A DNA stretch of 35,979 nt from NCBI GenBank assembly GCA_016937255.1, contig JAFGWG010000048.1, positions 1 through 35,979 of the forward strand, in the 5' to 3' direction. Positions 1 to 35,979 of the stretch are shown here, piece by piece (within the stretch, counting starts at the first letter, position 1; every line of letters begins with the position of its first letter). This DNA comes from Bacteroidales bacterium. GTDB lineage: Bacteria; Bacteroidota; Bacteroidia; Bacteroidales; DTU049. Made by a program: the position numbers and the translations under genes. The notes below the pieces were generated by a model, which ran no database searches, was not told the DNA's origin, and worked only from the letters and a program-made list of their open reading frames with translations.

Positions 1-30
1 ATCAATTCGCGATTCGCGATTCGCGAATTA
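1..30. repeat. Heptamer palindromic repeat (RATTYGC family), copy 1
   Basis: Three perfect tandem copies of the 7-mer ATTCGCG occupy 5-11, 12-18 and 19-25 and are followed by AATTA, so the block ends in an inverted arm. The same unit family recurs at 33535-33572 and 34138-34182. The block may continue to the left of the window. It is non-coding and its function is unknown. Confidence 0.8.
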
Positions 31-278
31 CATGAATTTTGCTCTAAGGCATAGATTTTCAAACACATATATCCTGTAATATTTCAACGTTCTGTTTGCT
101 TAATAAAACAAATGTGGCTGCTTTTTATGCGCTAATTGTTATTTTCCAGCCAATTCTGGAGCTACTGGGCGGATTATTGCTGATTTAAACTTATTGCTTG
201 CTGATTGCGCTGATGAAATTATCCGTGTAAATCCGTAATACAAAATTGTCAGCGTAAATCCGCATCTAAGTTCTCAAA
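31..278. other. Intergenic stretch with degenerate repeat tracts
   Basis: I see no gene here. From about 200 to 265 there are degenerate copies of a phrase around 'atccgtgtaaatccg' and 'cagcgtaaatccgc'. Related phrases ('atctgcg', 'gcgggatctgcggg') occur at 7267-7430 and 29926-29950, so this looks like one dispersed intergenic repeat class. It lies downstream of the minus-strand lipoprotein gene and could hold its transcript end, but no clean terminator is visible. Confidence 0.4.
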
Positions 279-1199
279 TCAATAAAACCCAATATCAATC
301 CAACTCCGATTCGAGCCCAGATATTTCCCGGTAGCGGCTTCCACAAAAGCAGTTCCATGACACTCACTAGGGAAACTCAGCACAATTGTACCCAAGTCGG
401 TGTTATCGCCCACCATCATGTTTTGAATAAATCCAACACCCTCATAAGGATTCAGGGGGCAGATATCATAGCATGATTTTACGCCAATCATGGCATGATA
501 CAGCACACCGCCGGTAGCACTTTCCACCATTGCAATTTGCCCGCCGCCATTAATGGTAAGCTCGTCGTCGTATACAGTATTGGTATTTCTCGTGTTTACA
601 TTTACAAACCATACATTTTGTTGTACTGCAGCATTTGTGTTTGTGGGCTGAATATTATTCAGGCGATCAAGTTCCATTTCAAACTGCCCGGCCATGAGGT
701 TTATGTGTATCAATGTATCGTCATCGGAGCCTATTACAATATCTTGTTCGGCAAAAACAGTAAGGTATTTCCCTTCTTCTCTTTCCATAAATGGGATGGT
801 AAGTAGACCCAAGAAATTATACTGTTTTTCAAGGATATTAATATTGGTATAAGCTGCACTCATTACCCCGCCGTTACCGCTCCAAAGGACACTCAGAATT
901 ATTTGCCCCACATTATGATTAAACGGGAGTGGATAATACGGACTGATATCAATATAGAGAATGGCCCCGTTTGATTCATCACCGGCCTGGCTCGAAACGA
1001 GCACAACATTGGGCGGAATTACACCTTTTTTGAAAACCGAATGTGCAACAGAAGTGCAATAAGCTATGGCATTACAAACCTGAAAACCGTGTTTCAACGG
1101 AACCAATTCCGGATTCTGATTATGCTCATTAATCCTACGGCAGGAATAAGAACCGAATAAAATTAGACCTAAAAGGAAATAAAGTATCGCTTTTTTCAC
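279..1199 (-). CDS. Putative lipoprotein of unknown function
   Basis: The 306-residue product starts with a lysine pair and a hydrophobic stretch ending in GSYSC, a lipoprotein signal with the lipidated cysteine at about residue 20. It should therefore be anchored in the envelope. The mature part has no family I recognise. It contains several cysteines (about residues 42, 48 and in a CYDIC motif near 245) that could pair after export, and glycine-rich strands typical of an extracellular beta protein. The start codon is GTG at 1199; no better in-frame ATG keeps the whole signal peptide. The gene stands alone on the minus strand, with repeat DNA on both sides. The lipoprotein call is firm and the function is unknown. 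Confidence 0.75.
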   Translation of the reverse strand: MKKAILYFLLGLILFGSYSCRRINEHNQNPELVPLKHGFQVCNAIAYCTSVAHSVFKKGVIPPNVVLVSSQAGDESNGAILYIDISPYYPLPFNHNVGQIILSVLWSGNGGVMSAAYTNINILEKQYNFLGLLTIPFMEREEGKYLTVFAEQDIVIGSDDDTLIHINLMAGQFEMELDRLNNIQPTNTNAAVQQNVWFVNVNTRNTNTVYDDELTINGGGQIAMVESATGGVLYHAMIGVKSCYDICPLNPYEGVGFIQNMMVGDNTDLGTIVLSFPSECHGTAFVEAATGKYLGSNRSWIDIGFY

Positions 1200-1336
1200 A
1201 GCTTATGCTTTGATTCAAATATATGAAAATTTTGGTAGAGATGCAAAAAATGTGTCAAATGCTCTATTCTCAATCTTGAAGGTTTGAGCGGAGGCAATGA
1301 AATACAAGCGTTGATAAGTGTGTCTTTTTATGGTGA
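1200..1336. repeat. Intergenic gap with dispersed repeat copy (CTTGAAGG class)
   Basis: The 23-nt phrase at 1275-1297, beginning CTTGAAGGTTTGAGCGG, recurs with one mismatch at 2660-2682 in the same orientation. The two copies flank the two-gene unit 1337-2532. No coding potential is visible. Confidence 0.7.
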
Positions 1337-1933
1337 TCATTCTAGAATTCTTTCTCTTTCACATTTTCTGTCAATACAACCACGACTATATTCCCATTCA
1401 ACAATTCTATACAATCCAACTTCTTTATTGAAATAATACTTTTTATTTCCTCTGATTTTCATCAAATAATCAATATGCATAATTAGGTTGTCGTCATCGA
1501 GTTCAAAGAACAAGAAAGATCTTTGATTAAGAAACTTTTGAAAATCTGGAGAATCTATATCAGTTCTATTATGATATTCTTCAACTGCAAATGAATTTAG
1601 AATTGCTTTTGAAGTTTCAACTTTGAAATTGTGTTTTGAAACAATGCTGTGAGTTTGGCCGAAATCTTTGAGAACATAAATAGTGTCAGGGGTGAATTTT
1701 AATTCCAACTTTTCGTTGGCACTTTCAAATGAAAAGAAAAATGTATTTCCAGGCTGGTAATAAGATAGCTCATAACCTTCATCTTTATTCGTTGTATATA
1801 TGCAGGGGTTATAAAATATTACATCACCATTCACCGTCGCCTCAAAATACTCCTTCAAAACCTCATAGTTTGTTTTCTCTTTCGAAGTGCAGGCAGAAAG
1901 AATTATCAATAACACGAATAATCTTTGTTTCAT
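1337..1933 (-). CDS. Small lipoprotein of unknown function
   Basis: The 198-residue product begins with a short signal, MKQRLFVLLIILSAC, whose lipobox cysteine is residue 15. The body is charged, with many Phe and Tyr residues and alternating strand-like segments, and ends in a basic, cysteine-containing tail (CIDRKCERERILE). I recognise no domain. The ATG at 1931-1933 lies 11 nt after the stop of the membrane-protein gene at 1945-2532 on the same strand, so the two are probably co-transcribed. Both look like accessory envelope proteins of narrow distribution. The lipoprotein assignment is reliable; any role would be a guess. Confidence 0.75.
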   Translation of the reverse strand: MKQRLFVLLIILSACTSKEKTNYEVLKEYFEATVNGDVIFYNPCIYTTNKDEGYELSYYQPGNTFFFSFESANEKLELKFTPDTIYVLKDFGQTHSIVSKHNFKVETSKAILNSFAVEEYHNRTDIDSPDFQKFLNQRSFLFFELDDDNLIMHIDYLMKIRGNKKYYFNKEVGLYRIVEWEYSRGCIDRKCERERILE

Positions 1934-1944
1934 TTTTTTATTTA

Positions 1945-2532
1945 TTAAAAAGAAAAAATTGATTTTTCGTAATCTTCATTTTTATAGATGAAGTTTGGCC
2001 CGTTCTTATTCTCAAAAGTGAAATTATCAATTATTCCCTCACAATATTGGGCAAATTCAAAAAGTTTGCGCCGGTGTGCGAGGTTTTTAATAAAAATTTC
2101 ATATCGGAATACCTTACCTACACACGCAAACTCTATAAAATTCATGTGTCCGGGTTTTGTTGCAAAATTAAAGCCGTTTCTCTGCGTATATTCCTCGTGT
2201 TCATGACCAAAAAGCGTAAAATAAATTGCGTCAATTTTATCGGTGTCAAAACTCAGAATCTCTCCATTTTGAGTAACATTAATACTCATCTCTGATAGTG
2301 TAATCTCGCCGTTGGCAATAAAATTCTTGTGGGTGGTGGAGTATAATTTATATGCCAGTGCAAAAGCCAGAATAAGCCCTAATGAAATCATACTGACAAT
2401 TCTCATGGCTTCGTTGTTCTTTGAAATAACCAGTGAGGATATTAATGCAATTACCGACAGCGCAATAACTCCAACCGTAATCAGGTAAAACGGTCTGTAT
2501 TTTCTTTTTACAATAATGAATTTTGCTTCCAT
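1945..2532 (-). CDS. Two-TM membrane protein with soluble C-terminal domain
   Basis: This is a 195-residue protein. A basic N-terminus is followed by two hydrophobic helices (about residues 15-37 and 43-62). The soluble part, about 130 residues, is rich in short strands and ends in a helix (LAHRRKLFEFAQYCEGI). The layout of two membrane helices plus a PH-like strand-rich domain with a terminal helix resembles YcxB-type proteins, and the frameshifted gene at 18133-18658 has the same plan. Resemblance is by architecture only. It is first in a probable two-gene unit with the lipoprotein at 1337. A TACATTTG (-7-like) box lies upstream, at 2558-2565 on the opposite strand. Confidence 0.7.
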   Translation of the reverse strand: MEAKFIIVKRKYRPFYLITVGVIALSVIALISSLVISKNNEAMRIVSMISLGLILAFALAYKLYSTTHKNFIANGEITLSEMSINVTQNGEILSFDTDKIDAIYFTLFGHEHEEYTQRNGFNFATKPGHMNFIEFACVGKVFRYEIFIKNLAHRRKLFEFAQYCEGIIDNFTFENKNGPNFIYKNEDYEKSIFSF

Positions 2533-2775
2533 TTTGTAATAATTATGCTCTCAAACCCAAATGTACAAAGAAAATTAATGCAATTCTCAACATTGCAGCA
2601 TCATCGGCTGGGCATGCAAAACCTTCAAGGTTTTGGCTGCGATTGGACAGGTATCAAAACTTGAAGGTTTGAGCGGTGGCAAACTCAAAGATGGATTAAA
2701 ACCTATCATGTTTAATTGTGGTAATCCTTCAATAAACCTGACAGGTTTTTTATACCTTTGTAAAAAAATATTCCC
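2533..2775. repeat. Intergenic gap with palindromes and dispersed repeat
   Basis: A near-perfect palindrome, AAAACCTTCAAGGTTTT, lies at 2618-2634. The second copy of the CTTGAAGG repeat is at 2660-2682. A further palindrome, AAACCTGACAGGTTT, lies about 2735-2749, just upstream of the serS -7 box. No gene is present. Confidence 0.65.
2753..2760 (+). promoter_or_regulatory. -7 box of serS promoter
   Basis: TACCTTTG matches the Bacteroidota TAnnTTTG -7 element and lies 15 nt before the serS ATG, giving a short leader. I see no good TTTG -33 element at the expected distance, so the promoter is only half supported. The palindrome AAACCTGACAGGTTT sits immediately upstream. Confidence 0.45.
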
Positions 2776-4044
2776 ATGCTTACACTGGCATTATTGAGAG
2801 CAAAAACCGAAGAGGTGAAAAAGGGTCTGGCAATAAAGAATTTTGGCCAACCCGAACTGGTAGATGAGATCATTAAACTTGATGACGAGCGCAAAGCTTT
2901 ACAACGTGATCGCGATGAGGCGCAAATGCAGATGAATATAGCGTCGAAAGAAATTGGCGCTGCTTTCCAAAGCGGTGACAAGGCAAAAGCCGAAGAGCTA
3001 AAAGCCAAAACAGCTCAGCTTAAAGACGACATCAAAGTTCTAAGTGAAAAGCACGATGCTGCTCTGGAAGCCATGAATGCAAAACTTATTTTGCTCCCCA
3101 ATATGCCTCACCCCTCAGTGAAGCCCGGAAAATCAGCTGAAGACAACGAAACCATTCACCAAGAAGGTGATATTCCCGAATTTTCTTTCGAAGCCCTTCC
3201 ACATTGGGAACTTGCTGCCAAATATGATATCATAGATTTTGAACTCGGAAATAAAATTACCGGTGCAGGATTTCCAGTGTATAAAGGCAAAGGTGCAAGA
3301 TTACAGCGTGCACTCATTGGTTTCTTTCTAGATCGTGCTACCGATGCAGGATATTTGGAAATTCAGCCTCCATTGGTCATCAATGAAGAGAGTGGTTACG
3401 GAACCGGGCAGCTTCCGGATAAAGACGGACAAATGTATGCTATACCTGAAGACAAATTATTTCTTATTCCCACAGCAGAAGTACCGGTTACCAATATTTA
3501 CCGTGATGTGATGCTGAAAGAAGACGAGCTGCCAAAGAAAAACGCTGCCTATAGTGCTTGTTTCCGTCGCGAAGCCGGTTCTTACGGTAAAGATGTTCGT
3601 GGTCTCAATCGTCTGCATCAATTTGATAAAGTAGAAATCGTACAAATCGCACATCCCGATAAATCTTATGCTATTCTGGAAGAAATGAAAGATCATGTAG
3701 CCGGATTGCTACGTGATTTGAAACTTCCATTCCGCATTCTACGCCTTTGTGGCGGCGATACGAGTTTTACAGCTGCTCTAACCTACGATTTTGAAGTATA
3801 TAGTGCGGCGCAAAAACGTTGGCTTGAAGTAAGTTCCGTTTCCAATTTCGAGAGCTTTCAAGCCAATCGCATGAAACTTCGTTTTAAGGATAAAGAAGGC
3901 AATACTTCATTGCTTCACACGTTAAACGGTAGTGCGCTGGCATTGCCAAGAATTCTTGCTGCTTTGCTCGAAAATTATCAGACTGAAACCGGAATTTACT
4001 TGCCGGATGTATTGAAAACCTATACCGGATTTGATTCCATTTAA
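2776..4044 (+). CDS. serS: Seryl-tRNA synthetase
   Basis: This class II aminoacyl-tRNA synthetase charges tRNA-Ser with serine in the cytoplasm. At 422 residues it has normal family length. The N-terminal 100 residues are the charged antiparallel coiled-coil arm that reads the long tRNA variable arm. The catalytic domain follows, with motif 2 at FRREAG (263-268) and motif 3 near the C-terminus (TLNGSALALPRILAALLENY). The TAEVPVT segment (about 233-239) is the serine-binding TxE loop. The ATG is 15 nt downstream of a TACCTTTG box. It heads an operon-like run with a lipoprotein, a TPR protein and rsmA. Confidence 0.97.
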   Translation: MLTLALLRAKTEEVKKGLAIKNFGQPELVDEIIKLDDERKALQRDRDEAQMQMNIASKEIGAAFQSGDKAKAEELKAKTAQLKDDIKVLSEKHDAALEAMNAKLILLPNMPHPSVKPGKSAEDNETIHQEGDIPEFSFEALPHWELAAKYDIIDFELGNKITGAGFPVYKGKGARLQRALIGFFLDRATDAGYLEIQPPLVINEESGYGTGQLPDKDGQMYAIPEDKLFLIPTAEVPVTNIYRDVMLKEDELPKKNAAYSACFRREAGSYGKDVRGLNRLHQFDKVEIVQIAHPDKSYAILEEMKDHVAGLLRDLKLPFRILRLCGGDTSFTAALTYDFEVYSAAQKRWLEVSSVSNFESFQANRMKLRFKDKEGNTSLLHTLNGSALALPRILAALLENYQTETGIYLPDVLKTYTGFDSI

Positions 4045-4072
4045 TCAGAAAAACCACTTAAAGAAACAGATT

Positions 4073-4612
4073 ATGAAATACTTGTGGATAATAATTTTCT
4101 TTGTACTTGCATTTGCCTCTTGTAAACCTACTTTTGTTAGAAAAGGACTCAAAGAAGTGAAGTCAGAAAGAGAACGGTTATTGGAAAGTTATGATCATCT
4201 TCAAAGTTTGGATTCTTCGCAGGTTCGCGATGTGTATGGTAGCTATTTTAATAAAATTGATAGCATAAATGCTTATTTCAACGATCAGTACAGTGATGGA
4301 GCATGGAAAATCATGACTGCTTATGGTGCCATTAAATCTCCTCTGAAAGCTTATGTAAAAGGAGTGGAAAAACTCAATAGCGATTACAATTATTCATTGC
4401 AACAACTGGCCGATTTGGAAAGTGATTTGAAGGATAAACTAATCAGTAAAGAACAGTATTTCATTTATATGAAATCGGAAAAGGAAGCCAATGATAGGCT
4501 TATTGTACAAAGTAAAATGATTGTTGATAATGCTTCTCGAAGCATTATAAGTTATAATGAGTTGAGTCCTCAAATAGATAGTCTGATCATTGTGTTTAAA
4601 GCTGGACTTTAA
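4073..4612 (+). CDS. Coiled-coil lipoprotein, serS-rsmA operon
   Basis: The 179-residue product starts MKYLWIIIFFVLAFASC, a lipoprotein signal with the lipid cysteine at residue 17. I chose the ATG at 4073 because the longer reading frame from 4031 would put a charged tail before the signal and overlap serS. The mature part is almost entirely helical and charged (EVKSERERLLESYDHL and similar), which suggests coiled coil. There is no known domain. Its TAA overlaps the ATG of the next gene by one base, so translation of the TPR protein is probably coupled to it. The pair likely works together in the envelope; the role is unknown. Confidence 0.78.
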   Translation: MKYLWIIIFFVLAFASCKPTFVRKGLKEVKSERERLLESYDHLQSLDSSQVRDVYGSYFNKIDSINAYFNDQYSDGAWKIMTAYGAIKSPLKAYVKGVEKLNSDYNYSLQQLADLESDLKDKLISKEQYFIYMKSEKEANDRLIVQSKMIVDNASRSIISYNELSPQIDSLIIVFKAGL

Positions 4613-6423
4613 TGAGAATTCTCTTTGCAGTTTTCTTTTCACTCTTTCTGGTGCTTGCAATACAGGCACAGGAAGATGAAATGCTTGCCCGAGAATACAT
4701 GGGTTTGGGCGAGTATGATAAAGCGGCTATGCTCTATGAGGATATTTATAAAAAGAAGACTGACACTTATATCTACGACAATTACCTCACCTGTCTTATT
4801 AAAATTAAAGACTGGAAAACAGCAGAAAAAATTTCTTCAAAGAAAGTAAAATCTGAACCAGAAATTCCTCGTTTTCGTGTCGATTACGGATATATTTTAT
4901 TATTGCAGGAAAAGCAGAAAGAGGCTAAGAAAGAATTTGAATCAGCTATAGACTGGGCAAAACCTAATGTCACTTTAATAATTGATCTTGCGGCTGCTTT
5001 TCAGGTAAGGGAATTGGATTCATGGACCCTCGAAGCATTGGAAAAAGGGAAGAAAGAACATCCCGGAAACGTTAGCATCATTTATTCTTTGGCCAATTTG
5101 CATTATAAAAATAGTCGTTATGAAGAAATGTATAACGAATACTTTTCTTTACTCGAAAGCCCTTTATTTGCTGTAGGTGATTTGGAAAAGGTTTTGCAGG
5201 ATATCATTATGGAAGATATTGACGGGGAAGCCTCTGAGGTTTTTAAAGTAATGGTTCTGAAGAAACTTCAAAAAGATCCTGCCAGCTACGATTATACAAA
5301 ACTTTTGATTTGGTATTATGTGCAATTGCTTGAATTTGATAAGGCTGTTGTGCAAGCAAATGCTTATGAGCGCAGATCGAAAGGCGACGGTGAGATTTTA
5401 TATGATCTCGCAGTGCTTTGCATTTCAAATAGAGCCTGGGGCTCTGCCGAGGTTGCACTTCAAGATATTCTCAGTATGGGTGATGATCAGCCCTATTATT
5501 TTGAAGCCAAGCAGAAAATGTTGGAAGTGAAATACGAAAAGTTAACGACCAATCCTGAAAGCACAGTCGAAGATCTTAACAAACTTGCACTCGAATTGCG
5601 AATGGCAGTACAGGAGTCACAATACAGAGCGAATCGGTTTGAGTTGGTATTGCTTTTATCATCACTAGAAGCTTATTTTCTGAATGAAACTGATAATGCC
5701 ATTGATCGTTTACAGAAATTGCTAAATACTGGTGGCTATTCTTCTTTAGAATATGCTAGAACTAAACTTCTTCTGGGCGATGTGATGATTGTGAAAGGGG
5801 AAGTATGGGAGGCCTCGCTACTCTATTCTCAGGTTGAAAAGGCTCTAAAATATGATACCATTGGGTATTATGCTAAATTCAAAAATGCTCAGCTTTACTA
5901 TTTTCTTGGAGAATTTGATTATGCTGCAGCACTGCTCGATATTCTACGCGGAGCTACATCTAAGCTTATTGCCAACGATGCGATGAGGCTGTCTCTGCTT
6001 ATTCAGGATAATGTCGATTACGATAGTTCTTACGTGCCCTTGCAATATTATGCCCATGCAGATATGCTTGATTTTGCCATGAAATATGAAGAAGCTTTGA
6101 GGACGCTAGATACTATTATAATGACTCAACCAGGTCATCCAATAATTGATGAGGCGATTTTTAAAAAAGCCCTAATTTACACCAAATTGAAGCGTTATGA
6201 TATGGCAATTTCTATGTATAAGGAAATACTGTCATCGCATTATAACGATGTTTTGGGAGATAATGCACTGATGAATCTGGCCCGCCTCTATGAAAACCAG
6301 CTCAAAGATGTAGAAAAAGCTAAAGAATATTATCTGCAGCTTGTGCTCGATTTTCCTGGGTCGGTTTATGTGGAGGAAGCTCGTAAACATTACCGAATTT
6401 TAAGAGGAGATAATATCAATTAA
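4612..6423 (+). CDS. Exported tetratricopeptide-repeat protein
   Basis: This 603-residue protein has a cleavable-looking signal peptide (MRILFAVFFSLFLVLAIQAQ). TPR-type helix pairs follow along its length. Examples are LGEYDKAAMLYEDIY near the N-terminus, YARTKLLLGDVMIVKGEVWEA in the middle, and a series near the C-terminus (KYEEALRTLDTII, KRYDMAISMYKEIL, KDVEKAKEYYLQLV). Such proteins act as scaffolds for protein-protein contacts. It starts in the stop codon of the upstream lipoprotein and ends 1 nt before the rsmA ATG, so all three are almost certainly one transcript. The partner is unknown; the coupled lipoprotein is the natural candidate. Confidence 0.85.
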   Translation: MRILFAVFFSLFLVLAIQAQEDEMLAREYMGLGEYDKAAMLYEDIYKKKTDTYIYDNYLTCLIKIKDWKTAEKISSKKVKSEPEIPRFRVDYGYILLLQEKQKEAKKEFESAIDWAKPNVTLIIDLAAAFQVRELDSWTLEALEKGKKEHPGNVSIIYSLANLHYKNSRYEEMYNEYFSLLESPLFAVGDLEKVLQDIIMEDIDGEASEVFKVMVLKKLQKDPASYDYTKLLIWYYVQLLEFDKAVVQANAYERRSKGDGEILYDLAVLCISNRAWGSAEVALQDILSMGDDQPYYFEAKQKMLEVKYEKLTTNPESTVEDLNKLALELRMAVQESQYRANRFELVLLLSSLEAYFLNETDNAIDRLQKLLNTGGYSSLEYARTKLLLGDVMIVKGEVWEASLLYSQVEKALKYDTIGYYAKFKNAQLYYFLGEFDYAAALLDILRGATSKLIANDAMRLSLLIQDNVDYDSSYVPLQYYAHADMLDFAMKYEEALRTLDTIIMTQPGHPIIDEAIFKKALIYTKLKRYDMAISMYKEILSSHYNDVLGDNALMNLARLYENQLKDVEKAKEYYLQLVLDFPGSVYVEEARKHYRILRGDNIN

Positions 6424-6424
6424 T

Positions 6425-7180
6425 ATGCAACCAGTACGCGCTAAAAAATCCTTTGGGCAGCATTTTCTGAACGACAGAAACATTGCTCAAAAAATCGTGA
6501 ATGGTTTGCAATTGAAAGACGAATATGATACCATTCTTGAAATTGGACCCGGCACCGGAGCGCTTACACAGTTTTTAAGAGAATTTCCACAAAAGCTTGT
6601 TTTGGTAGATCCAGACAGGGAGTCGATTGCATATTTAGAAGAAGAATACAAGGAAGAAAAAATCAGCATTTTTCAAAAGGATGTGCTAAAAATGGAATTG
6701 AGTTCAATTTCTGATAAGCCCATTGGATTAATAGGGAATTTGCCTTATAATATTTCCGGACCGTTGCTTTTTATGGCACTCGAGCAGCGCGAAATGCTTG
6801 CAGAATGGGTGGGTATGTTGCAAAAAGAGGTTGTAGAGCGCATTGTGGCGAAGCCTAGAACCAAAGCGTACGGTATTTTGAGTGTGCTTTTGCAGGCCTA
6901 TTTTCATTGTGAACTACTTTTTATCGTGCCGCCTCAGGTTTTTACTCCGCCACCAAAAGTTCACTCGGCAGTACTGCGTCTGGTACCTAAAACCGAAAAT
7001 TTACCAGATTGCGAATATAAAAAGCTGAAACTTATTGTAAAAACCGCCTTCAATCAGCGCCGAAAAACAATGCGCAACTCGCTTAAATCTATGCTTCCTG
7101 AAGAAAAACTTCAAGATAAATTCTTCACCAAAAGACCCGAAGAACTGACCTGGGAAGAGTTTGTGGAATTGACGAAGTAA
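6425..7180 (+). CDS. rsmA: 16S rRNA dimethyladenosine transferase RsmA/KsgA
   Basis: RsmA dimethylates two adjacent adenosines in the 3' terminal helix of 16S rRNA during small-subunit assembly, using S-adenosylmethionine. The 251-residue protein shows the N-terminal signature KKSFGQHFLND, the SAM-binding GPGTGALT at 41-48, the acidic ribose-binding residue after LVLVD, and the catalytic NLPYN at 105-109. The C-terminal domain carries the FNQRRKTMRNSL motif. The length is typical. The ATG is 1 nt after the preceding TAA, showing operon linkage. Confidence 0.97.
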   Translation: MQPVRAKKSFGQHFLNDRNIAQKIVNGLQLKDEYDTILEIGPGTGALTQFLREFPQKLVLVDPDRESIAYLEEEYKEEKISIFQKDVLKMELSSISDKPIGLIGNLPYNISGPLLFMALEQREMLAEWVGMLQKEVVERIVAKPRTKAYGILSVLLQAYFHCELLFIVPPQVFTPPPKVHSAVLRLVPKTENLPDCEYKKLKLIVKTAFNQRRKTMRNSLKSMLPEEKLQDKFFTKRPEELTWEEFVELTK

Positions 7181-7598
7181 ATTTTTTCAAGAACTCAATG
7201 CGTATATTTTGATAGTTGCAAATATGCAGGGTCATTTGGCACAATTGAAGTGCGAACCAATGTAATTTGAGTCATCTGCGTTCTCTCTTCAGAAAACCTA
7301 TCAACCACAACCAATCCAGTAACAAGGCATGCCTTGTCTCAAAAACGGCACGCAGTGTCTCATACAGTCAGAGATCTTCAGCTTCGTCTGCGCAATCTGA
7401 GTCATCTGCAAAAATCTGCGTTAACCGAACCACCGAAGGGGGTAAGCTCATGAACACCTTAGAAAATCAATTGCTCTTGTGAATAATCTGCGGATAAAAC
7501 CACCCGAGCATCAGTGGCTTTTTATAAGATCGCACATTTATCCCAGCCCCATGTCATTTTTTTTGCGAAATTTGTACTCCATTACTAAGAATTATTGA
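7181..7598. repeat. Repeat-rich intergenic region with perfect 16-bp palindrome
   Basis: There is no credible gene in these 418 nt. ACAAGGCATGCCTTGT at 7322-7337 is a perfect palindrome followed by CTC, and a related phrase ending GTGTCTC follows at about 7347-7361. Phrases of the 'atctgcg' class occur at about 7275 and 7398-7423 ('gagtcatctgc' twice). A weak hairpin at 7497-7523 (AAAACCAC, GTGGCTTTTT) could terminate transcription. Small open frames here merely read repeat DNA. The asnS promoter should lie near 7565-7590, where GAAATTTG is only a partial -7 match. Confidence 0.55.
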
Positions 7599-8996
7599 AT
7601 GAAACGTGTTAAAATTGCCGAGCTGCTGAAAAATTCAACAGCAGAAGATATTGGAAAAGACATATTGCTCAAGGGCTGGGTGCGCACCCGCCGCGACAGT
7701 AAAAATGTGGTTTTTATTGCTTTGAACGATGGTAGCATTATTCACCATATTCAGATTGTGGCCGATACTGAAAAATTTGATGAAGCACTTTTAAAAGATA
7801 TTACTACCGGAAGCAGTATTGCCGTGTATGGAAAATTGGTGGAATCTCCGGGTCAGGGACAAAGCTATGAAGTGTATGCCGATAAAATAGAATTGTACGG
7901 GAAATCACCGGCTGATACTTATCCGTTGCAGAAAAAAGGACATTCCCTTGAGTTTCTAAGGGAAATTGCTCACTTGCGTCCACGCACAAATACTTTTGGG
8001 GCAGTTTTACGTATTCGCCACGCCATGGCCTATGCCATTCATAAATACTTTAATGATCGTGGGTTTTACTATCTGCATACTCCTATCGTTACTGGTTCTG
8101 ATGCCGAAGGCGCAGGCGCTATGTTTCGTGTTTCTACCCTCGATCCTAAAAATCCACCACTAACAGAAGACGGTGGCGTAGATTATTCACAAGATTTTTT
8201 TGGAAAAGAAACCAATCTAACCGTTAGTGGTCAGCTGGAAGCAGAACTTGGTGCACTTGCCCTTGGTGAAGTTTATACTTTTGGTCCTACTTTCCGTGCC
8301 GAAAATTCAAATACGCCTCGCCACTTAGCCGAATTTTGGATGATAGAACCGGAGATGGCTTTTTATGATATTGTAGATGACATGGATCTGGCCGAAGATT
8401 TTCTAAAATATCTAGTTCAGTATGCTCTAGATAATTGCCTAGATGATTTGGAATTCCAGCAGAAAATGTTCAATAAACAGCTTATTCAACAATTGGAAGG
8501 CATCGTAAAAAACAAGTTCAAGCGTTTAACATATACCGAAGCCGTTAAAATTCTTGAAAAATCAGGTCAGAAATTTGAGTTTCCGGTATCCTGGGGCGTT
8601 GATTTACAATCAGAACATGAAAGATATCTGGTTGAGCAACACTTCAAAAAGCCGGTAATCCTTACCGATTATCCAAAAGACATCAAAGCATTTTACATGA
8701 AGATGAACGAGGATAACAAGACCGTTCGTGCCATGGATGTGCTTTTTCCACGTATCGGAGAGATTATTGGAGGAAGCCAAAGGGAAGAAAACATGGAAAA
8801 GCTTCAAAAGCGTTGCAAGGAAATGGGTATTCCTGAAAAAGATGTTTGGTGGTATCTCGAAACACGTAAATTTGGCACCGTTCCACATGCCGGATTTGGC
8901 CTTGGATTTGAGCGGTTAATTCTCTTTGTAACGGGCATGGCTAATATCAGAGACGTGATTCCTTTCCCCCGTACACCAAAAAATGCAGAATTTTAA
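7599..8996 (+). CDS. asnS: Asparaginyl-tRNA synthetase
   Basis: This class IIb synthetase charges tRNA-Asn with asparagine. The 465-residue protein has an OB-fold anticodon-binding domain (about 1-105), where [21 protein letters not shown] is the hallmark. The catalytic domain has motif 2 starting FRAE at 232-235 and motif 3 GFGLGFERL at about 432-440, followed by the family's usual end [16 protein letters not shown]. The choice of AsnS over AspS rests on this C-terminus and on its length, since bacterial AspS has a large extra insertion domain. The gene precedes rpoN by 57 nt. Confidence 0.96.
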
Positions 8997-9053
8997 TAAT
9001 TTTACTTGACACGGCTTCGTTTTATTTGTAACTTGAAGTCAAAATAAGGCATT

Positions 9054-10511
9054 ATGCTACGACAAAGACTGGAACAAAAACTACTGCAAAAACTCTCGCC
9101 GCAGCAAATACAGTTGATGAAGCTGCTGCAGGTTCCTGCCATTGCAATGGAGCAACGTATTAAACAGGAAATAGAAGAGAACCCTGCGCTGGAAGAATTT
9201 GAAGAAGAGGAGAAAGATTTTGAGGATGATCCGTTTGAGGAGCAGGAAGAGACGGAATTTGAAGAGAAGGTGGAAGATGATTTCAGCCTTGATGATTATC
9301 TTGATGGAGATGAAACCCCTGATTATAAGCTAAGTGCAAATAATACCAGTCGCGATGATGAAGACCGACAGGTACCATTTGTTTCCCATACAACATTTTA
9401 TGATGGTCTGGAAGAGCAATTACATATGCGCAGACTTTCGGAAAGCGATCGCTCAATTGGTGAGTTTATAATCGGCAATCTCGATGAAAATGGCTACCTG
9501 AAACGCGATGCAGCGGCATTGGTGAATGACTTGGCTTTTACACAAAACATTATTGTCAGGAAGGAAGATGTTGCTCGCATGATAAAACTGATTCAGCAAT
9601 TTGATCCGCCCGGTGTTGGTGCATTCGACTTAAAAGAATGCCTTGCTCTTCAGCTCAATCGCATTGAGAAGGAGTCGGTACCGCTGTCTAATGCTCGTTT
9701 AATTATCGACAGAATGTTTGATGAGTTTACCAAAAAGCACTACGAAAAAATAAAAAAGAAATTTGTTCTTACCGACGATGACCTTAAGGACGCTATAGAT
9801 GTGATTTTAAGCCTGAATCCAAAACCGGGATCTACTTTTGCCGATTCATCAAAAGGCAGCGAGCATGTTTTTCCTGATTTTACCATTTTAAATGAGGATG
9901 GCGAATTGGTATTGGTTCTTAACTCTAAAAATGTTCCTGAACTTAGGGTAAATCGCACCTATTTTGATATGCTTGAATCGTATGCCAAATCGAAAAATCA
10001 GGATGCTAAAACCAAAGAAGCATTGCAATTTGTTAAGCAGAAAATTGATTCCGCCCGTTGGTTTATCGACGCAATAAAACAGAGGCAAAATACACTCTTT
10101 GTAACCATGAGCGCTATTATGTCTTATCAGGAAGACTATTTTTTAACAGGTGATGATACCAGATTGCGCCCAATGATTCTTAAAGATATTGCTGATTTAG
10201 TAGGACTCGATATTTCAACTATTTCGCGTGTGGCTAGCAGCAAATATGTGCAAACCGATTTTGGAACATTTCTTCTGAAGAGTTTCTTCAGTGAGTCTAT
10301 GCAGACTGAAAGTGGAGAAGAAGTTTCTTCTCGCGAAATTAAAAGTATTCTCACAGATCTCTTATCAAGTGAGGATAAAAAGAAACCCATTACAGATGAA
10401 GTTTTGGCGGCACAGCTTAAGGAAAAAGGTTATAATATTGCTCGTAGAACTGTAGCAAAATATCGTGAACAATTGAATATTCCTGTGGCTCGTTTAAGGA
10501 AAGAAATATAG
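9054..10511 (+). CDS. rpoN: RNA polymerase sigma-54 factor
   Basis: Sigma-54 directs RNA polymerase to -24/-12 promoters that need an AAA+ activator. The 485-residue protein begins with the glutamine-rich region I (QKLSPQQIQLMKLLQ...IEENPALE), followed by an unusually acidic region II (about 48-105). The core-binding domain comes next, then an HTH containing LKDIADLVGLDISTISRVASSKYVQTDFG. The RpoN box ARRTVAKYR is at 463-471 and the end is normal. All regions needed for function are present. It follows asnS closely and precedes a membrane-protein gene by 9 nt, so the three may share a transcript. No enhancer-binding activator gene or clear -24/-12 site was seen in the window. Confidence 0.97.
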   Translation: MLRQRLEQKLLQKLSPQQIQLMKLLQVPAIAMEQRIKQEIEENPALEEFEEEEKDFEDDPFEEQEETEFEEKVEDDFSLDDYLDGDETPDYKLSANNTSRDDEDRQVPFVSHTTFYDGLEEQLHMRRLSESDRSIGEFIIGNLDENGYLKRDAAALVNDLAFTQNIIVRKEDVARMIKLIQQFDPPGVGAFDLKECLALQLNRIEKESVPLSNARLIIDRMFDEFTKKHYEKIKKKFVLTDDDLKDAIDVILSLNPKPGSTFADSSKGSEHVFPDFTILNEDGELVLVLNSKNVPELRVNRTYFDMLESYAKSKNQDAKTKEALQFVKQKIDSARWFIDAIKQRQNTLFVTMSAIMSYQEDYFLTGDDTRLRPMILKDIADLVGLDISTISRVASSKYVQTDFGTFLLKSFFSESMQTESGEEVSSREIKSILTDLLSSEDKKKPITDEVLAAQLKEKGYNIARRTVAKYREQLNIPVARLRKEI

Positions 10512-10520
10512 AAGCTTTTT

Positions 10521-11123
10521 ATGAAAAAACTGAGCTCAGTTCTCTCTTATATTTTGCACCCTGTGTTTATTCCAGTACTTTTTATGCTGTTTATACTCAG
10601 TGCGCCGTATTATTTTAATTCTTTTCTCAAGCCTGAAGCTTTCCGCATTTTATTGCTGACTGTGTTTATATTCACTTTGTTTATTCCGATTTTTATTTTG
10701 ACTATTTCCAGAATGCTGGGCGTTATTGATTCATTTTTGATGGAACGTAGGTCTGAAAGGATATTCGCATTATTAATTACAGCAGTATCGGCGTATTTTG
10801 CATTTCGTATGCTGGCAGGTTTTGAATTACCAGCGTTTTACACCATGTTTTTTATGGGAATGATTCCTATAGTATTGTTAACAGCACTAATTAGTTTATT
10901 CTTTAAAATTAGTATTCACATGGTGGGGTGGGGATCTTTTGCTGCATTAATGGTACTTTATATCCTTAATTATCAATTGCAAATGCTTGCTTTTGTCCCC
11001 ATTGTTTTCCTGCTAAGTGGTATTGTAGCATGGTCCAGACTGGAGCAAAAGGCTCATGCACCAATAGAGGTGTATTCTGGTTTTGGACTGGGTTTATTGG
11101 CTGCGTTTTCGTGGTTTTTATAA
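10521..11123 (+). CDS. PAP2-like multi-spanning membrane protein
   Basis: The 200-residue protein has about six hydrophobic helices. The last third resembles the PAP2 phosphatase fold: a histidine in SIHMVGWGS, then SRLEQKAHAPIEVYSGFGLG, which fits the SR-x5-H-x-x-x-x-G pattern of motif 3. The first PAP2 motif (K-x6-RP) is not evident, so it could be a catalytically altered relative. If active, it would dephosphorylate lipid phosphates in the membrane. It lies 9 nt after rpoN. Its stop codon region overlaps the 3' end of the convergent HD-domain gene by 6 nt. Membrane topology is certain; the enzyme class is tentative. Confidence 0.65.
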   Translation: MKKLSSVLSYILHPVFIPVLFMLFILSAPYYFNSFLKPEAFRILLLTVFIFTLFIPIFILTISRMLGVIDSFLMERRSERIFALLITAVSAYFAFRMLAGFELPAFYTMFFMGMIPIVLLTALISLFFKISIHMVGWGSFAALMVLYILNYQLQMLAFVPIVFLLSGIVAWSRLEQKAHAPIEVYSGFGLGLLAAFSWFL

Positions 11124-11768
11124 ATCCCCGTTCCACTCCTTCATAAACCTCCTCACAAATTCCTCCATAAAAGCATGTCGATCTTCGGCAATTTTTTTTG
11201 CTGTTTTAGTTTCCATTCTATCCTTTAAAAGAAACAACTTTTCGAAAAAATGATTTAGTGTAGAGGAATCTGAATTCTTGTATTTTTCAAAATCAGCATG
11301 TAATTCGGGATCTTCTTCAGGAGCGTATAATTTTCGTTGATGAGAACCTCCGTACGCAAATGCTCTGGCAATTCCAATGGCTCCAATGGCATCCAATCGA
11401 TCGGCATCACGAACAATTTTGCCTTCAATGGGCATTTCCATATCTTCCACAGCAGCGCCTTTGTACGAAACCCTTTCTACAATAAAAATGACTTTCTCAA
11501 GAAATTCGTTGGTATAACCTAAGCCTTCACAAATCTCAGGAATCATTTCTCGATATTGCTCTTTTCGTTCTTTATTGAGTTTATAATCGCCAATATCGTG
11601 CAATAAAGCTGCAGCCGCAACAAGATTAGTGTCTGCATTTTCGCTTTTAGAAATGAGCATGGCATTTTCAAGGACTCGGAGAATGTGATCGAAACCGTGA
11701 CCGCTACCTTCATCTTTCAGAAAATCAGCAACACGGGTCTGTAGTTTTTTAAGACGAATATCGTTCAT
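11118..11768 (-). CDS. HD-domain phosphohydrolase
   Basis: The 216-residue protein is a metal-dependent HD hydrolase of the YedJ-like type. Metal ligands are visible as H24/H28 in GHGFDHILRV, HD at 57-58 in LLHDIGD, and a later aspartate in IVRDADRLDAIGAIGIAR. Family members hydrolyse phosphoester bonds in nucleotides or similar substrates; the substrate here is unknown. I start at the ATG at 11766-11768. A longer in-frame opening reaches 11912, but its extra 48 residues overlap the YD-repeat gene and are not HD-like. Only 1 nt separates it from the upstream YD-repeat gene, so it is the third gene of the tamB unit. Confidence 0.85.
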   Translation of the reverse strand: MNDIRLKKLQTRVADFLKDEGSGHGFDHILRVLENAMLISKSENADTNLVAAAALLHDIGDYKLNKERKEQYREMIPEICEGLGYTNEFLEKVIFIVERVSYKGAAVEDMEMPIEGKIVRDADRLDAIGAIGIARAFAYGGSHQRKLYAPEEDPELHADFEKYKNSDSSTLNHFFEKLFLLKDRMETKTAKKIAEDRHAFMEEFVRRFMKEWNGDL

Positions 11769-11769
11769 C

Positions 11770-12618
11770 TTATTGCTCTTTGAACCATGAATATTTGTAT
11801 CGGTAAACCACTTTTTTTGGTGCCGGCATATTAGGGAAAATGCGATAATCGATAATGGTTTTTTTTGCGAGCACGTTGTTGGAATTGTATTTGTATTTTT
11901 CCTGACGAACAACGTAACCGTCGCTTAAATGCGTTTCTTTACTAATTAGATCTAGGTCTTTCAGGAATTTCCTTTCAATTCGGCTGATGGTGTCGCCTCC
12001 AGACATGATATACATTTCTGAGCAACGATTCATTTCATCGTAGAAATAGGTGTGATAAACCATTGTGTCAACCCCGCTCAGCTGAATACTATTGGTCATT
12101 AGGCCTTTATCATTATAATCAAAATATTCGCTATTATTGATCGTCTCATCAGTATTTTCAATAGTTTCAAATCTTGCATCTATTCTCCCGGCTTCATTAT
12201 ACTCGTACTCAATAATAAGTTTGCCATTATTATTCTCCGTTGACTCTTTTTTAAGCTGATTTTGCTCATTATATGTAAAATAGCTTACACTGACCACAGT
12301 GTCGTTGGCTATTTCCATACTCACTTCTATTTGATTATTGTCGTTATAGACATATTCGTAGTTTACAAAATTCTTATCCCCTGTAAAGTACTCCGTTTTG
12401 GTAAGCAACGTATCAAAATAAGTGTTGATTTCTACAACCCATTCATCTTGATCTATAAGAAAATGCTGCTCTGAGATTTTGCCATTTGGTAGAAAATAAA
12501 TCTTTTGAATGGAAACATTATCTTCAGTGATGATCTCACTTTTAATGATCTGACCCTGCAGATGAGTAGTAAGAAAAATGCATGCGATGATTAATGAAAA
12601 GAGTGTATATTTTATCAT
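11770..12618 (-). CDS. Exported YD-repeat-like protein
   Basis: This 282-residue product has a signal peptide (MIKYTLFSLIIACIFLTTHLQGQ). It then carries at least six diverged repeats of the form aromatic-x-aromatic-[ND]-x4-[LIV], such as YVYNDNNQI, FTYNEQNQL, YEYNEAGRI, FDYNDKGLM and YKYNSNNVL. These are YD/MORN-like beta-hairpin repeats also seen in RHS and other wall-associated proteins. It is predicted to be periplasmic or surface-exposed. Its ATG overlaps the tamB stop (ATGA, 12615-12618), so its synthesis is coupled to TamB. It has neither the RHS core-cage motif nor a toxin domain. Confidence 0.75.
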   Translation of the reverse strand: MIKYTLFSLIIACIFLTTHLQGQIIKSEIITEDNVSIQKIYFLPNGKISEQHFLIDQDEWVVEINTYFDTLLTKTEYFTGDKNFVNYEYVYNDNNQIEVSMEIANDTVVSVSYFTYNEQNQLKKESTENNNGKLIIEYEYNEAGRIDARFETIENTDETINNSEYFDYNDKGLMTNSIQLSGVDTMVYHTYFYDEMNRCSEMYIMSGGDTISRIERKFLKDLDLISKETHLSDGYVVRQEKYKYNSNNVLAKKTIIDYRIFPNMPAPKKVVYRYKYSWFKEQ

Positions 12619-15600
12619 TCCGGTTTGTTTTCAATAGGTTTATTCTTCCGACGCCAAAGTTCACTAAATCGGTTGAAATCTTTTCGATAAAAGAAGGCCA
12701 TGCCTTGCGTGTATGGGGCGTCATTGGTTACCACATCAATAGTATTTGAACGGTTAAAAGCTTTTACTCTGAATTTTCCTTCTTTATCAATCTTATATTC
12801 CACACTTACATCTCCAACGATGTTTGAAGCCTGTTGGTCTTGAGGAATTCCTCCGTTATTCACTTGGCTTCCACCCACTCCAAGGTTTCCGTCAATTACA
12901 ATTTTGTCGTTAAACAACTGGGTGGAAAGAATGACTTCAACCTGAGATGATGAAATTTCATTCCCCTGACTATAATTAAATCCTATATCAAAGTCCTTAC
13001 TTATTTGCGATAACCAATTTGAAAACTGATTAATCAATAACTCTGTGGAAGTAGTTCCAAGCCCTTGACTAATTGGATTGGAGTACGTATTGTTTGAGGT
13101 AGCCAGAAATGAATTAAGGATTAGCAATGAGAATACTTGCCTGTTCATTTCTTCCGTATTGGGGATTAGATTGCGAACAATATTCTTAGTGTTTTCATCT
13201 GAGTTGGGTAGATCAATATCAAATTCTATATCTGGGGTTAATAGCCCTCCACTCAGGTGCATCAAACAACTCACCGGTACCTTTGCTTTATATATTTCAG
13301 AGGGGTCAACCATAAGTTCGTATAAAGAAGTTTTTAGATTGTATTTGGCGATTAGATTCATTTCCCCTCCGTAAGGGTCGCCCGTCCATTTAATGATTCC
13401 TCCTTTATCAATAATGAATTTTTTATTGATAACATTTTCAAGTGTAAAAAGATATTCTCCTTTTTCAATTTCCAAACTACCGAACATTAAAAATTCACCA
13501 TTTTCATCCATGGTCATTTTTAGGCGCCCGTTGCCATTCCCTTTCATAATATCGCCTACTTTAGGATCGAAAACAATCTGTACTTCTGCATCAGAAGTAA
13601 CTTCAAGATCTAGGTCGAGCCTAACGCCATGATTGTCTGTTTTTACATCTACCTGTCGGTTGGTGTCACTATTGCTGGTTACAAAAGTGATGAAATTGTT
13701 TTCTGCCACTTCATCAGAACCGGTAACAGGGATATATACAATTGTTCCGGGTTCAGATTTAGCAATAACATCAATCTGAATTTCATTCAATGGACCGTAA
13801 ATATTAACCTGTCCGCTGGCAAATGCTTTTCCGTAGAAATATTTATTATCGTTGACGGTAGTATTTAAAAACTGCATATTATCAGCGCTTAAGGAGAGAT
13901 CTAAATAGAAATCCTTAAAATGATCGTGCTTTAGTTCAAAATCTCCCGTGGCCGTTTTTCCATGTGTATCGTTAATGGTCATGTCTTTCATCGCTATGCT
14001 GCTGTTGGAAATGGTTAATGTATTGGCAAAGGAGTAATACATGTTTAAGTAATCAACTTTTATATTTGTTCGTCTGAAAGAAATGTATCCATTCACATCG
14101 GGTTTGTCGAGACTGCCTTTAATGTCTATTTTGCCATCACATAGCCCGCTCAAATGGCTTGAAAAGCTGCTAAGATAAGGTGCAACTAATTCCAAATTGA
14201 AACGATCGAGTTTTACCGATAAATCGAGTGCCTCTTTCTCGTCTCTAGGGTTATAAAAGCCTTTAATTTCGAAGGGAACATTTTTACCTACATTGCCAGT
14301 GTATTCAATATAAGCTTCAGAGTAAACAGCTTGTCGTTCGTGATCCCACGAACTTTGAATTACGGCATCACCTACAGCATTGCCATTAATATTGAGTTGG
14401 GTAATGCTAATATCTGAACGATAATCGGGCGTTTTATATAAATTGCTGAGCAAGAGATAACCGTTGATATTACCCTCAGCAACTAAGCCATATGGTTGAA
14501 TTAGATCTGCAAATGTACTGGCTTGTACATTTATAAAAGAGATCTGTACCATGTCGTATGGATCTTTTGAAATACGCCCTTCCACCGTAAGCGACTGTGT
14601 AGGCGATCGCATGGTAAGTTCTTTTATCCAAATATATCCTGTGTCAATTACAATATTACTGGTTTCCGTTATTTTATACAAGGAATCGTTTAGCACTATG
14701 GTCGATTCGTTAAATTGTAGGTCTAATGGCTTGCCCTTACTGAAAATAAGATTTCCCGAAATATCGGCAGAATATTGTTTTTTATCCACTTTCTCATTAT
14801 TGTCCCAATGCAACGAGAAGTCGCTCATATCTTTATAAGTAACAGTATTGAGAATCAGCTGATTCACAGAAGTACTGTCATTGTATGTGAGTGCATCACT
14901 GGTTGCGGTAAAATAAATTTTTTCGTTAAATGTTTCACCCAATATACTTAGGTTCTTTAAGTCTATTTGATTATAAGTGGTAAAATTTGCAGCTATTTCA
15001 GCTCGGAGGTAATTTTCTCCTGAATCAAAAGAGCCTCTTGCAATAGCATTGTTACTAATGGATAATCCGGGAGTAAAAACATCCAATACCTCCTGAACAT
15101 TGGTGAAAGTAAACTCATAAGAGAAAGCAAGTGTTTGTAAACTATCTTCTTTCTTCTCGTATGAGATAAAAGTGGGGAAATAGATACTTAGGTAATTTTG
15201 AACCACATCGCCAATTTCTGCAAAAGAGAAAACGCCAGATATATCGCCTTTGAAAATATCAGAGCGGACAGAAATGTTTTTGCCAACAGAATCATTTTTT
15301 TCAATATTTGTGCTCAGATATGCTACTCGAATATTGAGATTGCCCTCATCGTAGGCGATATTGTTGAGTTTTATTTGGCCCAGCATTGAGTCGGGATTGA
15401 GGCCTTCAACATTAACATCTACTAACCCAGAAATCCATGCATCACTGTCATTTCGATTAAAATGAAGAGCCTTAAGGTTGCACTCTTCAATATTGGAAAT
15501 AAAATCAAGAACGGGTTGCTTACCAGAGTAATCAATAAGTCCATCGAAATTCATACTCAAATTGGGATCGTTGACTAGAAACTCGCCTTCAAAATAACCG

Positions 15601-17072
15601 GGCTTTACACTCCCATCAAGTTGAATGCCAGTATAGAGATACTCGTTGAAAAAGAGGGAGGTAATATTTCCGTCGCTTTTTATTGAATAATTGTATTTAT
15701 TGGTTCCATTTCCACTAAAGCTAAGATTTCCACTCACTTCTCCTAGCTTAGAATTTGGTCCTGCAAGATCGCTAAGGTTAAATCGATCAAACATTACTGT
15801 TCCACTATAACTCTGATTGGGCGTTTTACCCTGCGAATTTACATCGGCTTTGATAAATCCATTATTGGTTTCTGCAATAATATTTGCTTGAAAATCTAGT
15901 ATGCTTCCAATAAAATCAGCTTTTATTTTTGCTTTCGATATAGCATTAAACTGGCTAGAGATATTTAGTTTTTCCCCTCCAGGCAATGTGAAATTATCTA
16001 AATCGGAAACAAAAACTGTGGAATTTTTAAGATTAAAATTAATATCGGTATGCTCAAAATCCGGTAATCCTTTCATCGATAAATCGAAAAACAAACGGGT
16101 GTTTTTGCCACTTTGAACAAGCATATTCCCGGCTCTTAGATTTGATATAAACCCTGCAGCGCGTCCCGAAATTTCGAAACTGCTGGTCATACCGTCTAGG
16201 GTAGGTGCAAAATATGCAATATCACCCATAGAGATTTTGCTATTCATAAATACAGCATCAATATTGACAGAGTCTACAAAATGATTGAAGCTATTGAAAT
16301 TGTCGAAGGTAAACTGAAGATTGAGATTCAAGTTGCTGTGATTGCATAAAATCTTCAAATTGCGGCCACTAATTTGCTTTTTAGAAAACTCAAGCAACCC
16401 TTCCATATGATAAATATTGAAGCCACTTTGTTCGTTTATTGCCAAATGTAATAAATGTCCACTATTTAGGGTGTCGCTTATGGTGATGTCTTCGATAAGT
16501 AGGCTTAAATTGGCAATATCCAGATTATTAAAATTGATTTTTCCGTTGCTTTGATCTTTGTTTTCATCACGATATTTGAAATGACAATTATTTAGCTCAA
16601 CTGTATTGCAGAAAAGAGAACTCGACTTCTTTTTGCTTGAACTCTCTTTGGGCTGACCGGCAAAATATTCCTGAATGAAATTAAAATTCAGTTTCTCTTC
16701 ACCAGCGTATTTAATCAGGTTTATATCTGCATTTTGAAGGGCTACTTTGTCGAAAGAAAAGCTGTTGTTATTGATGTCGATATCAGTAAGACTAACCTGT
16801 AGCTCTTCTGCTTTCAGTAATACACTGTCGTGCTGATCTTCCATATAAAAATCGTGCATAGTAATATCGAGCATAAAATCCACATCAATTTTGCCAATGG
16901 TAATGGTTGTATTAAGTTCTTTGGAAAGATAATTAGCCATTCTTTGGGCAATCATCTGTTGAATCAGCGGTGTGCGGATCAATGCCAGCACTACAGCAGG
17001 TATGCCAAATAGAATCAGATACGCAATCATGAAGATGCGCCCGATTTTTTTCCTATTTTTGTGCCTGCTCAT
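12615..17072 (-). CDS. tamB: TamB/AsmA-like envelope biogenesis protein
   Basis: At 1485 residues this has the size and plan of TamB. An N-terminal membrane anchor (about residues 10-32) is followed by an AsmA-type segment (ITIGKIDVDFMLDITMHDFYMEDQ...). A very long run of beta strands should form the hydrophobic groove that spans the periplasm. The C-terminal DUF490/TamB domain includes GNGNGRLKMTMDENGEF, GSLEIEKGEYLFTLENVINKKFII and EVILSTQLFNDKIVIDGNLGV. The family moves phospholipid to, or helps assemble proteins in, the outer membrane. It diverges from tsaD with 10 nt between the starts and is translationally coupled downstream to the YD-repeat protein. No tamA/bamA partner is in the window. 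Confidence 0.9.
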   Translation of the reverse strand: MSRHKNRKKIGRIFMIAYLILFGIPAVVLALIRTPLIQQMIAQRMANYLSKELNTTITIGKIDVDFMLDITMHDFYMEDQHDSVLLKAEELQVSLTDIDINNNSFSFDKVALQNADINLIKYAGEEKLNFNFIQEYFAGQPKESSSKKKSSSLFCNTVELNNCHFKYRDENKDQSNGKINFNNLDIANLSLLIEDITISDTLNSGHLLHLAINEQSGFNIYHMEGLLEFSKKQISGRNLKILCNHSNLNLNLQFTFDNFNSFNHFVDSVNIDAVFMNSKISMGDIAYFAPTLDGMTSSFEISGRAAGFISNLRAGNMLVQSGKNTRLFFDLSMKGLPDFEHTDINFNLKNSTVFVSDLDNFTLPGGEKLNISSQFNAISKAKIKADFIGSILDFQANIIAETNNGFIKADVNSQGKTPNQSYSGTVMFDRFNLSDLAGPNSKLGEVSGNLSFSGNGTNKYNYSIKSDGNITSLFFNEYLYTGIQLDGSVKPGYFEGEFLVNDPNLSMNFDGLIDYSGKQPVLDFISNIEECNLKALHFNRNDSDAWISGLVDVNVEGLNPDSMLGQIKLNNIAYDEGNLNIRVAYLSTNIEKNDSVGKNISVRSDIFKGDISGVFSFAEIGDVVQNYLSIYFPTFISYEKKEDSLQTLAFSYEFTFTNVQEVLDVFTPGLSISNNAIARGSFDSGENYLRAEIAANFTTYNQIDLKNLSILGETFNEKIYFTATSDALTYNDSTSVNQLILNTVTYKDMSDFSLHWDNNEKVDKKQYSADISGNLIFSKGKPLDLQFNESTIVLNDSLYKITETSNIVIDTGYIWIKELTMRSPTQSLTVEGRISKDPYDMVQISFINVQASTFADLIQPYGLVAEGNINGYLLLSNLYKTPDYRSDISITQLNINGNAVGDAVIQSSWDHERQAVYSEAYIEYTGNVGKNVPFEIKGFYNPRDEKEALDLSVKLDRFNLELVAPYLSSFSSHLSGLCDGKIDIKGSLDKPDVNGYISFRRTNIKVDYLNMYYSFANTLTISNSSIAMKDMTINDTHGKTATGDFELKHDHFKDFYLDLSLSADNMQFLNTTVNDNKYFYGKAFASGQVNIYGPLNEIQIDVIAKSEPGTIVYIPVTGSDEVAENNFITFVTSNSDTNRQVDVKTDNHGVRLDLDLEVTSDAEVQIVFDPKVGDIMKGNGNGRLKMTMDENGEFLMFGSLEIEKGEYLFTLENVINKKFIIDKGGIIKWTGDPYGGEMNLIAKYNLKTSLYELMVDPSEIYKAKVPVSCLMHLSGGLLTPDIEFDIDLPNSDENTKNIVRNLIPNTEEMNRQVFSLLILNSFLATSNNTYSNPISQGLGTTSTELLINQFSNWLSQISKDFDIGFNYSQGNEISSSQVEVILSTQLFNDKIVIDGNLGVGGSQVNNGGIPQDQQASNIVGDVSVEYKIDKEGKFRVKAFNRSNTIDVVTNDAPYTQGMAFFYRKDFNRFSELWRRKNKPIENKPE
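17054..17061 (+). promoter_or_regulatory. -7 box of tsaD promoter inside tamB
   Basis: TATTTTTG fits TAnnTTTG and lies 21 nt before the tsaD ATG. It falls within the first codons of tamB on the other strand, because the divergent genes leave only 10 nt between start codons. No -33 TTTG is visible at the usual distance. Confidence 0.45.
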
Positions 17073-17082
17073 TTTTTTGCTG

Positions 17083-18102
17083 ATGGATATTTATATTTTG
17101 GCCATAGAATCTTCGTGCGATGACACTTCTGCAGCCGTTTTACGAAACGATGTTCTGTTAAGTAACGTCATTGCCAATCAAAAAGTACACCACGAATTTG
17201 GCGGGGTTGTACCTGAGTTGGCATCGCGTGCTCATCAGCAGAATATCATTCCCGTTGTGGAAGCTGCCATACGTACTGCAAATATAGACAAAAAAGACTT
17301 GAGTGCGGTTGCTTTTACACGGGGTCCTGGGTTACTCGGTTCCCTTATGGTTGGGGTGAGTTTTGCAAAGTCCTTTGCCTGGTCGCTTGGAATTCCTATC
17401 ATCAGTGTAGATCACATGCAGGCGCATATTATGGCAAATTTTTTGCGAGTGGAAGGCGAAGAAAAACATGCTCCTGAATTTCCTTTTTTATGTCTTACTG
17501 TGAGTGGCGGACATACTCAAATTGTAAAAGTTAATAATCCTTTTGACGGAGAAATAATCGGAAAAACCATTGATGATGCTGCCGGTGAGACTTTTGATAA
17601 AGCGGCTAAAATTCTTGGACTTCCATATCCCGGTGGTCCGGTAATTGACAAATTGGCAAAAGAAGGTGATCCAAAGCGATTTTCTTTTGCAAAACCCAGA
17701 ATTCCCGATTTCGATTATAGCTTTTCGGGTTTGAAAACATCCATTCTTTACTTTTTGCGCGACGAACTAAAAAAAGACAATGATTTTATAGAGAATAATA
17801 AAGCAGATTTATGTGCATCCATTCAGTTTACCATTGTCGATATTCTAAAAGAAAAGGTAGAAAAAGCCATTCAGAAAACCAAGCTTAAAACATTGGCACT
17901 TGCCGGAGGGGTTTCTGCAAATTCTGAATTGCGCACGGCCATGAAAGATCTTGCAGAGAAATACGGTCTCGATTTACATATTCCCAAAATGAGCTATACC
18001 ACCGATAATGCTGCCATGATTGGAATGTTGGCTCATTTTCATTATCTGAAAAAGGATTTTAGTGACTGGGATGTGACGCCGTATGCGACCGGGTCTAATT
18101 AG
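17083..18102 (+). CDS. tsaD: tRNA threonylcarbamoyladenosine synthase TsaD
   Basis: TsaD, with TsaB and TsaE, transfers the threonylcarbamoyl group to A37 of ANN-decoding tRNAs. With the ATG at 17083 the protein is 339 residues, normal for bacteria, and starts MDIYILAIESSCDDTSAAV as the family does. An upstream in-frame extension from 16972 would add a hydrophobic tail and run into tamB, so I rejected it. The metal-binding histidines are in DHMQAHIMA. Nucleotide-binding segments are SGGHTQIV, AAGETFDKAAKILGL and GYPGGP-like LPYPGGPVID. LALAGGVSANSELR and the metal aspartate in TDNAAMIG complete the ASKHA fold. Confidence 0.97.
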   Translation: MDIYILAIESSCDDTSAAVLRNDVLLSNVIANQKVHHEFGGVVPELASRAHQQNIIPVVEAAIRTANIDKKDLSAVAFTRGPGLLGSLMVGVSFAKSFAWSLGIPIISVDHMQAHIMANFLRVEGEEKHAPEFPFLCLTVSGGHTQIVKVNNPFDGEIIGKTIDDAAGETFDKAAKILGLPYPGGPVIDKLAKEGDPKRFSFAKPRIPDFDYSFSGLKTSILYFLRDELKKDNDFIENNKADLCASIQFTIVDILKEKVEKAIQKTKLKTLALAGGVSANSELRTAMKDLAEKYGLDLHIPKMSYTTDNAAMIGMLAHFHYLKKDFSDWDVTPYATGSN

Positions 18103-18132
18103 CAAGGGTTTGGGCAAGAGTGTGAAGGAGGT

Positions 18133-18658
18133 CTATATGTAAATGTTGTATTTGTCGTTTATCCATGAATACATTGCCGGATGTCTGTAATAAACAATCT
18201 TGTCTGAGAAATACTTAAGTACATCTTTGGCATTGCGATACAAAAGTGAAGTCATTATTATTATTTCTCCTGATTCCAGTTCAAAAATGATGTAATGATA
18301 ATCTGTAGAAGGAGTCATTCTCCAACCTTTTTTTTTCATAATGAACTGAGTCTACGGAGATTACTTTCTTAATTTGAGAAAAGGGTATTGTTTTATTTTC
18401 TTTTCCTTTTTTGTAGACTGAAAACTCATCATTCGAAAACTCAAAATACATGTTTCTGTTTTTCAGGTAGTATTCCGTGAATAGAATGAAAGGGGGCAAA
18501 AAAATAAAAGATAAAACACCATAAGCAATTAATAAGCCTATTATGTATATCTCAGTATCGATGAAATATATCACAATAAATGGAATCAGTAGAAATATCA
18601 GTTCATTGATTATTAGTCTAAGCAAGTTTTTGCGTGTGAATTGGAATTTTGTTTTCAT
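18133..18658 (-). pseudogene. Two-TM membrane protein gene frameshifted at an A9 run
   Basis: Two overlapping minus-strand frames together make one plausible protein. The 5' part (start ATG 18656-18658) gives two hydrophobic helices and a strand-rich segment ending SVDSVHYEKK. The 3' part continues GWRMTPSTDYHYIIFELESGEIIIM and ends at 18133. The frame changes at nine adenines (T9 on the plus strand, 18328-18336), and removing one A would join both parts into about 174 residues. Downstream of the run, frame 1 gives a short tail, RLENDSFYRLSLHHF. The plan (two helices plus a PH-like domain) is YcxB-like and parallels the gene at 1945-2532. It lies 44 nt after uvrC on the same strand. Possible explanations are mutation, assembly error, phase variation or slippage. 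Confidence 0.7.
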
Positions 18659-18702
18659 GTAAATAATAATTGTATATAATTGAAAAAAAATAATCAGCAA
18701 AA

Positions 18703-20508
18703 TTAATGATTATTTATCCATTTCATCAAAGATTCAGATTTCCTCTCCCCAATAACCCCGGCAAGATCGTCTTTCGAAGCCTTTTTAACCTTCTCAAAGC
18801 TTCCAAACTCTTTCAGCAGTTTTCCTGAAAGAGTTCTTCCTATTCCCGGAGCATTTTCAAGTTCTGATTTACTGATTTTCTTGTCTCTTTTAGATCGATG
18901 ATGGGTAATTCCAAAACGATGAGCTTCATCACGCATTCGTTGTATCAGTTTCAGGCTTTCGCTGCGTTTGTCAATATACAATGGCAGGCTATCGCCCGGG
19001 AAATAGATTTCTTCCAGCTTTTTGGCAATGCCGATCACTGCAATTTTACCGTAAAGATTCAGTTCTTTAAGCGCTTCAACCGCACTTGATAATTGCCCTT
19101 TGCCTCCATCTACAATTACCAGCTGTGGCAATTCCTGTTTTTCTTCCACGAGCCTTTTGTACCGGCGTGTCAACACTTCCTTCATACTCGCAAAATCGTC
19201 GGAGCCAACAACAGTTTTAATATTGAAATGTCTGTAATCGCGTTTGGCAGGTCTTGCATCTCTAAAAACAACACAAGCGGCAACGGCATCGGTTCCCTGA
19301 AAGTTTGAATTATCGAAGCACTCAATATGAGTGGGTAGGCTCTTAAGTCGCAGTTCTTTTTGCATCGTTTCCATGATGCGTTTGCTATGGCGTTCTGGAT
19401 CTATAAGGTCGCGACGCTTTTTCTGATCCATTTGCTCTTGTTTGGCGTTGCGGAAACTTAAGTCGAGAATCTGTTTTTTATCGCCCCGAAGAGGAACAAT
19501 GAATTTTACTTCTTCCAGTTTTGCATCGATTTTAAAAGGAATTAATACTTCTGAGGCAAACTTTTTATTGATATTCAGAAATTCTCCAAAAGCAAGCAGT
19601 AGCATTTCTTCGTCAGTTTCATCTATTTTTTTCTTCAGTTCAAGTGTATGTCCTTGTATAACAGATCCTTCGTTGATTCTTAGAAAATTTACAAAGGCAT
19701 ATTGCTCGTCTGAAACAATACTGAAAACATCCATATTGCCAATACGTGCATTACTTACCATCGATTTCGATTGGTATTTTTCCAGTGAATCGAGCTTGTC
19801 TTTAATTTTTTGTGCTTTTTCGAATTCCAGATCTTTGCTGTACTCCAGCATTTCTGATTTTAAGCCCTGCATCGATTTTCTGATATTTCCTTTCAAAAGA
19901 AAGCGTGATCCTTCAATCATTTCCATGTATTTCTTGCGACTTTGCTTTCCTTCACAAGGCGCCAGACATTTTCCTATCTGGTATTGTAAGCATGACTTAA
20001 ATTTGCCTGCGGCAATGCTCTTTTCAGTGAGGTTTAATTTGCAGGTTCTTAGTGGATAAATGTTTCGAATAAGTTCGAGCAATGCGCGCATCATTCTAAC
20101 GGAAGGATATGGTCCAAAGTACTCTGCATTTTTGATATTTGCACTTCTTGTGCTAAATATTGTGGGGAAATCTTCACTTGTGATACAAATCCACGGATAG
20201 GTTTTATCATCTTTAAGTAAAACATTATAACGTGGCTTATATTCTTTAATCAAGTTATTCTCTAGAAGCAAAGCATCAAATTCGCTGTTGACGTGAATCA
20301 CATTGATGTTGTTAATTTTACGAACCAGCAATTTAAGTTTTGCACTACTGTGTTCTTTGTGAAAATAAGATGAAACACGTTTTTTTAAGTTTCTAGCCTT
20401 TCCAATATAGATAATTTCTTTGTCTGCGTCGAGGAATTTGTATACGCCAGGCCCCGCCGGTAGACTCTTTAATATTAGTTTGATATGTAAGTTTGGGCTT
20501 TCTGGCAT
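18703..20508 (-). CDS. uvrC: UvrABC excinuclease subunit C
   Basis: UvrC makes both incisions around a UvrB-marked DNA lesion in nucleotide excision repair. The 601-residue protein has the N-terminal GIY-YIG nuclease (GVY 21-23, YIG 34-36, then KARNLKKRVSSYF). A central cysteine cluster (SCLQYQIGKCLAPCEG) and the UVR UvrB-binding motif (LEFEKAQKIKDKLDSLEKYQ) follow. The C-terminal RNase H-like nuclease includes ECFDNSNFQGTDAVAACVVF, and the protein ends in helix-hairpin-helix motifs (LENAPGIGRTLSGKLLKEFGS). I start at the ATG at 20506-20508; a longer frame adds 18 non-conserved residues. A TATATTTG box lies 8 nt before the ATG. Confidence 0.97.
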   Translation of the reverse strand: MPESPNLHIKLILKSLPAGPGVYKFLDADKEIIYIGKARNLKKRVSSYFHKEHSSAKLKLLVRKINNINVIHVNSEFDALLLENNLIKEYKPRYNVLLKDDKTYPWICITSEDFPTIFSTRSANIKNAEYFGPYPSVRMMRALLELIRNIYPLRTCKLNLTEKSIAAGKFKSCLQYQIGKCLAPCEGKQSRKKYMEMIEGSRFLLKGNIRKSMQGLKSEMLEYSKDLEFEKAQKIKDKLDSLEKYQSKSMVSNARIGNMDVFSIVSDEQYAFVNFLRINEGSVIQGHTLELKKKIDETDEEMLLLAFGEFLNINKKFASEVLIPFKIDAKLEEVKFIVPLRGDKKQILDLSFRNAKQEQMDQKKRRDLIDPERHSKRIMETMQKELRLKSLPTHIECFDNSNFQGTDAVAACVVFRDARPAKRDYRHFNIKTVVGSDDFASMKEVLTRRYKRLVEEKQELPQLVIVDGGKGQLSSAVEALKELNLYGKIAVIGIAKKLEEIYFPGDSLPLYIDKRSESLKLIQRMRDEAHRFGITHHRSKRDKKISKSELENAPGIGRTLSGKLLKEFGSFEKVKKASKDDLAGVIGERKSESLMKWINNH

Positions 20509-20516
20509 TTTGATTT

Positions 20517-20524
20517 CAAATATA
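20517..20524 (-). promoter_or_regulatory. -7 box upstream of uvrC
   Basis: On the minus strand this reads TATATTTG, a perfect TAnnTTTG. It ends 8 nt before the chosen uvrC ATG, so the leader would be only a few bases. No TTG lies at a standard -33 distance. Confidence 0.4.
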
Positions 20525-20608
20525 CGTAAGAATCTGTGGAAAAGTGCTTCAAATTTAATCATTTGCTAAAAAATGCGCTAATGATTAGATTATTTCAGCG
20601 AAATAAAA

Positions 20609-20616
20609 TAAATTTG
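20609..20616 (+). promoter_or_regulatory. -7 box upstream of porW/sprE
   Basis: TAAATTTG matches TAnnTTTG and sits 33 nt before the ATG of the porW/sprE gene. A recognisable -33 TTTG is lacking, so support is partial. Confidence 0.4.
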
Positions 20617-20649
20617 TAGTTTGAAAGTTATTGTTTCAAAGAATTTTGC

Positions 20650-23262
20650 ATGAGGAAACTTTCTTTATATATTGCATTGCTGCTAATTTTTGTGTCGTGT
20701 TCAACCAAGAAGAATACTTCTACTCGACGTGCATATCATAATCTGACAGCGCATTATAACGCTTATTTCAATGGGAATGAGGCTATAAAAAATGGTGTTT
20801 TAACATTGGAAAAGGCGCATAAGGATAATTATACACAAATTATTAGTATTTTCCCTTTGGGAGAGAAGAAAGATGCTCAGAGCGTTGTGCCAGACATGGA
20901 AAGGGCTATTGAGAAGGCATCGAAAGTAATCAACAAGCATAGCATGGAATTTAAGGGTGTGCAATATGTAAAATGGATCGATGACGCCTATTTCATGATT
21001 GGAAGAGCCAATTTTTACAAGAAAGATTACCAAAAAGCCTATGAAACTTTTGATTTTGTCACCAAAAAATTTAATAAAGACCCCATTCGCTTTGATGCAT
21101 ATTTGTGGATGGCACGTTCTTTAATTGGCATGAAGAAGATGAATAAAACTTCGTCTTTTCTTGCTATTGTGGAAACAGAAATTAAGGATGGTGGAGAAGT
21201 TTCTTCAGAAGCCAAGAAATTATTTCCCATGGTTATGGCTGAGTATTTGATTGAAAGTAATCAGCTTGACCCTTCCATTGAGTATTTGCAGAAAGCGATT
21301 GTCTTGAATAAGAAAAAGAAAACCCGCATTCGTTTAATGTTTGTTTTAGCTCAGGTATATCAGAAACTTGAGCAGAATGGCAAAGCTTTGGAAATGTACC
21401 AGAAGGTTTTGAAGAAAAATCCGTCTTATAATATTGCATTTCATTGCAGGGTTTTTTCTGCTCAGTGCTATGATGCGTCGCATGGAAGTAGTGAAAGTAT
21501 TGTGAAAGAGCTTCATAAAATGCTGAAAGATCGCAAAAATGATGATTTTCGTGATGAAATCTACTATGCACTTTCTAATATTGCCATGAAAGATGGTGAT
21601 GAGGAACAGGGCATAGATTATCTAAAGTTATCGGCTCGCTATAGTACCACAAATAATTATCAGAAAGCAATAACCTATTTAGACTTGGCGGAAATCTTTT
21701 TTGCAAAATCACAATATCAAACATCACAAGGCTATTACGATACTGCGATGATGGTTTTGCCTAAGGATTTTCCGAATTTCGACCAAATTAAGGATAGGCA
21801 TGCTATACTTACCGAACTGGTTGAAAATTTACTGGTTATTGAACTTCAGGATTCGCTTCAAAATTTGGCGTCCATGTCTGAAGCTGATCGCAATGCTGCT
21901 ATTGATAAATTGATACAGGACTATATTAAAGAAGAGGAATTACGTAAACAGCGTGAGCGTGAAAAACTTGCAGCTAACAATAATTCGAATGATCTAAACG
22001 TAGCCAATACCAATAGTAATTGGTATTTCTACAATGCTTCTACTGTTGCCTTTGGGAAAACAGAATTTGCAAAAAAATGGGGCGATCGTCCATTGGAAGA
22101 TCTTTGGCGTTTAAGCAATAAGGAGGTTGTTTCATGGGGCTTCGATGAAGGAGGTAATGATAACCCAGACGGGTCTGTGAAGGATACGATTGCCGGAGTA
22201 TCAAACCCCCGAGACAGGAAATATTACATGAAGGATATTCCATTGTCTGATTCCGCTATTGCTGTGTCAAATGCAAAAATTGAGAAAGCCTTTTACAAAT
22301 TGGGAATAATCTATAAAGATTACTTGAAAGAATATCCAGCTGCCATAAAATCTCACGAAGAGCTATTAACACGATATCCCGAAACTAAATATCGTTTAGA
22401 AACTTTGTACATGCTTTATTCTGAGAATAAAAGCGTTCCAGACGCCAGCCGTGCAGCTTACTATAAGGGTCTCATTATTAAAGAGTTTCCTAATTCAGAT
22501 TACGCCAAAATACTATCAGATCCAAATTATCTGAAAGTAATTGCCAGTCAGAAAGGGGTTGCTGAAGAGGCGTATGAGTCGGCATATAATGATTTTTTGA
22601 ATGAGCGCTATTCATCAGTTATCATTAAATCAGATTCTGCATTAACACAATTTCAAGATCCGGATGTGCTTTCCCGTTTCGATTTTATCAAGGCTATTTC
22701 TATGAGTAAAATTCATGGAGACGATACCTTGAAACCTTTGTTGAAAAGAATTGTGGAAATATACCCGGGCACAGATGTGAAGATGAGAGCTGAAGCCATG
22801 TTGGCTTATCTTGGAGAAGGCGATGGCTCTGATGTAATATCAAACATCAATAATGGGAATCATGATAATGTAAGTGTAAAGATATATAAGCCAGCAAAAG
22901 AGGAAGATATTCATCTTTATGTAATTCTTTTAAATACTAAGGACGTAAGTATTAACGCAATTAAAGCCCTCCTTTCCGATTTCAATACAACCTATTTTAA
23001 AGAGGATAACCTAAGTGTAAGTAGTCTGTATCTTAATGACGATCGCATTATGGTGTCGGTTAGTCATTTTAAGAAAAAGTCTCGCTCTATGGACTATTAT
23101 ACTTACTTCTTAAATGACGAAGAAGGGCAAAAAGCAATCAGTAAAGCTTCTCCGGTGGCCTTTGTAATTAGTGCAGACAATTATCCTATGTTCTATAAAT
23201 CAAAGGATGAAATGCAATACCTTGAGTTTTTTGAAAGGTATTATCTTGAAAAGACAGATTAA
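20650..23262 (+). CDS. porW: T9SS/gliding-motility lipoprotein PorW/SprE
   Basis: The 870-residue lipoprotein has its lipidated cysteine at residue 17 (LLIFVSC). The mature start STKKNTSTRRAYHNLTAHYN is characteristic of SprE/PorW, which is needed for type IX secretion and, in gliding species, motility. Known PorW links the PorK/PorN ring to the outer-membrane translocon parts. Tandem TPR helices follow (for example KKDYQKAYETFDFV, KLEQNGKALEMYQKVLKK, EYPAAIKSHEELLTRYP), with a low-complexity charged segment near 430-455. The C-terminal 150 residues hold a non-TPR domain. It is followed after 18 nt by bactofilin, a common pairing in the phylum. No other T9SS genes are in the window. Confidence 0.88.
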   Translation: MRKLSLYIALLLIFVSCSTKKNTSTRRAYHNLTAHYNAYFNGNEAIKNGVLTLEKAHKDNYTQIISIFPLGEKKDAQSVVPDMERAIEKASKVINKHSMEFKGVQYVKWIDDAYFMIGRANFYKKDYQKAYETFDFVTKKFNKDPIRFDAYLWMARSLIGMKKMNKTSSFLAIVETEIKDGGEVSSEAKKLFPMVMAEYLIESNQLDPSIEYLQKAIVLNKKKKTRIRLMFVLAQVYQKLEQNGKALEMYQKVLKKNPSYNIAFHCRVFSAQCYDASHGSSESIVKELHKMLKDRKNDDFRDEIYYALSNIAMKDGDEEQGIDYLKLSARYSTTNNYQKAITYLDLAEIFFAKSQYQTSQGYYDTAMMVLPKDFPNFDQIKDRHAILTELVENLLVIELQDSLQNLASMSEADRNAAIDKLIQDYIKEEELRKQREREKLAANNNSNDLNVANTNSNWYFYNASTVAFGKTEFAKKWGDRPLEDLWRLSNKEVVSWGFDEGGNDNPDGSVKDTIAGVSNPRDRKYYMKDIPLSDSAIAVSNAKIEKAFYKLGIIYKDYLKEYPAAIKSHEELLTRYPETKYRLETLYMLYSENKSVPDASRAAYYKGLIIKEFPNSDYAKILSDPNYLKVIASQKGVAEEAYESAYNDFLNERYSSVIIKSDSALTQFQDPDVLSRFDFIKAISMSKIHGDDTLKPLLKRIVEIYPGTDVKMRAEAMLAYLGEGDGSDVISNINNGNHDNVSVKIYKPAKEEDIHLYVILLNTKDVSINAIKALLSDFNTTYFKEDNLSVSSLYLNDDRIMVSVSHFKKKSRSMDYYTYFLNDEEGQKAISKASPVAFVISADNYPMFYKSKDEMQYLEFFERYYLEKTD

Positions 23263-23280
23263 GAATTAAAATTAAGCGAT

Positions 23281-23691
23281 ATGGCAAAAGTTCAAACTCC
23301 TGAGACACAAACCCCCAATATTAATTTGATTGGTAAGGGGACAATGATTATTGGCGACCTAAAAGCCAATGGCGACATCCGTATCGATGGAAATCTGAAT
23401 GGAAAGCTTCATGGCAAGGGTCGTGTAGTGATAGGCCCTTCCGGCTCTGTTGAAGGGGAAATTCATTGCCAAAATGCCGAAGTAAGTGGAATGGTGAAAG
23501 GCCATCTTGCAGTTAGGGAATTACTTTCATTGAAAGCATCAGCTAGGGTGCAGGGAGATATTATGACTGCAAAAATAAGTATTGAGCCAGGCGCAGTATA
23601 TACAGGGAATTGTAATATGACTACGCAATCTGTTCCAGAAAGCACTCAATATCAAAACGTTGAAAGAAAAGAAGAGCAAGGAAGTAAATAA
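23281..23691 (+). CDS. Bactofilin (polymer-forming cytoskeletal protein)
   Basis: This 136-residue protein is nearly all one DUF583/bactofilin beta-helix. Successive short turns are visible from GTMIIGDLKANGDIRIDGNL through GRVVIGPSGSVEGEI to ASARVQGDIMTAKISIEPGA. The N-terminal tail with its prolines (ETQTPNINLIGKG) and the polar C-terminal tail flank the helix as usual. Bactofilins polymerise without nucleotide and act as scaffolds at the membrane for wall-modifying or other proteins. It lies 18 nt after porW/sprE. Its 3' end overlaps the predicted start of the AtpZ-like gene by 32 nt, and the polar tail is encoded in that overlap. Confidence 0.92.
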   Translation: MAKVQTPETQTPNINLIGKGTMIIGDLKANGDIRIDGNLNGKLHGKGRVVIGPSGSVEGEIHCQNAEVSGMVKGHLAVRELLSLKASARVQGDIMTAKISIEPGAVYTGNCNMTTQSVPESTQYQNVERKEEQGSK

Positions 23692-23875
23692 GTATGCTCG
23701 TTTTACCAGTATTGCTTTCGAAATGATGGCGGTTATTGGCGGACTTACATGGCTTGGTGTTTGGCTTGATACCAAAACAAGAGCTGAAACGCCTTGGTTT
23801 ACTATTGTGCTTGCTCCATTTTCTGTTATTGCCGCGTTGCTTCTCGTTATTCGTAGTTTGAAACAAATGGATTGA
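23660..23875 (+). CDS. AtpZ/AtpI-family membrane protein (TTG start)
   Basis: The 71-residue protein has a basic N-terminus (KEKKSKEVNKYARF) and two helices: SIAFEMMAVIGGLTWLGVWLD, and APFSVIAALLLVIRSL at the end. This is the AtpZ/AtpI plan for small proteins that accompany the F-type ATPase and have been linked to rotor-ring assembly or Mg/Ca entry. The full N-terminus requires a TTG start at 23660, inside bactofilin (32-nt overlap); the first in-frame ATG would remove the basic segment and part of helix 1. Its TGA overlaps the next ATG by one base (TGATG). Confidence 0.8.
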   Translation: MKEKKSKEVNKYARFTSIAFEMMAVIGGLTWLGVWLDTKTRAETPWFTIVLAPFSVIAALLLVIRSLKQMD

Positions 23876-24273
23876 TGCCTAAAACTATTGTAAATACTCG
23901 TGTTGCTCTTTTGTGGTTTGTCACTTTCAGTGCCGGAATTGCACTTGCATTGGTTTTACTGCGTAGTTTTGCTCCTCAAATCCTTTCCCCAAATTATCTA
24001 TGGTATTTTATTTTCAATTTTTCTGTCTATGCACTTGCATTGTATGTGCTTTTAATGGTGAGTCGAAAGCATGATGCAGAAAAATTCGTCATGATTTTTC
24101 TGGTCACCACGGTTGGCAAAATGTTGTTGGCCATGATTTTTATTCTAATAATGATCATGAATACCGCAACTCAACCAGTATTAGATGCCATTCTCTTTAT
24201 GTCAATATATCTGCTTTACCTTACGCAGGAATTGCTGGTTTTATTTAAAGCCAGAAAGGTAGAGAACTCATAA
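23875..24273 (+). CDS. Four-helix membrane protein, AtpI-like
   Basis: This is a 132-residue protein with four membrane helices and short loops, basic inside (SRKHDAEKF, FKARKVENS). The size, topology and position directly after an AtpZ-like gene suggest an ATP synthase subunit I-like protein, but no diagnostic motif was recognised. I take the ATG at 23875, overlapping the upstream TGA; a TTG just before it is less likely. In many relatives atpB, atpE and atpF would follow, but here the next gene (kbl) is on the other strand. Confidence 0.7.
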   Translation: MPKTIVNTRVALLWFVTFSAGIALALVLLRSFAPQILSPNYLWYFIFNFSVYALALYVLLMVSRKHDAEKFVMIFLVTTVGKMLLAMIFILIMIMNTATQPVLDAILFMSIYLLYLTQELLVLFKARKVENS

Positions 24274-24290
24274 ATTTCAAAAACTTGGCA

Positions 24291-24322
24291 AAAAAAAGGC
24301 TCACATAAATGCGAACCCTTTT
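24291..24322. terminator. Hairpin between convergent AtpI-like gene and kbl
   Basis: An A-rich arm running into GGCTCACAT pairs imperfectly with ATGCGAACCCTTTT, so the structure has As on one side and Ts on the other. It could end transcription from both directions, which fits convergent genes 70 nt apart. Three mismatches in the stem lower confidence. Confidence 0.5.
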
Positions 24323-24343
24323 ATATTGTGTGATGTGTGGTTA

Positions 24344-25531
24344 CTAGATTACACCCAGTTCTTTACCAACTTTGGTAAATGCTTCAACAGCTTTATCCAG
24401 ATGATGAGTTTCGTGTCCGGCTGAAACCTGAACACGAATACGAGCTTGACCTTGTGGTACTACAGGATAGTAGAAACCAATAACATAAATTCCTTCATCA
24501 AGCAATTTTGCAGCAAACTCTTGTGATAGTTTTGCATCATAAAGCATTACAGCCAAAATTGCAGACTGTGAAGGCTTGATATCGAAACCAGCAGCACGCA
24601 TTTTCTCTCCAAAATATGCAGTATTATTGTGCAATTTGTCTTGCAGAGTTGTAGTTTCGCTCATCATCTCAATCATTTTAATTCCTGCAGCAGTTACTGC
24701 GGGTGGCAATGAGTTTGAGAACAAATATGGGCGTGAACGCTGACGTAACATCTCAATAATTTCTTTTTTACCAGTGGTAAACCCACCAATGGCACCGCCA
24801 AAAGCTTTACCTAAAGTTCCGGTGATAATATCAACTTCGCCGCGAATATTATGAAGTTCGGTTACACCACGACCGGTATTACCAACTACACCAAGACTGT
24901 GACATTCGTCAACCATAACCATGGCGTCGTATTTTTTTGCCAACTCAACGATTTTATCAACAGGAGCTACGTTTCCGTCCATTGAGAAAACACCATCGGT
25001 AACAATAATTCTGAAACGATGTTTTTGTGCTTCTTTAAGTTGAACTTCAAGATCAGCCATGTCAGCTGTAGCATAACGATAACGGGCCGCTTTACAAAGA
25101 CGTACACCGTCAATAATGGATGCGTGGTTCAGCGTGTCTGAAATAATAGCATCTTCTTCTCCGAGAATAGGTTCAAAAACTCCACCATTGGCATCAAAAG
25201 CAGCAGCATAAAGAATAGTATCTTCAGTTCCAAGAAATTCTGCAATTTTGCGCTCAAGGGTTTTGTGTAAATCTGTTGTTCCACAAATGAAACGTACTGA
25301 TGACATTCCGTACCCACGTTCGTCAAGTGTTTTCTTTGCCGCATCAATTAGTTGTTGATTGTTTGATAATCCAAGATAATTGTTTGCGCAGAAGTTCAGT
25401 ACTTCTTTTCCGTCTTCCAGTTTAATTTCAGCCTGCTGAGGGCTTACAATAATGCGTTCGCTTTTATACAAACCAGCTTCTTTAATGTCAGCCAGCTCTT
25501 TCGCCAGATGTTCTTTTATTTTACCGTACAT
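24344..25531 (-). CDS. kbl: Glycine C-acetyltransferase (KBL)
   Basis: This PLP enzyme cleaves 2-amino-3-ketobutyrate with CoA to give glycine and acetyl-CoA, the second step of threonine breakdown. The 395 residues match the family length. The PLP lysine is K242 in TGTLGKAFGGAIGG, the cofactor aspartate is in VDECHSLG (207-214), and NYLGL at 51-55 is typical of alpha-oxoamine synthases. Distinguishing it from serine palmitoyl or AON synthase relies on overall similarity and on the divergent tdh gene. A TATATTTG box (25560-25567 on the opposite strand) precedes the ATG. Confidence 0.94.
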   Translation of the reverse strand: MYGKIKEHLAKELADIKEAGLYKSERIIVSPQQAEIKLEDGKEVLNFCANNYLGLSNNQQLIDAAKKTLDERGYGMSSVRFICGTTDLHKTLERKIAEFLGTEDTILYAAAFDANGGVFEPILGEEDAIISDTLNHASIIDGVRLCKAARYRYATADMADLEVQLKEAQKHRFRIIVTDGVFSMDGNVAPVDKIVELAKKYDAMVMVDECHSLGVVGNTGRGVTELHNIRGEVDIITGTLGKAFGGAIGGFTTGKKEIIEMLRQRSRPYLFSNSLPPAVTAAGIKMIEMMSETTTLQDKLHNNTAYFGEKMRAAGFDIKPSQSAILAVMLYDAKLSQEFAAKLLDEGIYVIGFYYPVVPQGQARIRVQVSAGHETHHLDKAVEAFTKVGKELGVI

Positions 25532-25559
25532 ATTTGTGATTGTTTGTAATTTGTTGTGG

Positions 25560-25567
25560 CAAATATA
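25560..25567 (-). promoter_or_regulatory. -7 box of kbl promoter
   Basis: The minus strand reads TATATTTG, a full TAnnTTTG match, 28 nt before the kbl ATG. No -33 element stands at the standard spacing. Confidence 0.45.
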
Positions 25568-25650
25568 ATATTTTTGTTTCTTCTTTTAGCGTCTCAATTG
25601 TATAAATCTTATAAATTCTGTAAATTTCTTTGAATCAGAGCTAAGATATC

Positions 25651-25680
25651 TTTGCTGATATGTATTTTTATGTAAATTTG
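25651..25680 (+). promoter_or_regulatory. Consensus Bacteroidota promoter of tdh
   Basis: TTTG at 25651-25654 is followed after 18 nt by TAAATTTG at 25673-25680. This closely matches the phylum's housekeeping consensus, TTTG-N~19-TAnnTTTG. The tdh ATG is 36 nt downstream, giving a leader of about 30 nt. Confidence 0.75.
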
Positions 25681-25716
25681 TACAGCTAATCTTGAAATCT
25701 AAAAACACAATATTCT

Positions 25717-26679
25717 ATGAAAAAAATTCTGGTAGTTGGTGCCGTTGGGCAAATTGGTTCTGAGCTCACCCTTGAGCTTCGCAAAATATGGGGTAATGAA
25801 AATGTTGTTGCCAGTACCCGCAAAACTCCTCCTTCAGATGCAGTGAAGGAATCTGGTCCTTTTGAATTCTTCGACGTTGTTGATCGTTCAAGACTCGAAG
25901 AGGTTTGTAAAAAGTATGAAATCGATGCTATCGTAAATATGGCAGCTATTCTTTCAGCTGTAGGTGAAAGTAATCCAATGCTGGCTTGGGATGTTAACAT
26001 GAACGGACTTATCAATGTTTTGGAAGTTGCTCGTGAAATGAATATGAAGCAGGTGCTTATTCCTAGTTCTATTGCTGTTTTTGGCCCTGGAACTCCACTC
26101 GATTGCGCTCCTCAAGAAACTGTTTTGAAGCCCACTACCATGTATGGTGTTACTAAAGTAGCCGGTGAATTACTCGCCGACTATTACGTTCAAAAATATG
26201 GTCTCGATGTTCGTGGACTTCGTTATCCCGGAATTATCAGTTACGAAACTTTACCCGGTGGCGGAACAACCGATTACGCTGTTGGAATTTATTTCGATGC
26301 TATTAAGCACGGGAAATATACCTGTTTCGTAAAAGAAGATACACGTCTTCCTATGATGTATATGCCTGATTGTTTGAAAGCTACCATCGATTTGATGCAA
26401 GCAGATTTCAGCACTCTGAAACATCATTCAGATTTCAATGTTGGCGCTATGAGCTTCAGTGTTGCAGAAATGGCAGATAGCATTCGTAAGTATATTCCTA
26501 ATTTCGAAATTGAATATGTACCTGATTTCCGTCAGAAAATTGCAGATTCATGGCCGGATTCAGTTGATGATAATGCTGCTCGCGAAGAGTGGGGCTGGAA
26601 ACCAGCTTTTGATCTCGATGCTATGACACAGGATATGCTTAAAAATATCAAAATTAAACACGAAAAAGGTCTTATTTAA
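25717..26679 (+). CDS. tdh: L-threonine 3-dehydrogenase, SDR type
   Basis: The enzyme oxidises L-threonine with NAD to 2-amino-3-ketobutyrate, the substrate of the neighbouring KBL. The 320-residue protein is of the epimerase-like short-chain dehydrogenase type, not the zinc medium-chain TDH of E. coli. It has the NAD motif GAVGQIG (8-14), NMAAILSAVGE (74-84), SS at 117-118 and the catalytic YGVTK (Y143, K147). RYPGIISYETLPGGGTTDYAV is diagnostic of this TDH group. It diverges from kbl, so the two genes form a complete pathway, probably co-controlled from the 185-nt spacer. Confidence 0.95.
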   Translation: MKKILVVGAVGQIGSELTLELRKIWGNENVVASTRKTPPSDAVKESGPFEFFDVVDRSRLEEVCKKYEIDAIVNMAAILSAVGESNPMLAWDVNMNGLINVLEVAREMNMKQVLIPSSIAVFGPGTPLDCAPQETVLKPTTMYGVTKVAGELLADYYVQKYGLDVRGLRYPGIISYETLPGGGTTDYAVGIYFDAIKHGKYTCFVKEDTRLPMMYMPDCLKATIDLMQADFSTLKHHSDFNVGAMSFSVAEMADSIRKYIPNFEIEYVPDFRQKIADSWPDSVDDNAAREEWGWKPAFDLDAMTQDMLKNIKIKHEKGLI

Positions 26680-26697
26680 GATCTTTCTTTAATACTG

Positions 26698-26743
26698 AAA
26701 AACACTGTCATCCTGATCTTGTCGAAGGGCGGCAGTGTTTTTT
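26698..26743 (+). terminator. Terminator of tdh carrying a dispersed-repeat core
   Basis: AAAAACACTG pairs with CAGTGTTTTTT (7 GC-containing base pairs plus A/T flanks) and ends in six Ts, a good intrinsic terminator 18 nt after tdh. The loop holds TCATCCTGATCTTGTCGAAG, close to the 'cctgagcttgtcgaagg' phrase that is scattered in many bacterial genomes. Confidence 0.8.
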
Positions 26744-26761
26744 CATGTCTTTTTGTGTGGG

Positions 26762-26836
26762 AAAATGGAGAATGGGAAATGGTTGATTGGGAAAATGGTC
26801 TATTAAACCATCCACCATTTTCTATTTCCCCATTTT
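26762..26836. repeat. Long imperfect inverted repeat before the ubiD stop
   Basis: Three paired blocks are in register. AAAATGG (26762-26768) pairs with 26830-26836. GGGAAAT (26774-26780) pairs with 26824-26830, sharing one base with the first. GAAAATGGT (26791-26799) pairs with 26814-26822. The left arm is also internally repetitive ('gggaaatgg' variants). It lies between the convergent tdh and ubiD genes and could terminate the latter. Non-coding. Confidence 0.6.
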
Positions 26837-26847
26837 ACCAATTTCCA

Positions 26848-28683
26848 TCAATCCAAATGCGATTCGCGTCTAAATTCCGCCACTTTTTCCGAAGGACTTG
26901 GAATCAGCGGTCCAATATCATAGCTTTCCCAGTTTTCACTCACTTTGTCGATAATCTCCTGCGACATCACCGCAACAGCCGGCCATTTCTTCCCGGGAAC
27001 AGCTTTTTTACCCCTGCGGGCTCCGTTTATAATAAGAACCCCATTGGGAGATGAGTTTCTGATGAGACTGAAATCCCGTTCGGGATCTAATACAGATAAT
27101 ATATACCAGAGCAGCAAGGGTTCACTCAATCCCTGTGTGTCCTGATCTGTGATCACAAAAATGCCTTCGACATACTTGTCATGACCAGTGGAAAAATCGG
27201 TAAACATCTTTCCATATTCACCAAATGGTGTTGTTGAGTAAATTACATGCAGGTTCTTGCCGAAATTTTTCGAAAACATCGGATTCAAATCTGCAGATTC
27301 TGATTTTTTATCTCCGCTGTCTTTGAGTTCCTCTTTATGCTTCTTGGTGGCATCAATTCCTGCTTTTCCTCCAAATGAAAATTCTCTGGCTGCATGATCC
27401 AAAACATCGTAAGGCCCTTTCGACATGTGTATGTCATACACAGGACGTACATTCTCAGAAATGGCTTTCAAAACACTTGCTTTGTTTCTGATATCAGTAT
27501 TTTCATCAAAAACCATGATGATTTTGCTAAACATCATTTGTCCGGCACCCCAAAGTGCATGCATGATTTTTATGGCCTGCCCGGGATAATCTTTTTTGAT
27601 TTTTACCAGTGCCAGATTATGAAATCCACCTTCTTCCGGAAGAACCATGTCAAGAATTTCGGGACCCATTGTTTTTTGAATCAAGGGAAGAAAAATTTCT
27701 TCAGTGGCTTTGCCCAAAAAACGATCTTCTTTGGGTGGAGGACCAACTACAGTAGCCGGAAATACCGCATCTTTTCTATGTGTGATGCATGTGACATGAA
27801 AAACAGGGTAATCATCAGGAAGGGAGTAGTAGCCGGTGTGATCGCCAAAAGGACCTTCATTTCGCAATGGCTCTGAAGTGTCGATATACCCTTCAATTAC
27901 AATATCGCTGCATTCAGGAATCCAGATATTATTGGTGGTGCTTTTTACCAGTTTTACCTTGTCGCCTTTTAGAAATCCAGCAAGCATATATTCGCTAATG
28001 CCCGGAGGCAGCGGTGCGCTTGCAGTATAAGTGAGTATGGGGTCTCCGCCCAGCGTTACAGTAACGGGCATACGTTTGCCTTTCTTCTGCCACGCGCGAA
28101 AATGCTCAGCTCCGCCTTTGTGTCGGTGCCAATGCATTCCTGTGGTTTTGGAATCGAAAATCTGCATGCGATACATGCCGGTATTTTGTTCCCCGGTATC
28201 TGGATCAATGGTATGCACCAATGGCAATGTGAGAAACGGTCCGCCATCATGTGGCCACGATTTTAAAACGGGTAGTATTCCTAAATCTGGATTTCTATGA
28301 ATGATTTTTTGACAAGCGCCTTTTCTTCTTTTCCGCTTCGGGAATATGCTTTTTACAGGCTTTAGTTTTCGCAATAATCCCAATCCTATTTTAGGCTTTT
28401 CTTCCATTAAGCGGAATAAATCTTCTGTTTTTGAGTCGTAAGAATCAGCTCCATGTATTTTTAGAAGACTATTGGTTCTTTTTTCTCCGCCAAAAAGATT
28501 CATCAAAACCGGAAAATCTGTGCCGTTTTCATTAAAAAGGATGGCTTTACCATTCTCAATCGAAGCAAATCGATCGGCAATCTCTGACATTTCAAGATCA
28601 GGACTGACAAAAGTGTGAATTTTACTTAAATCGTTGTTCCGTCTTAGTTCTTCTATGATTTCGCCTAAAGATTGAAATGTCAT
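26848..28683 (-). CDS. UbiD-family (prenyl-FMN) decarboxylase
   Basis: UbiD enzymes use prenylated FMN to decarboxylate aromatic or unsaturated acids. With the ATG at 28681-28683 the protein has 611 residues and starts MTFQSLGEIIEELRRNNDL, as the family does; an ATG 57 nt upstream is possible but adds atypical residues. Hallmarks are GMYRMQIFD..MHWHRHKGGAEHF (cofactor region), LPPGISEYMLAGFLKGD, and NEGPFGDHTGYYS with the conserved Glu-Gly-Pro. The substrate is unknown; quinone precursor decarboxylation is possible. No ubiX flavin prenyltransferase is nearby. It diverges from tpx. Confidence 0.9.
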   Translation of the reverse strand: MTFQSLGEIIEELRRNNDLSKIHTFVSPDLEMSEIADRFASIENGKAILFNENGTDFPVLMNLFGGEKRTNSLLKIHGADSYDSKTEDLFRLMEEKPKIGLGLLRKLKPVKSIFPKRKRRKGACQKIIHRNPDLGILPVLKSWPHDGGPFLTLPLVHTIDPDTGEQNTGMYRMQIFDSKTTGMHWHRHKGGAEHFRAWQKKGKRMPVTVTLGGDPILTYTASAPLPPGISEYMLAGFLKGDKVKLVKSTTNNIWIPECSDIVIEGYIDTSEPLRNEGPFGDHTGYYSLPDDYPVFHVTCITHRKDAVFPATVVGPPPKEDRFLGKATEEIFLPLIQKTMGPEILDMVLPEEGGFHNLALVKIKKDYPGQAIKIMHALWGAGQMMFSKIIMVFDENTDIRNKASVLKAISENVRPVYDIHMSKGPYDVLDHAAREFSFGGKAGIDATKKHKEELKDSGDKKSESADLNPMFSKNFGKNLHVIYSTTPFGEYGKMFTDFSTGHDKYVEGIFVITDQDTQGLSEPLLLWYILSVLDPERDFSLIRNSSPNGVLIINGARRGKKAVPGKKWPAVAVMSQEIIDKVSENWESYDIGPLIPSPSEKVAEFRRESHLD

Positions 28684-28761
28684 ATTGTCATTATTTGAAA
28701 TAATTCTAAATAGGTATGCTTTTTGATCATAAGCAGGCATAAATTTAATAAATTCTGAACA

Positions 28762-29271
28762 ATGACTGAAAACAAAGGAATCATAACATTTGGTGGAAAT
28801 CCACTAACAATTTTAGGTGATATGGTAAAAGTGGGCGATAAAGCTCAGGATTTTACCGTAATGAGTAATGAACTGAAGCCCGTAAAGCTCAGCGATTATG
28901 CCGGAAAAGTACGTGTACTTTCTGTAATGCCATCGATCGACACCCCGGTTTGTGCTGCTCAGACCCGTAAATTTAACGAAGAAGCGGCCAAGCTTGATAA
29001 TGTTCAGATTATGACATTATCTGTTGATTTACCATTTGCACTGGCTCGTTTTTGCGGTGCCGAAGGCATTGACAAAGCTGCAACCCTGAGTGATTATAAC
29101 GGACACGATTTTGCCAAAAAATACGGATTCCTTATTGGAGAGCTCAACCTTTTGGCTCGCGGTGTTATTATCGTTGATCAAAACGACGACATTCGCTATG
29201 TGGAATATGTACCCGAAGTTGGAAATGAGCCTGATTATGATAAAGCATTAGAGGCGTTGAAAAGTCTTTAG
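28762..29271 (+). CDS. tpx: Thiol peroxidase Tpx
   Basis: Tpx is an atypical two-Cys peroxiredoxin that reduces hydrogen and alkyl peroxides using thioredoxin. The 169-residue protein has the peroxidatic cysteine C64 in PSIDTPVCAAQTRKF, the resolving cysteine C98 in ARFCGAEGI, and the active-site arginine in LLARGVIIVD. Length is normal. The gene diverges from ubiD with 78 nt between starts. It is followed by about 700 nt without a gene, beginning with an array of hairpins. Confidence 0.96.
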   Translation: MTENKGIITFGGNPLTILGDMVKVGDKAQDFTVMSNELKPVKLSDYAGKVRVLSVMPSIDTPVCAAQTRKFNEEAAKLDNVQIMTLSVDLPFALARFCGAEGIDKAATLSDYNGHDFAKKYGFLIGELNLLARGVIIVDQNDDIRYVEYVPEVGNEPDYDKALEALKSL

Positions 29272-29308
29272 GGACAGGTTTAGCTTTTTCTTATAAGTGA
29301 AAAGTCTG

Positions 29309-29378
29309 AAATCAGCTGCTTAATCATGCTGTCGTCCGCCGCAAAGCAAGGTCACGGCATCGTTTAAGGAGCTGATTT
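29309..29378. repeat. Hairpin 1 of the post-tpx array
   Basis: AAATCAGCT (29309-29317) pairs with AGCTGATTT (29370-29378), and pairing continues inward through CTTAA/TTAAG and ATGC/GCAT with small bulges. The apical part is GC-rich (gtcgtccgccgcaaag). Confidence 0.7.
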
Positions 29379-29453
29379 CTTACGTCAATGACTCCGAATA
29401 AGATTTGTAGTAAAAAAACTAAAGAAGCTGGCTCATGCAAAGCGATTGCTTTT

Positions 29454-29517
29454 TTATCGGATATCTCTTCGTTCCGCTTCGGTTTTGCAATCGGCGGGAC
29501 AAGAGATCATCCGATAA
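29454..29517. repeat. Hairpin 2 of the post-tpx array
   Basis: TTATCGGAT and ATCTCTT on the left pair with AAGAGAT and ATCCGATAA on the right. Pairing continues to CCGC/GCGG near the apex with one-base bulges, about 21 pairs in all. The apex contains CGTTCCGCTTCGG. A T-run follows at 29523-29528, so it might also terminate transcription. Confidence 0.75.
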
Positions 29518-29554
29518 GATCTGTTTTTCTGGATATAAGATAAAAATAGGCAAA

Positions 29555-29594
29555 ACCCTGCCATCGTTCCGACGCAGGAGGATCATGGCAGGGT
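29555..29594. repeat. Hairpin 3 of the post-tpx array
   Basis: ACCCTGCCAT (29555-29564) is perfectly complementary to ATGGCAGGGT (29585-29594). The 20-nt loop is cgttccgacgcaggaggatc and shares the CGTTCCG phrase with hairpin 2. Confidence 0.8.
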
Positions 29595-29614
29595 GTGCGG
29601 CGGCATATGGGGAC

Positions 29615-29652
29615 CTGTTCCATGACCCTCATTCTTCGGGATGATGGAACAG
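29615..29652. repeat. Hairpin 4 of the post-tpx array
   Basis: CTGTTCCAT (29615-29623) is perfectly complementary to ATGGAACAG (29644-29652). Inside, CCC and GGG can extend the pairing. The loop is gaccctcattcttcgggatg. Confidence 0.75.
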
Positions 29653-29690
29653 AGATTCGTCTCTTTTGGGTGGTTTTTCGTGTATAACTC

Positions 29691-29721
29691 TTTGATTTTT
29701 ATTCTGTTTTTCGTAATTTTG
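29691..29721 (+). promoter_or_regulatory. Consensus promoter with no gene downstream
   Basis: TTTG at 29691-29694 is followed after 19 nt by TAATTTTG at 29714-29721. Both elements and the spacing fit the Bacteroidota housekeeping promoter exactly. No plus-strand gene follows; the next 260 nt are hairpins and repeats, then the 3' end of a minus-strand gene. It could drive a small RNA or be a relic. Confidence 0.6.
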
Positions 29722-29984
29722 TACTTCCAAAATTGATTAGGTTTTCGTCGACGAAACCACAACAACTTTTATACTTTTTAACCAAGCATCAGACTTCCGA
29801 AGTCTTTAGTGCGTGTCTTTAGAATGACTTTGCTTAAGACTTCTGACGTCTTTCGTTAGCCCAACTTCTTACTTTTCTCCTTTTCTCCTTTTTCAATTTG
29901 ACTTATCACAATCAAATGCCATCAGTGAGATCAGCGGGATCTGCGGGAGAAACCAGAGCGAGTGTGGGAGCGAGAGTGAAGAAT

Positions 29985-32900
29985 CTAGAAAAACGCCCTC
30001 AACTGGATATTCCCCGTATGAATAACCGGATTTCCCTCGCTGGAACGGGCATCGTAGATGAGATTCAACTGAAGATTTTTGCCGATATATCGTTGGGCAG
30101 TGATATTCCATGTGAAGTTTCTTCCGTCTTTCAGCCCTTCCAGCATAATATACTCAATGCTATTGCTGTTTTCGCCGGAATAATTAATGAAAAGCACATT
30201 GAAATTGGCCTGCACAATACCTTTGCTCGCAGCACTAAATTTTAGTTCAATTCCTCCTTTTCTGATGATGGCTTGCTCGAGCGAATTAATGGTATTTTTT
30301 CTTTCGGTATAGTCGCTAAGTATGCTGAATCTGAATTTTGTGCCGTTTTGCCACGAAATACCGGGATTAATGGCTTTTTCATCAATATTATAATTGTTTG
30401 AGGGGAAATATTCTGAAGAAAAACTTCGAAATCCATTCATGACAGGCAATTGAAAGGAAATACTCTTGCTGATATTCCAAATGATTTTCAGCTCGTCTTT
30501 TGTCTGATTTCGATTTTCAAACCCATTTACCAATAACCCACGGCTACTGTTCTCATTATGCGTCCAATTGATACCTAGTTTGGTGCTCCCGCGGTTAAAA
30601 GACAAAACGTTGCGCCAGCTTCTTGTCTCTGAAATGATATTTGTATCTCCTACTAAATTATTGAAGGGGATATACATGTCTTCAATACTATTGCCGGAAC
30701 TTTTTTTAATGAAGTTGAAAAAACTCTTGTTGTGAAATCGAGCAATGAAGGAAGGAACTTTCTTTTTCTTATTACAAACCGAGGCAGGATCAAGAATGAA
30801 ATTTCCCGATAACTGACTGGTAAACACTCTTATATAGTCGTTGGTAGGGATATAGATTCTAATAAAATTGGCTTCATCGCGAAAAGCTGCAGGTTCAAAT
30901 TCGTTCAGTTCCTGCACATTATTCTCATTATAATCGATCCAAGTGTATACGCCTTGTCCTGGTTGAACCTCGAGATAAGAATATTCTTTTTTGGCTTCCA
31001 TTCCGGAGCCGGTTTCATAAAATGCCCCAATAACCAAAAAGCGTTTTTTGAATCTGCCATTATATTCAATACGACCCAACAAGTATTCCTCGTTTTCATG
31101 CTGTGTATTCTGCTGATATGTAATTTGGCGGAAGGATGTTCGTAATAATAAATTTTGCGATTCCATGAATCTTCCAGATATTTCCATCCCTGCATCGTGC
31201 GATACGCTGAATGGGGAAAAAGAAACACTGTCAGCACTAAGATCTTCCCGGTATTGATAATAAAGGCGAGCTTGTGTGCTTTTTGAGGTATCTGAAAATC
31301 CAAGCCAGCTTTTTCCTTGCCACCATTGTCGGGAACTGGTATTTAATGAATCGGCTGCTTGGTTCATTATTCGATTGTATTCTCCTTGCTCTTCTATTCC
31401 GAATTCAAGAATGCCAAAATCGTAAACCAGTCCGGATAGATGTTGTAGAAATTCGCTTTCTATCTGAGTTCCTGGAGCAGAAAGATAAGCACCATTCCCA
31501 TAAAATAGCAGTTTGTTTATTTTTTTATTGAACTGAAGACTGTTTCGCATGGCAGCATTATTTTCGCCGTGTTTGAAAGCACCACTTTGCAAATGAATTT
31601 TTTCGCCTTTGGTATTTCTCAGGAGTAATGAAATAGAGCCAAAATACTCGTTGGCAGCATCGTTATATAAACCAAGGTTCCAGTCACGATCAAATTCTAC
31701 AGTTCTGAATCGTTGAATTTCTTGAAAATACTGATCGGTATATTCTACTGCGGCTTTGCTTTCCAGCATCCATGGATTGACAGTATCTTTATTTAGCTTA
31801 TTGGTTTTGTTGAATTGGAGTCTAAAAGCTTGCCCTTGGTTATCTTCATCATCGATTTCACTGAAGAGATTAGGGTCATTATTGCTAATAGCATATTCCG
31901 CATTAAGAGATGTAGTTGGATTAAAATCGTATTGCATGCGCATAGAGTACATCTCAGTGCCTTTTGGGGTGATGAGGATACTTACAGGCTCATACGCACC
32001 TTGTGGTATACCAGCTACTGGGACCAGCCATTTATACACTCTGCCATTGGCGTTTGAACTACTTTGTATGTAGTTTCCATTTCCTTCGCCTACATAGCTG
32101 AAGCTCAGGCGATATAGTGCGGAGTCTGGACTGGTGGAATAGACGAAAACACTATCGTATCCTAAGCTGTCAATCATGGCATATAAAACATATTCATTGG
32201 TAAAGCCTATGCTGTCGATTCCCGGGAATAATGCATCTTGTAGGCTATCTCCAATTTGAGATAAGAGTAATTTTTCTGCATCACTCAAATCTTGTTGTAT
32301 GCTTTGATTTTTAAGGTCTTTTTCTGAAAAAACACTAAATCCGGCACTGAATTTCCCACTTTGATATTCCAGATTTGATGCAATTACTGCACGTGCGAAA
32401 TTTTTATCGGAATATTCGAATTCAACTACAATTCTTGAATTTACAGTAATTGGAATCTTTGATGTAAAGGTGATTTCTGCCGTATTATAATCAATGATAT
32501 AATCGTTTTCCTGTCCTCGTTCCAGTTCGCGCCCATCGAGGTGAACTTTTTCACTTCCAGCCAGAACAATGATGAATGTTTCATTGTTATTTCCTGTTAG
32601 TTTGTAAGGGCCTTGGTTCCCTTCCATCGCATTAAGCATTTGCCTCATATATTTCCCTTTGCCAAAAGCGCCGCTAACGGTAAATTTCATCATGTCATTA
32701 TCGGTAAGACCCGGTGAAAAGCTAGTGTTAAAATCACCCCCTTGTGATTTGCGATTATATTTCATGAAATAGGATGTTTGGGGTGAAAATAGGCTTATGT
32801 CGCCTGCTGTTAATGCCGTTTCATCTTTTTGAAGGCGGATAAATACCTTGTCGAATTCTTGAATTTGCTGGGTATTTCCATCGGGTTGAATGGGAATATT

Positions 32901-33446
32901 ATCATCGGAAATGACCGCCTGAATTTCAAGATCATTATTAAGTTTTCCTGATAATTGCAGGTTTAAGGAGGAATTTAGTGATGCGTCTTGTTTGTTACCA
33001 ATGCTGAAACCGCGGGTAATACTTCCCGATTTGTCGAGTCCTTCGGTTTGCAGCCAATCATCGGAACCGGCAGCATTATTTAATTCAAATGGATTATAAT
33101 ATTTATTGAGTTCCGGAAATTGTAGGCTTGAGTCTTTGTGAAATGCAGCTTCGCTAATATTTATTGACATGGCTTTATAGCGAATGATAAGGGAATCTGT
33201 TTTCAGCGCTTCTTTATTAAGAAAAATAATTTGGTGGGTATTGATGTCGAACCGAAATGCTTCGGAAGTGATAATAGATCCGCTTCCAGTTGTGATTTTG
33301 ATGCTGCTCGGCACAACCGTATTGATATCGAGAATTAGACTATCGGGGTAGGGGAAATACAGTGTTTTTCTTTGTTCAGGCACATCATTTTGTGCAGAAA
33401 CAAAAAATGGAATTAGGAGCAAAAGAATGTGTAGCAGCCTTTTCAT
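29985..33446 (-). CDS. Large outer-membrane beta-barrel-like surface protein
   Basis: The 1153-residue product has a clear signal peptide (MKRLLHILLLLIPFFVSAQ) and ends in a terminal phenylalanine (LRAFF), as outer-membrane barrels often do. The N-terminal 110 residues look like a strand-rich domain. A segment at about 290-345 (ETFIIVLAGSEKVHLDGREL...NDYIIDYNTAEITFTSKIPI) resembles motifs in SprA-type proteins, where a designated-value/bound phrase precedes barrel strands. From about 345 on there are many alternating aromatic strands. It may be a barrel related to the T9SS translocon SprA but is much shorter (SprA exceeds 2000 residues). No operon partner is evident. Function unknown. Confidence 0.7.
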   Translation of the reverse strand: MKRLLHILLLLIPFFVSAQNDVPEQRKTLYFPYPDSLILDINTVVPSSIKITTGSGSIITSEAFRFDINTHQIIFLNKEALKTDSLIIRYKAMSINISEAAFHKDSSLQFPELNKYYNPFELNNAAGSDDWLQTEGLDKSGSITRGFSIGNKQDASLNSSLNLQLSGKLNNDLEIQAVISDDNIPIQPDGNTQQIQEFDKVFIRLQKDETALTAGDISLFSPQTSYFMKYNRKSQGGDFNTSFSPGLTDNDMMKFTVSGAFGKGKYMRQMLNAMEGNQGPYKLTGNNNETFIIVLAGSEKVHLDGRELERGQENDYIIDYNTAEITFTSKIPITVNSRIVVEFEYSDKNFARAVIASNLEYQSGKFSAGFSVFSEKDLKNQSIQQDLSDAEKLLLSQIGDSLQDALFPGIDSIGFTNEYVLYAMIDSLGYDSVFVYSTSPDSALYRLSFSYVGEGNGNYIQSSSNANGRVYKWLVPVAGIPQGAYEPVSILITPKGTEMYSMRMQYDFNPTTSLNAEYAISNNDPNLFSEIDDEDNQGQAFRLQFNKTNKLNKDTVNPWMLESKAAVEYTDQYFQEIQRFRTVEFDRDWNLGLYNDAANEYFGSISLLLRNTKGEKIHLQSGAFKHGENNAAMRNSLQFNKKINKLLFYGNGAYLSAPGTQIESEFLQHLSGLVYDFGILEFGIEEQGEYNRIMNQAADSLNTSSRQWWQGKSWLGFSDTSKSTQARLYYQYREDLSADSVSFSPFSVSHDAGMEISGRFMESQNLLLRTSFRQITYQQNTQHENEEYLLGRIEYNGRFKKRFLVIGAFYETGSGMEAKKEYSYLEVQPGQGVYTWIDYNENNVQELNEFEPAAFRDEANFIRIYIPTNDYIRVFTSQLSGNFILDPASVCNKKKKVPSFIARFHNKSFFNFIKKSSGNSIEDMYIPFNNLVGDTNIISETRSWRNVLSFNRGSTKLGINWTHNENSSRGLLVNGFENRNQTKDELKIIWNISKSISFQLPVMNGFRSFSSEYFPSNNYNIDEKAINPGISWQNGTKFRFSILSDYTERKNTINSLEQAIIRKGGIELKFSAASKGIVQANFNVLFINYSGENSNSIEYIMLEGLKDGRNFTWNITAQRYIGKNLQLNLIYDARSSEGNPVIHTGNIQLRAFF

Positions 33447-33534
33447 CGTGTATTAGCAACGTAAACAAAGGTAAAGTATTTTGGGGAAGTTTGCATTGGG
33501 AGATAATGGAGGGGTTGTTTATCTTGTTTAAATA

Positions 33535-33572
33535 TTATTCGATTTGCAATTCGCGATTCGCGAATTGCAAAT
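33535..33572. repeat. Left 38-bp inverted repeat (RATTYGC family)
   Basis: This block and the reverse complement of 34145-34182 agree at 36 of 38 positions; they bracket the winged-helix gene. Internally it is made of 7-nt units GATTTGC, AATTCGC, GATTCGC and then the inverted-type GAATTGC. It lies 12 nt from the gene's stop codon. Confidence 0.85.
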
Positions 33573-33584
33573 TTATGGTTTTTG

Positions 33585-34097
33585 CTAATGGAGAATGTTT
33601 TTTAATTCGCTTAATGCTAGATCTTTATATTTGGTATTTCCCATTCTAAGTGTATCACAAATAGTTGCTAGTTCATAGAAGTGCGGATCTTTCAAGCATG
33701 CTTTAGGGAGTTTAGGGTAAAGAGGTTTTACACTTTCTCCACGATTGTCTCCTTTCAGATCAGGCCATACATAGAAAGATATACTTTTGATTTTGTGACT
33801 TAATGGAGGAGCTGTACAAGCAGTTGAAAATCCTTTAACTTTGGCTCCTGGCCTGACGGGAAATACATAAGCAATTCCATGTTCCAGAAACTCAATTAAT
33901 CCTTTGGTGTTAAGCGATTTTTTGTTAGGACTAACCAATCCGGCAATTGCAGACCTGTTCAAACTTTCACTTATTTCGCTAGCGCTAAGAAATAGTTCAT
34001 TTGCAATATCTTTCATAAACCATTTCTGTTTACTTTTCGTTGCAATTTTCAGCAATACAGCAATATCATGTGGGCGCATTCCATTGTGATTTTTCAT
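33585..34097 (-). CDS. Winged-helix DNA-binding protein of unknown role
   Basis: The 170-residue protein begins MKNHNGMRPHDIAVLLKIA. It then shows a winged-helix pattern (about 10-65): WFMKDIANELFLSASEISESLNRSAIAGLV with the recognition helix around SASEISESLNRS, then GLIEFLEHGIAYVFP. The C-terminal half has AKVKGFSTACTAPPL and a terminal helix region (ELATICDTLRMGNTKYKDLALSEL). I use the ATG at 34095-34097, because a longer frame from 34223 only reads through the heptamer repeat. TATATTTG lies upstream in the A/T-rich leader. The gene is bracketed by 38-bp inverted repeats. A regulator is likely, and no partner toxin or enzyme gene is adjacent. Confidence 0.75.
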   Translation of the reverse strand: MKNHNGMRPHDIAVLLKIATKSKQKWFMKDIANELFLSASEISESLNRSAIAGLVSPNKKSLNTKGLIEFLEHGIAYVFPVRPGAKVKGFSTACTAPPLSHKIKSISFYVWPDLKGDNRGESVKPLYPKLPKACLKDPHFYELATICDTLRMGNTKYKDLALSELKNILH

Positions 34098-34137
34098 AAG
34101 GCTTTGAATTTGAAACAAATATATAATAAATATATCG

Positions 34138-34182
34138 ATTCGCGATTTGCAATTCGCGAATCGCAAATCGCAAATCGAATAA
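34138..34182. repeat. Right inverted repeat (RATTYGC heptamer family)
   Basis: Heptamers run in register: GATTCGC, GATTTGC and AATTCGC, then the inverted type GAATCGC, AAATCGC and AAATCGA. Positions 34145-34182 are the inverted partner of 33535-33572 (36/38). The extra unit at the left end shows that the number of heptamers varies between copies. Confidence 0.85.
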
Positions 34183-34252
34183 TTCTTCTTCAAATACTTG
34201 CAAGTATCCACTATTCTACCCAATCACAAATAAAAAATAAATGCAACTTTCT

Positions 34253-35149
34253 CTATTTACTATCCTTATTGGTTGCTTCTCGTGGATCTACATGAATCGT
34301 AGCTTCAACACCCAAGTCTTCTCGGAGTTCTTCTTCAATTTTGTCTGCCAGATTGTGGGCATCTTTAATGTTCATACTTCCCTCTAAAACAATATGAAAA
34401 GTAAGCTCATTGTGGCTTCCATAGTTGTGAACATGGAAATGATGGGCTTCTACATCGAATCCTGCTGTTTTACTAGTTACTGCCTTCACTTCTTCAATCA
34501 GTTCATCGCTGGCTTGTTCACCGAGAAGTTTTTTTATGGCTTCACGCATAATGTCGAATACTGCATAGAAGAGCAGGGCAGAGATTGCTAATCCGAGTGC
34601 GCCATCAATCCACCAGAAATAATCGCGGAGGAAAATGCCAGCCAAAACAATTACAGAGCTGAGTGCATCACTGCGATGATGCCAGGCATCCGCTTTTATG
34701 GAAGTGTTGCCCGTTTTTCTGGCAATAAGTAATGCATATTGAGCCAGAGCTTCTTTAGTAATAATGCTTGCAGCGGTAACAATAATGGCGATTATACCAA
34801 AATTGGCAGATTGGTGTTGACTTAGTTTTTCAATACTTTCTTTCCCAAATTCATAAGCTACAATGGCGAGAATTACCGCAATAAAAATGGCTGCTATTTG
34901 TTCCACCCTGCCGTATCCGTATGGGTGTTTTTTGTTTGCTTTTTTAGAAGTGATTTTAACGGAAACAATTAAAATGATCGAGGTGAAACTATCACTAAGT
35001 GTATGCCATGCATCGGCAATAAGGGCTACGGAACCAGACATAATTCCCGCCCAGTATTTGAAAACAAACAATACCAAATTTACCAGTAGGGAAACAAATC
35101 CTGCACGGTAGCCGAGTTTGGTTTTATCTTCTCTACTGGTGGTCTGCAT
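34253..35149 (-). CDS. Cation diffusion facilitator transporter
   Basis: CDF proteins export divalent metals such as Zn, Fe, Co or Mn from the cytoplasm using the proton gradient. The 298-residue protein has six membrane helices. The transport-site motifs are ADAWHTLSD in helix 2 (D46, H49, D53) and ADAWHHRSD in helix 5 (D154, H157, D161), and HPYGYGRVEQIAA follows helix 3. The C-terminal cytoplasmic domain (about 205-298) has a histidine-rich metal site, FDVEAHHFHVHNYGSHNELTFHI, and a final HVD. The ATG at 35147-35149 is preferred to a TTG 9 nt upstream. Metal specificity cannot be read here. Confidence 0.93.
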   Translation of the reverse strand: MQTTSREDKTKLGYRAGFVSLLVNLVLFVFKYWAGIMSGSVALIADAWHTLSDSFTSIILIVSVKITSKKANKKHPYGYGRVEQIAAIFIAVILAIVAYEFGKESIEKLSQHQSANFGIIAIIVTAASIITKEALAQYALLIARKTGNTSIKADAWHHRSDALSSVIVLAGIFLRDYFWWIDGALGLAISALLFYAVFDIMREAIKKLLGEQASDELIEEVKAVTSKTAGFDVEAHHFHVHNYGSHNELTFHIVLEGSMNIKDAHNLADKIEEELREDLGVEATIHVDPREATNKDSK

Positions 35150-35155
35150 TTGATG

Positions 35156-35186
35156 CAAAAATATGGATAATTTATGAAGAAATCAA
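35156..35186 (-). promoter_or_regulatory. CDF gene promoter abutting the start codon
   Basis: On the minus strand, TTG (35184-35186) is followed after 20 nt by TATTTTTG (35156-35163), fitting the -33/-7 consensus. Only 6 nt separate the box from the ATG, so the transcript would have almost no leader. Confidence 0.55.
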
Positions 35187-35319
35187 TATTGATGTATGAT
35201 AATTATTTGTAGATAGGAATGGGTTTTACATAAAAACATAAATAGCGCAATTATTTTTCGGAAGAACCCATAATTTTCTTATCCATCTTTTGTAATTTCA
35301 GGCTTGAAAAATTGATTAA

Positions 35320-35979
35320 AATTTCGCTGGTGGCGAACGAGTCTTGAAACTCTCAAACGATGAAAGTTCCTTAAGATTAAGAGGAAATAGCGTTCATCGT
35401 AGTGTAAATTTCAACAAAACTTTGTACCTTAGTCCTCTCATGGTTATGACAGAAGCTAAATATACAAAACATTACTTCATTGAAGGCGAGCGCGTAGTAA
35501 GCAAGATTGGTGGCGGCTTTGATGGTGCTCCATATATGCCTACTGATGAGCCATTGGAGTTTATTAGCGTAGCTCCTGATCAATTTGTTTCTGACTTATA
35601 TGAAATGGTTAACCGTGATATTAATTGTACAGGTGATTTAGCAAGTTGGAAAATTGAAGAAACAATAAAACCTGCACATAACGATGACGATGAAGTAGAA
35701 AAGAAACAATACTTCTACCACCCCGATCATCTAGGCAGCTCTTCATTCATTACAAACGCCATAGGCTACGCCGAACAGCTCCCGATCGCTATCGGGGTGC
35801 AATACCTGCCCTTTGGGGAACTCTTTGTAAATCAACAAAATAGCACGTATGATACTCGTTATAAGTTTAGTGCAAAGGAGTTGGATAATGAAACGAATTA
35901 TTCTTACTTTGGGGCGAGGTATTATGATAGTGATCTGAGTGTATTCCTAAGCGTTGACAGGTACGCCGATAAATATCCA
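35320..35979 (+). pseudogene. 5'-truncated RHS-repeat gene fragment, runs off the window
   Basis: From 35320 the frame is open to the window end and reads as the conserved C-terminal part of an RHS protein. It runs from AGGERVLKLS and VNFNKTLYLSPLMVMTEAKYTKHYFIEGERV through FYHPDHLGSSSFITNAIGYAEQ and QYLPFGELFVNQ to ELDNETNYSYFGARYYDSDL. RHS proteins are large polymorphic surface or toxin-delivering proteins. Homology extends upstream of the first ATG (35440), to a TAA at 35317, and there is no signal peptide, so the 5' part is missing. It may be a relic or a displaced RHS tip. A palindrome is inserted in frame at 35779-35798. Confidence 0.8.
35781..35796. repeat. Short palindrome inside the RHS fragment
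   Basis: CCCGATCGCTATCGGG has 6-bp arms CCCGAT/ATCGGG around a CGCT loop. It encodes part of LPIAIGV, which replaces the expected HL between AEQ and QYLPFGE, so an in-frame insertion of about 15 nt is inferred. Confidence 0.65.

Follow-up and report, generated by a model that had tools for sequence, protein, structure and literature searches.

Four hairpins downstream of a tpx-like gene of a Bacteroidales bacterium belong to dispersed families of palindromic repeats with a bulged core

Hairpins Between the tpx-Like Gene and the 1153-aa ORF

The DNA analysed (35,979 nt; the window) is one contig, number 159 of 254, in the draft assembly (3.85 Mb) of a Bacteroidales bacterium. Hairpins 1–4 (29309–29652) were located between the ends of two convergent genes, a tpx-like gene and a 1153-aa ORF (Table 1). 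An earlier note on this DNA had described four consecutive stem-loops behind tpx, with unrelated arms and related apices. All four were present, and so were the apex phrases named: hairpins 2 and 3 contain CGTTCCG, and hairpin 1 contains GTCCG. Two features had been overlooked: hairpin 4 was an inverted copy of hairpin 3, with the same core on the other strand, and was detected via this core alone; and what all four hairpins had in common was the kind of bulged core, beyond the shared phrase.

Above its 8-bp stem, hairpin 3 showed a T-A pair, a CGT/TC loop, a 3-bp YCC/GGR stem and an apical loop. Hairpin 2 carried one bulged C per arm (29470 and 29508), on either side of a 7-bp stem. Hairpin 1 carried TCA-N5-TCGT in both arms, which placed a 7-bp stem between two mirror-placed CGT/TC loops.

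Folding energies compared with dinucleotide shuffles gave z-scores of -5.9, -3.8, -2.8, and -1.1 for hairpins 1, 2, 3, and 4, respectively; the energy of hairpin 4 alone was unexceptional, with 24 of 200 shuffles folding equally well. At E ≤ 0.001, a comparison of the 344 bases of the hairpin region with the genome gave 31 matches, counting the window, and these sorted into families designated C (hairpin 1), B (hairpin 2), and A (hairpins 3 and 4). Because it was repeated elsewhere in the genome, the hairpin set was considered to lie beyond chance.

A further shared stretch, (TCGTAATTT..)CAAATTTGATTAGTTTTTCGTCG, was observed at about 29705–29752 and also at loci L042, L065, L116, L122, L183, and L185, with six convincing copies among seven regular-expression matches. 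It was located downstream of A hairpins in three copies (the window and contigs C72 and C108), and it may contain a Bacteroidota promoter -7 box.

Table 1. Positions of the genes and hairpin features in the window
Feature	Position	Strand	Description
Terminator behind the tdh gene	26698–26742		Apex CCTGATCTTGTCGAAGG
tpx-like gene	28762–29271	+	Redoxin, AhpC-TSA (Pfam PF08534 + PF00578); upstream of the hairpins
Hairpin 1, family C	29308–29379	+	Outer stem, loop TC/CGT, 7-bp stem, loop CGT/TC, inner stem
Hairpin 1 modules TCA-N5-TCGT	29324–29335 and 29352–29363	+	Family C
Hairpin 2, family B	about 29454–29517	+	Outer stem, 7-bp stem, inner 7-bp stem
Hairpin 3, family A, T/A type	29556–29593	+	8-bp stem 29556–29563/29586–29593
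Spacer between hairpins 3 and 4	29594–29614		21 nt, between inverted family A hairpins
Hairpin 4, family A, C/G type	29615–29652	-	Inverted relative to hairpin 3
1153-aa ORF	29985–33446	-	Downstream of the hairpins

Core and Covarying Arms of Family A

The pattern CGTYCCGA-N(1-20)-AGGRTCATG had 29 exact matches in the genome, while the same pattern read backwards had none. With the core as the only criterion and at most one substitution per half, the genome DNA retrieved yielded 45 cores; one core at window position 19481, which was unlike the rest, was dropped, leaving 44 copies. The arms played no part in selecting these copies, and the conservation of the core is partly due to the way they were selected. 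The tail TCA, which lies within the selected core, was present in 44/44 copies. The inner Y/R pair was C-G in 22, T-A in 20, and C-A in 2 copies. The shared core can be described roughly as T(C)GT opposite TCA, a small irregularity in the stem; the CGT/TC loop of family A can be read as a G-C pair with an extra C ahead of it and a T-T mismatch behind it.

The own arms of each copy formed 7.07 Watson-Crick pairs at nine positions, compared with 4.9 when arms were exchanged between copies, and none of 5000 permutations, which leave the kinship among the 44 copies in place, reached the observed mean. The earlier note had asked whether each copy of the apex elsewhere has its own complementary flanks; in this genome, related apices did occur at other places and copies with non-complementary flanks were not the outcome. 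Among 35 distinct arm pairs, all eight positions were paired in 19, seven in 10, six in 5, and five in 1, so that 34 of the 35 had at least six of eight positions paired (G-T allowed). The outermost of the eight pairs was C-G in 17, G-C in 16, A-T in 4, T-A in 3, and T-G in 1 of the 44 copies, and was unpaired in 3.

In the true register, 93.9% of the cells were paired, compared with 77.5% in shuffles, and the covariation score was 0.499, compared with 0.198. When the partners were slid by one to three columns, only 37–55% of the cells paired, the covariation score fell to 0.067–0.124, and the number of cells changed on both sides fell from 96 to 5–23. Three of five covariation measures were clear of the shuffles (0/500). 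The other two were not clear: the number of pairs with two-sided change was 7 against a shuffle mean of 5.6, reached by 68/500 shuffles, and the number of further pair types was 21 against 18.0, reached by 31/500 shuffles. The covariation supports the suggestion of the earlier note that stems which diverge while keeping their pairing are selected for structure, and for family A there is good support for selection on a bulged core within stems that drift.

The same note had also considered a mobile apex inserted into pre-existing inverted repeats. The apex was indeed far more conserved than the arms, partly by construction since the copies were selected via the apex; nevertheless, this explanation is very improbable, because pairing stopped after the eighth pair and was at background level from the ninth position in the 44 copies, the fifth pair was T-A in 40/44 copies, and the 5' arm was pyrimidine-rich (mean 4.66 of 6). 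Subfamilies of A with common arms and spacers, and the fixed geometry of the doublets described below, also stand against it.

Copies, Doublets and Genomic Placement of Family A

A covariance model (R1) was built from the 44 copies of family A. It matched hairpin 3 at 29550–29599 on the + strand (57.4 bits) and hairpin 4 at 29609–29658 on the - strand (58.3 bits), both being training rows of the model. At E ≤ 0.01, R1 matched 55 places in the genome, training copies included, and these formed 39 clusters, of which 16 were doublets; the remaining 23 were single hairpins, in some cases located at the end of a contig. In all 16 doublets a hairpin on the + strand was followed by one on the - strand. 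The spacer was 18–23 nt long: 21 nt in seven doublets, 22 nt in six, and 18, 19, and 23 nt in one each. Read by eye, 14 of the 16 doublets combined a T/A-type with a C/G-type hairpin, as hairpins 3 and 4 do; in the other two (on C153 and the first on C29), one hairpin had a C-A mismatch at the pair that defines the type. The outer flanks of the doublets varied among loci.

Of the 55 matches, 28 were found no more than 350 bp from a contig end, a zone of about 4.6% of the assembly. It is therefore probable that the repeats caused breaks in the assembly, and the genome may contain more copies than were counted. Comparison of 32 joined flank pairs (one of them from the chance core at window position 19481) with about 0.2 Mb of the 3.85-Mb genome revealed no empty site, and all 41 spanning matches were the loci bearing the insert themselves.

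None of the 39 clusters was located inside a gene predicted by a simple codon-based gene caller. Of their 78 sides, 28 faced the 3' end of a gene (seven of them 8–27 nt away), 16 faced a 5' end, and 34 had no gene before the sequence ended. That 28 of the 44 gene-facing sides are 3' ends would fit hairpins that are transcribed 3'-UTR structures, such as mRNA stabilisers, hairpins bound by proteins or RNases, or terminators, which are kept for the host and are repeated only secondarily. One B copy on C169 appeared, by eye, to directly follow a stop codon and to precede a GC-rich stem with T after it, and in family A the G-T pairs (32) outnumbered the A-C mismatches (9), which also fits RNA, though one column supplied 21 of the 32. 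Of the 11 clusters with genes on both sides, however, five lay between convergent, four between co-directional, and two between divergent genes, and the inverted doublets would place one hairpin in the other RNA orientation. A terminator scan of 29200–30000 gave a single site, at the level of shuffles: on the - strand, within the left arm of hairpin 3, with a stem of 5 bp; none was formed by hairpins 1–4 as such. Runs of at least four T within 6 nt of the A stem were found in 2/44 copies on one side and 0/44 on the other, and Rfam gave no match at gathering or relaxed thresholds. An RNA role is possible for copies near stop codons; as the common function it is disfavoured by the inversion within the doublets, the clusters between divergent genes and the lack of T-runs, and the explanation as a whole is considered rather unlikely.

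Families B and C

A similarity search with hairpin 2 found 11 places at E ≤ 0.1, and 13 B copies were collected by an expression tolerating three substitutions per half. The bulged base was C in the 5' arm of 11/13 and in the 3' arm of 13/13 copies, both positions being inside the search expression. Paired cells amounted to 72/78 in the outer, 79/91 in the middle, and 82/91 in the inner stem. Many copies had the outer arms GGAT/ATCC, two had AAAAGAC/GTCTTTT, and a variant form was present in three of the 13 (one each in L006, L008, and L022).

The similarity search with hairpin 1 found three places including the hairpin itself, with E 0.026 for the weakest. A scan for the double module TCA-N5-TCGT, with pairing of N5 at four or more of five positions as the selection rule, gave 13 copies in about 0.2 Mb of genome DNA and none in each of 10 mononucleotide shuffles; as the scanned DNA lies mostly near other repeats, 13 is not a genome count. 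N5 occurred with several different sequences and was fully paired in 11 modules and paired at 4/5 positions in two. The outer stems, which had not been selected for, were unbroken for 4–8 positions from the loop, and for three in one copy cut by a contig end. Closely spaced pairs of C elements on opposite strands were observed in L176, L179, and L185.

Families B and C thus bear their irregularities twice, across a 7-bp stem, and the selection on the bulged core seen in A was repeated in both, on fewer copies.

The C, B, and A hairpins were close together in the window, along with the further shared stretch, and on contigs C249 and C28 B and C again lay next to each other, with one weak copy of each. 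Such clustering could mean that the hairpins derive from another mobile element, MITE-like or of the IS200/IS605 kind, as its non-autonomous ends or remnants, and are not REPs; most Y1 genes of this genome do adjoin hairpins of their own. We regard this origin as quite unlikely, as C, B, and A differed between loci in their order and in the distances between them, the outer flanks of the A doublets vary, and comparison of 29300–29665 with plasmids and phages gave no match.

Distribution Outside the Genome

Family A was found in none of 39 relatives by DNA similarity and in none of 58 by the covariance model, the latter with stricter filters and the best 100 candidates scored per genome. These relatives included no genome of the same genus. 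In a class-wide sample of 395 genomes, the own genome included, one of the 394 others had a match when the best 15 candidates were scored per genome, a scan that recovers 15 of the 55 A matches of the own genome. This match (30.8 bits, E 3.9e-4 for one genome) was without TCGT and was taken as chance.

A stricter core pattern had one match in 84,980 species genomes, among which the own genome is possibly absent; the match was in an Actinomycetota MAG and is estimated to be at about chance level. Viral contigs gave no core match. No description of the family was found in the literature searched, which covered a minority of subscription journals and no bioRxiv preprints. At the level sampled, the hairpin family is private to the lineage and has so far been found only in this one genome.

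Y1 Transposase Loci and Comparison with REP Elements

Six Y1_Tnp matches were found in the genome. No R1 match was present at these loci at E ≤ 10; in an assembly of 254 contigs, the relevant gene may be missed. Among 19 Y1 loci of relatives, one R1 match was obtained (12.7 bits, E 0.53). Core-like strings were picked up in several Y1 loci by a regular expression; by eye none was family A, and none gave a good model match.

Most of the own Y1 genes were flanked by hairpins with other apices (L029, L032, L033, and L034). L029 contained three hairpins with the common apex GGAATTCATTCC and three different paired outer stems, and exact matches to this apex occurred at only three places in the genome, all in L029. 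The Y1 genes of L148 and L149, from relatives of the same taxonomic family, were flanked by TTGTCCC..GGGACAA and TCGTCCC..GGGACGA palindromes, which recall the inner stem of family B; this may be chance.

The REP families in the literature compared, which included PMC3733652, PMC6006769, PMC3686654, PMC8266576, and PMC2267715, are characterised mainly by their sequence and tag. Y1 (HUH) transposases cut REP repeats, which they bind as folded single strands; for the E. coli repeats, the bulge is described as required, with its unpaired state outweighing its sequence, while the upper stem and loop tolerate change and some lower-stem bases are contacted (PMC8266576). The present elements resemble the E. 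coli REP/BIME elements and the Pseudomonas REPINs, which are associated with TnpA-REP/RAYT, in being short extragenic palindromes (55 matches; 0/39 clusters in genes) with a stem bulge, in forming lineage-specific families, and in the inverted doublets of two types (16/16 doublets as inverted close pairs, the other 23 of 39 clusters being single hairpins). They differ from them in that the arms covary around a fixed bulged core and that the 5' GT[AG]G tag is absent: neither GTAG nor GTGG was found directly 5' of the 8-bp stem in any of the 44 A copies, and each of the four bases before the stem carried at most 0.31 bits. A further difference is that they flank no Y1 transposase gene in the genome as assembled, and a RAYT gene flanked by the element was found at none of the six Y1_Tnp loci. 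The elements are REP-like in layout and probably in recognition, whereas membership in the GT[AG]G-tagged REPs fails on these features.

Two further groups share features with the present elements. According to PMC6006769, the genes of transposase subclass 2.6 of Bacteroidetes are flanked by 'atypical secondary structures' without a GT[AG]G tag. These hairpins are similar in lacking the consensus and in having copies elsewhere in the genome; they differ in flanking a transposase gene, which the present elements do at no Y1 gene observed. The CGTC-tagged repeats, including Neisseria dRS3, are described in PMC3733652 as having no dedicated transposase, a CGTC tag outside an 8–9 bp stem that starts with two A-T pairs, and a CCA tail. 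Similarity to family A lies in the CGT(C/T) and the 3-nt 3' tail by the inner stem, in the dimers, and in having no dedicated transposase. In family A, by contrast, the CGT is enclosed by an outer stem, the inner stem is 3 bp long without initial A-T pairs, and the tail is TCA, so family A does not belong to the CGTC repeats as characterised in that source.

Proposed Recognition of the Bulged Core

The best reading, to which we give a probability of about 60%, is that the four hairpins belong to a lineage-private, REP/BIME-like superfamily of palindromic repeats recognised at a bulged core. The conserved part would be the bulged core (approximately T, an extra C, G, then a T opposite TCA), in stems that are free to vary as long as they remain paired. 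A DNA-processing protein would most likely recognise each hairpin on its own strand in single-stranded DNA. Such a protein would read the bulge and not the arms, and the arms could drift with compensation. Recognition per strand would fit DNA better than RNA, because the transcript of an inverted doublet would hold both orientations. The protein may insert copies of the elements between genes, in many cases as inverted doublets; judged from the repetition and the doublet geometry, mobility is likely. The enzyme might be of the HUH/Y1 type, none having been linked to the element.

Against this reading count the Y1 loci, none of which bore the element, and the fact that neither a GT[AG]G tag nor an empty site was found. 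The single clusters (23/39), the sides at 5' ends (16/44), and the two unclear covariation measures also count against it.

A more far-reaching version is tentative and rather doubtful. It holds that these are mobile hairpins defined by a grammar of bulges and not by sequence, with T(C)GT/TCA used once (A) or twice, mirrored across 7 bp (C, with a variant in B). The doublets would be spread by a non-RAYT enzyme that acts on single strands and reads only the extra base, the arms being free.

A comparable mode of action is that of integron attC sites, folded strands that are read by extrahelical bases; at their foot lies the R box RYYYAAC/GTTRRRY, and their enzyme is encoded by an IntI gene. For the present REP/BIME-like elements, the compensated drift of the arms is visible within one genome, and the part that is probably recognised, the bulge module, can thus be read by comparison. 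The hairpins offer testable substrates for the single-strand transposases of Bacteroidota, and they suggest that repeat searches by sequence only may miss families of this kind.

Dispersed Element in the Terminator Behind the tdh Gene

The earlier note had likened the hairpins to the terminator behind a gene that it called tdh, which Pfam analysis identified as an NAD-dependent epimerase. A pattern of the dispersed CTGAGC-TGTCGAAG element in this terminator had, with at most two mismatches, 23 matches in the genome (the window site and 22 others; L167–L189), compared with none for the reversed control. In the best register, the own arms paired at 9.26 of 11 positions, compared with 7.82 when permuted (maximum 8.74 in 2000 permutations). 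At least nine of the 11 arm positions were paired at 16 of the 23 places, with arms that differed between places; the other seven (L174, L179, L180, L183, L185, L186, and L189) were without such pairing.

The likeness held as a matter of design, since this element and family A both have a fixed apex and paired arms that vary by place. It did not extend to the element itself: the apex is unrelated, and many copies are A-rich before and T-rich after the hairpin, in the manner of a terminator. The CTGAGC-TGTCGAAG element is a separate, unrelated element of similar design. In many copies it resembled a bidirectional terminator in which the apex is fixed. Two A hairpins, in L018 (C149) and L026 (C196), had a longer apical loop containing CCTGAGCCCGTCGAA or CCCTGAGGCTCTCGAA, and these loops resembled the CTGAGC-TGTCGAAG element.
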